Shown here: piece by piece, positions 1 to 64,000 of the stretch
Layout: every line of letters begins with the position of its first letter
How positions within the stretch are numbered: the first letter of the stretch is position 1
Assembly (NCBI RefSeq): GCF_030389965.1
Contig: NZ_CP128400.1
Span: forward strand, 1,426,001-1,490,000
Reading direction: 5' to 3'
DNA length: 64,000 bases
DNA from: Candidatus Chlorohelix allophototropha
GTDB lineage: Bacteria > Chloroflexota > Chloroflexia > Chloroheliales > Chloroheliaceae
Program-made: the position numbers and the translations under genes
The notes under the pieces: generated by a model
What the model saw: only the letters and a program-made list of their open reading frames with translations
Told to the model about the DNA's origin: nothing
The model's database searches: none

Positions 1-366
1 GCCTGCATACCCACTTAGCCAGTAATGGGAATGGATAACGTCATATTGCAAGCCTTCGCTGCGCTGGAAATTCTGGATATTGCGCACAAACTCAGGCAAA
101 TGATCGTATATCTTGTTTTTATTATAAGGTTTGAGCGGTCCTGCCGGTAAGTGGATAATACGCGCATTATCGCTCAAAGTATGGGTCAGGGGTGTAATCA
201 AGCTCTGGGTACGGGTAAAGACATCTACCATTATACCGCGCCGCCCCAGTTCTCGGCTTAGTTCGCGCACATAAACGTTCATGCCGCCTGCTTCTTTGCC
301 ACCCAAAACTGCCAGGGGACAGGTATGCACGCTGAGCATGGCGACCCTGTAAGAATCTTTATTCAT
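1..366 (-). CDS. Family 4 glycosyltransferase, N-terminal part (truncated by window edge)
   Basis: Reading the minus strand from an ATG at 366 gives about 122 residues beginning MNKDSYRVAMLSVHTCPLAV and running off the window start, so the C-terminal half is missing. The glycine-rich donor-side motif GGMNVYVRELSRELGRRG, followed by VDVFTR and a later DVIHSHYWLSG, is the N-terminal Rossmann half of GT4 enzymes of the MshA/sucrose-phosphate-synthase type. These enzymes move a sugar from a nucleotide-sugar to an acceptor in the cytoplasm. The acceptor cannot be told from this half. The start fits the family, whose members begin 10-20 residues before the GG motif. Confidence 0.8.
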   Translation of the reverse strand, partial: MNKDSYRVAMLSVHTCPLAVLGGKEAGGMNVYVRELSRELGRRGIMVDVFTRTQSLITPLTHTLSDNARIIHLPAGPLKPYNKNKIYDHLPEFVRNIQNFQRSEGLQYDVIHSHYWLSGYAG

Positions 367-439
367 TTTACTTGAATGACCTCATTATTAATATGTGATT
401 TATTTTAATACCAAAACTTCTGTTTATATTTACAACTGT

Positions 440-853
440 CTAAATCTTTAAGCTAAGTCCTATAACTAAGAAAATTAGCGCAATCAAAGGTAACCCGGTT
501 TTCAGGATTTTACCTGTACCGCCCAGTTGCAATTGCAACGCTACTTCCAAGAATACTACTACAAATCTCAATCCTAATAAACCGAAACCGAGCGGCAAAA
601 ATAGCCCAAATCCTCCGGTAATTAACGCAGTTCCGCCCAGAACAAACATAGCAATAGCCGCACCGAGATTCATCAGTGCTAGCAGCCAATTATTGTTGCC
701 GAACCAACTGAGAATACGTATATCTACAGTTTGTTTCTCTTCATTACTAGTATTCAATGGGGGCTGTCCACCGGGTGTAGCCGCTCTTTTGGTAATTTGA
801 GGTGATGCTCCCAATTCTTGGGTTTGTTTCAAGGACCTTTTGCTTTTCGCCAT
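440..853 (-). CDS. Small hypothetical membrane protein
   Basis: This 137-residue protein has a polar, basic, Pro/Thr-rich N-terminal tail (about residues 1-45). The rest is strongly hydrophobic and looks like three transmembrane helices: about 53-73, 75-108 (glycine/leucine-rich, possibly two short helices) and 115-136. No enzymatic motif is visible and I do not recognise the family. It lies 73 bases upstream of the glycosyltransferase on the same strand, so the two may be co-transcribed and it may act in envelope biology. The ribosome-binding site before the ATG is weak. Confidence 0.6.
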   Translation of the reverse strand: MAKSKRSLKQTQELGASPQITKRAATPGGQPPLNTSNEEKQTVDIRILSWFGNNNWLLALMNLGAAIAMFVLGGTALITGGFGLFLPLGFGLLGLRFVVVFLEVALQLQLGGTGKILKTGLPLIALIFLVIGLSLKI

Positions 854-904
854 TTCTGTTCTCGCTTATTTTAACCTAATATATTAAGACAAACCGACCT
901 GTAT

Positions 905-2071
905 TTAGCCGAAACGTGGGGGAGTTAACTCCAATAGTAACATTAAATCTCCCGCTATTAAAGAATGACCGCCCATTAAAACGGTCAGCCCAGTTTTCTC
1001 TTGAACCTCCACTGCTGCGTAGGTAAATTCCCGTAAGTAGGCATCATGAATACCTTCGGGATTAAAAGCATCGCTGTTAAAACGGTCAGATCGGCTGAAA
1101 TTATATTTTAAATGGGCAAACAAAACTCGTGTATCAATCGCTACGGCTGTACTTAATTCAGCTAGTTGGAAAAAAAAACTCTGTGGGCCGGATTTTTCCA
1201 GAATTATCCCTGCCAGAGATTTTACCAAGCCCTTTGCTTCTCTACCACTGGCACGCATACCCCGTTCTTCGCTAAGTATTCGGGTTTGCCCATGTGTGCG
1301 CGTTTCTAGCAAACGATGCACTCCACCACTGACTCTGCCGCTTATCAGCACTTCGCTTTCAAAACGACCCAATTCGCGTAAAAAAGCGCTGGCGTTGCGA
1401 GTGGGGAAAGATTTTTCCTCACTTAAAAACTCTTTGAGCAAGCTCAGTTCTGTATTATTATCAAGCCATATTTTTAAAGCGGCTCCATCGGTAGGAGTAT
1501 CTATATCAAAAATGGTACGAAACGTCCGACTGTCTCCCGGTAACATTTGCCGCCATACTAAACCGGCGCGCTGGCATAAACTCCAAGCCAGATTATTATC
1601 ACTATCCGGCAATTCATTACGAGCGACAAGTTTATTAACAGCTTCTGTCGGTTTCCAGCCTACTATATCAGCGCTAAAAAAGTTATTAGCTGTTACAACT
1701 GCCGGTTCTTCTTCCAAAACTTTAAGCAAAGATTGCCATTCGGCTACAGAGAACAACGCCCCTGCCCCTGCTCCAGCATAAACGACGGCATCTTTTGAAG
1801 GCAACAATTGTGCTATTCGACTTAGCGAATACCCAAAATCAAATGTACCAGAAGAAGAAATTTCATTATCGAACAGCAGTTCAACCCCATCTGGTGGGTT
1901 GAAAGAATGGTCGTTGGTCAGCACTAGCATTCTTTCAAAAAGACCGGTCGAGCGAGCAGTCTGTAAGGTAGATACGGCGGCTAATCTCAGCAGCTTATCC
2001 ATCGCCAATTCTACAGGTGTAAGCGATGAATCGTTTGCGCACCCATAAAACAATATAAGGTTATTAGCCAC
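905..2071 (-). CDS. MobA/CofC-like nucleotidyltransferase-fold protein, unassigned
   Basis: A 388-residue soluble protein starting at GTG 2071, preceded by a clear AGGAG. The N-terminal ~200 residues resemble the GT-A-like NTP-transferase fold of MobA/CofC: an initial strand LILFYGCAND, a region on ordering of values (AVVYAGAGAGAL), AVVTANNFFSADIVGWKP, and a closing FDIDTPTDGAAL resembling the D(I/V)DTPxD(L) motif of those enzymes. The C-terminal ~180 residues match nothing I know and end in VLMGGHSLIAGDLMLLLEL. The usual glycine-rich nucleotide loop (LAGGxSxRMG) is absent, so activity may be altered or lost. Family assignment is tentative; the reading frame itself is convincing. Confidence 0.6.
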   Translation of the reverse strand: MANNLILFYGCANDSSLTPVELAMDKLLRLAAVSTLQTARSTGLFERMLVLTNDHSFNPPDGVELLFDNEISSSGTFDFGYSLSRIAQLLPSKDAVVYAGAGAGALFSVAEWQSLLKVLEEEPAVVTANNFFSADIVGWKPTEAVNKLVARNELPDSDNNLAWSLCQRAGLVWRQMLPGDSRTFRTIFDIDTPTDGAALKIWLDNNTELSLLKEFLSEEKSFPTRNASAFLRELGRFESEVLISGRVSGGVHRLLETRTHGQTRILSEERGMRASGREAKGLVKSLAGIILEKSGPQSFFFQLAELSTAVAIDTRVLFAHLKYNFSRSDRFNSDAFNPEGIHDAYLREFTYAAVEVQEKTGLTVLMGGHSLIAGDLMLLLELTPPRFG

Positions 2072-2109
2072 CGCACTCCTCTCCGGTCACTTTATAACTG
2101 CCATAAAGT

Positions 2110-2118
2110 ATTTTAACA
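2110..2118 (-). promoter_or_regulatory. Extended -10 promoter candidate for the gene ending at 905
   Basis: On the minus strand the sequence reads TGTTAAAAT, an extended -10 (TG, one base, TAAAAT) about 40 bases before the GTG at 2071. No good -35 is seen, as is normal for extended -10 promoters. It is divergent from the response regulator promoter. Confidence 0.35.
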
Positions 2119-2193
2119 CATTTGAAAAGTCGGAAAATTTCAGTTGAGTATACAGGGGGTTGTATCAAAAATGCAGAAAAGAATTAAAAAGTG

Positions 2194-2202
2194 TGCTAAA
2201 AT
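2194..2202 (+). promoter_or_regulatory. Extended -10 promoter candidate for the response regulator gene
   Basis: TGCTAAAAT is an extended -10 element. It would start transcription near 2209 and leave a leader of about 110 bases before the ATG at 2323. The leader holds a 6-bp perfect dyad (2282-2295). Confidence 0.4.
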
Positions 2203-2281
2203 AGACATAATCTTTATTTATTTTTCGCCGTGTGGATACTTGTTTAGCTAAATTGGAATACATCTGCTTAAGCTGGTTACT

Positions 2282-2295
2282 TGGCATAGATGCCA
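2282..2295. promoter_or_regulatory. Palindrome TGGCAT-AG-ATGCCA in the response regulator leader
   Basis: A perfect two-fold symmetric site with 6-bp arms and a 2-bp centre, 28 bases before the response regulator start codon. The two-base centre is too short for a stable RNA loop, so a protein operator is the more likely reading, perhaps for autoregulation. This is inference from symmetry and position. Confidence 0.3.
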
Positions 2296-2322
2296 GTTTC
2301 ACTCTAGGATGGGAGTTTACCA

Positions 2323-3120
2323 ATGAAAAGCCCTAAGATTTTAATTGTCGATGATGAACAAAATATTTTACGCTACCTGAGTGATGCGCTGGATGATGAA
2401 GGTTACGAAATATCTACCAAAGCAAGTGGTACTGAGGCGGTTTCTTCTCTGGAAGATGCTGTCTATGACCTTGTGCTGGTAGACTTAAAACTCCGGGATA
2501 TTGATGGTCTCGAAGTTATGCGCGAAGTAAAAAAACGCTCCCCTGATACTGTGGTGATAATGCTAACCGGACATGGTTCACTGGACAGTGCAATGGAAGC
2601 GATTCGTACAGGCGCTTCTGATTACTTGCTTAAGCCGATCAAGATTCAAGCTCTCAAGGATAGCCTTAAAGAAGGGCTGAAAAAACGCGAAGAAACTCTA
2701 AACCAAAAACGATTAGCTGAACAAGCGCGACAGTTCGCCCGCAGCGTAATTGAGGGTGGCGAAATCCAATCCGCAGCAATTGCTGAAGTTAAAAGTGCCA
2801 AAATCGAAGACGAAGAAATAATCAAGGTTAGTGACGTTGTAGTAGATATTAGAAAGCACGAAGTTCGTCGTGATGACGAGATGCTGAGTCTGACTCCTAC
2901 CGAATTTAACTTGTTGGTTACTTTAATGAACAATGCTGGGCGCGTTTTGAGTTGTAAATACCTAGTAAAGCAAGTTCACAATTATGATCTCAGTGAGTTT
3001 GATAGTCGCTCTATGATCCGGGTTCATATCAAGCACCTGCGACACAAAATAGAGCGTGACCCTAATAATCCCGAATATATTTTGAATGTGCGCGGACTAG
3101 GCTATAAGTTCGGAACTTAA
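2323..3120 (+). CDS. OmpR/PhoB-type two-component response regulator
   Basis: 265 residues. The receiver domain spans about 4-120, with acidic pocket D10-D11, phospho-acceptor D54 (LVDLKL), switch T82 and invariant K104 (LLKP). A Lys/Arg/Glu-rich linker (about 121-165) leads to a winged-helix DNA-binding domain at about 168-263, recognisable by LTPTEFNLLVTLMNNAGRVL and the C-terminal HIKHLRHKIERDP...ILNVRGLGYKF. It should bind DNA as a phosphorylation-controlled dimer. No sensor kinase gene lies next to it. The next gene, on the same strand, is a chemoreceptor-like membrane protein. The linker is longer than in typical OmpR proteins. Confidence 0.9.
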   Translation: MKSPKILIVDDEQNILRYLSDALDDEGYEISTKASGTEAVSSLEDAVYDLVLVDLKLRDIDGLEVMREVKKRSPDTVVIMLTGHGSLDSAMEAIRTGASDYLLKPIKIQALKDSLKEGLKKREETLNQKRLAEQARQFARSVIEGGEIQSAAIAEVKSAKIEDEEIIKVSDVVVDIRKHEVRRDDEMLSLTPTEFNLLVTLMNNAGRVLSCKYLVKQVHNYDLSEFDSRSMIRVHIKHLRHKIERDPNNPEYILNVRGLGYKFGT

Positions 3121-3251
3121 TCGGGTCAGGGGGTTATTGTACTATCCGTCAGGTTGAAACGCAGAGCAAAGTTAATATTTGGCAAAAACTGATTGCCCCT
3201 AATCCGCGACTAAATCCGGACGAGCAAAGGCGCGCCCGGCTTTTTAATGTC

Positions 3252-4643
3252 TTGTTGTTGGTTACTGGATTAGGGGTTTTGGTTCTTATTTTAACCACTC
3301 AGATTCCTACTTTCCCCAATATTGATTTTCGACAGTTCATTCCTCAGTTGGCAGGGTTAGCCATAATTCTCTTGTGTTTTCTGTTAAATCGAGTAGTATC
3401 TCCCAACATCTCTGCTATTATTTTTTTCTTGCTGGTAAACGGTTTGGTACTTACCTATGTGTTTACTTCACCGGATGAAATGTTCGTTATAGATTTGCGT
3501 TCGATTTCGACTTTGCTAATCTTGCCAGTAGTTGCATCTTCGGTAATTATTGGGGCTGTTTACTGTTTTATTTTTGCAGGGGTTGGTATTGCCGGCATTT
3601 TTATTGTGGCATTACTCCGCGTTAAACCCGGACTCTTTTTGTTGGAGAAGCCAACCGACGTTTTTAATAATATCAGCACTCCTGTTGCTCTTTTAGTAGT
3701 GATGGCGGGGCTATCGTGGTTTTTTGATGCTAATTCGCAAAATCTCATCTCACGTTTGAGAGAGCGAAATTTTAGTTTAGATACCCTTAATCGTGAGCTA
3801 GCGCAAAAGCGTGATGCTGAGCGTCAATTATCACTTCAGGTCAACGCCCTCACCGGACAAGTTGCCTCCTCCTTTAACGAGCAAGCCCTTTATACAACTA
3901 ATCAACTCGCTGCTGTATTAGAGGTAACCACTACCGTTGAACAATTTGGTCAGACTAACGATGCGATTGCACGCTTGGCTCGTCAGGTAGATTTAACTGC
4001 TCAAGAATCTCTCAAAGTAGCTGAAGATGGCACGGATAATGTGCAAACCGCTTTAAGTTCCCTATTATCAATCAGTGAACGTGCCCAAGAGTTTGCCAAT
4101 TCGATGGATGACTTGTACAATCAGGCACATCAAATCGACCAAATTATTGAATTGATAACCGAAGTTGCCGAAGAAACCAATCTGCTGGCTTTGAATGCTA
4201 CTATTGAAGCGGCGGGTGCGCGTGAATACGGTAAACGCTTTGCTAGTGTTGCCAACGAAGTCCAACGTTTGGCTAATCGCAGTCGCGATGCGGCAGATCA
4301 AGTCAGGCGAGTTATGGATGATTTTCGCCGAGCAATACAAGCTACGTCCGAAACTGCTCAACAGGGTGTTGGTGAAACTACTCAGGTCATTTCAGGTTCA
4401 CGCCAGATTAATAGCGCGTTGGAGGGAGTTGTAGCAATGGCTGAAAATACTGCAACTCTCGCACGCCAAATTGCCGTAGCCATCCAACAGCAACGTGATG
4501 CCAGCGGACAGCTAGTATCTACAATCCGGCATATTTCCGACATCTCTAAGGCTGTATCCGAAGAGGGGAAAGGTGTTTTAAGCAGCTTGGATATTCTTTA
4601 TCAGGCAGTATTAAAACTTACTAACAATGAGCAAGCAGACTGA
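3252..4643 (+). CDS. Membrane chemoreceptor-like (MCP signalling domain) protein, start uncertain
   Basis: From TTG 3252 the product is 463 residues. About five or six membrane helices fill residues 1-160, and no periplasmic sensor domain is evident. A coiled coil follows, then a methyl-accepting-chemotaxis signalling domain (about 220-455) whose hairpin tip reads EETNLLALNATIEAAGAREY and continues KRFASVANEVQRLANRS. This tip binds CheA/CheW in known receptors. The reading frame stays open upstream to 3108 and encodes plausible cytoplasmic sequence (APNPRLNPDEQRRARLFN), but contains no ATG, GTG or TTG before 3252. A rare ATT start (3177) or a sequence error is therefore possible. No other che genes are in the window. 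It may be co-transcribed with the response regulator and scpB. Confidence 0.8.
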   Translation: MLLVTGLGVLVLILTTQIPTFPNIDFRQFIPQLAGLAIILLCFLLNRVVSPNISAIIFFLLVNGLVLTYVFTSPDEMFVIDLRSISTLLILPVVASSVIIGAVYCFIFAGVGIAGIFIVALLRVKPGLFLLEKPTDVFNNISTPVALLVVMAGLSWFFDANSQNLISRLRERNFSLDTLNRELAQKRDAERQLSLQVNALTGQVASSFNEQALYTTNQLAAVLEVTTTVEQFGQTNDAIARLARQVDLTAQESLKVAEDGTDNVQTALSSLLSISERAQEFANSMDDLYNQAHQIDQIIELITEVAEETNLLALNATIEAAGAREYGKRFASVANEVQRLANRSRDAADQVRRVMDDFRRAIQATSETAQQGVGETTQVISGSRQINSALEGVVAMAENTATLARQIAVAIQQQRDASGQLVSTIRHISDISKAVSEEGKGVLSSLDILYQAVLKLTNNEQAD

Positions 4644-4650
4644 TAAATAA

Positions 4651-5217
4651 ATGGAAAACTCCAATATCTCTCGACAATTAGCCGCTATTGAAGCGATACT
4701 GTTCATCTCCGCAGAAGCTGTTAATCTTGCCGATTTACAAAAGGCTTTGCAAGTAGAGCCAAACTGGCTTGAAGAACTAATCAATACCCTTAACGAAGAT
4801 TACAAAATCAACGATAGGGGTTTACGTATTTACAGACATAACAACACAGTTCAACTGGTTACTTCCCCGGAAGTTGCCCCCTATATTGAACGCTTTCTCG
4901 GTTTACAACCAGCTTCCCGCCTTTCGGCAGCCGCGCTTGAAACCTTGACCATTATTGCTTACCGCCAACCGATTACTCGTCAAGGAATAGAGGCAATACG
5001 TGGGGTAGATAGTAGTGGGGTTATAAATACCTTGCAGGCACGAAGCTTGATTGAGGAAGTAGGGCGTGCCGAAAGCATCGGACATCCGGTGTTATTCGGA
5101 AGCACCATAGAATTCTTACATCAGTTTGGTCTAAAAAACTTGTCTGAACTGCCACCGCTGGAAGGTCTCAGCGAAACAACTATATCTGTAAATTCTCTCC
5201 CTGATGTTAAAATGTAG
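4651..5217 (+). CDS. scpB: Segregation and condensation protein B
   Basis: 188 residues, the usual length for ScpB. This is the winged-helix dimer partner of ScpA in the SMC-kleisin complex, which compacts and segregates the chromosome. Diagnostic stretches are LAAIEAILFISAEAVNLADL near the N-terminus, the central LETLTIIAYRQPITRQGIEAIRG, and the C-terminal GHPVLFGSTIEFLHQFGLKNL. It begins 7 bases after the preceding stop without a good Shine-Dalgarno site, which suggests translational coupling. scpA is not in the window; in many bacteria scpA and scpB are adjacent. A terminator-like hairpin follows. Confidence 0.9.
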   Translation: MENSNISRQLAAIEAILFISAEAVNLADLQKALQVEPNWLEELINTLNEDYKINDRGLRIYRHNNTVQLVTSPEVAPYIERFLGLQPASRLSAAALETLTIIAYRQPITRQGIEAIRGVDSSGVINTLQARSLIEEVGRAESIGHPVLFGSTIEFLHQFGLKNLSELPPLEGLSETTISVNSLPDVKM

Positions 5218-5220
5218 AAG

Positions 5221-5250
5221 CAAAACCCCGAGACTTGGTTTTGTTGTTTA
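5221..5250 (+). terminator. Terminator after scpB
   Basis: CAAAACC (5221-5227) pairs with GGTTTTG (5237-5243) around a 9-base loop and is followed by TTGTTTAAT. The stem is short and AT-rich, so termination may be partial. Confidence 0.5.
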
Positions 5251-5359
5251 ATAAAATTTTAATGCAGGTTTGTAGTAGCATAAATTCCTGAAATATTGTA
5301 TTATATAAACATCATACAGAATTCAAACAAAATCAACAAAGTTTTTAGGATTCTGATCA

Positions 5360-7342
5360 ATGCTTGAGGTTCAGAGACCGCTAATAACTACTAAAATAAG
5401 CACGTTTACCTTTGTTGAGAAACTCACTCACGAAGCACGATTACCATACCTGCCGGGTCTGGAAGGTTTACGGGCTATTGCTGTAATTGCAGTAATACTT
5501 TATCACGCCGATTTACTATTTATACCGGGCGGTTTTTTAGGCGTTGAAATATTTTTCGTAATTAGTGGCTATCTAATCACCTCGCTATTACTGGAAGAAG
5601 TACGTCGCACAGGTAGTGCCAACCTCCAAATGTTCTGGTTCAGGCGCGCTCGTCGTTTGCTTCCCGCCGTTTTCCTTTTGCTCATCGCAACCTTGGCTTT
5701 TTCATTAATTTTCCTGCCCGACGAGGTAGGCGGTATTCGAGGCGATGCCCTCGCTGCAACTAGCTACATTACAAATTGGTATCTTATTTTTGAGAATAAA
5801 TCATATTTTGAGCTTATCGCCAGACCATCGCTTTTAAAGCACTTATGGTCACTGGCAGTAGAAGAGCAATTTTATATCCTCTTTCCGTTGCTCCTAAGTT
5901 TTGTTCTCATAAAAGTACGCAAAGTATTAGCTTTGCTTATTCTGGGTATAGGAATTATTGGCTCAACTCTGTTGATGGCTGCGCTCTATATACCGAATAT
6001 AGACCCCTCGCGAATATACTATGGAACTGATACCCGTGCTACCGGTTTGCTGATTGGGGCGGCGCTGGCATATTTCTGGACACCATGGCGTATGCAATCA
6101 CGGGAAGATAGGATTCCCCCCATACTTCTGGACATTACAGGTTTTGCGGCATTTGGCGGCTTAGTCTTTATCTTAATTTGGCTGGATGAATCGAACCCTT
6201 TCTTGTATCAAGGCGGGTTTCTGGTAACCGGACTTCTTACCGCAATCTTAATAGCGGTAGTAGTACATCCCTATAACAGATTAGCTACACGCTTACTAGG
6301 CTTAAGCGTTATGCGTTGGATTGGCTCGCGCTCATATGGAATTTACCTTTGGCACTGGCCAATTTATATGGTTACGCGCTCGAATCTGGATGTATCCTTA
6401 AACGGATTGCCCTTGTTAGTGGTACGTCTTGTATTAACCTGTTTGTTTGCCGAACTTTCTTACACCGTTGTAGAAACACCTATACGTAAAGGCGCTTTGG
6501 GTAATGCTTGGAAATCTTGGCGCGAGGCTAACGGTATTAAGCGCAGAATACTCGGTTGGCGCTGGAAGATGTCTCTAACTACATTCATAGTATTTTCACT
6601 GGCGTTAGTTGGGGCTGTTTCTGCAGCGCATCCTGTTCAAACTCCTGCTTATCTGGCAGAAACTTCTCTTAAAATCACTTACCCCAACATAATAAATATT
6701 ACTCTGCCAGCTTTTACGGCAACTCCACTTTCAAATTATGCTCTGTTGCCATCTTCTACTCCTGAAGCTATTGCTACCTTTGAGGCAACCCAACCGCCCC
6801 AACCTACCCATACACCCTTGCCTACTGCCACACCACCGGCAACCGCAACACCTGAACCAACTCCAACTCCTGAAGTACCTTTGCGGGTTACTGCTATTGG
6901 GGACTCGGTAATGCTGGGTGCAGCAAAAGACTTGGGCAATTTTATTCCCGGCTTAACTATCGATGCAGAGGTTAGTCGCCAATTTATGCGAGCGACCGAT
7001 ATTCTGAAGGCATATAGGAAAGAAGGCGTTCTGGGAAATTTGGTAATAATACATTTGGGCAATAACGGTGGTATTAGCGATCAGCAATTTGACGAACTTA
7101 TGCAAACTTTAGGAGATATTAAGCGGGTTATATTTGTAAATGATAAAGTTCCGCGTCGTTGGGAAGAGGCAAATAATGATATTATTGCTAGGGGCGTGAA
7201 ACGCTACCCCAATACCCAACTGGTCGATTGGTTTGCTGCTTCTAATAATCATCCTGAATTATTTTGGGACGACGGGCTTCACCTACGCCCTGAAGGTGCG
7301 AAATTTTACGCTGAACTGGTTATTTCCGTGCTACGCTCCTGA
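5360..7342 (+). CDS. OafA/YrhL-type membrane O-acyltransferase with C-terminal SGNH domain
   Basis: 660 residues. Residues about 35-430 are the multi-helix acyltransferase-3 domain. It opens with LPGLEGLRAIAVIAVILYHA, where the catalytic-type His follows the first helix, then GGFLGVEIFFVISGYLI, FWFRRARRLLPAV and SLAVEEQFYILFPLLL. After the last helix comes a Pro/Thr-rich spacer (about 475-510), then an SGNH hydrolase-like domain with Ser block TAIGDSVMLGAA, LGNNG and the catalytic pair in WDDGLHLRPEGAKF. Such fused proteins O-acetylate peptidoglycan or cell-surface polysaccharides, the SGNH domain receiving acyl groups outside the membrane. The substrate is unknown. Start ATG 5360 is preceded by AGGA. 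Confidence 0.88.
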   Translation: MLEVQRPLITTKISTFTFVEKLTHEARLPYLPGLEGLRAIAVIAVILYHADLLFIPGGFLGVEIFFVISGYLITSLLLEEVRRTGSANLQMFWFRRARRLLPAVFLLLIATLAFSLIFLPDEVGGIRGDALAATSYITNWYLIFENKSYFELIARPSLLKHLWSLAVEEQFYILFPLLLSFVLIKVRKVLALLILGIGIIGSTLLMAALYIPNIDPSRIYYGTDTRATGLLIGAALAYFWTPWRMQSREDRIPPILLDITGFAAFGGLVFILIWLDESNPFLYQGGFLVTGLLTAILIAVVVHPYNRLATRLLGLSVMRWIGSRSYGIYLWHWPIYMVTRSNLDVSLNGLPLLVVRLVLTCLFAELSYTVVETPIRKGALGNAWKSWREANGIKRRILGWRWKMSLTTFIVFSLALVGAVSAAHPVQTPAYLAETSLKITYPNIINITLPAFTATPLSNYALLPSSTPEAIATFEATQPPQPTHTPLPTATPPATATPEPTPTPEVPLRVTAIGDSVMLGAAKDLGNFIPGLTIDAEVSRQFMRATDILKAYRKEGVLGNLVIIHLGNNGGISDQQFDELMQTLGDIKRVIFVNDKVPRRWEEANNDIIARGVKRYPNTQLVDWFAASNNHPELFWDDGLHLRPEGAKFYAELVISVLRS

Positions 7343-7449
7343 TTTTATCGGCTAAACTTATACCTCTAAGGTTTTTTCAACCCACCTTTTATTATAATCC
7401 CAACCTATTTATGTTCGATGCTTTAAGTTTTGACATAAAAATTTTATTT

Positions 7450-7530
7450 AGGACTTCCGCTTGCGATAGTAAAAATGAGCCTAGATTACGGACAAAGGGC
7501 TTAAGTCCCTTGCCTAAAAGCGAAAGTTCT
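7450..7530 (+). ncRNA. Structured leader RNA candidate upstream of the diguanylate cyclase
   Basis: AGGACTTCCGCT (7450-7461) can pair with AGCGAAAGTTCT (7519-7530) over 12 positions, with one G-U and one C-A mismatch. It encloses a second hairpin built from GGACAAAGGG (from 7490) and TCCCTTGCC (to 7514) around CTTAAG. The element lies 95 bases before the GTG of a PAS-GGDEF gene. It matches no riboswitch consensus I know, including GEMM-type c-di-GMP aptamers. A promoter-like site at 7545-7574 lies downstream, so it is unclear whether this element is in the main transcript. A DNA inverted repeat or terminator for the upstream gene is the alternative. Confidence 0.3.
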
Positions 7531-7544
7531 ATAATATTACCTAC

Positions 7545-7574
7545 TTACAGAATACTTGTGATATTGATTATAAT
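7545..7574 (+). promoter_or_regulatory. Promoter candidate for the diguanylate cyclase gene
   Basis: TTACAG (7545-7550), an 18-base spacer and a perfect TATAAT (7569-7574) stand about 50 bases before the GTG at 7625. Confidence 0.45.
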
Positions 7575-7624
7575 TATAATTAGATTAGGGTAAGTTTCGA
7601 AGTTACATTGATGAAGGTGATAAA

Positions 7625-8527
7625 GTGTTTGGAAAAGAAGAATTTTACCGGATAATCCTAGATAATCTGTTTGATGGTGTTTATCTGGTTGGAAAAGATA
7701 AAAGGATTACCTACTGGAATAAGGGGGCAACACGTATTACGGGTTACGATAGTGAAACCGTAATAGGTCGTAAATGTTCTGAGAACCTACTAATGCATGT
7801 AAGCGAGTCTGGGACTCTCCTTTGTATTACTGGATGTCCAATTTCTGAAACAATTACCGACGGTGCGGTTCGTGAAGCGGAAGTGTTTCTGCATCATAGT
7901 GATGGGCATCGTGTCCCTGTATTGGTTCGGGTAGCTCCATTAGTGGATGAGGAAGGTAATATTATTGGCGCGGTGGAAAGTTTCAGCGATAACTCTATCA
8001 CCATACAAGAACGCAAACGAGCCAATAATTTTCAAAAAGAGGCAATGGAAGATGCCCTCACCGGTATTGGCAATCGCCGTTTTATCGAGCATAAATTTCG
8101 CTTTTCTCTAGGCGAAGCCCAACAACTGGGTGATCAAATTGGTGTATTATTAATTGATATAGACTACTTTAAAAAGGTAAATGATAATTACGGGCATGAT
8201 ATTGGCGATCAAGTTTTAAAAATGGTTGCTAAAACAATTGCTAATAATGTTCGCGTAACAGACTTTGTTGGTCGTTGGGGCGGAGAAGAATTTGTTGTGG
8301 TATTACACAATATGGATCAAGAGCGACTAATAGCAATTAGCGAGAAAATCAGAGCGTTGGTGGGGAAAGCTCAATTGCATACTCTACACGGCGAGATTAA
8401 AGTTACTATTTCTATCGGCGCTGCTCTCAATAGCACCAATGATACGCCCGATAGTTTATTTGAGCGTATTGACAAATTGCTCTACCAGAGTAAGAGTGAG
8501 GGACGCAACCGGGTAAGTTACTCCTAG
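7625..8527 (+). CDS. PAS-GGDEF diguanylate cyclase
   Basis: 300 residues, cytoplasmic, starting at GTG 7625 after a GAAGGTGA ribosome-binding site. A PAS sensor domain (about 8-125) has FDGVYLVGKDKRITYWNKGA and a PAC-like end. It contains Cys residues (CSENLL, LLCITGCP) that could bind metal or sense redox; that is inference. The GGDEF domain (about 135-300) has the metal site IDIDYFKKVND, catalytic G219-G220-E221-E222-F223, and an intact inhibitory I-site RVTD (210-213). The enzyme should make c-di-GMP from two GTP and be product-inhibited. No c-di-GMP effector gene is recognised nearby. Confidence 0.92.
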   Translation: MFGKEEFYRIILDNLFDGVYLVGKDKRITYWNKGATRITGYDSETVIGRKCSENLLMHVSESGTLLCITGCPISETITDGAVREAEVFLHHSDGHRVPVLVRVAPLVDEEGNIIGAVESFSDNSITIQERKRANNFQKEAMEDALTGIGNRRFIEHKFRFSLGEAQQLGDQIGVLLIDIDYFKKVNDNYGHDIGDQVLKMVAKTIANNVRVTDFVGRWGGEEFVVVLHNMDQERLIAISEKIRALVGKAQLHTLHGEIKVTISIGAALNSTNDTPDSLFERIDKLLYQSKSEGRNRVSYS

Positions 8528-8558
8528 AATTCTAATGTGCTATTATATTTTTATTCAC

Positions 8559-8600
8559 AAATCCGCTGGGATGTTACATCTTGACGGATTTCTCTTTTTT
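8559..8600 (+). terminator. Terminator after the diguanylate cyclase gene
   Basis: AAATCCG (8559-8565) pairs with CGGATTT (8585-8591) and is followed directly by CTCTTTTTT. The 19-base loop is long, but the tail is good. Confidence 0.6.
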
Positions 8601-8689
8601 ACTACCATAATTTGAAATCGCATCGTTTAAATAGATTATACAAATAAAATTTAGTTGCAAATAAGCCCGTTAAAAATTCAGGGCTATTA

Positions 8690-8698
8690 TGTTATAAT
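8690..8698 (+). promoter_or_regulatory. Extended -10 promoter candidate for the FHA cluster
   Basis: TGTTATAAT is a perfect -10 hexamer with the extended TG. A weak -35 (TTAAAA) lies 17 bases upstream. Transcription would start near 8705, leaving a leader of about 110 bases before the TTG at 8815. Confidence 0.5.
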
Positions 8699-8814
8699 GT
8701 TATATACTCATTTTAAGAGTATTTGCTCATCTGCCAAGTAAATCCCTGAAAGATACCCAATTAATATCATTATTTATTGCGTTTTAGAACTAAAATATTC
8801 GAGAGGTTGTTGTC

Positions 8815-11800
8815 TTGGCGGAAGTAGCACCGCAAACCCCACATTTAAGAATCCTTAACGGTCCTCAGCAAGGTACTTGCATCCCGTTAGATTTTAATGC
8901 ATTAGCTATTACCCCCTTTGTTATCGGACGTGCCCCTGATTCGAATTTTTTATTGCAAGACCCCACTAACCGGGTATCTCGTCACCATTCAGAGTTTGCT
9001 TGGCGTAAAGAGGATGAAGTTTTAACCCTACGTGATACTTCCAGCAATGGCACTTATCTGAACGGGCAACAGATCGGCAGTCTTATGCCACTTTTCCCCG
9101 GCGATATAATCGGCTGTGGTAGTATCCAATTGCTTTTTTTTGTACCGGTGGATGGTATTAAAACCTTACTGGCTCAATTGCCTGATGAGAAACACATGCC
9201 TGAAGATACTTGGCCCGGTGTTGCTCGTCTCGATGTGCTGGTTAGTGATGCTCGCAACTTGAGGGTTGGTTCTTTTATTAGGTTAATTCCAACACATCCC
9301 CTCAGTATCGGGCGATTTGGCGATAATGATTTGCAATTGTTGGACGAAGATGTCAGTCGGAGCCATGCTGAGATTCGCTGGATTAGCAATGGCTACGTAT
9401 TGCGAGATTTGGGCGCTGCCAACCCTACTTATATCAATGATGTGGCGCTGGATGCCCCCCGTCGCTTGCAGGATGGTGATACCATCAATATACGTGGAAG
9501 TGAGTTTTCGTATCGTGCTTCGCGTGTACCCTACCAAGTATCTACCAAACTGGAGGCAGTGAAAATAACTTCGCAACGCCTTCGCTTTGCGCTTGATCAC
9601 AGCCAGTTACATCTTGGTGCGCGGTTTCTTGGTTTGCCTCGTGATCGTCAGGTTCAAATAGGACGTTCTGAAAGCAATGACTTGCGCCTTCTTGACCCCT
9701 ATGTTTCAAAACGCCACGCAATTTTGGTATATGAATCAGGGCGTTATGTGTTAACCGATCTCGGTACTTCCAACGGTGTGTTGGTAAACGGTCAGGATAT
9801 TAAACGTCCGATTGCCCTGAACGGTGGAGACCGTCTTAAAATAGGTCAGTTTGAGTTCATTTTCGAAGATTATGAACCCTCTCGCGAAGATGGTCAAACT
9901 GTGATGCTCAGAAGTGGGCAACCTGTTACCCTTGAAATGGCTGATTCAACCCAAACAATCGCAGATTCAGGTTCACCGGATGTTGCCGGAATGCAAGCGG
10001 TTAAGGAAGAAAAGAATCTGCATCCGCTTCGCAAGATTCCACCTTTCGATGAATTGGACGATGAACTATTTAAACAGCTTCAACCTTATTTCAAACAGGT
10101 TACTTACAATTCAGAACAGGAAATTGCGCGAGAAGGGCAGGGTAAAGGGGCATTTTTTGCCGTATTATCGGGATATATAACTATCTCGCGTGCTTTGAAT
10201 GAGCGGCGGGATGAACGATTGGTGCTGGCTGAAATCGGACCCGGTGCAATCTACGGTGAGCGTACAATTTTTGCCAACCAACCCTTTGTCAATCGTTTGG
10301 TGGCGCGTACTAGGGTGGAAGCGCTTCGATTGGAAGAGTCGGATTTTGTACGGACATTCAGCAATAATCCTAAAATCCTTTCTTTCTTTCAACAACAAGT
10401 TGCCACTTATTCGACTGCTACTTGGTTACGCGGCACTATTTTAATGCGCACTCTCTCGGACAGAACAATCCGCGACTTGGCTGCTCGTATGCGCTATCGT
10501 TCATTTAAACCGGGTGAACTCATCGGTGAAAAAGATAAACCATGCGATCAGTTCTTCCTGATTGTAGGGGGTGAGGCTACTGCTTTTACCGTAAATAGCA
10601 AAGGAACCGAACAGGTTATTGCCGAGCTTGAAGAAGGCGACACTTTTGGCGATGGGATTGCTAGCGAAGGTGAAACCTATCCGGTGACAGTGCGTGCTCG
10701 GAAACTGGTAGATGCTTACGCCCTTGCTAAAGCCGATTTTGAGACGGTATTGAGTCAGAGCGCCGATCCGGTAGCAAATCTTGGCGCCGAATTATTGGGC
10801 TTACCGCTAGGCGCGGTACTAAACCGCATCAGCCCTTTTACTACAATGCCCCCGCAATTAGTAGCTCAAATTGCCGCCCGTATGAAGGTTAAAAAGTTTC
10901 CCAAAGGGCGGGTTATTTTCAAAGAAGGGGAACGTGCAGACGCATTTTATATTATCCGCAAAGGACAAATTGAGCTTAGTTTCCAGACTCGTAGTGGTGA
11001 GAATCGCACCGATATGACAATCGGACCGGGTCAGTTTTTTGGCGAGACTGCCCTATCCGATAACCCAACCCGCACCAATACCTGTCATGCAGTTGAAGAA
11101 GTGCAGTTATTGACCTTGTACCGCCCCCAATTTGAAGAAGTGCTGAAATTAGGCGGAAATTACGCGCTTGGTCAGTATTTTGCCAAAGGTATCAGCAAAC
11201 GTTATCGCCCGAAGCGCGTAGCCGATTGGTCTATCACCGAACAAACCAATGCTATGGGTGAAACCCAGCATCTTTTGAGCAAGGGTGAGGATTATTTCAA
11301 GCTCTCAGAGGGCGGTTATTTCCTGTGGCAATTGATGGATGGTGATAATAGCATTAACGATTTGGCACTGTCCTATTTTATGGAATTTAAAAGTCTTGAC
11401 CTAGAGGGTGTATCCAACCTCGTGGGGCAGTTGCAAGCAGCAGGTTTTCTGGAAGTGCCTAAGGTGGATGAGCGCTTACTAGGGGAGAAGCAAGGTAAGG
11501 AACGAAGCATTATAGGAAAATTGTGGCAACCGATTTTCCGAACGTTGACTTATACCACAGAAATTAAAAATGTGGATGGCTTTTTCACAGGTTTGTACCG
11601 CTACTTTGGCAGGGTATTTTTCTGGAAACCGCTTGTATTTCTCTTCGCTCTCATTGTACTAGCCGGAACGGCTGCTTTTGTTTGGAAGGGTGGTCTTTCG
11701 GCACTGGTGCAACCGCCCATTGCTTTATTTGCCACCGGACTATGGTGGATACTTATTCTGGTCTTATTATTTAACTTCTTTATTCATGAAATTGCGCATG

Positions 11801-12504
11801 GTCTAGCCTGCAAACATTTTGGGCGGAAAGTAATGGGAGTAGGCGTAGGCTGGAATCTGGTAGGGCCTGTGTTTTTGGTCGATACAAACCAGATATGGTT
11901 GGAAAAACGCTGGCCCCGTATTGTCGTAAACTTGGCAGGTCCGTTAACCAATATTCTTTTCTGTAATATTTGTTTTCTGTGGCTATTTTTGGTGTCTGAA
12001 AGCGATACCCATACCCGGGATGCCCTATTTCAATTAGGCGTTATTGCCTTCACATTGGCATATATTAATCTCAATCCTTTGGTGGAAGGCGACGGTTATT
12101 ACGCTTTAATGGATTGGGTGGAAATTCCAAGCTTGCGCAAAAAAGCATTGGTACATGTTCGAAGGCGATTGACGCGCAAGCCTGATGTGAGGCATTATAC
12201 ACAGCGAGAGAAACGCATCTTTAATTGGTTTGTAGCGTTTATTCCCATCTATCTGCTGGTTATCATGGCTCAGTTTATTTTCTGGTTGGGCGGAATTACG
12301 ATAGCCTTGCTACATAATAGTTTGAATTTTGATAGCGATACTTCTCTGTGGTTAGGGGTGGGATTAGCAGTAATTGTAACATTGTTGATGGCGATTCCAA
12401 TGTTTGGCGAGCTTTTTGTAATCAGCGCTGCGGGTAGTGGTGATGATGAAGACGATACCGTTCGTACTGGAAGTGCCCGTGGAGGTCGTCGCCAAAACCG
12501 CTAG
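8815..12504 (+). CDS. FHA x3 - cNMP-binding x3 - PqqD-like - M50 membrane zinc peptidase fusion
   Basis: 1229 residues from a TTG start. Order of parts: three FHA domains (about 10-110, 140-235, 255-355; motifs IGRAPDSN/SRHHSEF/SSNGTYLNG, IGRFGDND/VSRSHAEI, IGRSESND/VSKRHAIL/TSNGVLVNG). Three cyclic-nucleotide-binding-type domains follow (about 410-525, 540-650, 665-780); only the third keeps a near-normal phosphate cassette (FFGETALSDNPTRT). Then a PqqD-like winged segment (about 815-880) and a multi-helix C-terminus carrying H991-E-I-A-H995 and N1087-P...D1093-G, the zinc-site motifs of site-2-protease-type M50 peptidases. FHA domains bind phosphothreonine. The protein probably couples cytoplasmic signals to intramembrane proteolysis or to peptide maturation or export; the substrate is unknown. 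It heads a run of three FHA genes. Confidence 0.85.
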   Translation: MAEVAPQTPHLRILNGPQQGTCIPLDFNALAITPFVIGRAPDSNFLLQDPTNRVSRHHSEFAWRKEDEVLTLRDTSSNGTYLNGQQIGSLMPLFPGDIIGCGSIQLLFFVPVDGIKTLLAQLPDEKHMPEDTWPGVARLDVLVSDARNLRVGSFIRLIPTHPLSIGRFGDNDLQLLDEDVSRSHAEIRWISNGYVLRDLGAANPTYINDVALDAPRRLQDGDTINIRGSEFSYRASRVPYQVSTKLEAVKITSQRLRFALDHSQLHLGARFLGLPRDRQVQIGRSESNDLRLLDPYVSKRHAILVYESGRYVLTDLGTSNGVLVNGQDIKRPIALNGGDRLKIGQFEFIFEDYEPSREDGQTVMLRSGQPVTLEMADSTQTIADSGSPDVAGMQAVKEEKNLHPLRKIPPFDELDDELFKQLQPYFKQVTYNSEQEIAREGQGKGAFFAVLSGYITISRALNERRDERLVLAEIGPGAIYGERTIFANQPFVNRLVARTRVEALRLEESDFVRTFSNNPKILSFFQQQVATYSTATWLRGTILMRTLSDRTIRDLAARMRYRSFKPGELIGEKDKPCDQFFLIVGGEATAFTVNSKGTEQVIAELEEGDTFGDGIASEGETYPVTVRARKLVDAYALAKADFETVLSQSADPVANLGAELLGLPLGAVLNRISPFTTMPPQLVAQIAARMKVKKFPKGRVIFKEGERADAFYIIRKGQIELSFQTRSGENRTDMTIGPGQFFGETALSDNPTRTNTCHAVEEVQLLTLYRPQFEEVLKLGGNYALGQYFAKGISKRYRPKRVADWSITEQTNAMGETQHLLSKGEDYFKLSEGGYFLWQLMDGDNSINDLALSYFMEFKSLDLEGVSNLVGQLQAAGFLEVPKVDERLLGEKQGKERSIIGKLWQPIFRTLTYTTEIKNVDGFFTGLYRYFGRVFFWKPLVFLFALIVLAGTAAFVWKGGLSALVQPPIALFATGLWWILILVLLFNFFIHEIAHGLACKHFGRKVMGVGVGWNLVGPVFLVDTNQIWLEKRWPRIVVNLAGPLTNILFCNICFLWLFLVSESDTHTRDALFQLGVIAFTLAYINLNPLVEGDGYYALMDWVEIPSLRKKALVHVRRRLTRKPDVRHYTQREKRIFNWFVAFIPIYLLVIMAQFIFWLGGITIALLHNSLNFDSDTSLWLGVGLAVIVTLLMAIPMFGELFVISAAGSGDDEDDTVRTGSARGGRRQNR

Positions 12505-12524
12505 GGTAAAGGGGTGTAGGTTAA

Positions 12525-14243
12525 TTGAGTCAGCCTGTAGTCGTTAACCGTGAAGGTCCTCAGTTAAAAATGAATTTTGTTACCGGACCACGCACCGGAG
12601 AACGCTTGAGTCTGCCTTATCCTGAGCAAGGCATTTCCACAATATTACTAGGACGCAGCCGCGAATGTCCTATCTGGATAGATAGCGCCGATGTAAGCCG
12701 CCGTCACGCCGAGATTTTTGCAGGTCAACATGGTCAGTTATTGATTCATGATTTGGGTAGCATCAATGGTACTTTGGTTAACGGTCAAATTGCCCAACTA
12801 ACCGCCCCATTACCTTTGCATCCCGGCGATCATATTAAGCTAGGCTTGACTGAAATACTCTTTGAAGGCGTTACAGGCGTACCAGCACCACGTCCTAATC
12901 CCACTCCAATCGTAACTACCCGCCCAACCGCCTCTCTTTCTGACGACATCTTTATTTACATCTTTTTGAGAAATGGTCAGCGTTACCTGTTTTCCGGCGA
13001 AGAAGCTACTATTGGGCGTGGACAAGCCAATGATATAGTAATTGATAGCAATAGTATGTCACGCCAGCATGCCCGCCTCGCCCGCACCCCAAACGGCGTA
13101 TATATCAGCGATCTTGGTAGCACCAATAAAACCTTTGTAAACGGTGTGCAAGCGGATGCGCCGATCATGCTACATGATGGCGATATCCTGCGGTTTGGCG
13201 ATGTTGAAGCAGATTTTAAAATAGAGAACCAGCGACTAAGTGCCGTTTTCAGAGCAGATGACCTTAACATCCCTGAACTTGAGGATGGTACCAAATTTGA
13301 TAAAACTTTCCTAGGTGACATGACGTTTCGGGAAATTACCCAAAATAGCCCGGATGATATACGGCGCTCTATTGAAGAGGGCGAAACAAATCTAGCGGTG
13401 AATTTGATTGTTGTTGGGCGAAACCAGCGGCAATCTAGCGCGGCGTTACCAGAAGGCACGGCTCTTTATCGCCCTGAAATAGCACGCCCTGCTGTACCAC
13501 AAGCGCGGCTTGGGGCAGAGGTAGCGCGTTTGGAAGGGGTGTGGTACAACGAAGGCAGTGGGCGCGCCTCCACCCTTTTACTCAAAGACGTGAGAATTGG
13601 TTTGCGTCAAGGTGAATTGGTAGCATTAGTTGGTCCTTCCGGCTCAGGTAAAAGTGAATTAGTTGAAATTATGGGCGGTTTTCTAGCTGCTGATCGTGGT
13701 ACGGTATCAATTCTTGGTTATCAAATACCAACCCACGAAAGCTGGCGCGGTAAAAAACGCTTAAATCTTGAAGAAGAGCGCGACCATGTACGTTGGCGAA
13801 GTCGCAATATTGGCTATATGAACAGTGATTTGAACCAGCTAAATCCTCGCCTGACTATTTTGGAGCAAATCACCACCGCGATTGAATTAGCAGGTACGGT
13901 GGTTGACCCTCGCCGCCGCAACGAGATCGCAATGGAGCGTCTGTTTCTAGTCGGTCTTACCGACCCTGAAATCCCACGTCTTAAGCCCTCTGATCTTAAT
14001 CGTCGTGAAAAGCAACTCGTGGCACTTGCACGGGCGCTTGCAAATGACCCACCCATTTTATTAGGCGATGAACCAATTGGTAATCTGCCAAGTGATGCCG
14101 CTAATTATGTTTTTAAATTGCTACAACAGTTTGTAGCTTCGGGGAAAACAGTGTTAATGGTAACCCATGATGCTTATTGGGCACGCAATGCCACCCGCCA
14201 AATTGAAATACTCGACGGTGAGATTGTTGGCAGTCTTTCCTGA
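12525..14243 (+). CDS. FHA x2 - ABC ATPase fusion with degenerate signature and Q-loop
   Basis: 572 residues from TTG 12525, 20 bases after the previous stop. Two FHA domains occupy about 15-110 (LGRSRECP, SRRHAEIF, GSINGTLVNG) and 145-235 (IGRGQAND, SRQHARL, GSTNKTFVNG). A LolD/MacB-like ATPase domain covers about 335-570. Walker A is G370-PSGSGKS, Walker B ends ILLGDEP (D515, E516), and the H-loop MVTHD is kept. The signature LSGGQ is replaced by L491-N-R-R-E, the Q-loop glutamine region reads YMNSDLNQLNP, and the D-loop has NLPS. No permease domain or permease gene follows. It may bind ATP without driving normal transport, acting as a regulatory partner of the peptidase upstream; this is inference. 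Confidence 0.82.
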   Translation: MSQPVVVNREGPQLKMNFVTGPRTGERLSLPYPEQGISTILLGRSRECPIWIDSADVSRRHAEIFAGQHGQLLIHDLGSINGTLVNGQIAQLTAPLPLHPGDHIKLGLTEILFEGVTGVPAPRPNPTPIVTTRPTASLSDDIFIYIFLRNGQRYLFSGEEATIGRGQANDIVIDSNSMSRQHARLARTPNGVYISDLGSTNKTFVNGVQADAPIMLHDGDILRFGDVEADFKIENQRLSAVFRADDLNIPELEDGTKFDKTFLGDMTFREITQNSPDDIRRSIEEGETNLAVNLIVVGRNQRQSSAALPEGTALYRPEIARPAVPQARLGAEVARLEGVWYNEGSGRASTLLLKDVRIGLRQGELVALVGPSGSGKSELVEIMGGFLAADRGTVSILGYQIPTHESWRGKKRLNLEEERDHVRWRSRNIGYMNSDLNQLNPRLTILEQITTAIELAGTVVDPRRRNEIAMERLFLVGLTDPEIPRLKPSDLNRREKQLVALARALANDPPILLGDEPIGNLPSDAANYVFKLLQQFVASGKTVLMVTHDAYWARNATRQIEILDGEIVGSLS

Positions 14244-14371
14244 AACCCTGACGAAATTGTTATAAAAACCTAGAACCTCATAGCAGCCTTATCCGTTTAA
14301 AATATTACGGGGACACTTTTTGTTACTACAAATAACAGTAAAAAAGGGCTAGTTTTCTAGACCGGAGTACA

Positions 14372-14380
14372 TGCTATAAT
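14372..14380 (+). promoter_or_regulatory. Extended -10 element before the third FHA gene
   Basis: TGCTATAAT is an extended -10 with a perfect hexamer at 14375-14380. It puts the transcription start near 14387, close to the likely ATG (14398). This argues against the in-frame TTG at 14380, which overlaps the hexamer, as the start codon. Confidence 0.5.
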
Positions 14381-14397
14381 TGTTATTGAGAAATTTT

Positions 14398-15612
14398 ATG
14401 ACAATACCAGCTCTAGTTGATATGAAGTTAAAAATTTTAGAAGAACCTCATATGTTACCGGGCGCTCCCCAACCGGATGTCTTTGATTTGTGGCATAATC
14501 CTGCCCGTTCCAAACTCAAATTAGGCAGAAAAGTTGGAAACGATATAGTGCTGGTTGATAGTAGTGTGTCGCGCTTTCATCTCGAACTAGAGATAAGAGA
14601 AGACGGGCTGCTTGTTTGCGATATGAACAGCCAGAACGGCACTACCTTAAACGGGCGATCTCTTGCTCCCATGCAATCGGTGCTGGTTCGTCCCGGAGAT
14701 AAACTTCGAGTGGGAGATGTTTTGTTATTACTCGAAGCCACCTATGAAAACTCACCTTCAAATAAGGAATTTGATAATTTAATTTCCCAAACCTCTCAAG
14801 GGAAATTTGTTAACCTTACTACATCTGAAAATAATCCATTTGTGGAAGCTTCCGCTGATTCCGGGCAATTATCTTTTGTAGCGCAGCAGCAAGGTGTATT
14901 CGATTATTTCGGCGAACAAGCGAAACCTTCCACTGTTCGAGACCACTCCGAACTATTCCCACCGGATGCAGTGTTGCCACGTAATCAGTTTGGCTACAAG
15001 CGAGCTAAACCACGCGCCTGGCTATTTATGCTATTGGCATTGTTAATTACGGTAATTATCGGAGCTATTGTATACGTACTGGCTTTTGTAATGAACTCAG
15101 GTACTGGTTCTACGCTGGCGAATTTACCTTCTCATGTTTTTTCAAGCCCTGCAAACTCAGATTCAGCTCTCGGTGTAATTGTGGCACATCCTAGCACATG
15201 GATAAGGCAGGATGTAGATCCTTCCCGTGTAATTTTTACTAAACCCGATAGCTCTACAGCCGCTTTAACCATTGAAAAGCCACCTAGTCGTACTATACCA
15301 AATGCTAATATTAATCCTGACGAAGCAATTAAACTTTACATAACTAACATAAAAACTAAAGCTAAAAACCCTAAAATATTGTTGGATACTATAGAAACTA
15401 AACTGTTGGACAATACCCCTGCATGGATAGCAAAAGCGGTCTTCAGCACAGTTGAAGATAATGTTAGTGTGCAAGATTACACGGTTACGGTGTTAAGTTT
15501 CCAATGCAATGGTAACCTTTACTTTGCCAGCGTGGGCGAAGAAGCCCGTTTTTATAACGGGGTAGCACAACAGGATTTGGAAGCATCAATCTCCAGTATC
15601 ACCTGCCGTTAA
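14398..15612 (+). CDS. FHA - transmembrane - extracellular domain protein
   Basis: 404 residues from ATG 14398. A further in-frame ATG at 14422 is also possible, and an upstream TTG (14380) overlaps a -10 box. An FHA domain spans about 10-110 (KLGRKVGNDIVL, SRFHLELEI, NSQNGTTLNGRSL), followed by a low-complexity stretch. One membrane helix lies at about 206-232 (WLFMLLALLITVIIGAIVYV). About 170 residues follow, predicted outside the cell, resembling small PsbP/LpqN-like folds by size and pattern (GVIVAHPSTWIRQDVDPSRV); this resemblance is weak. It completes the three-gene FHA group and could carry a phosphothreonine-dependent signal across the membrane. Function unknown. Confidence 0.75.
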   Translation: MTIPALVDMKLKILEEPHMLPGAPQPDVFDLWHNPARSKLKLGRKVGNDIVLVDSSVSRFHLELEIREDGLLVCDMNSQNGTTLNGRSLAPMQSVLVRPGDKLRVGDVLLLLEATYENSPSNKEFDNLISQTSQGKFVNLTTSENNPFVEASADSGQLSFVAQQQGVFDYFGEQAKPSTVRDHSELFPPDAVLPRNQFGYKRAKPRAWLFMLLALLITVIIGAIVYVLAFVMNSGTGSTLANLPSHVFSSPANSDSALGVIVAHPSTWIRQDVDPSRVIFTKPDSSTAALTIEKPPSRTIPNANINPDEAIKLYITNIKTKAKNPKILLDTIETKLLDNTPAWIAKAVFSTVEDNVSVQDYTVTVLSFQCNGNLYFASVGEEARFYNGVAQQDLEASISSITCR

Positions 15613-15700
15613 ACCCTTAAAACCTTTTGTAATAAAATCCCCTACAGCATGCTCTGAAAAAACCTTACAGTTAGCCAAAACACGTTAGGTTTGCGTCTCC

Positions 15701-15730
15701 TTGACATTAAGCATACTCAAGTCGTAAACT
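15701..15730 (+). promoter_or_regulatory. Promoter candidate for PEP carboxykinase
   Basis: A perfect -35 TTGACA (15701-15706) is followed after 18 bases by TAAACT (15725-15730), about 85 bases before the ATG at 15817. Confidence 0.5.
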
Positions 15731-15816
15731 TAGACAATTGTAATAAACCATTTGGATAAAACTAACTAGCCATATGAGGCTAACTGGATAATTTGATGTC
15801 TAGAATAGGAGACACT

Positions 15817-17673
15817 ATGGACTTCCCCGAATACGTTAAGAATGCTAAGTTACGCGAGTGGGTTCAGTCGATGGCAGAACTCTGCAAGCCGGACAGCGTA
15901 CACTGGTGCGACGGCTCGCAAGAGGAATATGACAAACTTTGCGATGAAATGGTTGAATCCGGCATGTTTATCCGGCTCAATCAAGAGAAACGTCCTAACA
16001 GTTTTCTGTCCCGGTCAGACCCTAGCGATGTCGCTCGTGTCGAAGATCGCACCTATATTTGCACCAACAACCGCCATGATGCGGGTCCAACAAACAATTG
16101 GATGCACCCCAAAGAAATGAAAGTCACGCTAACCAAGCTATTTGATGGCAGTATGCGTGGGCGCACAATGTATGTAATTCCCTTTAGTATGGGTCCGTTA
16201 GGCTCTCCTATTGCCCACATCGGTGTGGAATTGTCCGACTCTCCTTATGTAGCAGTCAACATGAAAATCATGACCCGGATGGGTCGCAAAGTGGTTGAGA
16301 TATTGGGTGATGGAGATTTTGTACCATGTCTCCACTCCGTTGGTGCGCCTTTGTTACCCGGTCAGCAAGACTCAACATGGCCTTGCAATAAAGATAATAA
16401 GTACATTGTTCATTTCCCGGAAGACCGCGCCATCTGGTCTTATGGTAGCGGCTACGGCGGAAATGCTTTATTGGCAAAGAAATGCTTTGCTCTTCGCATC
16501 GCTTCGGTGCTTGCTCGTGATGAAGGTTGGCTGGCAGAGCATATGCTGATTCTCGGCGTAGAATCGCCTGCCGGTGAAAAAACCTACGTGGCAGCCGCTT
16601 TCCCTAGCGCCTGTGGCAAAACTAACTTCGCTATGTTGATCCCGCCCAACACTTTGGATGGTTGGAAAGTATCTACCATTGGCGATGATATTGCTTGGGT
16701 TAAGCCAGATGCTAATGGCATACTACATGCAATCAACCCTGAAGCCGGTATGTTTGGGGTAGCTCCGGGTACATCCTATAAATCCAATCCCAACGCGATG
16801 GATGCAGTCAGCAAAAACACTATCTACACCAACGTAGCTTTAACCCCGGACGGTGATGTATGGTGGGAAGGTATGACCGATGCGCCCCCCGCTACTGCGA
16901 TTGACTGGCAAGGTCAGGAATGGACCCCCGGCTGTGGACGGAAGGCAGCGCATCCAAATGCACGCTTTACCGCTCCTATCAGCCAAGTACCCTCTATTGA
17001 CCCAGAATATGAAAACCCTAAAGGTGTGCCGATTTCTGCTTTCATATTTGGCGGAAGACGCAGTACAACAGTGCCTTTGGTTTATCAATCCTTCAACTGG
17101 GCGTTTGGCGTTTATTCTGCCGCTACCATGGGTTCAGAAACCACTGCTGCCGCTGCCGGAAAAGTTGGAGAGGTCAGACGTGACCCCTTTGCCATGTTGC
17201 CTTTCTGCGGCTATCACATGGGAGATTACATCAACCATTGGTTGCAATTTGGGCGTTCCATCCCGAACCCGCCACGTATTTTTAACGTGAACTGGTTCAG
17301 AAAAGATGAGAATGGCAACTTCGTATGGCCCGGTTTTGGTGACAATATGCGTATCTTGAAGTGGATTGTAGAGCGCTCACATGGGCAGGCTGCCAGTATC
17401 GAAAGCCCCCTTGGTTGGGTGCCACGTTACCAAGACCTTGACTGGCGCGGCATGGAAGACTTCACCCCTGAAATGTTTGAGAAGGTGATGTCGGTTGACC
17501 GCGATAACTGGAAAGCGGAATTACTCTCTCACGAGGAATTGCTCGACAAGATGTACGATCGCCTTCCCAAGGAAATGCACTATATTCGAGAATTGGTGCT
17601 TTCAGGTTTGTGGCGTTCACCTGAGCAATGGAATCTTCCACGCGACGACCAAGGTATGCTGGTCGACGCTTAA
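15817..17673 (+). CDS. pckG: Phosphoenolpyruvate carboxykinase (GTP)
   Basis: 618 residues, normal for the GTP-dependent family. It converts oxaloacetate plus GTP to PEP, CO2 and GDP, the entry to gluconeogenesis. Visible hallmarks are the N-terminal [15 protein letters not shown], the substrate loop [16 protein letters not shown], the P-loop [13 protein letters not shown] with the family-specific reactive Cys266, the metal segment [21 protein letters not shown], and [20 protein letters not shown]. The start at ATG 15817 is chosen over TTG/ATG at 15793/15796 because AGGAG (15807-15811) stands 5 bases before it. A terminator follows. With glgC/glgA and citrate synthase in the same window it fits a gluconeogenic, glycogen-storing metabolism. 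Confidence 0.95.
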
Positions 17674-17689
17674 TAGAGTTGTTTTTAGA

Positions 17690-17722
17690 GGTGCGGGGCA
17701 AAAACCCCGCGCCTTTTTATTT
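17690..17722 (+). terminator. Rho-independent terminator after pckG
   Basis: GGTGCGGGG (17690-17698) pairs with CCCCGCGCC (17705-17713) with one wobble pair, around CAAAAA, and is followed by TTTTTATTT. It overlaps the last codon of the convergent SDR gene. Confidence 0.9.
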
Positions 17723-18488
17723 ACATCGCGGCGAGACCACCATCCACCGGTAAGGTTGCGCCGGTTATAAAACTACTATCGTCACTGGCAAGAAACAAAA
17801 TTGCGTTGGCTATTTCTTCGGGTTGCCCAAGCCTGCCTAAAGGAATAGCGCTTGCCATGCCCTGTTCGGTAGCCTGTGGGTTTGGAGTCGCATTTGTGAA
17901 TAAATCCACCATATTAGTTTTTGTCCAAGATGGGCAAACTGCATTTACTCTGATACCATAACGTGCCCATTCTAGTGCGGCAGTTTTGGATAACTGAATT
18001 ACGCCTGCTTTGCTTGCGCCATATGCGGAAAGCTTGGGTGTTCCCACAATGCCTGCGACACTGGCAAGATTTATAATACTGCCGCCTTGCTTTTTCATCG
18101 CCGGGATAGCATATTTCATGCCGAGAAAAACCCCTTTAAGATTTACATTGAGCGTAATGTCCCAATCTTCTTCGCTTAGTTCGGTGATTCGGGCAGGGTT
18201 TCGCCCGATTCCGGCATTGTTAACCAATATATTTAATTTACCGTATGTTTCCAACGACAGGTTTACGCTGGCTTGCACCTGTGCTGCCTTGGTGACATCA
18301 CACAAAATCGTGGTTACCTTACCGCCCTCGCTTGTTATTAACCGCTCGGTTTCTTTTAAATCTGCTTCGAGTCGATCTGAAATTACCACGCTGGCACTTT
18401 CCGAAGCAAATAATCGGGCAGTGATACGCCCGATTCCGTTACCCGCGCCAGTTATCAAGGCTACTTTCCCTGCTAATCTGTCTGTCAT
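17721..18488 (-). CDS. Short-chain dehydrogenase/reductase (FabG/glucose-dehydrogenase type)
   Basis: 255 residues, classical SDR length. The NAD(P)-binding loop is TGAGNGIGR (14-21); D38 after the second strand suggests NAD preference. NNAG lies at 90-93 and the active site is S143, Y156 and K160 (YGASK). The C-terminus has the usual PEEIANAILFLASDDSSFITG...VDGG. The substrate cannot be inferred from the sequence; members reduce or oxidise alcohols, sugars or 3-oxoacyl groups. It is convergent with pckG and stands alone as a transcription unit. AAAGG lies 8 bases before the ATG. Confidence 0.9.
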   Translation of the reverse strand: MTDRLAGKVALITGAGNGIGRITARLFASESASVVISDRLEADLKETERLITSEGGKVTTILCDVTKAAQVQASVNLSLETYGKLNILVNNAGIGRNPARITELSEEDWDITLNVNLKGVFLGMKYAIPAMKKQGGSIINLASVAGIVGTPKLSAYGASKAGVIQLSKTAALEWARYGIRVNAVCPSWTKTNMVDLFTNATPNPQATEQGMASAIPLGRLGQPEEIANAILFLASDDSSFITGATLPVDGGLAAM

Positions 18489-18949
18489 ATATCCAGCCTT
18501 TCAAAATGAAATCGCTTGGAGAAATAATTTTGAGCAGATTTTACACCATTCGATCGGATTTAGCTCAGAATAAGGAAGATTTAGATGCCGATTCTACTTA
18601 TTTGTCAAAAAATCACTCAAATATGCTTGATTTTCTCACAATAGCAATCTTGTGGTTACAGAAATTCTGGCTGATTTAGAGTAAAATAGAACCTTATAAT
18701 GGTATGTAATTATAGACCGAAAAAACATAACTCTTTAAAGCTTTGTTCCATCCAACTGGATCAGTTATAGGTAGCGCAAAGGGTGTGGCTATCAAACGAT
18801 ACTGCCAAAATATGTGCAACTGGCTTAAAATGCCGAAATAAATCTGGCTGTAGCTGGCGATTCTCAGATTTACTTCTGGCGGCTCAGCTTATAACAAAGA
18901 AAGAAGCTAAAACCTGTTAAGTAAGATTAAACCGAGGGAAAATACTAAG
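18489..18949. other. Intergenic region between the SDR and acyltransferase genes
   Basis: 461 bases without a convincing gene. It holds a -10-like TATAAT at 18695-18700 with only a poor -35, and an inverted repeat AAATCTG...CAGATTT from about 18840 with an 18-base loop. GAGGG precedes the TTG at 18950. No tRNA or known riboswitch pattern was seen. Confidence 0.5.
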
Positions 18950-19999
18950 TTGAGCAGAAAATCAAACCAGAGTTGGTTTCATCCCGCTTATGCTGTTGAT
19001 TTGGCGCGTGAAGTGCTAGGTCCGATTGCTAAATATTACTTCAGACTTCAGCAAGTTGGGTTAGAAGATTTGCCTGATCCTAATCAAGGACGTTCAATAA
19101 TATTTGCAGCCAATCATGCAGGGCGTTCTTTTCCTTGGGATGGTATTTTGCTTGATTACGCAGTGAGTATGTACTGGCACGATCACTTAGGGTTTTCGGT
19201 GGATGAAAAACCCCGCGCACTGGTTGACCGTCAGGTTTCTGAGTTAAAAAGAAATTTTCTCTTCCGCATACCTAAATGGTGGTATAGGGTAGGTTGCGTG
19301 GATGCAACTGCTCGAAATTTTGTAAATCTGTTAAAGCAAGGCAAACACGTTATTATTTTTCCAGAGGGTGTGCCGGGCATAGCGCGTGATTTCAAGGATC
19401 GCTACAAGCTTATGCCGTTTAAAACGCCCTTGTTGCGCCTTGCTACCAAACATAATGCCTATATTATCCCGGTAACTATTGTTGGTTCCGAATATTTTCA
19501 CCCTTACGCAAATAGGAATCGCTTGTTTGATCTAATTGCTCGCTTGCTTAAATTACCCTACCTGCATTTAAGTCCTATAATTTTCTTTCTCCCTGTTGTT
19601 CCTTTTATGTATTATGGGGTGTTACCTGCTCCCGTTACAATACATTTCGGCAAGCCAATCGAACCTTCCGAACTAATAGATGAAGGAATGGATTGGGATA
19701 TTGCTACCGAAAAGTTACGCTCGATTTTACAAGAGCAACTCGAAGAGGATAGGAAAAAATATGACAAGGGGAATGATTTTAAGGGCTTAATTTCTTCCCT
19801 TAAGAATGCGCCTGAGCCATTCTGGAAACTTATACCATCATATTGGCCGCACCGCTTTATCAATCATGCCCGTAAATATAGCTCTGACATCTTCCAGTCT
19901 TTGCCTAATCCTTGGTGGTTTTGGATTCCGATACTCGGTTTGTACGACCCTTCGGTGTTAAGAAAGAAAAAAGCTCCTGAAGGTGAACACGAAAATTAA
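18950..19999 (+). CDS. PlsC-like lysophospholipid acyltransferase
   Basis: 349 residues from TTG 18950. The acyltransferase core lies at about 45-260: ANHAGRSFPWDG carries the catalytic His and Asp with a longer spacing than the usual HX4D, as in several bacterial diacylglycerol-acyltransferase-like proteins. FPEGVPGIARDFKDRYKL is the acceptor-binding FPEG block, and YIIPVTIVGSE is the third block. A hydrophobic stretch (about 200-222) could sit in the membrane. Such enzymes transfer acyl chains to lysophospholipids or related alcohols. The C-terminal ~90 residues (polar, then Trp/Pro-rich) are an extension. Exact acceptor unknown; it appears monocistronic. Confidence 0.82.
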   Translation: MSRKSNQSWFHPAYAVDLAREVLGPIAKYYFRLQQVGLEDLPDPNQGRSIIFAANHAGRSFPWDGILLDYAVSMYWHDHLGFSVDEKPRALVDRQVSELKRNFLFRIPKWWYRVGCVDATARNFVNLLKQGKHVIIFPEGVPGIARDFKDRYKLMPFKTPLLRLATKHNAYIIPVTIVGSEYFHPYANRNRLFDLIARLLKLPYLHLSPIIFFLPVVPFMYYGVLPAPVTIHFGKPIEPSELIDEGMDWDIATEKLRSILQEQLEEDRKKYDKGNDFKGLISSLKNAPEPFWKLIPSYWPHRFINHARKYSSDIFQSLPNPWWFWIPILGLYDPSVLRKKKAPEGEHEN

Positions 20000-20427
20000 C
20001 TAGAGAACCTTCTTCTGGCTTTCGCATTTTCAATCAGAAATTAATTGGAATCGACTCGCCAAAAGTATGAACTATAGATATAATAGATAAATCCAATGTG
20101 TTATGTGCTACTGACATTACTTGGATATATATAGATAATTTTACTATCCTCATTTTGCAACGAAGCATGAGTTTCCTGGCTGCTCAGGGTTTAGTTCATT
20201 GCCGATGTTTTTAAAATCGACCGTACTACTTTGCTCATCGTTACGAGCCTTTTCCATATATTAAGTAAATATTTATATTTGTAACTATTTGAACCGCGCT
20301 AATTCGGGACATTCCCTCTCAGGAAGGTTCTGTATGCAGTTCATTGTTTGTTGCTCATTTACACGAAATTGTCGTTCTAAGAGTAACAAATTTGGTCATC
20401 AGGTAATTTTTCAGGAGGGGAGCACCT
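20000..20427. other. Intergenic region upstream of citrate synthase
   Basis: 428 bases without a convincing gene. A TATAAT at 20079-20084 lacks a good -35. Short imperfect dyads (GGGACATTCCC near 20309) are visible. A very strong Shine-Dalgarno (AGGAGGGG) precedes the citrate synthase ATG by about 8 bases. No RNA gene was recognised. Confidence 0.5.
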
Positions 20428-21597
20428 ATGTCAGATACTACGACTATTTTGAATAGTAATTCCACCGCAGTAAAAAGCGCCGAGAGTAAAGGATTTAAAG
20501 CCGGGCTCGAAGGAATTGTTGCTGCTACTACCGCCCTAAGCAAGGTTGATGGTACAGCAGGACGACTGATTTATCGAGGCTATGATGTTCAGGACCTTGC
20601 ACGTAATGCTATTTATGAAGAAGTGGTTTATTTACTCTGGTATGGTCGGTTGCCAAATTCTACCGAATTGGAGTGGATTAAGAATAAGCTGGCAGCTGAC
20701 CGCACATTACCTGCATCAGTGTTGTCAACTTTGCGGGGCTTACCTGCTACCACACAGCCGATGGATGCGTTACGTACTGCTGTTTCTGCTTGGGCAGCTT
20801 CCTCAATTGAAGGTTCGCCAAGTCTGGATCAAGCTTTTGCACTGGTTAGCAGAATGCCCGTTTTCTTGGCAGCCTTTCACCGTTTGCGGCAAGGACTTGA
20901 ACCCCTCGAATCTATTCCTGAACTCAGCCATGCTGCAAATTATCTTTACCTGTTAACCGGAAATATTCCTTCTGAAAATTTTGTAAAAGCAATGAACGCC
21001 TACTTGGTGCTATTGTCGGATCATGGGATGAATGCTTCTACTTTTGCAGCGCGTGTAGTTGCCAGCACAGAGTCGGATATGGGTTCGGCGCTAGTAGCCG
21101 CAATCGGGGCGTTAAAGGGCCCTTTGCACGGAGGCGCACCCTCAAAAGTCAAGGATATGCTACTGGCAATCGGTTCATTGGATCATGCCGAAACTTGGCT
21201 ACGGGATGCACTTTCGCATAATGTCCGCCTTATGGGCTTTGGTCACCGTATCTACAAGACCGCAGACCCTCGTTCCTTGCCGTTGCAAGAGCTTGCCAAA
21301 CTTGCCAACCCGGAAGTATATGAACTGGCGCATCATGTAGAGGAAACCGCGCTTTTACTACTGGAAGAATATAAACCCGGTCATAACCTTTATACCAATG
21401 TAGAATTCTATTCTGCTGTTCTTTTAGATTCTCTGAACCTGCCAGGTGATTTATTTACCCCTACATTTGCAGTTGGACGCTCAGCAGGGTGGTCTGCACA
21501 TGTGCTGGAACAGATGGTTAACAACCGTCTTATCCGTCCGGCAGCCGAATATAAAGGTCTATTAGATCTTGCTTTTGTTTCAGTTGACCAGCGTTAA
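20428..21597 (+). CDS. Citrate synthase
   Basis: 389 residues, the size of the short bacterial/archaeal type II-like citrate synthases. It condenses acetyl-CoA and oxaloacetate to citrate. Landmarks are the N-terminal GLEGIVAATTALSKVDG, RLIYRGYDVQDLA, SDHGMNASTFAARV (H199), GPLHGGAPSKV (H234) and GFGHRIYKTADPR (H273). The position of the catalytic Asp (usual NVDFYSG) is Glu326 here (NVEFYSAVLLDS), while FTPTFAVGRSAGWSAHVLEQ is standard. Methylcitrate synthase or a related citrate-synthase-like activity is possible. It is followed 86 bases later by isocitrate dehydrogenase, supporting a TCA-cycle role. Confidence 0.9.
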   Translation: MSDTTTILNSNSTAVKSAESKGFKAGLEGIVAATTALSKVDGTAGRLIYRGYDVQDLARNAIYEEVVYLLWYGRLPNSTELEWIKNKLAADRTLPASVLSTLRGLPATTQPMDALRTAVSAWAASSIEGSPSLDQAFALVSRMPVFLAAFHRLRQGLEPLESIPELSHAANYLYLLTGNIPSENFVKAMNAYLVLLSDHGMNASTFAARVVASTESDMGSALVAAIGALKGPLHGGAPSKVKDMLLAIGSLDHAETWLRDALSHNVRLMGFGHRIYKTADPRSLPLQELAKLANPEVYELAHHVEETALLLLEEYKPGHNLYTNVEFYSAVLLDSLNLPGDLFTPTFAVGRSAGWSAHVLEQMVNNRLIRPAAEYKGLLDLAFVSVDQR

Positions 21598-21683
21598 ATT
21601 AGTTGATGTCGCAGATAATTATGAAATCTGCGATAATCTCACGGTCAGTAAATTACCGATAATCACACATAAAGGAGCAGAAA

Positions 21684-22769
21684 TTGAGCTATAACGTAAC
21701 CCTAATACCTGGAGATGGTATTGGTCCAGAGGTTACCGAAGCAACTCGCAGAGTACTGGATGCTACCGGGATAGAATTTAACTGGGAAGTAAAAAATGCC
21801 GGTGGCGAAGAGCTTGAACGTAGTGGTAGTTTATTGCCAGAAGGCACTCTTGAGTCTGTTCGTAGGAATAAAGTAGCTATAAAGGGACCAATTACTACTC
21901 CAATCGGTAAAGGTTTTCGGAGTATAAATGTAGCTTTGCGCCAAAGCCTCGATTTATACTCATGTGTTCGCCCTTGCAAGTTTTATAAGGGTGTGAACAG
22001 CCGTTATGATTCTGTTGATCTCGTGTTTGTACGCGAGAACATGGAGGATCTCTACGCTGGGGTGGAATATAGGGAAAATCAACCTGAAACAAAAAGGTTG
22101 ATTACAGAAATGAAAAAGGATTTTGGAAGCAAACTCAGAGATGATATGGCGCTCAGTATAAAAACTGCAAGCGCGTATGGCACTCGGCGGATTGTTAAGT
22201 ACGCTTTTGACTATGCCCGCGACAATAATCGCCGCAAAGTAACGGTGGTTCATAAAGCCAATATCATGAAGTTCACCGATGGTTTGTTTCTAGATACTGC
22301 CCGTGAAATTGCAAAAGAGTATCCTGACATTGAATTCTCAGAAGTGATTGTAGATGCAATTACTATGCATTTGGTGCAATACCCAGAGGATTACGATGTG
22401 CTGGTGTTGCCTAACCTGTACGGTGATATTTTATCTGATCTAGGAGCAGGTTTGATTGGAGGACCGGGTATGGCGCCCGGTGGTAATATTGGCGATGAAT
22501 TTGCTGTCTTTGAAGCCACTCATGGTAGCGCTCCTCAGATAGCAGGTCAAAACATTGCCAATCCTCTGGCAATGATTCTCTCCGGTTTGATGATGCTGCG
22601 CCATCTTAGAGAATTTGATGCTGCTAAAAGGCTGGAAAAGGCTATTGCGGCTGTAATCGAAGAAGGCAATAAAGTAACTATCGATATGAAGCACGACCGC
22701 AATGCCCATGATGCTGTAGGCACACAAGAAGCAGCAGATGCCATCATAGGTAAACTGCAACTGCTTTAG
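21684..22769 (+). CDS. Isocitrate dehydrogenase, NAD-type (isocitrate/isopropylmalate dehydrogenase family)
   Basis: 361 residues from TTG 21684 after AAAGGAG. Beta-decarboxylating dehydrogenase features are GDGIGPEV at the start, the substrate loop FRSINVALRQSLDLYSCVRP, FVRENMEDLYAG, HKANIMKFTDG (catalytic Lys), DVLVLPNLYGDILSDL with metal-binding Asp residues, and ATHGSAPQIAG. The serine-containing RSINVALR loop and ENMEDLYAG indicate isocitrate or homoisocitrate dehydrogenase rather than isopropylmalate dehydrogenase. Position next to citrate synthase favours isocitrate. The cofactor segment reads KHDRNAHDAVGT, which looks more NAD- than NADP-like, though I am not certain. A terminator follows. 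Confidence 0.88.
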   Translation: MSYNVTLIPGDGIGPEVTEATRRVLDATGIEFNWEVKNAGGEELERSGSLLPEGTLESVRRNKVAIKGPITTPIGKGFRSINVALRQSLDLYSCVRPCKFYKGVNSRYDSVDLVFVRENMEDLYAGVEYRENQPETKRLITEMKKDFGSKLRDDMALSIKTASAYGTRRIVKYAFDYARDNNRRKVTVVHKANIMKFTDGLFLDTAREIAKEYPDIEFSEVIVDAITMHLVQYPEDYDVLVLPNLYGDILSDLGAGLIGGPGMAPGGNIGDEFAVFEATHGSAPQIAGQNIANPLAMILSGLMMLRHLREFDAAKRLEKAIAAVIEEGNKVTIDMKHDRNAHDAVGTQEAADAIIGKLQLL

Positions 22770-22796
22770 TTATTTTCTCAAGATTCTTGGATTTTA

Positions 22797-22832
22797 GGCA
22801 AGGGGTTTATACCCCTTGTCTTTATTTCATTT
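22797..22832 (+). terminator. Terminator after isocitrate dehydrogenase
   Basis: GGCAAGGGGT (22797-22806) pairs with ACCCCTTGTC (22811-22820) around a 4-base loop, followed by TTTATTTCATTT. Confidence 0.85.
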
Positions 22833-22861
22833 ATCTCTCCTCACTTTTCTCTCAATGTTAA

Positions 22862-22890
22862 TTGACAATACTATTTTCCAATGTTAAATT
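22862..22890 (+). promoter_or_regulatory. Promoter for the alpha/beta hydrolase gene
   Basis: A perfect -35 TTGACA (22862-22867) is followed after 16-17 bases by TTAAAT/TAAATT (22884-22890). It lies directly after a terminator. This shows that the in-frame TTG at 22862 is promoter sequence and that the coding start is further down, at ATG 22985. Confidence 0.6.
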
Positions 22891-22984
22891 CCTAGTTCAG
22901 GAAAATGCTATTCCAACTCCTGTTTCTCCAATTGTACTTTATAGTATTGCTCAAAATAGACAGCATAAGAAAACGGATAAAATT

Positions 22985-24055
22985 ATGAGTGAGATTAATT
23001 TTTTACCGGGTATTAATTATCAATGTATTAGTACCGATAGACTCGAAGTGGCTTATCTTGAAGCTGGTGAGGTTAATAAAACACCTGTTGTTCTGATTCA
23101 TGGCAATGTTTCTTGCAATCTGTTTTTTGAAGATTTGATGCTGGTGCTGGCAAATAGCGGTGAGTACCATGTATATGCTCCCGATATGCGTGGTTACGGT
23201 AAGACCCAGACTTTGCCGGTGGATGCTACCAGAGGTATGAAAGATTATTCGGACGACTTGTTTAGTTTCGTCACCGCTCTTAACCTTCCTCCTTTCCATT
23301 TGCTCGGTTGGTCATTAGGGGGCAATGTAGTTATGGAATATGCTATACACCATGCAGATACCTTGCGCTCTTTGACACTCGAAGCTGCAAGCTCACCTTT
23401 CGGGTTTGGTGGATGTCAGGGGCTTGACGGAAAACCACATTTTGCCGATTTCGCAGGTTCAGGCGGCGGTACTGCCAACCCTGATTTTGTAGCACGCCTA
23501 AAGAATCAGGATAGAAGCGATGAAGCGCCTAACTCACCCCGCAATGTTATGAATACCTATTATTTCAAGCCTCCTTTTAAAGTTGCGCCGGATATAGAAG
23601 AAAACTATGTCACTGCTATGCTTTCCACCTATGTGGCGGATGGCAATTATCCCGGCGACCTAACTACTTCAGAGAATTGGCCTACCGTTGCGCCCGGTAC
23701 GCTTGGGGTGAATAATGCCCTTTCTCCCAAATATATGAACCAATCTAGTTTTGCCAATATTAGTATCAAACCTGATGTGTTATGGATACGTGGAGATAGC
23801 GACCAAATTGTTGCCGATAATTCTTTGTTTGATTTTGGCACTTTAGGAATGTTGGGCGCAGTTCCGGGTTGGCCCGGTATGGAGATTTACCCTCCTCAGC
23901 CTATGGTTTCACAACTCCGAAGTGTATTGGACACATACAAGGATAACGGAGGAAGTTATGAAGAAATTGTGCTGGCTGACTGTGGTCACAGCCCTCATGT
24001 AGAGAAACCCGAAGAATTTGGCACAAAACTTCTTGATTTTCTACGTCTTCATTAA
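22985..24055 (+). CDS. Alpha/beta-hydrolase family protein
   Basis: 356 residues from ATG 22985. The alpha/beta-hydrolase fold shows the oxyanion segment VVLIHGNVSC, APDMRGYGKT, the nucleophile elbow LGWSLGGNVVMEY, acid region WIRGDSDQIV, and catalytic His in ADCGHSPHVEKPEEF. An unusually long insert between the elbow and the acid (about residues 150-270, with AGSGGGTANPDF and NAMTYYF-like sequence) forms the cap region, so this is not a minimal haloperoxidase-type protein. It could be an esterase, lactonase or similar; the substrate is not evident. The upstream promoter supports this start. The acyl-CoA dehydrogenase follows on the same strand 99 bases later. Confidence 0.85.
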   Translation: MSEINFLPGINYQCISTDRLEVAYLEAGEVNKTPVVLIHGNVSCNLFFEDLMLVLANSGEYHVYAPDMRGYGKTQTLPVDATRGMKDYSDDLFSFVTALNLPPFHLLGWSLGGNVVMEYAIHHADTLRSLTLEAASSPFGFGGCQGLDGKPHFADFAGSGGGTANPDFVARLKNQDRSDEAPNSPRNVMNTYYFKPPFKVAPDIEENYVTAMLSTYVADGNYPGDLTTSENWPTVAPGTLGVNNALSPKYMNQSSFANISIKPDVLWIRGDSDQIVADNSLFDFGTLGMLGAVPGWPGMEIYPPQPMVSQLRSVLDTYKDNGGSYEEIVLADCGHSPHVEKPEEFGTKLLDFLRLH

Positions 24056-24154
24056 GTCTAATTACTGGGGAGGCACAAAGTAGCCTCTTCTGTTTTATTG
24101 GTGGTACAACCATTTATCAAGCCGTCTATCGCTTATTATCACAGGAGATTCAGA

Positions 24155-25303
24155 ATGAAGCGAGACCTGTTCAGTGCGGAACATGAGATGTTTCGCGCCT
24201 CTGTCCGGCGTTTTGTCGAAAAAGAAATGCTTCCCAATTTTGAGCAATGGGAGAAGGACGGCATTGTTTCAAGGGAGTTATGGTTGAAAGCCGGACAGCA
24301 AGGATTTCTGGGCATGGAAGTACCGGAAGAATACGGCGGAGTGGGACTTCACGATTTCTGCTATAACGCCATTCTTAGCGAGGAAACCATTTACGGTGGG
24401 GTATTGAGCGCAGGCGCAGGATTTACTTTACATAATGATGTAGTATTGCCCTATTTCCTGAAATATACTACCCCCGAACAAAAACAACGCTGGCTTCCTA
24501 AAATATGCACCGGGGAGTATATCACTGCCATTGCGATGACCGAGCCTAATACCGGGAGTGATTTAAGCGCAATTCGTAGCACTGCTATTCGGCAAGGTGA
24601 TTATTATCTGCTCAACGGGCAAAAGACCTTCATTACCAATGGAATTATGAGTGATTTGGTAGTAGTGGCAGCAAAGACAGACCCCAAAGAACGTCACAAG
24701 GGAATCAGCTTGCTGGTAGTCGAGCGTGGGATGGAGGGTTTCTCTCGTGGGCGCAAACTGGAAAAGATGGGTTTGAAAGCGCAAGATACGGCTGAACTCA
24801 TCTTTGAGGATGTGAAAGTGCCTGTTGCCAATTTGCTTGGAGATGAGGGCAAAGGGTTCTATTATCTGATGCAGATGTTGGCACAGGAACGCCTGAGTGT
24901 GGCGGTTTCGGCGATGGCAGCTAGTGAGAAAGCGTTGGAAATAACCGTTGAGTATTGCAAGGAACGCACCGCTTTTGGGCAGCCCATTGGTAATTTCCAG
25001 AACTCACGCTTTAAATTGGCAGAAATGAAAACAGAAATCGAGATCGGGCGTGTTTTCATCGATCGCTGTATAGATGAATTGAACTCCGGTAGTCTGACTC
25101 CTGAAACGGCGGCAATGGCGAAATGGTGGGCAAGCGATTTGCAAAAACGGGTAGCCGATCAATGCGTACAACTCCATGGCGGCTATGGCTATATGCTGGA
25201 ATACCCGATTACGCGCCTGTATTTGGATGCGCGGGTGCAGAGTATTTACGCCGGAACCAACGAAATTATGAAGGAAATAATCGGACGTTCGATGGGATTT
25301 TAG
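24155..25303 (+). CDS. Acyl-CoA dehydrogenase
   Basis: 382 residues from ATG 24155, which has CAGGAG upstream; an earlier in-frame start at 24098 lacks one. It is an FAD enzyme of fatty-acid or branched-chain beta-oxidation that introduces a 2,3-double bond and passes electrons to ETF. Visible are ITAIAMTEPNTGSDLSAI (FAD-binding), FITNGIMSDLVVV, LVVERGMEGFSRGRKLEKMG, ERTAFGQPIGNFQNSRFKLA, and QLHGGYGYMLEYPITRLYLD. The C-terminal YAGTNEIMKEIIGR has Ala at the position that is the catalytic Glu in medium-chain enzymes, as in long-chain and isovaleryl types whose base lies earlier in the chain. Chain-length preference cannot be fixed further. Confidence 0.93.
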   Translation: MKRDLFSAEHEMFRASVRRFVEKEMLPNFEQWEKDGIVSRELWLKAGQQGFLGMEVPEEYGGVGLHDFCYNAILSEETIYGGVLSAGAGFTLHNDVVLPYFLKYTTPEQKQRWLPKICTGEYITAIAMTEPNTGSDLSAIRSTAIRQGDYYLLNGQKTFITNGIMSDLVVVAAKTDPKERHKGISLLVVERGMEGFSRGRKLEKMGLKAQDTAELIFEDVKVPVANLLGDEGKGFYYLMQMLAQERLSVAVSAMAASEKALEITVEYCKERTAFGQPIGNFQNSRFKLAEMKTEIEIGRVFIDRCIDELNSGSLTPETAAMAKWWASDLQKRVADQCVQLHGGYGYMLEYPITRLYLDARVQSIYAGTNEIMKEIIGRSMGF

Positions 25304-25323
25304 TTACCTTCCGCGGGCTTAAA

Positions 25324-25352
25324 GAAGGGCGTTGCTTACATAAGCGCCCTTC
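25324..25352. terminator. Hairpin between convergent genes after the acyl-CoA dehydrogenase
   Basis: GAAGGGCG (25324-25331) pairs with CGCCCTTC (25345-25352), and GCTT/AAGC adds an inner stem. The T tail is missing on the plus strand, so it is at best a weak terminator. Confidence 0.45.
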
Positions 25353-25403
25353 CCTAATTATGTAGGAGGTTTGGAACGATAGACAAATACTCGTGCTATT
25401 TAT

Positions 25404-26057
25404 TTAGTTGCTTGTTTTTCGCCTTGTTAATAAAAAGAGAACCTCCAGCAACACCAACACCGCGCCACCCACTCCGATGAGTAAACCAAGCCCGACATTC
25501 CCAGAGCCGTTGCTATCTTTTAACTTATCTAATATATCCAGTATTTTTCGAATCAGAAAAAAATCTCCAACACTGCCTAACAATGTCAGGCTTATTGAAA
25601 TAAAACCTTTATTAATCAGCAAACCTAGAAAAGATAGTAGTATCAATATTATTCCCACTACCAGAACAAAAAGACCGTCACGCGCATATCCCGATCCTAT
25701 GAGGTTAGCACCTTTAGGAAACCAGCTAAAAAAGGAGTCGCTGACATTTCCGAATCCATTGGCATAGACGGTTTGCCCGCCATTTTTAGTCGTAACCCAA
25801 GGCATAAAGCAACAAGCCGTCATTATTGTTGCTCCGATTAATGGGATTAAAAAATGCAGTCTGCCTCGCTTGTGTTCCTTATATGCAGGTATCCCTTGAT
25901 TGCCTTGCGGATAGTATTGAGGATACCCATAACCAATAGGTGGTTGCATATATCCCGGCGGAGGTGGATTATAGTTCGGTGGTTGCGGTGCTACAAAACC
26001 GGGTGCTATTGGTGGCTTGTCACCTGCACGGTTGGGTTGGTTTGAATTATAGCTCAT
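25404..26057 (-). CDS. Hypothetical membrane protein with proline/glycine-rich N-terminus
   Basis: 217 residues from ATG 26057, which has GGAG 8 bases upstream. The first ~65 residues are Pro/Tyr/Gln/Gly-rich (PPNYNPPPPGYMQPP), cytoplasmic and probably disordered. Four membrane helices follow, at about 72-92 (FLIPLIGATIMTACCFMPW), 120-145, 147-170 and 190-210. The loop after the first helix contains an aromatic and glycine-rich patch. I recognise no family; Pro-rich tails followed by a few helices also occur in DUF4190-like proteins. It is followed by a gap of 40 bases from another orphan membrane protein on the same strand, so they may form a pair. Confidence 0.6.
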   Translation of the reverse strand: MSYNSNQPNRAGDKPPIAPGFVAPQPPNYNPPPPGYMQPPIGYGYPQYYPQGNQGIPAYKEHKRGRLHFLIPLIGATIMTACCFMPWVTTKNGGQTVYANGFGNVSDSFFSWFPKGANLIGSGYARDGLFVLVVGIILILLSFLGLLINKGFISISLTLLGSVGDFFLIRKILDILDKLKDSNGSGNVGLGLLIGVGGAVLVLLEVLFLLTRRKTSN

Positions 26058-26097
26058 CTGGATTACTCCATTAAACACATATTTCTACCAAAAGCTT

Positions 26098-27057
26098 TTA
26101 AGATGCACAAGTCGGGCGCGACGACGAACTTTCCTGCCCAACCTTTTGTTTTAAGAGCAAGCCTGTAAGGTCAAATAAATTCCCCGGCGAGGCTTTATGC
26201 AAGCTATTATTGGAATAGGCTATTACCGCATTGCCCGAAAGCGTCGCTTTTTTTGTGCAACTGGTAATAACATTCGTACAGGGGTTGCGCACTGCTTCAT
26301 AGCCCTCATTGCAAACCAAATCAGTGGTATAGGTTCGACCTGAGTTTGGCACGCTACTTTCCTGCTTACATGCTAAAGAACCGTTAAACCCACCATCCCA
26401 ACAAAAACCTTCCCCACAGGGTTGAGAACCTGCATCTTTTGGACTCCATGGGCATAGCTTGTTAACTGTCACTGGCGAAGGACATTTTACTGTAGTAGCT
26501 GCAACCGTTGGGGTTACAGCGGTAGTAGTGGGCGCTTTTGTGATGGATGGGGTTTTAGTTTCTACGCTTTGTGTAGTGGTTTCAGTTTCAGTGAAGGCAG
26601 GGGTGTTTGTTATTACCGCAATTGCGGTCAATGCTAGGTCGTTGCCGTTTGAGGAAGGTTTAATAAAGTGATAAATATCCCAAACAGTCCAAGCCAGCAT
26701 TACCCACGATAGCACGCCTACTGCAATTAATTTGCCGCCTACCTTGATAGCAATTTTAGTTGCTCCTTCAAAAACTAGCTTACCCAAGCCCCAACGAAGC
26801 AACCATTTTTGAAATGGGGTGGTTTCAACTAACACCCATAAGGCTCGTTGCGCTCCCAAATGACCCCTGCTTGCCCAACTCCTAAGTATGCCAAGAGCAG
26901 TATTCTCGGAAACTCTAGCGAGACCATTGACTACAAAACCGAGTTTTTGCATTGCGGCGGTTGCCGAAGGTGCTCCATTTTGAAGTGCTTTTATAAGGGC
27001 TTCTACCATTTCGTTGGTCAAGCCAGTTCCGCCAGCCGGTCCTTGAATCCATTGCAT
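26098..27057 (-). CDS. Hypothetical single-pass membrane protein with Cys-rich extracellular domain
   Basis: 319 residues from ATG 27057 (AAGGA upstream); an in-frame start at 27111 is less likely. The N-terminal ~105 residues are helical and end amphipathic. One clear membrane helix lies at about 112-135 (IAVGVLSWVMLAWTVWDIY), preceded by a glycine-rich patch. A Thr/Pro-rich spacer (about 155-195) leads to a domain with eight cysteines (KCPSP, KLCPWS, QPCGEGFCWDG, LACKQ, LVCNEG, NPCTN, TSCTKK), an even number consistent with disulfides outside the cell, then a short tail with one more Cys. I do not recognise it. It might be a surface-anchored or contact protein. Confidence 0.55.
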   Translation of the reverse strand: MQWIQGPAGGTGLTNEMVEALIKALQNGAPSATAAMQKLGFVVNGLARVSENTALGILRSWASRGHLGAQRALWVLVETTPFQKWLLRWGLGKLVFEGATKIAIKVGGKLIAVGVLSWVMLAWTVWDIYHFIKPSSNGNDLALTAIAVITNTPAFTETETTTQSVETKTPSITKAPTTTAVTPTVAATTVKCPSPVTVNKLCPWSPKDAGSQPCGEGFCWDGGFNGSLACKQESSVPNSGRTYTTDLVCNEGYEAVRNPCTNVITSCTKKATLSGNAVIAYSNNSLHKASPGNLFDLTGLLLKQKVGQESSSSRPTCAS

Positions 27058-27565
27058 AATTATGCCATCCTTTCCTCCGCTAAAGCATGCTTCTGGAAAC
27101 GGCGGATACAAAAGGCTTTACTATATCTTCAGGAGGATTTGAGAAAAAAAGAAGGTTATCAGAGGGCAGATTACTTAAACAAGTAGTATTGTAATCGGGA
27201 TAGATATATTGACACATATCCCACAACCTTTCACTTCAGAAGCGGTTTGGTATTGTACATAGTTGGATGCAACGCAAGACCAAGTATTAACAGGTAACAA
27301 AATATGTGTGAGAAGTTCTCATTTAAAATCGTAGCATATTTGGGTTTAAAAAAAGGACAAAAGGAGTCAAAAATATACAAACTCAGAAGGGCTTATAACA
27401 AAATAATTCATTTGTAGCTTAGCATACTGTAATATGTAGTATTTAATCTAAACTACTTAATTAATATTGGACTTTTTCAAGTGTGCTGCTTTGCTCCGGT
27501 TGATGGATTTAAGTTGACATAGATACCAGATGAGTGTGAAACCATCCACGAGGGAGGAGATTAAG
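27058..27565. other. Intergenic region between the orphan membrane protein and the peptide transporter
   Basis: 508 bases, AT-rich, between divergent genes. A 5-bp dyad ATACT...AGTAT is at 27424-27442. TTGACA strings near 27210 and 27514 lack partner -10 boxes. GGAGG just before 27566 supports the TTG start of the binding protein. No gene or RNA element was recognised. Confidence 0.45.
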
Positions 27566-29338
27566 TTGAGGAGTAAAAATTTATTTGCTGCTAAGTCGCT
27601 TCGTATGAGGCTAGGCGCAGCAATATTTCTGTTCGCAGGTCTGCTTTTATCGGCTTGCGGTGATAGCACTGCTACCCCTGTTCCTGCTACTACTACCGCC
27701 GCGGCTACTACCGCTGCCACCCTTGCGCCAAACCAGACTGTGGGACCTGCGGTTGTCCCTACGACTGGTACTACAACTGCCGCTGTTACTACCACTGCCA
27801 GCGCTACTACTGCCGCCACAACCTCCGCGAAAAGCGATCATCCCGGTTTATTGCGGGAAGCAAACACGTATGCGAACCCGGCAAGCTTAGACCCGGCTGG
27901 TTCTGGTACTACCCGTCAGATTATGGTAAATATTTTTGGCGGCTTGGTGACAAACAATTCCAAAGGCGAAATTTTGGCGTTGGCTGCTGAGAAATGGCAA
28001 GTTTCAACCGATGGGAAGGTTTACACCTTTACCTTACGTAAAGACTTGAAATTCCAGAATGGAAACCCGGTGAAAGCTTCAGATGTTGTCTGGAGTCTTA
28101 CCCGCAGTCTTGACCCTAAACTTAAAGCTGCTGCTGCTGTAAATCTAACCGATATTGCCGGAGCAGACGACTATTATACTGCTAAAGCTACTGAGGTTAG
28201 TGGTCTGAAGGCGTTGGATGATAGCAATGTTCAGATTACCCTGAACAAGGTTGCGCCCTATTTCCTTTCCAAACTGGCGTTGCCGATTGCATCAATTCTC
28301 GATCGCACTGAAGTTGAAAAGAACGATCGCTGGTGGGAAAAACACACCGCTTCGATTGGTCCTTTCATTCTGAAAGAGTGGAAGAAAAGCCAAAGCATTT
28401 ATTTGGCGGCAAATCCCTACTATGTTTTTGGAAAGCCAAAAATTGACATCGAAATGCTCTATGTCAGCGATGCACAGGCGCGTTTAGCAATGTTTGCCAA
28501 AGGCGATGTGGACATCGTGTGGAGTGTAGGCGATACTATTTTTGATCAAATCAAGGATGATCCAGAACTTTCTAAGTTCTTGATTCAACCCAAAGAGCTG
28601 ACCTACACCGCCTACCCGCTGGTGCTTAACCCGAAGGCTTACCAACCGTTCCAGGATGTTCGAGTACGACAAGCCGTAGCAATGTCCATTGATCGCAAAA
28701 CTCTGGTTGATAAGATTTTTACCAGTTGCAAATTGCCCGATAGTATTATCCCTCCTGGCACGATACCGGGCTACCCGACAACCGTAAAGGCGCTGGAATA
28801 TAACCCAACAAAAGCAAAGCAATTGCTGGCAGATGCCGGGTTCCCCGGTGGACAGGGCTTACCGGAGTTTTCGATCGTGCAGGCGGGGACGGGTAGTAGT
28901 TCAGCTTACATGGAGTTTTTCCAGAGCCAAATTACTACTAACCTAGGTATGAAGGTTAAGCTGGAAGTGATGGAGCGCACCAAGTTTGTCGCCGAAGAAC
29001 GGAAGAAGACCAGCCTCGCCTCTTTCTATGATCGGGTGGTAGCGGATTACCTAGACCCGCAAAGTCTGTTGACCGTTCCTTTATATTCAAAATCATCTTC
29101 TAACATCTTTGGTTATGAAAGTGATAAGTTTGACAAGCTGGTTGAAGCAGCCGATGCAGAATTGAATGCCGCAAAACGGTATGATCTGTATGCTCAGGCT
29201 GAGCAAGTGGCGGTTAACGATGCGGTGTTTGTGCCAATCTGCCAGATTTATACCCGGTTGGTTGCCAAGCCCTATGTTAGCGGTTACCAGTTTAGCCCAA
29301 TAGGCATTTTGCCCTACGATCAGGTCGAAGTAAAGTAA
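27566..29338 (+). CDS. Oligopeptide/dipeptide ABC transporter substrate-binding lipoprotein
   Basis: 590 residues from TTG 27566, chosen because GGAGGAG stands directly before it. A signal peptide ends in the lipobox LLLSAC, with Cys31 as the lipidated residue. A Thr/Ala-rich linker of about 55 residues follows, then an SBP family 5 domain: LREANTYANPASLDPAG, YTFTLRKDLKFQNGNPVKASDVVWSL, VRQAVAMSIDRKTLVDK, YNPTKAKQLLADAGFPGG. It should deliver peptides, or possibly other solutes such as nickel or sugars, to the two permeases downstream. The linker resembles that of the BMP lipoprotein at 45087. Confidence 0.92.
   Translation: MRSKNLFAAKSLRMRLGAAIFLFAGLLLSACGDSTATPVPATTTAAATTAATLAPNQTVGPAVVPTTGTTTAAVTTTASATTAATTSAKSDHPGLLREANTYANPASLDPAGSGTTRQIMVNIFGGLVTNNSKGEILALAAEKWQVSTDGKVYTFTLRKDLKFQNGNPVKASDVVWSLTRSLDPKLKAAAAVNLTDIAGADDYYTAKATEVSGLKALDDSNVQITLNKVAPYFLSKLALPIASILDRTEVEKNDRWWEKHTASIGPFILKEWKKSQSIYLAANPYYVFGKPKIDIEMLYVSDAQARLAMFAKGDVDIVWSVGDTIFDQIKDDPELSKFLIQPKELTYTAYPLVLNPKAYQPFQDVRVRQAVAMSIDRKTLVDKIFTSCKLPDSIIPPGTIPGYPTTVKALEYNPTKAKQLLADAGFPGGQGLPEFSIVQAGTGSSSAYMEFFQSQITTNLGMKVKLEVMERTKFVAEERKKTSLASFYDRVVADYLDPQSLLTVPLYSKSSSNIFGYESDKFDKLVEAADAELNAAKRYDLYAQAEQVAVNDAVFVPICQIYTRLVAKPYVSGYQFSPIGILPYDQVEVK
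27665..27830 (+). repeat. Thr/Ala-coding low-complexity tract in the binding lipoprotein
   Basis: About 165 bases dominated by ACT/ACC and GCT/GCC codons, encoding the extracellular linker between lipid anchor and binding domain. Similar triplet-rich DNA occurs at 45170-45340. It could change length by slippage; that is inference. Confidence 0.6.
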
Positions 29339-29345
29339 TTTAATC

Positions 29346-30335
29346 GTGGCAAGCCCTGTAAAAGGTTTGCCGCTTTTTCACATCAGGCTTAAACAGATGC
29401 GAATGATTTTACGGCGAGCGATTGGCGCACTCCCTCTAGCTTTAGTAGCAGTGATTATAACCTTTGTACTGGGGCGGATTGCGCCGGGTGACCCTGTGAG
29501 CGCGATGTTGGAAAACGGTGCCAGCCAGACTGTGGTAGATAGTATTCTCACTCACTACGGGCTTGACAAGCCTATACTTGAGCAACTGTGGATATACTTC
29601 GGCGAGCTTTTACATGGCAATCTGGGGTATAGTTTCAGCAAAGGTGGAATTCCGGTTATCGAGATTATTGGCGATAGTTGGCTGGTAAGCTTGCAACTGG
29701 GTGCGCTTTCAATGCTGCTTATGCTAGGTTTGGGTATTCCACTTGGTATAATCGCTGCCGCTTATCGCAGTCGTACCCTCGATTGGGTGGTACGCGGTTT
29801 TGTGGTTTTGGGAACTAGTATCCCTTCTTTTGTAATTGCGTATGCTGGAATCTGGTGGTTAGGGGTTCAGCTTAAGGCATTACCTATAGGGGGCTGGGGT
29901 TCATGGGCGCAGACTATTCTACCGACAATTGTGCTGGGTTTACCCGGTGCGGCTTACCTTACCCGGCAAACTCGTTCAGCCCTTCTGGATGCACTATCGC
30001 AAGATTATATACGCACCGCTAAAGCCAAAGGTTTGAGCCAAATAACAATAATGACCCGCCACGCTCTCCGTAATTCGCTACTACCGGTGGTAACTATGGT
30101 AGGACCTGTTTTAGGAACTGCCGTTGGTGGATTCTTTATTGTAGAAAATATCTTTTCGATTCCGGGCATGGGTCGCCTTTCGGTGCAAGCGGTTTATAGT
30201 CGAGACTACCCCTTATTACAAGCGATTGTACTTTTATTGGTTTTGAGTTTTGTTTGTGCCAATTTACTGGTTGATATTGCTTATCTTTGGATTGATCCGC
30301 GTATTCATCACCGGAAAGCAAGTCGAGCGCATTAA
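29346..30335 (+). CDS. Peptide-type ABC transporter permease, DppB/OppB family
   Basis: 329 residues from GTG 29346; ATG 29397 (AGG 9 bases upstream) gives the more typical family start MRMILRRAIGALP and may be the real one. Six membrane helices are expected. GRIAPGDPVSAMLENGAS, YGLDKPILEQLWIYFGELLHGNLGYSF and the cytoplasmic EAA-type loop DALSQDYIRTAKAKGLSQ are family hallmarks. That loop contacts the ATPase. It starts 7 bases after the binding-protein gene and is followed by dppC at 2 bases, so the three genes form one operon. No ATPase gene is nearby, so a distant or shared one must serve. Confidence 0.92.
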   Translation: MASPVKGLPLFHIRLKQMRMILRRAIGALPLALVAVIITFVLGRIAPGDPVSAMLENGASQTVVDSILTHYGLDKPILEQLWIYFGELLHGNLGYSFSKGGIPVIEIIGDSWLVSLQLGALSMLLMLGLGIPLGIIAAAYRSRTLDWVVRGFVVLGTSIPSFVIAYAGIWWLGVQLKALPIGGWGSWAQTILPTIVLGLPGAAYLTRQTRSALLDALSQDYIRTAKAKGLSQITIMTRHALRNSLLPVVTMVGPVLGTAVGGFFIVENIFSIPGMGRLSVQAVYSRDYPLLQAIVLLLVLSFVCANLLVDIAYLWIDPRIHHRKASRAH

Positions 30336-30337
30336 AT

Positions 30338-31318
30338 ATGGATATATTAAATCAGGTTGACTTTGAAAATGAACCGTTAATCGACACCTTTGTACAGGAA
30401 GAAGCGCGTGTAAGTGCATCAACTTCCACTGCTATGTCAGGTTCGTGTCCAGTAATTCGCGAGGAGAAAACCCGTCCACGCGGTCGTCCCGGAGTTCTAA
30501 AGCGTCTATTGCACGACAAAGTTGCCCTAGTATGTATCTCCTATCTAGGTTTACTAGGTATATGTGCGTTGTTCGCCCCGTTAATTGCGCCCTATGATTA
30601 TAAATTCCAAGACCTTGCGCATGTGCGTGAGACATCTTCCTCGTTACACTGGTTTGGTACAGACCAACTAGGGCGCGATATTTTCTCTCGGATACTTTAT
30701 GGTGCGCGCATTTCGCTGGCAATCGGTATTTCGGTAATGCTGGTGGAAACCGCTGTCGGTGTAACTCTGGGCTTGCTTTCGGGTTATCTAGGTGGCTGGG
30801 TCGAAACTATTGTAATGCGCGTAGCCGATTTGACCTATGCCTTCCCCGGCTTGTTGTTGGCAATTTTGCTGGTTGGTATGCTAGGTCGTGATTTGGTCTG
30901 GCTTTTTGCAGCGTTTGTGCTCTTGGGCTGGCCTAATATCGCTCGGATGGTGCGTTCTCAGGTGTTGACTTTGCGTGAGCGCGATTATGTACATGCCAGT
31001 ATTGTTTCGGGTGGGGGTTTTGGCTGGATTGTTAGGCATCACATATTGCCAAACTGTGCCAGCGTAATAATTATATCAGCCTCAACCAGCGTAGGTGGTA
31101 TTATGTTGGCGGAAGCCGGTTTATCCTTTGTGGGTTTGGGGGTACAACCACCCTACCCTAGTTTGGGTAGTATGATTAGTGAACTGGCGCAATTGATTAA
31201 ATCCAGACCACTTCTGATGTTTTTCCCCAGCCTGACTCTCTCACTGGCAATTATGTCATTAAACTTGCTAGGAGATGCTCTACGTGATGCTTTTGATCCC
31301 ACCATATCAAGGCAATAA
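30338..31318 (+). CDS. Peptide-type ABC transporter permease, DppC/OppC family
   Basis: 326 residues. A polar N-terminal extension (about 1-60, acidic then Arg-rich RPRGRPGVLKRLL) precedes the first helix. The family-typical LAPLIAPYDYKFQDL-like segment and FGTDQLGRDIFSRILYGARISL follow. The EAA-type loop RMVRSQVLTLRERDYVHASIVSGGG and the C-terminal LLGDALRDAFDP are as usual for DppC. It pairs with the previous permease to form the membrane channel. The extension of about 60 residues is longer than in E. coli DppC. This is the last gene of the operon; no clear terminator was seen after it. Confidence 0.92.
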   Translation: MDILNQVDFENEPLIDTFVQEEARVSASTSTAMSGSCPVIREEKTRPRGRPGVLKRLLHDKVALVCISYLGLLGICALFAPLIAPYDYKFQDLAHVRETSSSLHWFGTDQLGRDIFSRILYGARISLAIGISVMLVETAVGVTLGLLSGYLGGWVETIVMRVADLTYAFPGLLLAILLVGMLGRDLVWLFAAFVLLGWPNIARMVRSQVLTLRERDYVHASIVSGGGFGWIVRHHILPNCASVIIISASTSVGGIMLAEAGLSFVGLGVQPPYPSLGSMISELAQLIKSRPLLMFFPSLTLSLAIMSLNLLGDALRDAFDPTISRQ

Positions 31319-31411
31319 CTTCAGGTTTTAACTTTTTAAATCCGATTCTACAATTCTACAATTTCGTTTTTGAGCCTAGAAGTGTGCTTTATAAATTAGC
31401 AACGCTTTGCT

Positions 31412-31440
31412 TTGGCAGGATTTAGGCTACTTGGTATAAT
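31412..31440 (+). promoter_or_regulatory. Promoter for the MFS transporter gene
   Basis: TTGGCA (31412-31417), a 17-base spacer and a perfect TATAAT (31435-31440). The start codon GTG lies 66 bases after the -10. Confidence 0.65.
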
Positions 31441-31506
31441 CTTCTACTAAGCATGGAGAAATCATTTTGAATCCCACTAAAGTATAGAAAAATAGGAGAG
31501 AACTCA

Positions 31507-32868
31507 GTGTCTGAACTTGCCACGAAACAGGCTACAGAAAAAAAACCGACTGTTCTAGCTACATGGTCATGGGCAACTTATGACCTTGCAAACACAATCT
31601 ACAGCGCTGCAATTATCAGTATTTATTTTCCTGCTTGGGTAAAAAATGAGCTAAAGATAGAGGATATTTGGTACGCCCTGCCGATGTCTATCTCAATGCT
31701 GATTGTAGGTGTTTTTAGCCCGCTACTGGGCGCACTTTCGGATCGTGGCGGCAACCGAATGAAGTGGTTAGGGGGCGCGACTATTTTAAGTATCGGTGCG
31801 CTTTTTCTTATGGGTGTAGCGCCAGCGTTGGGGGCGGGAGTGGCTGTATCACTTGGTTCAGGCATAATCTTTTTCATTGTTGCTAATGTGGGCTATCAAT
31901 CCGCTCTGATGTTTTACGACTCGCTTTTACCATCGGTTAGCACTACCAGTAATTGGGGTAAAGTATCGGGTTTGGGCGTAGGACTTGGTTATTTCGGAGG
32001 GATTATTGGTTTTCTAGGGGTGGGCTATCTGGGCGATATGCTTTATGGAGCGGGGGCGCTAACCGGAGATAATCCCAAAAATTCCGACTCGTTTTTTATA
32101 GCAGCGATTCTCTATCTTTTATTCTCTATCCCGTGCTTTATCTTCGTGCGTGAAAGGCATTATAAGACTGAACAAGAAGCAGCAAAATTAACTTTTACTT
32201 CAACCATGACACAAACGTTACGCACCTTTAAGCAATCCATGCTCTATCCGGGCTTATTTGTTTTTCTGGTTGCTAATTTCTTCTATTCCGATGCTTTGAA
32301 TACAGTTATTACTGCAATGGGCATCTACTCAACTGAGGTGATCGGGTTCAGCCCCAGTCAACGAAACGGCTTTTTGGCTTTTGCTACTATTTTTGCAGTG
32401 GTAGGTTCAATAATATTTGGCTTCGTAGCAGATAAAATCGGTTCCAAACAAGCCTTGAATATATCCTTATCGATTTGGGTAGTAGTTTTTGTAATCGCAA
32501 TGGCTGCTCCACCCAGAGACTTTTTTTTCTGGATTGGCGGTCCCTTAGCGGGGATTGCGCTTGGTAGCACTTGGGTTTCGGCGCGTACCTTGATGGTAGA
32601 GCTTACCCCACCGGAGAGATTGGGCGAATTTATGGGTCTTTACAACCTTACCGGAAAATTCTCAGCAGTGCTTGGTCCGGTGTTGTGGGGTGGTACATTA
32701 CTCTTATTCAATCCTAATGATCCAAAAGTTGGCAACCTAGGATACCAAATTGCGGTTGGAACACTATTGGCTGTAGTGATAATAGGTTTTGTAATACACC
32801 AATTTGTACCTGCACAAAGCACAGAGGTGCGAAAAGCATATAGTCGGGCAGAAATTGATATTTCCTGA
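31507..32868 (+). CDS. MFS transporter, UMF1/Atg22-like family
   Basis: 453 residues from GTG 31507 with AGGAGAG upstream. Twelve membrane helices are expected. WSWATYDLANTIYSAAIISIYFPAW near residue 20 is characteristic of the UMF1/Atg22 branch of the major facilitator superfamily, and the first cytoplasmic loop reads LGALSDRGGNRMKWLGG. FMGLYNLTGKFSAVLGPVLWG near the C-terminus fits as well. Substrates of bacterial members are mostly unknown; the yeast member exports amino acids from vacuoles. It is a monocistronic unit with its own promoter, just upstream of the ATP synthase operon. Confidence 0.88.
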   Translation: MSELATKQATEKKPTVLATWSWATYDLANTIYSAAIISIYFPAWVKNELKIEDIWYALPMSISMLIVGVFSPLLGALSDRGGNRMKWLGGATILSIGALFLMGVAPALGAGVAVSLGSGIIFFIVANVGYQSALMFYDSLLPSVSTTSNWGKVSGLGVGLGYFGGIIGFLGVGYLGDMLYGAGALTGDNPKNSDSFFIAAILYLLFSIPCFIFVRERHYKTEQEAAKLTFTSTMTQTLRTFKQSMLYPGLFVFLVANFFYSDALNTVITAMGIYSTEVIGFSPSQRNGFLAFATIFAVVGSIIFGFVADKIGSKQALNISLSIWVVVFVIAMAAPPRDFFFWIGGPLAGIALGSTWVSARTLMVELTPPERLGEFMGLYNLTGKFSAVLGPVLWGGTLLLFNPNDPKVGNLGYQIAVGTLLAVVIIGFVIHQFVPAQSTEVRKAYSRAEIDIS

Positions 32869-32927
32869 ATTTCCACATATATACACTAAAAATTAACTAA
32901 TTGTTATGATTGTGCCAAATTTCACAC

Positions 32928-32956
32928 TTGCGCCAATAGGTTTGCTATGATATACT
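32928..32956 (+). promoter_or_regulatory. Promoter for the ATP synthase operon
   Basis: TTGCGC (32928-32933), a 17-base spacer and TATACT (32951-32956) with an extended TGA directly before it. The leader to the first gene would be about 180 bases. Confidence 0.6.
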
Positions 32957-33141
32957 TTTCCCTGACTTAGCCTAGTTAATTTGCTCGCACACACAACAAC
33001 AGCACTTTATAACAAGAATTAAACCTTTTGAAGGTGTAAGGGATAGTTGCTGTGGGTGGATTTCTTAAAATAAACAGTAGTACAAATTTCAAGTAAATAT
33101 TCTGATTTAATGAAAGCTCTGAAGGGTTTCTGTAAATATTT

Positions 33142-33387
33142 ATGAGTAACAGAAACGGGAGCAATGGAAGCAACGAAGAAAAAAGTGCTATGGCATTTGC
33201 CCTAAGCCTAGGGTTTGGGATAGCAGTGCCGTTAGCCTTATTTATTGTTGCTGGGGTGTGGTTGGATGGGGTGCTTAATACAACCCCTTTATTTGTACTG
33301 ATTGGCATCTTTCTTGGGTTATTTAGTGCAGGTTACTTTTTTTGGCGGCTAATCGTAGCAAGCGAGCCTGGAAACAAGCGCAACTAA
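33142..33387 (+). CDS. AtpZ/AtpI-family small membrane protein
   Basis: 81 residues with two membrane helices (about 19-43 and 50-72). The first has GFGIAVPLALFIVAGVWLDG and the second PLFVLIGIFLGLFSAGYFFW, matching the AtpZ/AtpI group encoded at the head of F1Fo operons. Known members help c-ring assembly or transport Mg/Ca. It lies 55 bases upstream of atpB. The polar N-terminus is Asn/Ser/Gly-rich. The exact subgroup (AtpZ versus AtpI) cannot be decided by eye. Confidence 0.75.
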   Translation: MSNRNGSNGSNEEKSAMAFALSLGFGIAVPLALFIVAGVWLDGVLNTTPLFVLIGIFLGLFSAGYFFWRLIVASEPGNKRN

Positions 33388-33442
33388 CATTGTAAATGCC
33401 AATTTAACGCTCGTAGCTTGGGATGAGGTAATTAACCGGAAA

Positions 33443-34288
33443 ATGGAAGAATTTAAACTGGTAGTTAGCCTGAAGCCGGAACCGATTATGTGCATCGGTG
33501 GGAAAATGGATGCTCCGGCAGTTTGCTCCAAAGACACTTTCTTTATTGTAACCAATTCCACTATAGCTACCGTTCTCTTCATGCTCATCACCTTTTTTCT
33601 GCTATGGTCGGGCGCACGAAAAGCCAAGCTTATACCCGGGCGTTGGCAGTCTGTAGTTGAAATACTGGTGGAGAGTTTGCACAATATGGTGGTTGAATCT
33701 ACCAGTAAACGTGTAGCGAAAGTAATCTTTCCTCTAGTAGCAACCTATTTCACTTGGATTTTGTTTGCTAACTGGCTTTCCCTGATTCCCGGAGTAGGCT
33801 CAATCGGTTTTGTACATGATGTGACTGAGGATGGCAAAGTTCTAAAAGAAATGGTGCCTCTCCTGCGCGGACCAAATGCTGACCTCAATATGACCTTCGC
33901 AATGGCGCTGTTAGCAGTAATTATTGTACAGATAGCAGCAATTGTGTCCCACGGGGTCAAAGGTTGGTTGAAAGAGTTCATTCCCGAACCTCACTGGATG
34001 GATCCACTTTTAACTCCGCTTGAAATAATCGGTCAGTTCACTCGTATCCTTTCGCTGGCTTTCCGTCTTTTCGGCAATGTATTTGCCGGTGAGGTGTTGC
34101 TGGCGGTAATGCTGAAAATCGCTGCACCCAGTTTGATAATCTTTCTGGGGCTTGAAATATTTGTGGGCTTTATCCAGGCGCTGGTCTTTGCGATCCTTAC
34201 CCTGACCTATCTCTCGCTGGTGACAGCAGGAGGACATGAGGAAGGTCATCACGACAAAGAGCATGAAGAGCATGCAAAAGCTGCATAA
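33443..34288 (+). CDS. atpB: ATP synthase Fo subunit a
   Basis: 281 residues. It forms the two half-channels for ions next to the c-ring. The essential arginine is R208 in ILSLAFRLFGNVFAGEVLL, and the last helix contains FVGFIQALVFAILTLTYL. Four to five membrane helices follow a polar N-terminus that contains VSLKPEPIMCIGGKMDAP. A His/Glu-rich tail (EEGHHDKEHEEHAKAA) is a notable extension that could bind metal or simply be solvent-exposed. It is the first core Fo gene of the operon. Confidence 0.96.
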   Translation: MEEFKLVVSLKPEPIMCIGGKMDAPAVCSKDTFFIVTNSTIATVLFMLITFFLLWSGARKAKLIPGRWQSVVEILVESLHNMVVESTSKRVAKVIFPLVATYFTWILFANWLSLIPGVGSIGFVHDVTEDGKVLKEMVPLLRGPNADLNMTFAMALLAVIIVQIAAIVSHGVKGWLKEFIPEPHWMDPLLTPLEIIGQFTRILSLAFRLFGNVFAGEVLLAVMLKIAAPSLIIFLGLEIFVGFIQALVFAILTLTYLSLVTAGGHEEGHHDKEHEEHAKAA

Positions 34289-34315
34289 TTAGATTTAGTT
34301 TCGTATCTAATCTGA

Positions 34316-34597
<282 letters not shown>

Positions 34598-34613
34598 AAT
34601 TCGGCAATCAGTG

Positions 34614-34659
34614 TCAGTTGTCGGTGTTATACAATTTAGTACCGACAACCGACAACTGA
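34614..34659 (+). promoter_or_regulatory. Inverted repeat between atpE and atpF
   Basis: TCAGTTGTCGGT (34614-34625) pairs perfectly with ACCGACAACTGA (34648-34659). A shorter competing arm ACCGACAAC (34641-34649) makes the 3' side a 7-base direct repeat, so two alternative hairpins can form. TTTCTGTTT follows. It could act as a partial terminator or mRNA stabiliser that raises atpE expression above the downstream genes. Confidence 0.55.
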
Positions 34660-34698
34660 TTTCTGTTTGCTAAATAATAAGATGAGGGAAAATAAACC

Positions 34699-35265
34699 AT
34701 GTACTTTGTTAACATTAACAGATTATTTTCTATAATTGCTGCTGAGCAAGCTACAGATGAAGGAATTGGCGCATTAGGTATTAACCTATGGAATTTCATA
34801 TTCCAGCTTGTTGCCTTCCTGTTAATGCTCTTACTATTATGGCGTTTCGTATATCGCCCGATTTTAAAAACCCTTGATGAACGTAAGTTACGGGCGGCTG
34901 AAATCGTAGAAAGCAGCGATCGGATTAAACGAGAAGTAGCTGAAACCGAAGCTCGCCAGAAGCAGGTATTTGAAGACGCTCGTCGTCAGGCTCAGGAAAT
35001 TATAGCGCAGGCTCAAGCCGTAGCGGATAAGAAACGAGCAGCGGCAGAAGGTGAAGCCAAAGTAGCAGCTGAAGCTATAATTACCAAAGCAAGAGTCGAG
35101 ATTGCCTCTGAACGTGACCAGGCTATCGCCCAGTTGCGGCGCGAGTTTAGTGATTTGGCAATTGCTGCCGCCGGTAAGGTAATCGGAGAAGAACTAAATA
35201 CTCGTAAAGATTTGCACGGCAAGGTTATTAACGACGTGCTATCCAGCTACAGTACTAGGAATTAA
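34699..35265 (+). CDS. atpF: ATP synthase Fo subunit b
   Basis: 188 residues. One membrane helix lies at about 28-50 (NFIFQLVAFLLMLLLLWRFVY), followed by RPILKTLDERKLRAAEIVES and a long Ala/Glu/Lys-rich coiled coil (60-180). It is the peripheral stalk that holds the F1 head. It begins with a 27-residue stretch before the helix, longer than in E. coli. A GAGGG site is 10 bases before the ATG. It is followed 9 bases later by atpH. Confidence 0.95.
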   Translation: MYFVNINRLFSIIAAEQATDEGIGALGINLWNFIFQLVAFLLMLLLLWRFVYRPILKTLDERKLRAAEIVESSDRIKREVAETEARQKQVFEDARRQAQEIIAQAQAVADKKRAAAEGEAKVAAEAIITKARVEIASERDQAIAQLRREFSDLAIAAAGKVIGEELNTRKDLHGKVINDVLSSYSTRN

Positions 35266-35274
35266 GGAGTCACG

Positions 35275-35805
35275 ATGCCATCAGGAAGCGCCGGAAGACG
35301 TTACGCCCAGGCAGTTTTTGAACTGGCTCGTTCCACCAACAAGCTTGATGAGTGGGCTGCGGACCTTGCAGTTATCAAGCAAGTGTTCGAAGACCAGACT
35401 ATAGCGGCACGTCTTGAAAACCCGAAAATTACAAAAGATAAAAAGCTTACGCTTGTCAGTTCAATTCTCAAGGATCAAATAAGTCCTTCCGCCTTCATTC
35501 TGGCTACTTTATTGGTGGAGCGTGAACGGCAAACTTTTGCAGGTAAAATAGCCGCCTTGTATCAAGCCTTGCTTGATGATTTGCGTGGTATCATAGTTGC
35601 GGAAGTAACTACAGCCGTGCCGATCGATAGTGAGCAGGAGGAACGAATCCGCCAGCAGCTTATCAAAATCAGCGGCAAGCAAATTACAATGAAGAATAAG
35701 GTTGATCCCACCATAATAGGTGGTGTGGTAGCGCGTTTTGGCGATATGCTCATAGATGGCAGCATAAAAAACCGCCTCCAAGCGCTGAGGAAAGCTTTAG
35801 CCTGA
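35275..35805 (+). CDS. atpH: ATP synthase F1 subunit delta
   Basis: 176 residues, the OSCP/delta family. The N-terminal helical bundle begins SAGRRYAQAVFELARSTNKL, and the C-terminal conserved block is DPTIIGGVVARFGDMLIDGSIKNRL. It links the b-subunit stalk to the top of the alpha3beta3 head. TAAGGAG is 7 bases before the ATG. The downstream gap to atpA is 64 bases and contains no promoter that I can recognise. Confidence 0.95.
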   Translation: MPSGSAGRRYAQAVFELARSTNKLDEWAADLAVIKQVFEDQTIAARLENPKITKDKKLTLVSSILKDQISPSAFILATLLVERERQTFAGKIAALYQALLDDLRGIIVAEVTTAVPIDSEQEERIRQQLIKISGKQITMKNKVDPTIIGGVVARFGDMLIDGSIKNRLQALRKALA

Positions 35806-35869
35806 TTAAGCTAGTCGCGGGTTCGCGCCCGAACTAAAATATGAACGCCCCTCAGGAGGATTATAAAGA

Positions 35870-37429
35870 ATGGCAGTACGTGCTGACGAAATTAGCGCAA
35901 TAATTCGCAAACAACTAGAAGGTCTCGATACTACCGCCAAACAAGTAGAAGTTGGTACGGTAGTAGAAGTGGGCGACGGTATTGCCCGCGTGTACGGGCT
36001 GTCGGGCGTGAAATCCAGCGAACTCGTGGAGTTCCCCGGCAGGGGTCCCGGCGGTTCTGATGTGGTGGGCATGGCGCTGAACCTCGAAGAAGAAACCGTC
36101 GGTGTCATCATTATGGGTCCTTATACCCATATTCAAGAAGGCGACACCGTTCGCACCACAGGCAAGATTATCCAAGTGCCGGTTGGTGCAGCCCTCGTTG
36201 GTCGTGTGGTGAACGCATTAGGACAGCCCATTGATGGAAAAGGCGAAATTGCCACTACTAAAAACCGCTTTATTGAGCGTGTTGCTCCCGGTGTAATTAC
36301 CCGTAAATCTGTAGATACGCCTGTACAAACTGGTATCAAGGTGTTGGACGCACTAATCCCGATCGGTCGCGGTCAGCGCGAATTGATCATTGGTGACCGC
36401 CAAACCGGTAAAACCGCCATCGCTCTCGACACTATTATTAACCAAAAGGGCGGCGACATGGTTTGTATTTATGTCGCTATTGGTCAAAAACAAGCACAAG
36501 TGGCACAGGTGGTCGGTATTTTGGAAAAAGTCGGCGCAATGGAACACACCATTGTAGTATCGGCTTCTGCTTCTGACCCATCTCCATTACGCTATATCGC
36601 GCCTTACTCTGGTTGTGCGATGGGTGAGGAGATTATGGAAAACGGCGTGACCCTGCCGGACGGTCGTGTTATCAAAGATGCTTTGATCATTTATGATGAC
36701 CTTTCCAAGCATGCCAATGCTTACCGCGAAGTGTCGCTGTTGCTGCGCCGCCCCGCCGGTCGCGAAGCTTATCCCGGTGATGTGTTCTATCTACACAGTC
36801 GCTTGTTGGAACGCGCTGCCCGTTTGAATGATGATAACGGTGGTGGTAGTTTAACCGCGTTGCCGGTTATTGAAACCCAAGCAAACGACGTGTCGGCTTA
36901 CATCCCAACCAACGTAATCTCGATTACCGATGGTCAGATATTCCTTGAAACCGACCTGTTCAACTCTGGTATTCGCCCTGCGGTTAACCCCGGTATCTCC
37001 GTATCCCGCGTGGGTAGCTCCGCTCAAACCGCGCCTATGAAGCAGGTAGCAGGCGGTATGAAACTGGCATTAGCTCAGTTCCGCGACCTTGCCGCTTTTG
37101 CCCAATTCGCCAGCGACCTTGATAAAGCTACCAAAGCCCAATTGGAACGCGGTCAGCGCATTACCGAAGGTTTGAAACAACCTCAATTCCAGCCGCTCGC
37201 TTTTGAAAAGCAGGTAATTTCCATCTTCGCAGTTAACAATGGTTATCTGGATGATATTCCGCTCGACAAAGTCAAGGCATTTGAAAACGGTTTGCTCAAG
37301 TTCATTGAAGACGTATATCCGAAATTCATTTCGGATGTTCACAATAACCCACGCAAGAAAATGAGCGATGACCAGCTTAAACAGCTTCGCACTATAATTG
37401 GAGAGTTCAAGCAGGGCTGGTTAGGGTAA
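35870..37429 (+). CDS. atpA: ATP synthase F1 subunit alpha
   Basis: 519 residues. The N-terminal beta-barrel is followed by the nucleotide domain with Walker [26 protein letters not shown], and the arginine-finger segment [17 protein letters not shown]. The C-terminal helical domain includes [13 protein letters not shown]. It forms the non-catalytic sites of the alpha3beta3 ring. AGGAGG precedes the ATG by 9 bases. Length and motifs are fully standard. Confidence 0.98.
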
Positions 37430-37494
37430 ATTTGAGGTAACGTGAACCGGAATTCTAAGAATTATCCGGTTCATGTTTGAAAACAGAGGAAAAA

Positions 37495-38379
37495 ATGCCG
37501 AGCGTACGTGTAATTAAAAGACGCATTCGCAGCGTAAGTAATACCGGGCAGATTACCAAAGCGATGGAACTGGTCGCAGCCAGCCGCATGCGCCGTGCCC
37601 AGATGAATGTACTTGCCAGCCGCCCTTTTTCAAAGAAGGTGCTGGAGGTAATTGCGGACGTTGCCAGCATCAGTGATAAAGATTTTCGAAATATTAGCCC
37701 ATTGCTTCAGCAGCGAGAGGTTAAGACCGTTGGTTTGGTGCTTGTTACAACCGATAAAGGTTTGGCTGGTAGCCTTAATACCAATGCTCTTCGCCGCGCA
37801 ACTCGCTTCCTTGCCTCGGAAACAGGTGGTAAGCCTGTAAAAATTATCACAGTCGGACGCAAAGGTCGCGACTTTATGATTAGAGTAGGTAGGGATATAG
37901 TTGCGGAGTTCGATAATATAAAAGCGAATCCCGACCTGCTGGATATTCTGCCCATCGCGCGTGTAGTCATTGATGAGTTCACCAAAGGTACGGTTGATGT
38001 AGTTTACTTGCTATACACCGATTTTATCAATACTCTGACGGTGCGCCCCAAGCTGATAAAATTATTGCCTATTGAACCGGATATGAGCGCACAGGAAGAC
38101 GGCTTCGAGAAAATAGATTTTATCTTCGAGCCAGATCCTTACGGTGTACTGGTTTCGCTCCTCCCTCGTTATGTCGAGGTTGAATTATACCAGGCCATCC
38201 TTGAAAATATCGCCAGCGAACAGAGCAGCAAAATGGTGGCGATGCGTAATGCAACCGATAAAGCTAAAGAACTGAAAGCTGACCTGACGCTGTTAATGAA
38301 CAAAACTCGACAGGCTCAGATTACAGGCGAAATTCTGGAAATCGCCAGTGCGGCGGTGGCTCTGGAAAAACAGAAATAG
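37495..38379 (+). CDS. atpG: ATP synthase F1 subunit gamma
   Basis: 294 residues from ATG 37495 (AGAGGA upstream); an in-frame TTG at 37477 is unlikely. The rotor shaft has terminal helices forming a coiled coil: N-terminal IKRRIRSVSNTGQITKAMEL and C-terminal SKMVAMRNATDKAKELKADLTL...QAQITGEILEI. The central Rossmann-like part carries TTDKGLAGSLNTNALR. A perfect 10-bp inverted repeat separates it from atpD. Confidence 0.96.
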   Translation: MPSVRVIKRRIRSVSNTGQITKAMELVAASRMRRAQMNVLASRPFSKKVLEVIADVASISDKDFRNISPLLQQREVKTVGLVLVTTDKGLAGSLNTNALRRATRFLASETGGKPVKIITVGRKGRDFMIRVGRDIVAEFDNIKANPDLLDILPIARVVIDEFTKGTVDVVYLLYTDFINTLTVRPKLIKLLPIEPDMSAQEDGFEKIDFIFEPDPYGVLVSLLPRYVEVELYQAILENIASEQSSKMVAMRNATDKAKELKADLTLLMNKTRQAQITGEILEIASAAVALEKQK

Positions 38380-38385
38380 GCTTTA

Positions 38386-38413
38386 GGCGTTAGGTTTTAG
38401 GACACCTAACGCC
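38386..38413 (+). promoter_or_regulatory. Perfect inverted repeat between atpG and atpD
   Basis: GGCGTTAGGT (38386-38395) and ACCTAACGCC (38404-38413) form a perfect 10-bp stem with an 8-base loop. Further CCTAAT/GCCTAA copies (38424-38440) surround it. There is no T tail. It may be an mRNA-processing or stabilising hairpin, or a copy of a dispersed intergenic repeat. Confidence 0.55.
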
Positions 38414-38429
38414 GATTATCGATACCTAA

Positions 38430-39881
<1,452 letters not shown>

Positions 39882-39896
39882 TCAGGAGATTTAGGA

Positions 39897-40340
39897 ATGC
39901 CACTTAGATTGCAAATTGTCACCGCCGAGCGGGTGGTGTTTGATGAAGATGTTGACTACGTCACCGCACCGGGTGAGGAAGGCGTACTGGGTATTTTACC
40001 CAGACACGCCCCTCTATTAAGTGGGTTGCAGGCTGGTGAATTACGCTATAGACGCGGTGCTGACCAGACTGCTTTGGCTATCGGTGGCGGTTTTATCGAA
40101 ATCTTCAATAATAAGGTCATAGTGCTGGCGGATAGCGCCGAGCGTAGCGATGAGATTGATTTATCGCGCGCCGAGGTAGCTCGCAAACGTGCCGAAAACT
40201 TACTTCAGGATCGCACTAACCTCAGCCAAGAAGATGCGTTGCGTGCCGAGGTATCGCTTCGTAGAGCTTTGGTTCGTATCGAGGTTTCACGCCGCCACAG
40301 TGGGCGCGGTGGCGTTCCACGTATGACTATGGACGAATAA
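39897..40340 (+). CDS. atpC: ATP synthase F1 subunit epsilon
   Basis: 147 residues. The N-terminal beta-sandwich includes VTAERVVFDEDVDYVTAPGE and GVLGILPRHAPLLSGLQAGE; the C-terminal helical hairpin carries RAEVARKRAENLLQD. It regulates ATPase activity of the rotor. CAGGAGA precedes the ATG. It is the last gene of the operon and is followed by a strong terminator. The tail ends in a basic, Gly-rich stretch. Confidence 0.96.
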   Translation: MPLRLQIVTAERVVFDEDVDYVTAPGEEGVLGILPRHAPLLSGLQAGELRYRRGADQTALAIGGGFIEIFNNKVIVLADSAERSDEIDLSRAEVARKRAENLLQDRTNLSQEDALRAEVSLRRALVRIEVSRRHSGRGGVPRMTMDE

Positions 40341-40353
40341 AAAGATTGAGAAG

Positions 40354-40380
40354 CGCGGGCATTATACCCGCGTTTTTTTT
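40354..40380 (+). terminator. Rho-independent terminator of the atp operon
   Basis: CGCGGG (40354-40359) pairs with CCCGCG (40367-40372) around CATTATA and is followed by eight T residues. Confidence 0.92.
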
Positions 40381-40492
40381 GTAACTTATTTAATGCCGTG
40401 TAACACTATAAGTGGTTTATTAAGTAGCAGTTCAGGCAGGGGTGATACCGAGTACAAACTGCATTAAATAGAAAAAAAGGCGATTGGTTTTT

Positions 40493-40960
40493 TTAGGTCA
40501 ATACTTGAAGTTGTTTTATATTTTCAAGCAATTCGAGTTCATGACCTTGAGGTTTTACATTTTCGTAAATTTTCCGCAAGTTACCTTCTGGGTCAACTAC
40601 GTAACTGGTACGGCTCCAATATTTTACCCCGCTATACTCTACCTGCCCCAATCCTACGGCATTGATGAGTTTGTGATCGGTATCGGAGAGCAAATCTATT
40701 GTAAATCCAAATTTATTACAAAAACCCTTGTGCGAATCAATATCATCTTGGCTTACACCCACCACTTCAATGTTAGCCGCTTCGTAATCCTGTTTGCTCG
40801 CAGTAAATCCTTTGCCTTGGATAGTACAACCCGCTGTATCATCCTTTGGGTAAAAGTACACTACCAACCATTTCCCCGCAAAATCTGCAAGATTTACAAT
40901 TTTCCCATCCTGGTTTGGCAAAGCAAAAGCGGGAAACGACTGACCAATTTCTATAGACAT
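40493..40960 (-). CDS. bcp: Peroxiredoxin, Bcp/PrxQ type
   Basis: 155 residues, typical Bcp length. It reduces hydroperoxides using a thiol. The peroxidatic site is P38-K-D-D-T42-A-G-C45 in YFYPKDDTAGCTIQGKGF. The usual resolving Cys five residues later (CxxxxC) is absent, since Gln-Gly-Lys-Gly follows, but a further Cys lies in HKGFCNKFG, so an atypical or 1-Cys mechanism is possible. AAAGGA precedes the ATG. It is convergent with the atp operon and divergent from the BMP transporter. Confidence 0.9.
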   Translation of the reverse strand: MSIEIGQSFPAFALPNQDGKIVNLADFAGKWLVVYFYPKDDTAGCTIQGKGFTASKQDYEAANIEVVGVSQDDIDSHKGFCNKFGFTIDLLSDTDHKLINAVGLGQVEYSGVKYWSRTSYVVDPEGNLRKIYENVKPQGHELELLENIKQLQVLT

Positions 40961-41017
40961 CGCCTGTAATCCTTTCTAAGGGTTACCTTATTGATTGCAA
41001 ATTATTGACGAAACCAA

Positions 41018-41080
41018 AGCTCACTAGGTAAAAATTATTTTACCTTATACTAGGTAAGGTATCTATCTCGCAAGTGAGCT
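41018..41080. promoter_or_regulatory. Nested inverted repeats upstream of the BMP transporter operon
   Basis: An outer pair AGCTCAC (41018-41024)/GTGAGCT (41074-41080) encloses AGGTAAAA-ATTA-TTTTACCT and TACCTT...AAGGTA, while ACTAGGTAA occurs twice (41023-41031, 41049-41057). It lies upstream of both plus-strand promoters, so a protein-binding region for one or both divergent genes is more likely than a leader RNA. Confidence 0.4.
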
Positions 41081-41183
41081 ATTTGCTTGGCTATTTAAAT
41101 TAAGATTGAATATGTTTCTTGGTTATTTCCAAATATCCGCTAATCGAAACCAGTTAAATCCTCAAAATTCTCATATTCCAGAC

Positions 41184-41213
41184 TTGATAATAACAAGGGA
41201 AAAAGTGTATAAT
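41184..41213 (+). promoter_or_regulatory. Promoter candidate P1 of the BMP transporter operon
   Basis: TTGATA (41184-41189), an 18-base spacer and TATAAT (41208-41213). Confidence 0.5.
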
Positions 41214-41228
41214 TGACACATTGTGGTT

Positions 41229-41264
41229 TTTTGCACAAATTCTAAGCAGTTAAACTGTGCAAAA
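41229..41264. promoter_or_regulatory. 9-bp inverted repeat TTTTGCACA...TGTGCAAAA
   Basis: Perfect arms at 41229-41237 and 41256-41264 are separated by 18 bases. The repeat sits just after the start point expected from P1 and just before the -35 of P2. It could be a repressor operator or a transcript hairpin. Confidence 0.45.
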
Positions 41265-41270
41265 TACCGA

Positions 41271-41298
41271 TTACAGCGGCTTGCTAGTTGGGTATAAT
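41271..41298 (+). promoter_or_regulatory. Promoter candidate P2 of the BMP transporter operon
   Basis: TTACAG (41271-41276), a 16-base spacer and TATAAT (41293-41298), about 70 bases before the ATG at 41370. Confidence 0.45.
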
Positions 41299-41369
41299 TC
41301 TCAAAATGATGAGTGTTTGCTAATCAGGCTCGAAATTCCGGCAATATTGAGTAGCGTAGAACCTAATTA

Positions 41370-42959
41370 ATGGGCGAAAATACCAAAGCTCCGGCTGTCA
41401 GGCTGGTAAATATTACCAAGCGCTTTCCGGGACTTATAGCCAATAACCGGATCAATTTTGAAGTACAAACCGGAGAAATTCACGCGCTTCTGGGCGAAAA
41501 TGGCGCCGGGAAGAGTACCCTGATGAATATTCTGGTTGGACTTTATCGACCTGATGAAGGTGAAATCTATCTGCGTGGTAAAAGAGTAAATCTACGCGGG
41601 CCGGCTGAAGCTATCACGCATGGAATTGGCTTGGTTTACCAGCATTTCAAACTGATACCCAACCAAACAGTCGCCGAAAATGTAGCTCTTGGTATCCGTA
41701 AGCTGCCTTTTATACCTAGCTTGAAGAAAATAGAGCGCGAACTGGAAGCCTTAAGCGTAAAATACGGGTTGCCGGTTAACCCCTCTGCCAAAGTGAGCAG
41801 CCTCTCAGTGGGCGAGCAGCAGCGCGCCGAAATTTTGAAAGTTCTGTATCTGGGCGCAACTATTATTGCGCTGGACGAGCCTACTACAAACCTTACCCCC
41901 AGTGAAACTGAAGACCTGTTTAAAGCTTTGCGCGGTCTTGTATCGGAAGGTTATTCTATTATTTTTATCAGTCACAAGCTGGAAGAAGTGATAAAACTTG
42001 CTTCACGGGCGACCATTTTGCAAGCAGGCAAAGCTGTTGCCACGCTCGACATTAAAGAGGAAGAAGGCGAAAAAGAACAGATTGCACGTCTGATGATAGG
42101 GCGTGAAGCTGATGCAACCAGCCGTGAAGAGCTAGGGTTGGTTGAAGGCGCACCACCCGCAGCCGAGCACACTAATGATTCCCATACCCCACCGTTGACT
42201 TCCCTGCTAGTACGTGATTTGAAAGCAAAAGGAAATTCGCTTAGCTCAAGCCTCAAAGGAATTACATTCGAGGTGCGTTCAGGAGAAATAGTAGGGTTGG
42301 TGGGTGTAGCCGGAAACGGGCAGAAAGAACTGGCGGAAGCGCTGGCAGGCTTACGCCCTTTGGAAGGCGGTTCAATCCGGTTGGGTGAGAATCAGATAAC
42401 TGGCTTGGGCGTTCGTGCGATTCAAAGGTTGGGGCTGGCATATGTTCCCGAAGATCGTTTAGGGGTGGGGCTGGCTCCCGGCTTAAATCTGGAAGACAAC
42501 TTTATTTTGCGTGATTACTGGCGCAGGGAATACGGTTTTGGTTTTTTCGTGAAGCGGCGGGCGGCAAACCGTCAAATGTCAGGGGCAATTTCCCAATATT
42601 CGATTTCTGCCGGAGACCCTTTTGCGCCTTCACGGTTACTTTCGGGTGGCAATTTGCAAAAACTTTTGTTGGCGCGTGAGCTTGCGGCTAATCCGCGCAT
42701 TCTGGTAGTAGCAAATCCTACTCGTGGGTTGGATGTAGGCGCGTCCGCCTATGTGCATAACCGTTTGCGACAAGCTAGAAATGCTGGCGCGGGCGTGCTG
42801 CTTATTCTGGAAGATTTGGACGAAGCGTTATTATTGAGCGACAGGTTGCTAGTGATGTATGATGGTTGCTTAGTTGGTGAGGTTGCACCGGTACGGACTC
42901 CTGATAACCTCTCCAGAATAGGGTTGCTGATGGCAGGGGCTAAGGGGGAAGTAGCTTGA
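41370..42959 (+). CDS. BMP-family ABC importer, double-ATPase subunit (nucleoside type)
   Basis: 529 residues with two ABC domains, as in YufO/NupO and sugar (RbsA-like) importers. Domain 1 (about 8-250) has Walker A LLGENGAGKST, signature LSVGEQQRAEI, Walker B IIALDEPT and H-loop FISHK. Domain 2 (about 285-520) has the degenerate Walker A VGVAGNGQKEL, signature LSGGNLQKLL and Walker B ILVVANPTRGLD, where the usual Glu is replaced by Asn, typical of the second half in this family. It powers uptake through the two permeases that follow. The ATG has no good ribosome-binding site. The stop overlaps the next start. Confidence 0.92.
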   Translation: MGENTKAPAVRLVNITKRFPGLIANNRINFEVQTGEIHALLGENGAGKSTLMNILVGLYRPDEGEIYLRGKRVNLRGPAEAITHGIGLVYQHFKLIPNQTVAENVALGIRKLPFIPSLKKIERELEALSVKYGLPVNPSAKVSSLSVGEQQRAEILKVLYLGATIIALDEPTTNLTPSETEDLFKALRGLVSEGYSIIFISHKLEEVIKLASRATILQAGKAVATLDIKEEEGEKEQIARLMIGREADATSREELGLVEGAPPAAEHTNDSHTPPLTSLLVRDLKAKGNSLSSSLKGITFEVRSGEIVGLVGVAGNGQKELAEALAGLRPLEGGSIRLGENQITGLGVRAIQRLGLAYVPEDRLGVGLAPGLNLEDNFILRDYWRREYGFGFFVKRRAANRQMSGAISQYSISAGDPFAPSRLLSGGNLQKLLLARELAANPRILVVANPTRGLDVGASAYVHNRLRQARNAGAGVLLILEDLDEALLLSDRLLVMYDGCLVGEVAPVRTPDNLSRIGLLMAGAKGEVA

Positions 42960-44086
42960 GCCTCAAAGAGCGACTCGGCAAAGAAATAGATATTCAGAAA
43001 TCCAGCTTTTCAGGCATAAAACGACCCTTCGACCCTCTGGTACTTGCCATCGGAATTATCTCACCGATTACGGCAGTGCTTGTGGGTCTTTTTATTACCG
43101 CAATACTTTTGTGGGCGAGCGGCAAGGATGCCAGTTTTGTATTTGGCGAAATATTCCGCTCGGCTTTTGTGGAGAATTTCTCCGAAACGGTGGTGAAAGC
43201 CATCCCGCTTGCGCTGACCGGTCTGGCAGTTGCCATCGCTTTCAGGGTGCGGCTGTGGAATATCGGCGCAGAAGGACAATTCTATGCCGGGGTTTTAGCT
43301 GCTACCGCGCTGGCGCTCGGTTTTCCCACGCTACCTGCTTGGGTGATTATTCCGGCAATGCTGCTGGCTGGCATGCTCGGTGGTGCATTATGGGCGTTGC
43401 TTCCGGCAATTTTACGCGCTTGGTTGGAAGTGAACGAAATAATCAGCAGCCTAATGTTAAATTATGTGGCGGTTTTGCTCGCGGATTATTTTATCTTTGG
43501 TCCGTGGCGCGACCCCAAAGGCTTTAACTTTCCCGTTACGGCAACCTTCTCTGATTCGGCGCGTTTGCCGATTATCGTTGAAGGAACCCGGATTCACTTT
43601 GGGCTTATTCTAGCGTTAGTGGTCGCGACTCTCCTCTGGCTGTTAGGTCGGACGCGCTGGGGCTTTGAGCTAAAGGTTATGGGTGACAATCTCAATACTG
43701 CCAGATACGCCGGAATAAAAGTCACTCGCAACATTATTTTTGCATTCTTGCTTAGCGGTGCGGTTGCGGGTTTGGCGGGAATGAGCGAGGTCACTGGTGT
43801 GGCAGGACGACTCCAGCAGGGTATATCTCCCGGTTATGGCTATACTGCCATCATTGTAGCTTGGCTGGCGCGCCTAAATTCATGGTCAATTTTGCTGGTA
43901 GCGGTATTGTTCGGCGGTTTGTTGGCGAGCGGCTTTACCATGCAACGGATTGGAGTTCCTTCCGGGCTGGTAACAATGTTGCAGGGAATTATTCTTTTCT
44001 GTGTACTTGCCGGGGAAAGCCTCTCTCGCCGCTTGCTATACTTACGGGCGTTGCGCCGGAATAATGAGAAGAAGGGTCAGGAGTAA
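42956..44086 (+). CDS. BMP-family ABC importer permease 1
   Basis: 376 residues, eight to ten membrane helices. TTG start overlaps the preceding stop (TTGA), implying coupled translation. Family marks are KAIPLALTGLAVAIAFRVRLWNIGAEGQFYAGV, ILRAWLEVNEIISSLMLNYVAV, and VMGDNLNTARYAGIKVTRN, which resembles YufP/NupP and, more distantly, ribose permeases. It forms half of the membrane channel for nucleosides or related solutes. Confidence 0.9.
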   Translation: MSLKERLGKEIDIQKSSFSGIKRPFDPLVLAIGIISPITAVLVGLFITAILLWASGKDASFVFGEIFRSAFVENFSETVVKAIPLALTGLAVAIAFRVRLWNIGAEGQFYAGVLAATALALGFPTLPAWVIIPAMLLAGMLGGALWALLPAILRAWLEVNEIISSLMLNYVAVLLADYFIFGPWRDPKGFNFPVTATFSDSARLPIIVEGTRIHFGLILALVVATLLWLLGRTRWGFELKVMGDNLNTARYAGIKVTRNIIFAFLLSGAVAGLAGMSEVTGVAGRLQQGISPGYGYTAIIVAWLARLNSWSILLVAVLFGGLLASGFTMQRIGVPSGLVTMLQGIILFCVLAGESLSRRLLYLRALRRNNEKKGQE

Positions 44087-45028
44087 ATGGCTGATATTGA
44101 CGCGATAAAACTTCTGGCTACTACCGTTGCCGCCGGAACCCCGGTTCTTTACGCTACGCTGGGTGAAATTCTGACAGAACGCAGCGGGGTGCTTAATCTC
44201 GGTCTGGAAGGTATGATGCTGGTGGGTGGGTTAGCGGGCTTTGCGGCTACTGCCAGCACCGGAAATTTGGTAATCGGCTTATTGGCAGCGATGGCGGCAG
44301 GGGCTACTGCCGCGCTACTTCACGCCTTTTTCAGTATTACTATTGGGGTGAATCAGGTTGTAAGCGGTTTGGCTTTGACACTCGCCGGAACCGGAATCGC
44401 TTCATACTTTGGGCGTTCGCTGGTTGGACAGCCTGCGGTCGATTCTTTCAAGCCAATTGAACTACCTATATTATCGGATATTCCGGCGCTTGGTCAGATT
44501 CTTTTCAGACAAGACCTGATGGTATATCTCAGCTTTTTATTAGTGCCCATACTATTTTTCTTCATATATCGCACTCGCCCCGGTTTGCGGCTCAGAGCGG
44601 TTGGTGAAAGCCCCGCTACTGCCGACTCACAGGGGATACGGGTAACACTGACCCGCTATGTGTATACAATGGCGGGCGGCGCGCTGGTGGGCTGTGGTGG
44701 GGCATACGTCTCACTGGCTTACAGCCCTAGTTGGCAAGAAAATATCACAGCCGGACGTGGTTGGATTGCGGTAGGGCTGGTAATATTTGCGATGTGGAAT
44801 CCTTGGCGCGCTCTTTTGGGCGCGTATTTATTTGGAGGCATGGAGGCTTTCCAATTTAGTTTACAGGTAGCGGGAGTGCCTGTCAGCAGTTATTTTCTGC
44901 GGATGACCCCTTACCTGTTGACTATTATCGCCCTAGCTTTCTCCCAATGGTGGGCTAGAAAACACCGTAGTGGCAATGTAGCACCCGCGGCGCTGGGTCA
45001 GCTTTATCTCAGGCGAGATAGAAATTAG
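44087..45028 (+). CDS. BMP-family ABC importer permease 2
   Basis: 313 residues, directly adjacent to the previous stop. ATLGEILTERSGVLNLGLEGMMLVGG near the N-terminus and LRAVGESPATADSQGIRV in the cytoplasmic loop are typical of YufQ/NupQ permeases. It pairs with permease 1. The operon order ATPase-permease-permease-binding protein differs from the common BMP-first order. Confidence 0.9.
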   Translation: MADIDAIKLLATTVAAGTPVLYATLGEILTERSGVLNLGLEGMMLVGGLAGFAATASTGNLVIGLLAAMAAGATAALLHAFFSITIGVNQVVSGLALTLAGTGIASYFGRSLVGQPAVDSFKPIELPILSDIPALGQILFRQDLMVYLSFLLVPILFFFIYRTRPGLRLRAVGESPATADSQGIRVTLTRYVYTMAGGALVGCGGAYVSLAYSPSWQENITAGRGWIAVGLVIFAMWNPWRALLGAYLFGGMEAFQFSLQVAGVPVSSYFLRMTPYLLTIIALAFSQWWARKHRSGNVAPAALGQLYLRRDRN

Positions 45029-45086
45029 TGTTTTCAGTTGATTCGGTAGGGGAAGAACCGAATCTTATTTACAGGAGGAAGACAGA

Positions 45087-46346
45087 ATGCGTAATTCAAA
45101 GAAAGCCGGTTTACTGGCAGGGATTTTACTGCTGGTAACTCTGCTACTGGCAGCGTGCGGTGACTCTACTGCTACCACCGCCCCTGCTACCACTAGCGCA
45201 GCTACTACGGCAGCCAAAACCACTGCGGCAGCTACTACCGGAGCCGCTACAACTGGTGCTTCTACCACAGGAGTTGCCACTACTACCGCAGGCGCTACTA
45301 CCGCAGGCGCTACTACTGCCGCTGGAACAACCGCAGCAAGTGGTACGAAGTTTAAAGTTGCTTTTGTGTATGTTGGACCTGTTGGTGATGGCGGTTGGAC
45401 TTATGCTCACGATCAGGGTCGTAAGTATCTTGAGCAGAACGTACCTAACGTGGAAACCACCTTCATCGAAAATGTACCAGAAAACCCTGCGGATGCCGAA
45501 CGGGTTATTACCGACTTGGCGCAAAAGGGCAACAAGATGATTTTCACCACCAGCTTTGGCTATATGGATCCTACTATCAATGTTGCTAAGAAGTTCCCCA
45601 ATGTGTACTTTGAGCATGCTACTGGCTACAAAACTGCTGAGAACGTGGCAACTTATCAAGTGCGCCAGTACCAGCCGCGCTATTTGGCAGGTATTGTTGC
45701 CGGTAAACTTACCAAAACCAACCTAATCGGTTACGTAGCGGCTTATCCTATCCCCGAAGTTATCGGTGGTATTGATGCCTTTACCCTCGGTGTGCGCTCA
45801 GTGAATCCTACCGCCAAAGTTAAGGTAGTGTGGACTAACACTTGGTACGACCCTGCCATTGAGAAAACCGCTGCCAAGAGCTTGCTCGATGCCGGTTGCG
45901 ATATTCTGGGACAGCATCAGGATACTCCTTCGACCCTTCAGGCTGCTCAAGAAGCCGGGAAATACGCTTTCGGCAATGACTCCATCATGGAAAGCTATGC
46001 TCCTAAAGCGCACCTTGCTTCGCCATATTGGAACTGGGGTATTTACTACGTTGACCGCGTAAAGGCGGCAATTGCCGGAACTTGGAAGTCTGGTGAATAC
46101 TTTGGCGGTTACAAAGAAGGCGTGGTTGACCTTTCACCGCTAAACACCGTTGTACCCGATGATGTCAAGAAGCTGGTTGAAGATAAGAAAGCGGCATTAA
46201 AAGCTGGTACTTTCGAGGTCTATGCTGGTCCTATCAAGGATCAGAAGGGTGCTGTTAAGGTTGCAGAAGGCGCAAAATTAACCGATGCCGACATTCTCGC
46301 ACTCAACTACTTCTTTGAAGGCGTGGACGGTACTATACCTAGCTAA
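45087..46346 (+). CDS. BMP-family (nucleoside/sugar) substrate-binding lipoprotein
   Basis: 419 residues. The signal peptide ends in LLLAAC with lipidated Cys24. A Thr/Ala/Gly-rich linker (about 28-88) precedes the binding domain: FKVAFVYVGPVGDGGWTYAHDQG, ENVPENPADAERVITDLAQKG, GYVAAYPIPEVIGGIDAFTLG. The match is to the BMP/PnrA family, which binds purine nucleosides in several bacteria; other members bind autoinducer-like or unknown ligands. A strong AGGAGG ribosome-binding site lies upstream. Confidence 0.92.
   Translation: MRNSKKAGLLAGILLLVTLLLAACGDSTATTAPATTSAATTAAKTTAAATTGAATTGASTTGVATTTAGATTAGATTAAGTTAASGTKFKVAFVYVGPVGDGGWTYAHDQGRKYLEQNVPNVETTFIENVPENPADAERVITDLAQKGNKMIFTTSFGYMDPTINVAKKFPNVYFEHATGYKTAENVATYQVRQYQPRYLAGIVAGKLTKTNLIGYVAAYPIPEVIGGIDAFTLGVRSVNPTAKVKVVWTNTWYDPAIEKTAAKSLLDAGCDILGQHQDTPSTLQAAQEAGKYAFGNDSIMESYAPKAHLASPYWNWGIYYVDRVKAAIAGTWKSGEYFGGYKEGVVDLSPLNTVVPDDVKKLVEDKKAALKAGTFEVYAGPIKDQKGAVKVAEGAKLTDADILALNYFFEGVDGTIPS
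45170..45340 (+). repeat. Thr/Ala-coding low-complexity tract with a tandem repeat
   Basis: The linker DNA is built from ACT/ACC/GCT/GCA codons, including a near-exact tandem unit of about 15 bases (ACCGCAGGCGCTACT, twice at about 45285-45315). It matches in character the tract in the peptide-binding lipoprotein. Confidence 0.6.
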
Positions 46347-46356
46347 TTATTTCAAA

Positions 46357-46392
46357 GATTGCCCTGTCCTGCGCTTTGATGGCAGGGCAATC
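46357..46392 (+). terminator. Hairpin after the BMP transporter operon
   Basis: GATTGCCCTG (46357-46366) pairs perfectly with CAGGGCAATC (46383-46392) with a 16-base loop. No T tail follows, so it may protect the mRNA end or act with other factors. Confidence 0.5.
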
Positions 46393-46613
46393 ACTCTGAC
46401 AAGGCTTCGAACTACACCTTATTGCGAAAATCTAAAATATTCACTGTGCCCTTGAGCTTGCTAATTTAGCCCTTCCTCCCAACCTTGCCAATCTATTGCA
46501 TAGCGCTTGTTCACTCAGGGATGGAATTTATACCTATTGTAGTGTTATACTCCAAAACCATTTAAATATGCCAAAAGTGCAAAGATAGTGATAAAAAATA
46601 AGACGGTGTAAAG

Positions 46614-46913
46614 ATGACTGATGAGATTTCCCAGAAACGAAATTTGAGAGCGCAAGTGCATGGGCGGGTGCAAGGCGTAGGTTATCGCCAGTTTGTTTTA
46701 TATCATGCTGCTCGACTTGAGTTGACCGGATGGGTGCGCAATAATCGCTTTGATCACTCGCTGGTGGAGCTTGAGGCAGAAGGTACTAAATCTCGCCTTG
46801 AGAATCTTCTCGATTTGTTGTACACCGGCCCAACTCCAGCCAGAGTTCGCGAAATCAATATTGATTGGAGCGATTTTACAGGAACTTATCACGGGTTTGA
46901 AGTGAGATATTGA
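46614..46913 (+). CDS. acyP: Acylphosphatase
   Basis: 99 residues, standard size. It hydrolyses acyl phosphates such as carbamoyl phosphate and acetyl phosphate. The active-site Arg25 is in HGRVQGVGYRQFVLYHA and Asn43 in LTGWVRNNRFD. The usual Gly after DG in GWVRNxxDG is altered (FDHS). The C-terminus has YHGFEVRY as in the family. The YkgJ-like gene starts 3 bases after its stop, so they are co-transcribed. Confidence 0.92.
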   Translation: MTDEISQKRNLRAQVHGRVQGVGYRQFVLYHAARLELTGWVRNNRFDHSLVELEAEGTKSRLENLLDLLYTGPTPARVREINIDWSDFTGTYHGFEVRY

Positions 46914-46916
46914 GCA

Positions 46917-47189
46917 ATGGAATGTCGAGTTGGCTGTGGCGCGTGTTGTATAGTCATTTCAATTTCCTCCCCCATTCCCGGAATGCCCAAGGGTAAGCCC
47001 GCCGGGGTTCGCTGTATCAATTTAAATGCAGCTAATTTATGTACTATTTTTGGCAAACCGGAACGACCGGAAGTTTGCAATAACTTTATGCCGGCACCGG
47101 ATACATGTGGGGAAACAAATGAAGAAGCAATGCAACTTTTAGGTTTAATGGAAAGCGCCACAAGCCCTACAGAGGACCGAAATTATTAA
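46917..47189 (+). CDS. YkgJ-like Cys-cluster protein
   Basis: 90 residues. The N-terminus MECRVGCGACC and the later CTIF...CNNF...TCG give at least eight cysteines spaced as in the YkgJ (CxxCxxCC) family, which is thought to bind a metal or an Fe-S cluster. Function in this family is not established. It follows the acylphosphatase at 3 bases and probably depends on it for translation. Confidence 0.75.
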   Translation: MECRVGCGACCIVISISSPIPGMPKGKPAGVRCINLNAANLCTIFGKPERPEVCNNFMPAPDTCGETNEEAMQLLGLMESATSPTEDRNY

Positions 47190-47224
47190 TTTATAAATAA
47201 AGCTTAAAATAGTTGCATTATGAC

Positions 47225-47254
47225 TTTTCATGCCTTTACACTTGATGCTATAAT
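47225..47254 (+). promoter_or_regulatory. Promoter candidate for the TPR gene
   Basis: An extended -10 TGCTATAAT (47246-47254) with TTTTCA (47225-47230) 18 bases upstream, about 100 bases before the ATG at 47353. Confidence 0.5.
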
Positions 47255-47352
47255 TAAATTCCTGGAATTATGTTGAGCAGATGATTAATATTGCCCTGAT
47301 ATAATGAACTTTCCGCGCCACACTGCCGCGACTGCAAGGTTGGGATTAAAAT

Positions 47353-50300
47353 ATGGCTGAAAACAGGCAAATATTCGATGAAGCTATGGTGCGAGGGCGC
47401 GAGTTCCGGGATAAGGATCAATGGGACCAAGCTCTACGCGAATACTATCGTGCTGCTACTGAATTCAAGAAGGATTTGGATGCTCGTTATGGTGTTGCTC
47501 TTTCTTTGCTTCGCATGGGTAGAGCAGACCAAGCATTAGTTCAGTTTGAGCCTCTTGCCAGATTACGGGCGAAAGACCTGGAAATTTTACGTGGCTATGC
47601 TGAGACTTTGGCAAAGCTTGCACGTACTGAAGATGCAATAGCTATACTCTTTCGTTTGCGCGATATAGCCCGTGAAAATAACCAAGCGGTTGGACAGATT
47701 GAAGCCCTCAGCGATATTATTGCATTAGATGAAAATCATACTGAAGCTTATTACGACATTATCGAAATCTATGTTAATCAAGGTGATAATCCTTCGGCGG
47801 CTTCGGTTGGGGTTGAACTTGCAAAGTACTATATTCGCAAAGCAGATAATACGCAAGCGCTTGAGATACTTAACGATGTTTTAAAGCTTGATCCGAACAA
47901 TAATGATGCTCCCGTTCTAATAAAGCAACTTACGAATGGGACAGTAGAAGTAATAAATACCTCTGATCTGCCCGACTTAGATGATTTGCCTGAAATAAAC
48001 GAGAATTATGGCTCTCCTACTCCTGAATCCCTTCCTCCGACCACCGTGGCGCAGCCTGAACCGCCGGTTGTAGTAGCGCCGGTTTCGGATGCCACCCAAC
48101 TAATTGCAGATGCGGAATCATATCTTGAACGTGGCGAAGTAGGTCGTGCAATTCGCCACTATGAGATGGCAATTGAGGCAGGCGCTGAGCGTGCAGATGT
48201 TTATTACAGCCTCGGTCAACTCTATATTCAGGAACGTCAATTTGAGCAGGCTATTCCAAACCTTACCATAGCTGTCAAAGACCCAGAATATGGGGCATCG
48301 GCTTATTTTTCGCTTGGACAAGCTTATGAAGGCATGCATCAATATGACCAAGCGGTTGAAGCCTACGAATTAGCACTAAGTAGTATCGATCTCTCTATTA
48401 TTGATGAGAGCGCCGTTGATGAATTGATCGGAATGTATGAGATTACCGCTGATACTTATGAAAAGAAAGGCGACCTACCCGGCGCTGCGCTTCTTTACCA
48501 GCGATTGGCGGATTTTATCCGGGAAAATAATTTCAGGACTGAAAAAACTACTCTTGCCCTTGTCAGAGCGCGCGAACTAAATTCCCCGATTGAGTCAACA
48601 CTTGCCTCGGAAGAACCACAAGAACCGATAATACAAAAAACAACTACTGACAATTTGGGACAAGAGAGCAAGTTTGGCGAAGAGTTGCTGGATACCTCCC
48701 AGATTCCGGGTTATAGCAACACAATTACTTTCTCCAAACCTAGCCAGAATCAGGACGAGGAAGATTTCGAGGCACTTTCAGATGATGCTAACGAGCCTGC
48801 CAAAACTGTTGTTGCACCAGATTCCGGTGGAATACCGCAAATTCTTTCAGTCTTTCCAACCGAGCTAATAAATCTCGATATAAACCAATATGCTGGTCCT
48901 TATCTTAGAGCAGCAGAAGAATTTATGAAGCGGGATTTACTGCAAGCGGCAATAGATGCTTCTCATGAGCTTATACGCTATTTCCCGAATTATCTGCCTG
49001 CACAAGCTATTTTGGCTGAGATTTTTGTTAAAAAGGGCTGGTTTGAACATGCGCGTGTAAAATACCAATTTATTGTTGATCTCTATAACTTACGCAACGA
49101 TTCTGAAAAATCAATCTGGTCATTTCGGCGTTTGGCTACAATCAGCCCACAAAATATGGCGTTGCGCGGAAAACTCGCCAACCTTTTAATGACCAATGGT
49201 TTTAAGGAAGAAGCCGCAGAATTGTTACTCGATACTATTGAGGGCTATATTCGTAGTGGACAGCTTGACCGTGCCCTCGAAGAATGCCGCAAATTGCGAA
49301 GCCTCGCGCCTAATAGTGCTCCAATCAGGCTAAAATATGGTGAGTTGTTTAATCAACTTGAGCGACATAATGAAGCGCTTGCCGAGTTTAGACGCGCCCT
49401 TGAACTAGAGCCTTACAATTTACGAGCCTTGTGTCTTCTTAATATAACTATTTTTATTACAGATCAAGGCGACGTTCGTTGGACTAGCTTCAAGAGTGTA
49501 CTGGATGTAATTGGGCAGGATAAAGCTACCCGCGAAAAAGTGATTACGGAATACAGGCAAGCCCAGATGGTATTTAACAACCCCGGTATTAGCTACGCCA
49601 TTGGTTGTTTGTATGTTGAATCGCAACTGTGGCAATTTGCCATACGTTCATTAGATGAGACAATTCGTGCTGCTTCCGGCTCACTCTCAAATCGCGATTA
49701 TGAATTGCTGGCTAGCTGGGAATTAGGGCAAATTTATCTTGATAAAAGCCGATATGCCGATGCGGTAGAAGCTCTTAGCAAAGTGGTTTCTTATATGGAT
49801 AAAGTGGATGTACAAAATTTTGCGCCTTCTACCTTCAGATATGGCTCTCTACCTTCACAATCCGTCATTTATCGTAAATTGGCAAAGGCTTTTGGCGCAC
49901 AAGGACAATCGGAGTACGCAATTAAAGCGTTGCGAACCGTCAAACGTCTGTTGCCCTATGAGAGAGACGTTTATTTTCAATTGGCAGAGCTATTTTTTGA
50001 ACAGGGGCAATTGCCAGATGCGTTAGCCGAATTAGGTGAGCTAGCCGACCACTTTGAGAAACTTAATCAAGTAGAAAATATGATTGATGTGCTCAGAGAG
50101 ATGGAGCGTATCGCCCCTAACCGAATTGAAGTGAGAGACAAACTTAGCCAAGTATATTTGCAGCGTGGGTTGACCGAACAAGGTCTGGCTGAACTCGATG
50201 AACTGGCAGAGTTGCAGCGTAAGAATGGGCGCATGAAAGATGCGGTACGCAGCCTACAAAAAGGCGCTGAAGTTTATATGATGATGAATAACCAGCAAAA

Positions 50301-50691
50301 AGCTTATGACCTTTATGATCGGATTGTACGCATCGCACCCGCCGATATTGAAGCTCGCCAGCAACTGGTGAATATTCATATTCTGGCGGGACGTATTAAA
50401 GATGCAATCGAAGAACAACGTACTATTGCTCAGATTTGCCTTCAAAACGGTAATCCTCAAGAAGCTATCGGTGCGCTTCATCAGGTTATCGCGTTAACAC
50501 CGGATGATACCCGTGCCTACTTTACGTTGGCGGATGTTCTGAAAAATGTGAATAGATTCGGGGAAGCCTACCGCTTGTACGGGCAAATCTTAAAACGCGA
50601 ACCGGAAAACGAAAGAGCAAAAAATTTACAGGAACAAGCTAAGCAAAAGGCATTAGAAACCGGACAACTTGGACCTGAAAAGGTTAAATGA
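47353..50691 (+). CDS. Large tetratricopeptide-repeat protein
   Basis: 1112 residues, no signal peptide and no membrane helix, so probably cytoplasmic. Tetratricopeptide-type helix pairs recur through most of the chain, e.g. ALREYYRAATEFKKDLDARYGVALSLLRMGRADQAL near the start, AYFSLGQAYEGMHQYDQAVEAYELAL in the middle and APNSAPIRLKYGELFNQLERHNEALAEFRRALEL later. Two acidic, Pro-rich spacers (about 205-245 and 410-495) separate blocks. TPR arrays bind partner proteins. It lies 60 bases upstream of the c-di-AMP genes on the same strand, so a joint transcript is likely and a scaffold role in c-di-AMP or envelope control is possible. No catalytic motif is seen. Confidence 0.85.
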   Translation: MAENRQIFDEAMVRGREFRDKDQWDQALREYYRAATEFKKDLDARYGVALSLLRMGRADQALVQFEPLARLRAKDLEILRGYAETLAKLARTEDAIAILFRLRDIARENNQAVGQIEALSDIIALDENHTEAYYDIIEIYVNQGDNPSAASVGVELAKYYIRKADNTQALEILNDVLKLDPNNNDAPVLIKQLTNGTVEVINTSDLPDLDDLPEINENYGSPTPESLPPTTVAQPEPPVVVAPVSDATQLIADAESYLERGEVGRAIRHYEMAIEAGAERADVYYSLGQLYIQERQFEQAIPNLTIAVKDPEYGASAYFSLGQAYEGMHQYDQAVEAYELALSSIDLSIIDESAVDELIGMYEITADTYEKKGDLPGAALLYQRLADFIRENNFRTEKTTLALVRARELNSPIESTLASEEPQEPIIQKTTTDNLGQESKFGEELLDTSQIPGYSNTITFSKPSQNQDEEDFEALSDDANEPAKTVVAPDSGGIPQILSVFPTELINLDINQYAGPYLRAAEEFMKRDLLQAAIDASHELIRYFPNYLPAQAILAEIFVKKGWFEHARVKYQFIVDLYNLRNDSEKSIWSFRRLATISPQNMALRGKLANLLMTNGFKEEAAELLLDTIEGYIRSGQLDRALEECRKLRSLAPNSAPIRLKYGELFNQLERHNEALAEFRRALELEPYNLRALCLLNITIFITDQGDVRWTSFKSVLDVIGQDKATREKVITEYRQAQMVFNNPGISYAIGCLYVESQLWQFAIRSLDETIRAASGSLSNRDYELLASWELGQIYLDKSRYADAVEALSKVVSYMDKVDVQNFAPSTFRYGSLPSQSVIYRKLAKAFGAQGQSEYAIKALRTVKRLLPYERDVYFQLAELFFEQGQLPDALAELGELADHFEKLNQVENMIDVLREMERIAPNRIEVRDKLSQVYLQRGLTEQGLAELDELAELQRKNGRMKDAVRSLQKGAEVYMMMNNQQKAYDLYDRIVRIAPADIEARQQLVNIHILAGRIKDAIEEQRTIAQICLQNGNPQEAIGALHQVIALTPDDTRAYFTLADVLKNVNRFGEAYRLYGQILKREPENERAKNLQEQAKQKALETGQLGPEKVK

Positions 50692-50750
50692 ACCGCTTGG
50701 TTTTATACTAGCCCGTTGATATAGGGCTACGGTTCTGGATTTGAGAACGC

Positions 50751-51722
50751 ATGGACGCACTATTGGGATTACTGGCAAGCCTTTTTTCTAGGCTTGACTT
50801 GGTTGCAGCCATTGAAATTATAATAGTAGCTCTGTTAATTTATGGGCTGCTATCTCTGCTACAGGGTACACGCGCTCTGGTATTAATGCGGGGTGCGATT
50901 ATCTTGATCGTATCTCTATTGATAATCGTCAATATCTGGCCCTTTCAGGTATTGCGTTTTCTGGTTATAAACTCCTTACCGGCTATTTTGGTTGCCATTC
51001 CGGTTGTTTTTGCCCCTGAAATACGACGTGCCCTTGAACAAATCGGGCATACCAGTGATTGGTTTAATCGCCCTCTCACTCAGCGAACTGAAGATGCCAT
51101 TCGGATAATGATTTCGGAAGTGGTCAAAACCTGTTACACATTAAGTTCGCAACAATGGGGTGGACTATTTGTAATTGAGCGCGGTACAGGTCTACAGGAT
51201 GTGATTACCAAGAGTCGTGGTATTTTGGTAGAGGGGCGAGTTTCAGAGCAATTATTGGTTAATATTTTTGTTCCGAATACTCCATTGCATGATGGTGCGG
51301 TGATTATAAGGGGTGATCAAATTATAGCTGCCGCGGCAATTCTACCGCTCACCGATAATACCAGTATCCAGCAACATTACGGGACTAGACACCGGGCGGC
51401 ACTGGGTATCAGTGAAAATAGTGATGCGGTAGCGATAGTTATAAGTGAGGAAACCGGGTCTGTTTCGGTGGCAGTTTCCGGCAAGCTTTATAGCAACCTG
51501 AAGCGTGAGGATTTGACCGATATGCTGATTGCATTATTGGTAGCTACTCGTGGGCAGAGTAACAAGCGCCGAATCCGCCGGGTTTCTACCTCAACGTTGG
51601 CTTCGTTAACACATTTTTTCCCGAAAGAATTAACCGGGAAAAACAAGCCCGAAGCCGCTCCTAACACCCCTAATGGTAGTCAATCCAAAGTTTCTTCCAA
51701 GACTACGGAAAAAAGCGGGTAA
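50751..51722 (+). CDS. cdaA: Membrane diadenylate cyclase (CdaA type)
   Basis: 323 residues. Three N-terminal membrane helices (about 15-80) are followed by the DAC domain (about 100-265). The catalytic D181-G182-A183 (LHDGAVII) and R213-H214-R215 (TRHRAALG) motifs are intact, and GGLFVIERGTGLQDVI is the N-terminal DAC strand. It makes c-di-AMP from two ATP. A Lys/Asn/Ser-rich tail follows the domain. The next gene encodes a YbbR-domain protein, the usual partner CdaR. glmM, often third in such operons, is not seen. Confidence 0.93.
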   Translation: MDALLGLLASLFSRLDLVAAIEIIIVALLIYGLLSLLQGTRALVLMRGAIILIVSLLIIVNIWPFQVLRFLVINSLPAILVAIPVVFAPEIRRALEQIGHTSDWFNRPLTQRTEDAIRIMISEVVKTCYTLSSQQWGGLFVIERGTGLQDVITKSRGILVEGRVSEQLLVNIFVPNTPLHDGAVIIRGDQIIAAAAILPLTDNTSIQQHYGTRHRAALGISENSDAVAIVISEETGSVSVAVSGKLYSNLKREDLTDMLIALLVATRGQSNKRRIRRVSTSTLASLTHFFPKELTGKNKPEAAPNTPNGSQSKVSSKTTEKSG

Positions 51723-51733
51723 TTTCTCTTCCT

Positions 51734-53149
51734 ATGGACTTTCTAACTATTTTCAAAAATCTCAATCTTGGACGCTTACTGCTTGCCTTGATATTGGCTA
51801 TATTTGTTTGGGGTTATGTAAGTTTGACGGTGTACCCAGAACAGACCAATACTTACGAGGGTATTCCTTTGGAAGTACGTAATCCTACCGCCACTAATTT
51901 GATTGTTCGTAATACTACTACTAAAGAACCAATTACAGTGACTGTCAGTGGTCCACGAGACAAGTTAACCGGTATTACCTCAAGCTCTCTAAAACCTTAT
52001 GTTGATCTTACCAAACTCACTAAGCCCACAACCGACCAGTTCAAAATGGAATTACACGTTCCCGACGGGGTGCGTTACAATATAAAACCTGAAAAGATTG
52101 AGATTCAGGTTGAAGAAGTAAAAATCTCGAATTTCAAAGCAGAAGTTCAGCCTGTAGGGGAAGTGTCGCCCGATTATACGCTCAGTGACATTAAGATTAC
52201 CCCAGCAATGATTGAGTTATCCGGACCTGAAAGCCAGGTATCACAAGTGAAACGCACAGTTGCACGTGTAGATGTTTCAAATCGGAACTTATCCTTGGTG
52301 GCACGTACCACTAATATCGTATTGCTCGGCGCAAATGATATAGAATTAAAACTGGATCAGGTTACGATTAATCCTGAGACGGCAACAGTAGATATAAAAG
52401 TAAATCCGAATTTCCAGAATAGAGATGTACCTATCCGGGTAACTACAATAGGGCAACCCGCTTTGGGTTATGTGGTCGGTTCAGCCTCGCGTGACCCTCA
52501 ATTCGTAACTATTTTTGGCGAACCTAATGTAATAAGCCAAATCAATTATGTTGAAACAGAACCGGTAGATGTGAGCGGCGCAAGCAGCGATATTGTGCTT
52601 GACGTTGCTTTGGTTCAACCAAAGGATGTACTAGTTTCTGCCGATAATAAACGCGCCAAAGTGCGGATTGCTATTCTACCGTTGGATTTTTCAACCAGTC
52701 TGGAATATCAGGTATTGCAAATTAATATTGGTCCCGGTCTGCGCTATGATATTACACCCTCCCTCATTACTATAACTCTTAGTGGTCCTTACAAGGTATT
52801 CCAAGACTTGCAGCAAAAACAATTCAAACTCGAAGAAGTTAAGGTTGAAGTAGACCTAGAAGGTAAGGGGGTTGGGGTGTACTCGGATGTGCCTGTTAAG
52901 ATAACTGCGCCGGATGGTCTTAAAGTTATAAACCCTCCCACCGTAACGGTTAGAATAGTATCTCAGCCTACGGCAACACCGATTCCCACCTCGCCGCCTT
53001 TTACACCTACGCCCTCATTATCTCCAACAACTGAGACTCTTGTTCCTACCACAACTGCAATCGGTACAATTGGTACTACTGCTACTCGCGCACAAACAAC
53101 TCCTTCACCCTCACCGACTGTTCCCACTACACCAACTCCGCATGCTTGA
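51734..53149 (+). CDS. cdaR: YbbR-domain protein, CdaR-like regulator of the diadenylate cyclase
   Basis: 471 residues. One membrane helix near residues 13-34 (LLLALILAIFVWGYVSLTV) anchors the protein. Four YbbR-type repeats (about 35-405) are recognised by recurring IELSGPESQVSQVKRTVARVDVS, TTIGQPALGYVVGSA and PVDVSGASSDIVLD. A Pro/Thr/Ser-rich tail (about 410-471) closes the protein, outside the cell if N-in topology holds. CdaR controls CdaA activity in Firmicutes. The gene starts 11 bases after cdaA. The long low-complexity tail is unusual for the family. Confidence 0.88.
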   Translation: MDFLTIFKNLNLGRLLLALILAIFVWGYVSLTVYPEQTNTYEGIPLEVRNPTATNLIVRNTTTKEPITVTVSGPRDKLTGITSSSLKPYVDLTKLTKPTTDQFKMELHVPDGVRYNIKPEKIEIQVEEVKISNFKAEVQPVGEVSPDYTLSDIKITPAMIELSGPESQVSQVKRTVARVDVSNRNLSLVARTTNIVLLGANDIELKLDQVTINPETATVDIKVNPNFQNRDVPIRVTTIGQPALGYVVGSASRDPQFVTIFGEPNVISQINYVETEPVDVSGASSDIVLDVALVQPKDVLVSADNKRAKVRIAILPLDFSTSLEYQVLQINIGPGLRYDITPSLITITLSGPYKVFQDLQQKQFKLEEVKVEVDLEGKGVGVYSDVPVKITAPDGLKVINPPTVTVRIVSQPTATPIPTSPPFTPTPSLSPTTETLVPTTTAIGTIGTTATRAQTTPSPSPTVPTTPTPHA

Positions 53150-53357
53150 TACTTGGAATCTCACGTTAGAGAGCCAACGTAAGACCCGCGCCTTTATTAA
53201 TGAATTCAAGTAAAAGTTCAGGCGGGTAGGTTGGGAAGTAAGGAATAACCAGCAAGTTTTCACCTTATTTTATTAATTTGAATTTTGTTATAATATGTAA
53301 AGTAGAATTCACTAACCTACCCTGCCATTTACGCTTCTGGAAAGGGAGATACTGAAT

Positions 53358-55196
53358 ATGCCTCGCAAAGTAATATTATTAGTCTTATCAATAATCCTGT
53401 CAGGAATATTTATAACCAGCTTTGCCAGTGGCACTTTGAAATTACCTGACGTGGGAGCCGCTAATGATCAAAATGCCGAATTATTTGGGCTAGTTGGGCG
53501 CGACCCATGGTACGAGTGGAATACTAACCCCACCTCCCCAAATACAATGAACTACGAGTTTATGGATAACATGGCTCGACAGATGGCGTTAATGGGTGTG
53601 CGTTGGGTGCGTATAGAATTTCGTGCTGATGTTGCAGGAGGAATACGCGGGGGCGTTTTTAATTACCAGAAATATGATGACTTTATCTTCAATATTGCGC
53701 CGCGCTATCATTTAAAGATACTGGCATTATTGGGAGCGGATACTATCACCAGCAAGAGTGCCAGCGACCCTGATTTGTATTATCCACGTCTCAATGATCC
53801 AGCCGACCGTTCCGACCGTACTAACAATTGGATTCGGGTTTTTGCAGGACGCGCCAAAGAAATAACAGATCATTACGGTGATGCTGTGCAAGCTTATGAA
53901 ATATTGAACGAGCCAAATATATGGTACGGTATCGCCGCAAATCCCGATAGTATCGGTGCGTTGATGTCCTATACTTATCGACTTCTCAAACCTACTCATC
54001 CCAATTCACGGTATATAACCGGAGCGGTAATTGCGCCCGGTGCGCCCGGTACTGACCCGCTCGGCTACTTGAGCGCGATTTATCGCTCTCCGGCGATACA
54101 GGACTATAAGTATAGTAAGCAATATGTGAATAATAATCCTTTCCCGTGGGATGGAATCGGCTGGCACCCATATTTTCTGGATGATGTAAATGCTGCTATT
54201 GCCAGCACCAGAGATGCGGCAGCACGTATGCGACAGGCAGGTGATAATGGCAGCAAGTTGTGGATTACTGAGGTAGGACGACCTGCTCAGCTAAATGCTA
54301 ACAGCTGTGGCGCAACCGTCGAAGAAGCTGCCCAATCGGATTTCCTGACGCGCTATTACAGTACCATAATGGCAAATGATCTTGACAAGGTTCAAACCAT
54401 CTTTTGGTTTAAGTATGAGGATTTCTATGACGGTGATACAACCCATGCGTGGGGTTTGGTAAAACTAGATACGGATAATAAAAACGGGTATAAAGTCAGC
54501 GGAATTGCCGTGTACCTAAAAGCGGGCTATTATGCCTACCAAAATTTAGCCAACCCTGACCCCGGCGTTCTCGGCTTACCGATTGATAAGGTCGCGCCGC
54601 CTGCGAATCAATATTCGCCTTCTAACCCGGACGGGACATTCTACTTTTCTGAAACAGGACATACTTTGAGCGGTGTTTTCCTGAAATATTGGATAAAATA
54701 CGGTGGACTGGATTTGTTCGGCTTCCCGCTCACCGAACCGTTTCAAGAAGAGAGTCGCACTGACGGCAAGAAATATCTGGTGCAATATTTCCAGCGGGAA
54801 CGCTTTGAGTATCATCCCGAATTTACCGGAACCCCCTACGAAGTCTTGTTAGGTTTGCTGGGTAATGACATATTAACTTCGGCTTGCCGCTCATTCCCAC
54901 GTGCTGCCGTTCCAGCAAATCCGTTACCGGCAGACCGCCTTTATTTCGCTGAAACTGGGCATTATCTCGGTTTTGGATTTAAAGGTTACTGGCAGCAAAA
55001 CGGTGGTCTTTCAATTTTTGGCTATCCGGTGAGCGAAGCCTACTCCGAAACTGGCACTGATGGCAAAAGCTATGTGGTGCAATATTTCGAGCGGGCGCGT
55101 TTTGAGTATCACCCGGAATTTACCGGAACGAAATATGAGGTGCAACTCGGTTTGTTAGGTTTCCAGATACTCAGGCAACGGGGGTGGGTACATTAG
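53358..55196 (+). CDS. Secreted clan GH-A glycoside hydrolase-like protein with two C-terminal repeats
   Basis: 612 residues. A signal peptide (about 1-30) is followed by a TIM-barrel-like domain (to about 395). AYEILNEPNIWYG carries a probable acid/base E185 (NEP) and LWITEVGRPAQ a nucleophile E305, the pair of clan GH-A enzymes such as GH5/GH39/GH10-like families. Substrate unknown. The C-terminal third has two repeats of about 65 residues (TFYFSETGHTLSGVFLKYW...GGLDLFGFPLTEPF and RLYFAETGHYLGFGFKGYW...GGLSIFGYPVSEAY, each followed by VQYFxRxRFEYHPEFTG). They are presumably wall- or polymer-binding. A good GGGAG is upstream. Confidence 0.82.
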   Translation: MPRKVILLVLSIILSGIFITSFASGTLKLPDVGAANDQNAELFGLVGRDPWYEWNTNPTSPNTMNYEFMDNMARQMALMGVRWVRIEFRADVAGGIRGGVFNYQKYDDFIFNIAPRYHLKILALLGADTITSKSASDPDLYYPRLNDPADRSDRTNNWIRVFAGRAKEITDHYGDAVQAYEILNEPNIWYGIAANPDSIGALMSYTYRLLKPTHPNSRYITGAVIAPGAPGTDPLGYLSAIYRSPAIQDYKYSKQYVNNNPFPWDGIGWHPYFLDDVNAAIASTRDAAARMRQAGDNGSKLWITEVGRPAQLNANSCGATVEEAAQSDFLTRYYSTIMANDLDKVQTIFWFKYEDFYDGDTTHAWGLVKLDTDNKNGYKVSGIAVYLKAGYYAYQNLANPDPGVLGLPIDKVAPPANQYSPSNPDGTFYFSETGHTLSGVFLKYWIKYGGLDLFGFPLTEPFQEESRTDGKKYLVQYFQRERFEYHPEFTGTPYEVLLGLLGNDILTSACRSFPRAAVPANPLPADRLYFAETGHYLGFGFKGYWQQNGGLSIFGYPVSEAYSETGTDGKSYVVQYFERARFEYHPEFTGTKYEVQLGLLGFQILRQRGWVH

Positions 55197-55321
55197 CTTT
55201 CAAGCGCGTCCACATTCTGTATCGGGTGGGTGCCAACTACTTTGCCGAATTAAAGGCTATTTTTCGACTATGGAAAAGCAGGGTGAAAGCTTGTTGGTTG
55301 CGCTGCTTAACCCTTTTTTGG

Positions 55322-56134
55322 TCATCCTCCCATTCCAAGCCTACTCGCCTGCACTATTACTTTATTAATATCAATTGCAGAAGTTACTCCGGTTATTGCT
55401 TCTATTCCCAACCCAGATAATTCCAGCCTTTGGAAGTAATCAAGCGCCACTTCGGCAGTTCCAACCGGATATCCTAATTTGAAACTCAATCGAGTTGCGT
55501 GTAGGGTTATCTCTGTCATCGCTTTTGCCATTTTATTATTATCTATACAGAACCCCATCAAATATGCGGCTAATTTAACCCAGAGTTGTGCTAACTTTGC
55601 CTTATCCGCATTGACCCAAGTTAGGATAATATTTAGCAGATTGCTTTGTCCGACAGCCTTTAACCCATAATAAATATTTGATGGTGAGAAGCCAGCCTCA
55701 CAGAAAGCTAGAAAATCTGGGTTTAATATCCGTAACCAACGCCCCTTCACATGTTCGCGCCCGGTACGGGCAAAGTGGATTTCCAATGGCATGTTTAAAT
55801 ACCATTGTTTTTCAAACTCAACCCCATGTAGGTTGTACCAATCTTGTGCTGCTTTCTCAAATGAAATGTGTCCTATTGCACCTACAGAGGGGCTATAGAG
55901 ACATTCTAGCTCTGCACGATATTGTTCCACCTCATTCTTAATCGCGAAGGCTTCAGTAGGTGAGAAGCGTTTACCTAATATACGTAAAAATTCACGGGTT
56001 AAATACTTGTTATCTTGATTAGCATGGTTTACATAACTATAACCCGCCACATCATTGCTTCTGTCCCACTTTCCAAGATTGATATCTAGTACCCCATAAC
56101 CCAAGCTCTTATAAAGAGAATCATTTATACTCAT
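55322..56134 (-). CDS. Hypothetical protein, unknown family
   Basis: 270 residues from ATG 56134, with AAAGGTGAG just upstream; a GTG at 56143 is less likely. It seems soluble with mixed alpha character and no signal peptide. The middle has EIHFARTGREHVKGRWLRIL and AFCEAGFSPSNIYYGLKAVG; the C-terminal half is helical. No enzymatic motif is seen. Codon usage looks like that of the neighbours. The gene is convergent with the glycosidase and stands alone. AT-rich DNA upstream (56135-56439) separates it from glgC. Confidence 0.6.
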   Translation of the reverse strand: MSINDSLYKSLGYGVLDINLGKWDRSNDVAGYSYVNHANQDNKYLTREFLRILGKRFSPTEAFAIKNEVEQYRAELECLYSPSVGAIGHISFEKAAQDWYNLHGVEFEKQWYLNMPLEIHFARTGREHVKGRWLRILNPDFLAFCEAGFSPSNIYYGLKAVGQSNLLNIILTWVNADKAKLAQLWVKLAAYLMGFCIDNNKMAKAMTEITLHATRLSFKLGYPVGTAEVALDYFQRLELSGLGIEAITGVTSAIDINKVIVQASRLGMGG

Positions 56135-56439
56135 AATGCTCACCTTTGAGACACTTTAAAAACAAATTTGCTTCACAACTGAAACGTATATAAAAAGAAA
56201 AGAGGTGATTAAAACAAAACAGACTTATAGCGTAGCAATTTCTAATTCTAGTATAAACCAAATTTGCAAGTTACAACAAGACCAAATAAAAACCAAACTT
56301 TTTGATAATACATTCAAAAGCAACTATGATTTCCATTTGAGAAGCTAGCTTATTCCGGTTATAATAGTATAAAATATTAGGTGCAAATTCTTACCTCCTG
56401 AATTAATATGCTTGATAGCCGAATTGAGGAATAATATCT
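56135..56439. other. AT-rich divergent region before glgC
   Basis: About 305 bases between the orphan gene and glgC. It contains the glgC promoter (56337-56365). I see no other feature. Confidence 0.5.
56337..56365 (+). promoter_or_regulatory. Promoter of glgC
   Basis: TTGAGA (56337-56342), a 17-base spacer and a perfect TATAAT (56360-56365), about 75 bases before the ATG at 56440. Confidence 0.7.
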
Positions 56440-57735
56440 ATGAGCCGACCAAATAGAAATGTGTTGACCATCATTTTGGCGGGTGGTCAGGGCGAACGTT
56501 TGAGTATTTTCTCTGAGAAACGTGCTAAACCTGCTGTGCCTTTCGCCGGAAAATATCGAATTATTGATTTTGCTCTTAGCAATTGCGTTAATTCCGGCTT
56601 GTTCGATATTCTGGTATTGACACAATACCGCCCTCTTTCCCTGCATGACCATATCGGTAATGGCAAACCGTGGGATTTAGACCGCTTGCATGGCGGAGTC
56701 CGTATGGTATCGCCCTATTTGGGACGCAAAGACTCGGATTGGTATAGGGGCACTGCTGACGCTGTTTACCAAAATATCAACGAGTTGGAAGAAACAGACG
56801 CTGAATATGTGCTTATCCTCGGCGGTGACCATATCTATAAAATGGACTATCGCCCTATGTTGCAACTGCACCGCGAAAAGGGGGCAGAAGCTACGGTAGG
56901 GGTTATGCGAGTCCCTCTCGAAGAAGCGCATCGTTTCGGTATAGTGGCAGCCGATGACGAAGGGCGTGTAGTTGAATTTCAGGAAAAGCCCAAACAGCCA
57001 AAGAGCAATTTAGTATCAATGGGTATTTATGTTTTCAATAAAAATTATCTGATTGAAAAGCTTACCAAAGATGCACAGGACTCTAGCAGCAAGCACGATT
57101 TCGGTCATAGTATCATTCCGGGAATGCTGAATGCCGGCGATAAGCTTTATGCCTATACTTTTGACGGTTACTGGCGTGATGTGGGTACGGTACATTCATA
57201 TTGGGAAGCCAATATGGAATTGTTACAGGATCCGCCTGAACTTGACCTGTACGAACGCAGTTGGGTGGTTTATACCCGTAGCGAGGAACGTCCTTCTGCG
57301 GTAATCGAAGCATCTGCCAATGTGAAAGACAGCCTCATCTCGCATGGTTGCCAGGTGCATGGTCAGGTTATCAATAGCGTATTATCACCGGGTGTTATTG
57401 TGGAAGAAGGGGCGATTGTACGCGACTCTATTATTATGATCGATTCGGTTATTGGCAAAGGCTCGGTAATCGACAAGACCGTAATTGATAAAGAGGTAAT
57501 TATTGGCGAAGGCAGTATTATCGGTTATGGTGATGATACTACACCTAATAAATTTGAACCCCATAAACTGAATACCGGTATTACAATTATTGGTAAACGT
57601 GCCCAATTGCCAGCTAATGTTAAAATCGGGCGAAATTGCAAAATCGGTACTGATGTTAAGCCAGAAGATTTCCCATCTCTTGAGCTTGGTAGTGCAGAAA
57701 CGGTAACTGCGGCTGTGCAAACAACAAGGAAATAA
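56440..57735 (+). CDS. glgC: Glucose-1-phosphate adenylyltransferase
   Basis: 431 residues, typical length. It makes ADP-glucose from glucose-1-phosphate and ATP, the committed step of bacterial glycogen synthesis. Marks are [20 protein letters not shown] (nucleotide loop with the family's catalytic Arg/Lys), [48 protein letters not shown] and [18 protein letters not shown]. The C-terminal third is the left-handed beta-helix ([20 protein letters not shown]). GAGGA precedes the ATG. glgA follows 167 bases later on the same strand. Confidence 0.96.
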
Positions 57736-57902
57736 GTATTGCTAGAGCAGTTTGATTTCTTGTGTGTGCTCTCTCAAAGGTTATGATCCGCAGTGGGTAT
57801 GACTCAATTGGGTTATACCCCACCTGTTTTATGGAATAATCCAAAAAACCGGGCAATTAAAAACAAATTATCCACAGTAAAAAGAAGAAACCAGACCCAA
57901 AA

Positions 57903-59348
57903 ATGAAAATTCTCTTTCTTGCAGCTGAGATTGCACCGTTTGTTAAAGTTGGCGGGCTTGCCGACGTTGCCGGTTCGTTACCGTTAGCGTTGGCGGAGTT
58001 AGGGCATGATGTGCGGTTAGCGATGCCGCGTTACTATGTAGTTGATCCTAACAAATGGGGATTGCGAAAAATAATCGAGTCTCTGGATGTCCCAATCGGT
58101 ATAGGCACAACCTCTATACAGGTTCTTGAAGGCGAATTGCCAAATGATAACCCTAATGCGCGTGTGCCGGTCTATTTTATTCAAAACCAGCATCATTTTG
58201 AGCGTGATAAAGTTTACGGCTATGCTGATGATGGTGATCGCTTTGCGGTGTATTGCCGGGGCGTGATGATTATGCTTAAAAGTCTGGATTGGCGACCAGA
58301 TGTGATTCATGCGAATGACTGGCATACCGCTCTTTGTATTAATTACTTGAAGACAATTTACCGTGATGATCCTTTCTTTGCGGGAGTTAAATCGGTATTT
58401 ACTATCCATAATCTTGCTTATCAGGGCGTTCTAAGCCCCTATTGGTTGGGGCAAGCTGGTCTTTCACATTTAGGACTAGTGTGGGGTGATAGGGATGGTA
58501 TGGTGAATATCATGGGGCGTGGCATTGCGTATGCCGATGCGGTTAGCACCGTCAGCCCTACTTATGCCTCCGAGATACTGACCCCGCAATATGGAGAGGG
58601 TTTAGATTGGCTGTTGAACTATCGTTGGGGACATCTCTGGGGTATCCTAAACGGGATTGATTATAATATTTTTAATCCCTCTACCGACCCTTATCTAATT
58701 TCACACTATACTGCGAAAACGGTGGAGAACCGAGAAGATAACAAAACTGAGCTTCAAGCTCGCCTTGGCTTGCCGGTTGACCCCAATATTCCGATAATCG
58801 GGATGGTTTCGCGGTTGGCTGACCAGAAAGGTTTTGACTTAGTAGCTTCTTCGGCTGAGCGTATCCTTGAAAAGGGCGTACAATTGATAGTGCTTGGCAC
58901 CGGCGAGTACGGGTATCATGAGTTTCTTTATTGGCTATCGCATCGGTTTAATAGTCAAGTGCGCGCTATTCTAGGTTTCCACGCCGACATTGCTCCCAAA
59001 ATCTACGCCGGAAGTGACATGTTCCTGATGCCTTCACGCTTTGAGCCTTGTGGATTAGGGCAACTGATCGCTATGCGTTACGGTTCAATACCCGTTGTCC
59101 GGCATACCGGTGGTTTGGTGGATACTGTGCAGGAATATTACCCTGATTCGGGCGTAGGTAACGGCTTCAGCTTTGGTTCATACGAACCGGTACATTTGCT
59201 TGCGGCAATTGATCGCGCTTTAGCGGTGTACCACCAACCGAATCTTTGGCAGGATCTTATACGCAAGAATATGCAGCGTGACTATTCGTGGACTTCTTCA
59301 GCCCAGCAGTATCTGAACTTTTATCGTCAGGAGTTAGGCTTAAGCTAA
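57903..59348 (+). CDS. glgA: Glycogen synthase (ADP-glucose type)
   Basis: 481 residues, GT5 family length. The N-terminal half begins LFLAAEIAPFVKVGGLADV, with the ADP-glucose-contacting KVGGL loop. DVIHANDWHTAL and FTIHNLAYQGV are characteristic, as are GIDYNIFNP, the C-terminal SRLADQKGFDL, and FEPCGLGQLIAMRYGSIPVVRHTGGL with the catalytic Glu. It extends alpha-1,4-glucan chains from ADP-glucose made by GlgC. A terminator follows. Branching enzyme (glgB) is not in the window. Confidence 0.96.
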   Translation: MKILFLAAEIAPFVKVGGLADVAGSLPLALAELGHDVRLAMPRYYVVDPNKWGLRKIIESLDVPIGIGTTSIQVLEGELPNDNPNARVPVYFIQNQHHFERDKVYGYADDGDRFAVYCRGVMIMLKSLDWRPDVIHANDWHTALCINYLKTIYRDDPFFAGVKSVFTIHNLAYQGVLSPYWLGQAGLSHLGLVWGDRDGMVNIMGRGIAYADAVSTVSPTYASEILTPQYGEGLDWLLNYRWGHLWGILNGIDYNIFNPSTDPYLISHYTAKTVENREDNKTELQARLGLPVDPNIPIIGMVSRLADQKGFDLVASSAERILEKGVQLIVLGTGEYGYHEFLYWLSHRFNSQVRAILGFHADIAPKIYAGSDMFLMPSRFEPCGLGQLIAMRYGSIPVVRHTGGLVDTVQEYYPDSGVGNGFSFGSYEPVHLLAAIDRALAVYHQPNLWQDLIRKNMQRDYSWTSSAQQYLNFYRQELGLS

Positions 59349-59369
59349 TGCGGCTAAATTGAGAGTGGG

Positions 59370-59404
59370 GGCTACAGGAGATTTACTACCTGTAGCCTTT
59401 TTTG
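59370..59404 (+). terminator. Rho-independent terminator after glgA
   Basis: GGCTACAGG (59370-59378) pairs perfectly with CCTGTAGCC (59389-59397), followed by TTTTTTT at 59398. It may also serve the convergent gene weakly. Confidence 0.9.
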
Positions 59405-59405
59405 A

Positions 59406-61364
59406 TTATTTTTGGCGCAACTTGTGTATCACGTTTTTGCTGCTATCGGCTACATATATTTGTCCTAGCCCGTCAACATAAATCCCTTCGGGCGTACCAA
59501 ACTGCTCTTTACCTTCACTTTTGCTGCCAAACTGAGCAATTAACTTCCCAACATTATTGAATTTAAGAATGCGTCCGTTATTGCTATCTGCGACATAGAT
59601 AAAGCCCTGCTCATCAACCGCAATTCCCTTAGGTTTGTCAAACTGGTTATCGCCGATTCCTGCGCTACCCCATCTGGTTACAAACTGGAGGTCGCTATTG
59701 AACATCTGAACGCGATTGTTACTGGTATCGGTAATAAAAATGTTGCCCTGTTGGTCTACGGCAACACCGGACGGAGAAGTGAATCTTCCGGTGCCCTGCC
59801 CTGCCAATTTTCCGATATATACCCCGTTGCTAGAAAATATCTGGATTCTATTGTTACCATTTTCCACTACGTATAGATTATTTTTAGAATCTAGCGCTAA
59901 CCCAATCGGTCCATCGAATTGCCCGTTGTCCGTACCTAGCGTTCCCCACTTGAGCAAAAACTTCCCATTGCTATCCAGTTTCTGAATGCGGTGGTTCCGG
60001 GTATCTGCTACGAAAATATTACCTTGTGTATCAACGATAATCCCGTTTGGTTGCTCGAATTGACCATCACCATTTCCTTGGCTGCCCACGGCTGTGATAA
60101 ATTTCCCGGTATTATCGAATTTATACAATTGGTGCTTGATAGCGCTAATTACATAGATATTTCCTTGCTTATCAAGGGCAACGCTATTGGGTGTATTTAG
60201 TTCATTTCCCCCAATAGAGTTGACATACTCAATGTTGCTGGCAGGAATGGGGCTAGGGGTTGGAGGCAGCGTGGTAGCCGGTTTAAATGGAGTAGCGGTA
60301 AACAATATAGGTGTACTGGTCGGCAATACCGGGTACGGAGTAGCCGTAGCCGGAACCGGGGTAGGCGCTATGTTACTAAGGACTTCTATGCCGTTTATAA
60401 CAGGCCACTCCGCTGTTCCTGCCCTGAACGCAATATATATCTGCCCGTTAGCGTCAGCTTGCGTAGGGAATTCTTTAACAAGCGCCTTAAACATACCGCC
60501 CGCGGCATTGTAAAGATCAAAGTTATACAATACCTGAGATTGGTTGATTATTACATCAAAAAAGCGCATACCGGGACTGTTAATATAGAGTTCGGCAAAA
60601 TGTAGCCGGATAATATAAGAAGAATTAGGCTTGAGATTTGGGATTATATAATTTATGTTACCTATCCGCTGGCTCTGGTAAACCGAAACCGGTGCGGGGA
60701 AGGCTACATTACTCATATCGATTGTATTGGTTACCACATAGCTAACTCCGGCAGAGGTAAAAAATGCGTCCGTAACGAAAGACCCATCCGCACCACCGCC
60801 ACAGTTAATAGCCACTACCTGTTTGAGAAGCGGTGCAGGCGTAGGAGTGTTTCCAATTGTCGGTTTGGAAGTTGGCGTATTAGCAACGGTAGAAGTTGCC
60901 ACAACCGAAGCAGGTGCAATTACCTTGCCACTGAGTTGTGGGGTAGTAGTGGTTGCTGCCGCAGTGGTGGTATTTATAATAACCAAAGTTTCTTTGGTTT
61001 GTATTGCCAGCATCGTTATTAGTATAACAACGCCGATTATTAAAACAGAAACGGCTATTCCAACCAATATCCAGATGCGACGAATATTATGAGTGGTAAG
61101 AACAGGTTTTGGGGGTTCTTCTATCGGCTCAGCGAATTTTTTGACGGCTGGCTTTTTTAAAATAGGTTCGGTATCGGTAATGTGCTCTTCCGGTACAAGA
61201 AAAGGGCGAACAGGGAGATCAGGTTCCCTATTCTGGGAAGGCTGCCATTTATATTTGGCTTCTTCTGCCAGCAAATTTTCATGTATTAAAGGGAATTCTT
61301 GTGGGTTAGTCTTGGGTCGTGGCGGGAATTCATCGTTACGATTCTGGTTATTCGGCGGTTCCAT
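59406..61364 (-). CDS. Membrane-anchored malectin-like/NHL-repeat protein
   Basis: 652 residues. The N-terminal ~90 residues are Pro/Glu/Lys-rich and predicted cytoplasmic. One membrane helix lies at about 93-120 (IWILVGIAVSVLIIGVVILITML). A Thr/Pro-rich linker leads to a malectin-like domain (about 185-330: AINCGGGADGSFVTDAFF, NSSYIIRLHFAELYIN), which binds sugars in other systems. A Pro-rich segment follows, then six NHL repeats (about 385-650), e.g. NTPNSVALDKQGNIYVI, EQPNGIIVDTQGNIFVADT and DKPKGIAVDEQGFIYVADSN, that should form a beta-propeller outside the cell. It is a plausible cell-surface sugar-binding or adhesion protein; no function is known. Confidence 0.82.
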   Translation of the reverse strand: MEPPNNQNRNDEFPPRPKTNPQEFPLIHENLLAEEAKYKWQPSQNREPDLPVRPFLVPEEHITDTEPILKKPAVKKFAEPIEEPPKPVLTTHNIRRIWILVGIAVSVLIIGVVILITMLAIQTKETLVIINTTTAAATTTTPQLSGKVIAPASVVATSTVANTPTSKPTIGNTPTPAPLLKQVVAINCGGGADGSFVTDAFFTSAGVSYVVTNTIDMSNVAFPAPVSVYQSQRIGNINYIIPNLKPNSSYIIRLHFAELYINSPGMRFFDVIINQSQVLYNFDLYNAAGGMFKALVKEFPTQADANGQIYIAFRAGTAEWPVINGIEVLSNIAPTPVPATATPYPVLPTSTPILFTATPFKPATTLPPTPSPIPASNIEYVNSIGGNELNTPNSVALDKQGNIYVISAIKHQLYKFDNTGKFITAVGSQGNGDGQFEQPNGIIVDTQGNIFVADTRNHRIQKLDSNGKFLLKWGTLGTDNGQFDGPIGLALDSKNNLYVVENGNNRIQIFSSNGVYIGKLAGQGTGRFTSPSGVAVDQQGNIFITDTSNNRVQMFNSDLQFVTRWGSAGIGDNQFDKPKGIAVDEQGFIYVADSNNGRILKFNNVGKLIAQFGSKSEGKEQFGTPEGIYVDGLGQIYVADSSKNVIHKLRQK

Positions 61365-61423
61365 TAGTATCTTCCATAATTTTACATAAGCAAATTTTTA
61401 ATCATTAATATCAAATATGCTTA

Positions 61424-61429
61424 TTTATT
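61424..61429. repeat. Left copy of the 6-bp target-site duplication
   Basis: TTTATT directly outside the left inverted repeat, repeated at 62648-62653 outside the right one. The flanks are AT-rich, so a chance match is possible. Confidence 0.45.
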
Positions 61430-61444
61430 TTTTGCTACCGTACA
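61430..61444. repeat. Left terminal inverted repeat of the IS
   Basis: TTTTGCTACCGTACA, the exact reverse complement of 62633-62647. The transposase stop codon lies only 3 bases further in. Confidence 0.9.
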
Positions 61445-61447
61445 CAA

Positions 61448-62539
61448 TTAGAAATCCTCTAAAAGAAAAGGGATAAAGGCGACTGGTAAGGGTAAATGTT
61501 CATTCAAAAAATGCTCAAGCAGGTTCAAACCTAAATTGAACAGGCTCAAATCCAGTCGTTCGGTGCGATGAATGACCCGGTTCCAGCCTTCAGCTAAAGC
61601 TATCGTACCCAGATGTACAATCCAAAGATAAGCCAGACAAGCCGCTAACAATAACCTTTCTAGCCGTTTAGGGTCATCCAAATGGCTCTTGTCCAGCCGA
61701 AACCCTCGGCTCTTGCTATCGGAAAAGAAGGTTTCAATCCTAAACCTCTTTTTGTAGTACCGGATTGCTTCCTGGGCTAGAGCCAAATTACTCACCAGAT
61801 AAAGTGGCTCACGGTAAGGCTTTTGCCAGACCGCTATGACCAGTACTGGTCCGTACTCGTGTTTGCTGAATGCTACGCCGCTCTGACTCACTACCTGACC
61901 AGGCTGAACCCCTAACTTACTGATGGCATAATGAGCTTGTTCATCCAACCAGACCTGGCTATTTTTAGCAGTACGACAGACATACTGCCAACCGTAATAA
62001 TCTAACCGTCTTAACAAACGACAGCCATCGAATTCACCATCACCCAAAAAGACTACTTGGCTACCAGACGGAACCAACGAGTGAACTTGCTTTAACAATC
62101 TGATGTGCAAAGCTTGAGCTAAATGTCCCTTTTTAGCCTTAACCACCAACCAACCCAAAGGTAAAGCCCGCCCCTGATATACTACACTGATTACTAAGCC
62201 CATTCCACCAGCACCAACCTGACTGCCATCTATCACCAGTACCAGTGGACAATGACACAGGCTACTCAGCAATTGTTTGGCGAAAGGAGCATACACCACT
62301 TTTTGGTTAAAGTTATCATTTTTGAGCAATCGGCGCATTCGGATGATGCGGCTTTCCCGTTTAGTTTTATCTGGCACTTTGGCGGCGATATTAGGCAACG
62401 CACTATGCCGACTACCTACAATCCCACTGATCACCATCGCTAGAATTGTTAAATATTGTAATTCGCGCCCCTGCGCTTGTGGGTGGAGTTGCAACAATTG
62501 CTGTTTTATGGCACGATGTCGGCGAAGGTTGTCACTCAT
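61448..62539 (-). CDS. IS4-family transposase
   Basis: 363 residues from ATG 62539, which has AAAGGA 8 bases upstream; an in-frame start at 62593 is less likely. The DDE triad is D104 (VIDGSQVG), D167 (LGDGEFDG) and E269, with the IS4 family signature Y262-x2-R265-x3-E269-x6-K276 (YKKRFRIETFFSDSK). The reading frame is intact. It cuts and pastes the surrounding 1218-bp element. Confidence 0.93.
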   Translation of the reverse strand: MSDNLRRHRAIKQQLLQLHPQAQGRELQYLTILAMVISGIVGSRHSALPNIAAKVPDKTKRESRIIRMRRLLKNDNFNQKVVYAPFAKQLLSSLCHCPLVLVIDGSQVGAGGMGLVISVVYQGRALPLGWLVVKAKKGHLAQALHIRLLKQVHSLVPSGSQVVFLGDGEFDGCRLLRRLDYYGWQYVCRTAKNSQVWLDEQAHYAISKLGVQPGQVVSQSGVAFSKHEYGPVLVIAVWQKPYREPLYLVSNLALAQEAIRYYKKRFRIETFFSDSKSRGFRLDKSHLDDPKRLERLLLAACLAYLWIVHLGTIALAEGWNRVIHRTERLDLSLFNLGLNLLEHFLNEHLPLPVAFIPFLLEDF

Positions 62540-62632
62540 TTTGGTATCCTTTTGCTTTCTACTTTGGTCGGTAAGAAAACTACAGTTTACCACTCTGCCT
62601 CAACCTTCTCCTCCTTTTCCTCTCCTTTATAT

Positions 62633-62647
62633 CTGTACGGTAGCAAA
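62633..62647. repeat. Right terminal inverted repeat of the IS
   Basis: TGTACGGTAGCAAAA, the exact reverse complement of the left end at 61430-61444. It is followed by the second TTTATT (62648-62653). Confidence 0.9.
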
Positions 62648-62773
62648 ATTTATTTTACAACAAAATCGAAAACATGAATTAATATAAGGTTTTAAAAATC
62701 TATATCTAACAAAATAATAGCCCAAAAGGGCTATATAAAATAGAAAGTCTAAAGCAATTAACCTTGTTTATTA

Positions 62774-62998
62774 TTAAGCAACATCCAGCGTTTCGATATA
62801 ATCATGGAAGTTTGCCAGTAGTTCTCGGCATCTGAGTGCGGCTTCGTATAAATCTTTAGTTTCTTGTACGGTTAAACCATCCGAACTAGCGCCCATATCC
62901 GAGAGTAAAATTATTGTAGTTAATGGCTGATTTATATCATGGTAGTAATGTCTGATTTGTTTCAACATTTCGACATCTGGGTCTTTTTGCGAGTTCAT
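62774..62998 (-). CDS. Stand-alone histidine-kinase H-box (DHp-like) small protein
   Basis: 74 residues. The central YYHDINQPLTTIILLSDM matches the H-box of histidine kinases (HD/E-x-x-x-PLT), where the His is phosphorylated, and the following helix (TKDLYEAALRCRELLANFHD) suits the second helix of the dimerisation hairpin. There is no ATPase (HATPase_c) domain, and no frame next to it supplies one. It may be a phosphotransfer protein, a kinase-binding competitor, or a fragment. A weak AGGGAT precedes the ATG. Confidence in the domain call is moderate. Confidence 0.6.
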   Translation of the reverse strand: MNSQKDPDVEMLKQIRHYYHDINQPLTTIILLSDMGASSDGLTVQETKDLYEAALRCRELLANFHDYIETLDVA

Positions 62999-63159
62999 GA
63001 TATCCCTGTCCTGTATCTTTTCTACATTAACCTTCGTAAGCTATTATAACGCTACAACCTTACAACTTAGCTTACAGAACCTCTGCACTTTACATTTTGT
63101 TCATTTAGTATTTGTATTGGGCAAGCTGTCTATAGTTTTACAAGAGAGGGAAAGTATTA

Positions 63160-63199
63160 AATTTGAGAAAAAGAAAAGCCCTCACAGATTGGAGGGCTT
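63160..63199 (-). terminator. Terminator of clpX (minus strand)
   Basis: On the minus strand AAGCCCTC and GAGGGCTT (63192-63199 and 63176-63183 on plus) form an 8-bp stem, followed by TTCTTTTTCTC. Confidence 0.85.
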
Positions 63200-63229
63200 G
63201 TTATGATCAGGTTATGTAAAAAACTATAA

Positions 63230-64000
63230 TTAGGCGCTTTCTTCCAGAGGAGGTTCGATGGTTAGCTCAGTGCGATTCGCTCCTTGCAAAATCGGACGAG
63301 CTCGCCCCTCAATTACATCGGCATTTACGATACAGCGTCGTACATTTTCCATTGAAGGCACTTCGTACATTATGTCGGTAAGCGCTTCTTCTATGGTGGT
63401 ACGTAAGCCGCGCGCGCCGGTTTTTTGCGCCATAGCTTTTTCAGCGGTAACCTCTAGGGCATCATCGGTGAAAACCAATTCGACCTTATCTGCGCCCAGT
63501 AGTTTTTGATATTGCTTGATAATAGCGTTTTTAGGTTCACTGAGAATGCGGATGAGTGAACTTTTATCTAGTGAATCGAGCGTTACGATTACCGGAACAC
63601 GTCCGATAAATTCGGGAATCAGACCGAATTTAAGCAAATCATCTGGGGCAGGCTGTAGCTGCATTTTAGTAGTTTGCGCATCATCGGTGGTGGCACGTTT
63701 GAAGCCAATGCTGCTATGTCCAACACGTCTGCCGATAATCTCTTCCATGCCCTCGAAAGCGCCACCGCAAATGAACAGGATGTTAGTAGTATCGATCTGT
63801 ACAAAATCCTGATGTGGGTGCTTGCGCCCACCCTGTGGTGGTACGTTTGCCATCGTGCCTTCAAGGATTTTTAGCAGCGCTTGCTGCACACCTTCGCCTG
63901 AAACATCGCGCGTGATGGAGGGGTTGTCGCTCTTGCGGGCAATTTTATCAATTTCATCAATGTAGATGATACCTTTTTCAGCCCGCGCTATATCATGATC
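63230..64000 (-). CDS. clpX: ATP-dependent Clp protease ATP-binding subunit ClpX, C-terminal part (5' end outside the window)
   Basis: About 257 residues are visible; the N-terminal zinc-binding domain and Walker A lie beyond the window end. The frame enters with [20 protein letters not shown] (Walker B), [19 protein letters not shown] and [20 protein letters not shown], then [29 protein letters not shown] (sensor I/pore-2 side) and [20 protein letters not shown] with the sensor-II Arg. ClpX unfolds proteins and feeds them to ClpP. The C-terminus is extended by a short acidic stretch. A terminator follows. Confidence 0.97.

Follow-up and report, generated by a model that had tools for sequence, protein, structure and literature searches.

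The question raised by this locus is whether three closely spaced genes for FHA-domain proteins in 'Candidatus Chlorohelix allophototropha', a lake phototroph with an unusual reaction centre, make up one system, and what such a system might do. The stretch analysed (the window) is 64,000 nucleotides long and corresponds to G000:C2:1426001-1490000 in a genome (G000) of 6.09 Mb and five contigs. To our knowledge, signalling in this organism is unstudied. A preliminary description of the locus had reported three consecutive same-strand genes with six FHA domains (3+2+1), three cNMP-type domains and an M50 peptidase core in the first gene, an ABC ATPase in the second and a membrane-spanning FHA protein in the third; the gene coordinates were confirmed by an ORF check, and the domain content by Pfam. 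Its statements that the locus holds neither a Ser/Thr kinase nor an export permease also held, as none of the genome's 37 protein kinases over the cut-off lies in the window and no multi-span permease gene was found adjoining the three genes. A genome-wide domain search returned, in addition to these kinases, 32 FHA matches and cyclase-domain matches at four loci. In a genome this rich in FHA, kinase and cyclase parts, single domains say little, and it is the conserved combination that matters.

Gene 1 (8815..12504, + strand; 1229 aa) was annotated with Pfam/NCBIfam, alignment and a motif table. It starts with a TTG codon with AGAGG 5' of the start, and a promoter-like TTAAAA-17-TATAAT with TG (8670..8698, +) lies further 5', which is a consensus match only, of a kind found 19 times in the scanned region against 13.4 expected. 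The protein, encoded throughout on the + strand, comprises three FHA domains (residues about 10-110, 140-235 and 270-350; 1.6e-53), three cNMP-type domains (about 405-530, 545-665 and 675-790; cNMP_binding, 6.7e-51) and a polytopic M50 peptidase (about 920-1205; Peptidase_M50, 2e-7, 31.1 bits against a cut-off of 27.2). By sequence, the zinc and Asp-ligand motifs of the site-2-protease type are intact: HEIAH (residues 991-995; 11785..11799, +) is followed by NPLVEGDG (residues 1087-1094; 12073..12096, +) with the catalytic-type Asp1093, and the H, E and H of HExxH and the Asp of NPxxExDG are invariant in five orthologues and 20 further Chloroflexota homologues. The sensory half is less uniform. 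FHA binding residues (GR, SxxH, N(G)) are present in five of the six FHA domains of the window, domain 2 of gene 1 being without the NG motif, and the Glu and Arg of the cNMP phosphate-binding cassette (GE...R) are kept in domains 1 and 3 and missing from domain 2, so that some of these 'sensors' may be structural. The cyclic-nucleotide sensing put forward in the preliminary description is putative, given the loss in domain 2 and given that the comparable cNMP domain of HetC, which controls a peptide-processing exporter, binds ppGpp rather than cAMP (PMC10986499).

Gene 2 (12525..14243, +; 572 aa; Pfam and motif table) encodes two FHA domains (about 20-118 and 142-235; 6.5e-41), a variable linker and a degenerate ABC ATPase (about 333-572; ABC_tran, 2.5e-21); no transmembrane span was found in it, and the FHA1 His is lost in genus g2. 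Gene 3 (14422..15612, +; 396 aa) encodes one FHA domain (4.2e-15), one hydrophobic, membrane-spanning segment and a C-terminal domain. Its start is probably the ATG at 14422 rather than the TTG at 14380, since its orthologues start there or right beside it.

The three genes had been proposed to form a single system, and in this genome their common strand and close spacing are in keeping with that. The neighbourhood check separated them: orthologues of gene 3 are present in all four other genomes of the family (G083, G084, G085 and G086), unlinked to genes 1 and 2 in every case. In G083 the orthologue lies about 520 kb away on the contig that carries the pair, and in G083 and G084 it adjoins a gene for a polytopic membrane protein of 587-588 aa. 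Judged by the refuting condition that the preliminary description itself had set, the trio is thus not a unit, and a system made of all three genes, largely refuted already by the neighbourhood, is highly improbable.

Genes 1 and 2 behaved otherwise in the same check. Homologues of gene 2 were found in 5 of 158 genomes of the class, from three genera of one family (membership as labelled; genomes without a listed match could include further members of it), and gene 1 is directly upstream in all five. The two genes are separated by 20 bp in the window and by 16 bp in G086, and overlap by 4 bp in G083, G084 and G085, at a protein identity to the window of about 50% for gene 1 and 52-56% for gene 2. 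Their outer neighbours differ by genus, with a PAS-GGDEF gene upstream in the window, a melibiase-like gene in G086 and, in G083 as in G084, the gene of an HD-domain protein (a homologue of which is found in G085); beyond the pair itself the five neighbourhoods have no gene in common. Genes 1 and 2 are a two-gene module that was retained while its surroundings changed. No gene 2 homologue was detected outside the family in 400 Chloroflexota genomes, a soft negative because only three candidates were scored per genome. The module is lineage-restricted, and sets known kinds of part in a new RRE/M50 arrangement.

The RRE part of this arrangement was overlooked in the preliminary description. Directly N-terminal to the M50 core of gene 1, residues about 801-882 (11215..11460, +) are predicted to form a PqqD/RRE-like domain, whose Pfam PqqD score (22.6 bits) is slightly below the cut-off of 23.4 and which exceeds the cut-off in the homologue from G198. 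Residues 801-1229 were modelled with AlphaFold2 (mean pLDDT 73) and the model was searched with Foldseek; the membrane half resembled SpoIVFB with pro-sigmaK (probability 0.99), and the N-terminal part resembled the leader-peptide-binding RRE of TbiB1 (TbiB1-leader complex 5v1u; probability 1.00), matches that are supportive only, as their E-values are weak (0.02 for SpoIVFB and 0.28 for TbiB1). Residues 819-1156 are in addition co-linear with positions 19-334 of the NCBIfam daptide_HExxH profile NF041824, at 113.5 bits against a curated cut-off of 300.

These folds bear on a simpler account, in which gene 1 acts alone as a site-2 protease, releasing an anti-sigma factor or a transcription factor, and gene 2 is an unrelated, co-transcribed FHA adaptor. 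SpoIVFB and mjS2P being the nearest solved structures agrees with it, as does the fact that site-2 proteases can bear soluble domains, such as the CBS domain of SpoIVFB, the exact role of which is unsettled (PMC11486902). The conserved pairing and the presence of FHA domains in both genes argue instead for a functional linkage, gene 2 is the only neighbour common to the five genomes, and an RRE domain is atypical of classical site-2 proteases; we regard this account as improbable.

The RRE/PqqD domain ties gene 1 to peptide-maturation peptidases. Daptide clusters were discovered through their fusion of an RRE to a site-2 protease (PMC10036551), and the M50 enzymes EpeP, TglG and TmoG process RiPPs (PMC10885120). 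NF041824 is the best RiPP-type NCBIfam match of the PqqD-M50 half, with LiaK/YydH next, and reaches 150 bits in a distant relative from G223. A second connection runs through peptide export: an NHLP bacteriocin exporter subunit of the same genome (1395 aa; TIGR03797, 927 bits) has an N-terminus that matches the three-FHA N-terminus of gene 1 at 38% identity over 430 aa, a fusion of similar length is present in G083 and G084 (1426-1427 aa), and one FHA input module may thus be common to two peptide-handling membrane machines. Gene 1 might on these grounds be the leader peptidase of a daptide- or epipeptide-like RiPP pathway, with its product exported by an NHLP-type exporter encoded elsewhere and the common FHA module coordinating both. 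The profile score is, however, far under the daptide cut-off; no convincing small precursor ORF is conserved upstream of gene 1; neither a daptide precursor nor MpaB/C/D/M-type maturation enzymes were found among the adjacent proteins scanned; the genome gave only a weak NHLP-leader-like match (22 bits against 50.9); and in G086, which does have the pair, no exporter scores above the cut-off. The RiPP pathway is accordingly rather unlikely. A daptide or NHLP cluster at the locus itself was set aside for its score below the cut-off and its lack of co-genes, the TIGR03794/03796/03797 proteins lying outside the three genes (at G000:C2, near 226-233 kb).

The PqqD-M50 core is more widespread than the module. 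Searches of public genome contigs and of the phylum with the single gene 1 sequence gave few relatives, and a PqqD-M50 profile was needed to bring out a wider family, which extends to 66 of the 400 Chloroflexota genomes searched. Among 20 homologues examined, 19 match Pfam M50, 16 carry a cNMP domain and one an FHA domain. The cNMP domain is C-terminal to the M50 core in most homologues and N-terminal to it in the window's family, as well as in G223 and G433, so that the PqqD-M50-cNMP combination exists in both orders. Outside a single genus no neighbour was seen to recur immediately beside the peptidase, except gene 2 in the family. Two relatives have suggestive neighbours: the FHA-PqqD-M50 gene of G198 overlaps with a kinase-like ORF, and in G223 a gene for two FHA domains, three cNMP domains and M50 overlaps a gene for a MacB_PCD-FtsX-type permease by 4 bp, a hint that the family was once connected with transport. 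A literature search found no paper joining M50, PqqD and a cyclic-nucleotide-binding protein, other combinations of terms gave nothing relevant, and no description of the Chloroflexota PqqD-M50-cNMP proteins was found.

The permease of G223 leads to the role of gene 2. Its nucleotide-binding domain is closest to the DevA/LolD/FtsE/MacB families, and gene 2 could be the ATPase of a MacB/LolCDE-type exporter whose permease is encoded elsewhere (MacB-type permeases are present elsewhere in all five genomes), with gene 1 as a regulatory or processing subunit. The motifs of the ATPase speak against this. Walker A, GPSGSGK (residues 370-376; 13632..13652, +), is intact and, with a Walker B that includes the catalytic Glu (DEP), is kept in 5/5 orthologues. 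The LSGGQ signature is replaced in the window by the degenerate PSDLNRREKQ (residues 488-497; 13986..14015, +; motif table and PDB alignment) and has become LNR[RT]E throughout the five orthologues. None of the five has the Q-loop Gln either, and the switch His survives in the window only, being Gln in G086 and Ser in the other three. In ABC proteins the Q-loop couples to the permease, and the signature closes the ATP sandwich of the dimer. Judged from the alignments, the motifs lost are exactly those for permease coupling and ATP-sandwich closure. None of the five family genomes has a permease gene next to the pair. An ordinary ABC exporter is disfavoured by the motif loss and the missing permease, and the MacB/LolCDE-type arrangement as a whole is unlikely. 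Pseudogene decay of gene 2 is ruled out by a dN/dS of about 0.1-0.15 in its nucleotide-binding domain, the same as for gene 1 (three genomes of genus g2), so gene 2 is functional in some way. An ATP-binding scaffold would fit this pattern better than a pump, and the 'atypical' ABC ATPase of the preliminary description can now be specified as one with no permease and with decayed Q-loop and signature motifs. An AlphaFold2 model of the FHA2-ABC part, built from five sequences, was too poor for a fold search (pLDDT 52).

The reading that we prefer, at a little short of an even chance, is an RRE-M50 intramembrane peptidase that is gated through FHA and cNMP domains and regulated by a pseudo-ABC protein with FHA domains of its own, a kinase and a cyclase being supplied in trans. 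Gene 1 would be an RRE-fused, site-2-protease-type M50 metallopeptidase, gated from its cytosolic N-terminus by three FHA domains that read phosphothreonine and three ligand domains of cNMP type. Gene 2 would be a soluble protein in which FHA domains are joined to a decayed ABC ATPase of the DevA/LolD/MacB class; it would probably still bind ATP, would be unable to cycle as a transporter motor, and would regulate gene 1, or act as its scaffold, in a phospho-dependent way. The complex would be switched by a Ser/Thr kinase and by a nucleotide signal, both from other loci of the genome, and the RRE would capture a peptide for the M50 core to cut in the membrane. We infer a physical complex of the two proteins, its gating and its substrate, and likewise the binding of phosphothreonine proteins by FHA and of nucleotides by cNMP domains, the gating of gene 1 by gene 2 and the delivery of a peptide to the M50 site by the RRE. 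In favour of the gated peptidase stand the pairing in 5/5 genomes, the invariant M50 residues, the recurring M50-cNMP fusion (16/20), the degenerate ATPase under selection, the kinase-like ORF overlapping the FHA-PqqD-M50 gene of G198, and the kinases and cyclases available in trans; the RRE-like fold and SpoIVFB-like M50 of the AlphaFold2 model are consistent with it. Against it count the MacB/FtsX-type permease next to the G223 relative, the failure to find a conserved precursor-like ORF upstream of gene 1, and the binding residues missing from FHA domain 2 and cNMP domain 2 of gene 1. The phospho-signal-controlled proteolysis or peptide processing suggested in the preliminary description remains, with a nucleotide signal added, the best reading of the sequences. 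A stronger form, in which the decayed ABC ATPase has been repurposed as an FHA phospho-dependent nucleotide switch on an RRE-guided intramembrane peptidase, so that an ABC domain gates a protease and not a permease, is rather unlikely.

Each part of such a gated peptidase has known counterparts. As in daptide MpaP (NF041824) and EpeP/YydH/LiaK (NF058609), an RRE/PqqD-like domain stands directly N-terminal to a polytopic M50 domain; unlike in these, gene 1 adds three FHA and three cNMP domains and has an FHA pseudo-ABC partner, and neither a precursor nor maturation enzymes were found beside it. With the M50B proteases SpoIVFB and mjS2P it has in common a membrane metallopeptidase of the HExxH...NPxxxxDG type bearing a soluble ligand-type domain, whereas FHA and cNMP domains take the place of CBS and lie N-terminal instead of C-terminal to the core, and an RRE is present. 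The Chloroflexota PqqD-M50-cNMP proteins, including the homologue from G007, have a homologous core with cNMP and the catalytic residues kept, but their cNMP domain is mostly C-terminal and they have no FHA domain (with one exception) and no gene 2 partner. Gene 2 resembles Rv1747 and other FHA-ABC2 exporters, of which this genome has two more, in that its ABC ATPase is fused to FHA domains in tandem; phosphothreonine control has been shown for Rv1747, which sets a precedent for an ABC protein controlled through FHA (PMC5549992). Proteins of the Rv1747 type are, however, fused to their own ABC2/ABCG permease, in contrast to gene 2, which is of MacB/LolD class, has no membrane part and carries decayed motifs. 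The NHLP/NHLM exporter (TIGR03797) and HetC are peptide-processing membrane machines with control domains, FHA in NHLP (the three-FHA N-terminus of this genome's subunit being homologous to that of gene 1) and cNMP in HetC, yet they differ from the module in having a C39 cysteine peptidase and a complete permease-ATPase exporter, and not M50.

Intramembrane M50 peptidases are controlled by PDZ or CBS domains and by partner proteins, and the module looks like a new way of controlling a membrane-embedded peptidase, its interest lying in the pseudo-ABC partner and the stacked sensors. If the proposed mechanism is true, the stacking of FHA domains, cNMP domains and an ABC-derived pseudo-ATPase would be a new input layer on M50 peptidases and would connect proteolysis in the membrane with signalling by Ser/Thr kinases and nucleotides. 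The module also gives a handle on the broad set of PqqD-M50-cNMP proteins of the Chloroflexota.

An FHA x2-cNMP x3-PqqD-M50 gene lies at L030:7323-12076 (a stretch of G223 contig C257), in a Chloroflexota family other than that of the window, and shares a 4-bp overlap with a MacB/FtsX-type permease gene; the FHA-PqqD-M50 gene at L068:9190-12605 (G198 contig C20) overlaps a protein-kinase-like ORF. In the window, a PAS-GGDEF diguanylate cyclase gene (7625-8527) precedes gene 1 by 287 bp on the same strand, and its position beside the gene 1-gene 2 pair is not conserved among relatives.

Elsewhere in the source genome (G000), an NHLP bacteriocin export operon occupies L027:3793-10938 (G000:C2:225793-232938, minus strand), its second ABC subunit (1395 aa) being fused to three FHA domains; the fusion is of similar length in G083 and G084. 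A 77-aa ORF at C1:2913255 (stretch L106, G000:C1:2904000-2923000) weakly matched the NHLP leader (22 bits, below the cut-off); roughly 3.5 kb separates this ORF from a gene with an adenylate/guanylate cyclase domain. Two further G000 genes, at L028:13068-15800 (minus strand) and L029:6524-9172 (plus strand), encode FHA-ABC(ATPase)-ABC2 permease fusions resembling Rv1747, each with Ser/Thr kinase genes within a few kb.

Gene 3 orthologue regions were identified in G083 and G084 (L103:7321-10521, L104:9302-12493). There, a gene for a polytopic membrane protein of 587-588 aa lies 9-12 bp 3' of the orthologue, which suggests that this protein is gene 3's true partner.
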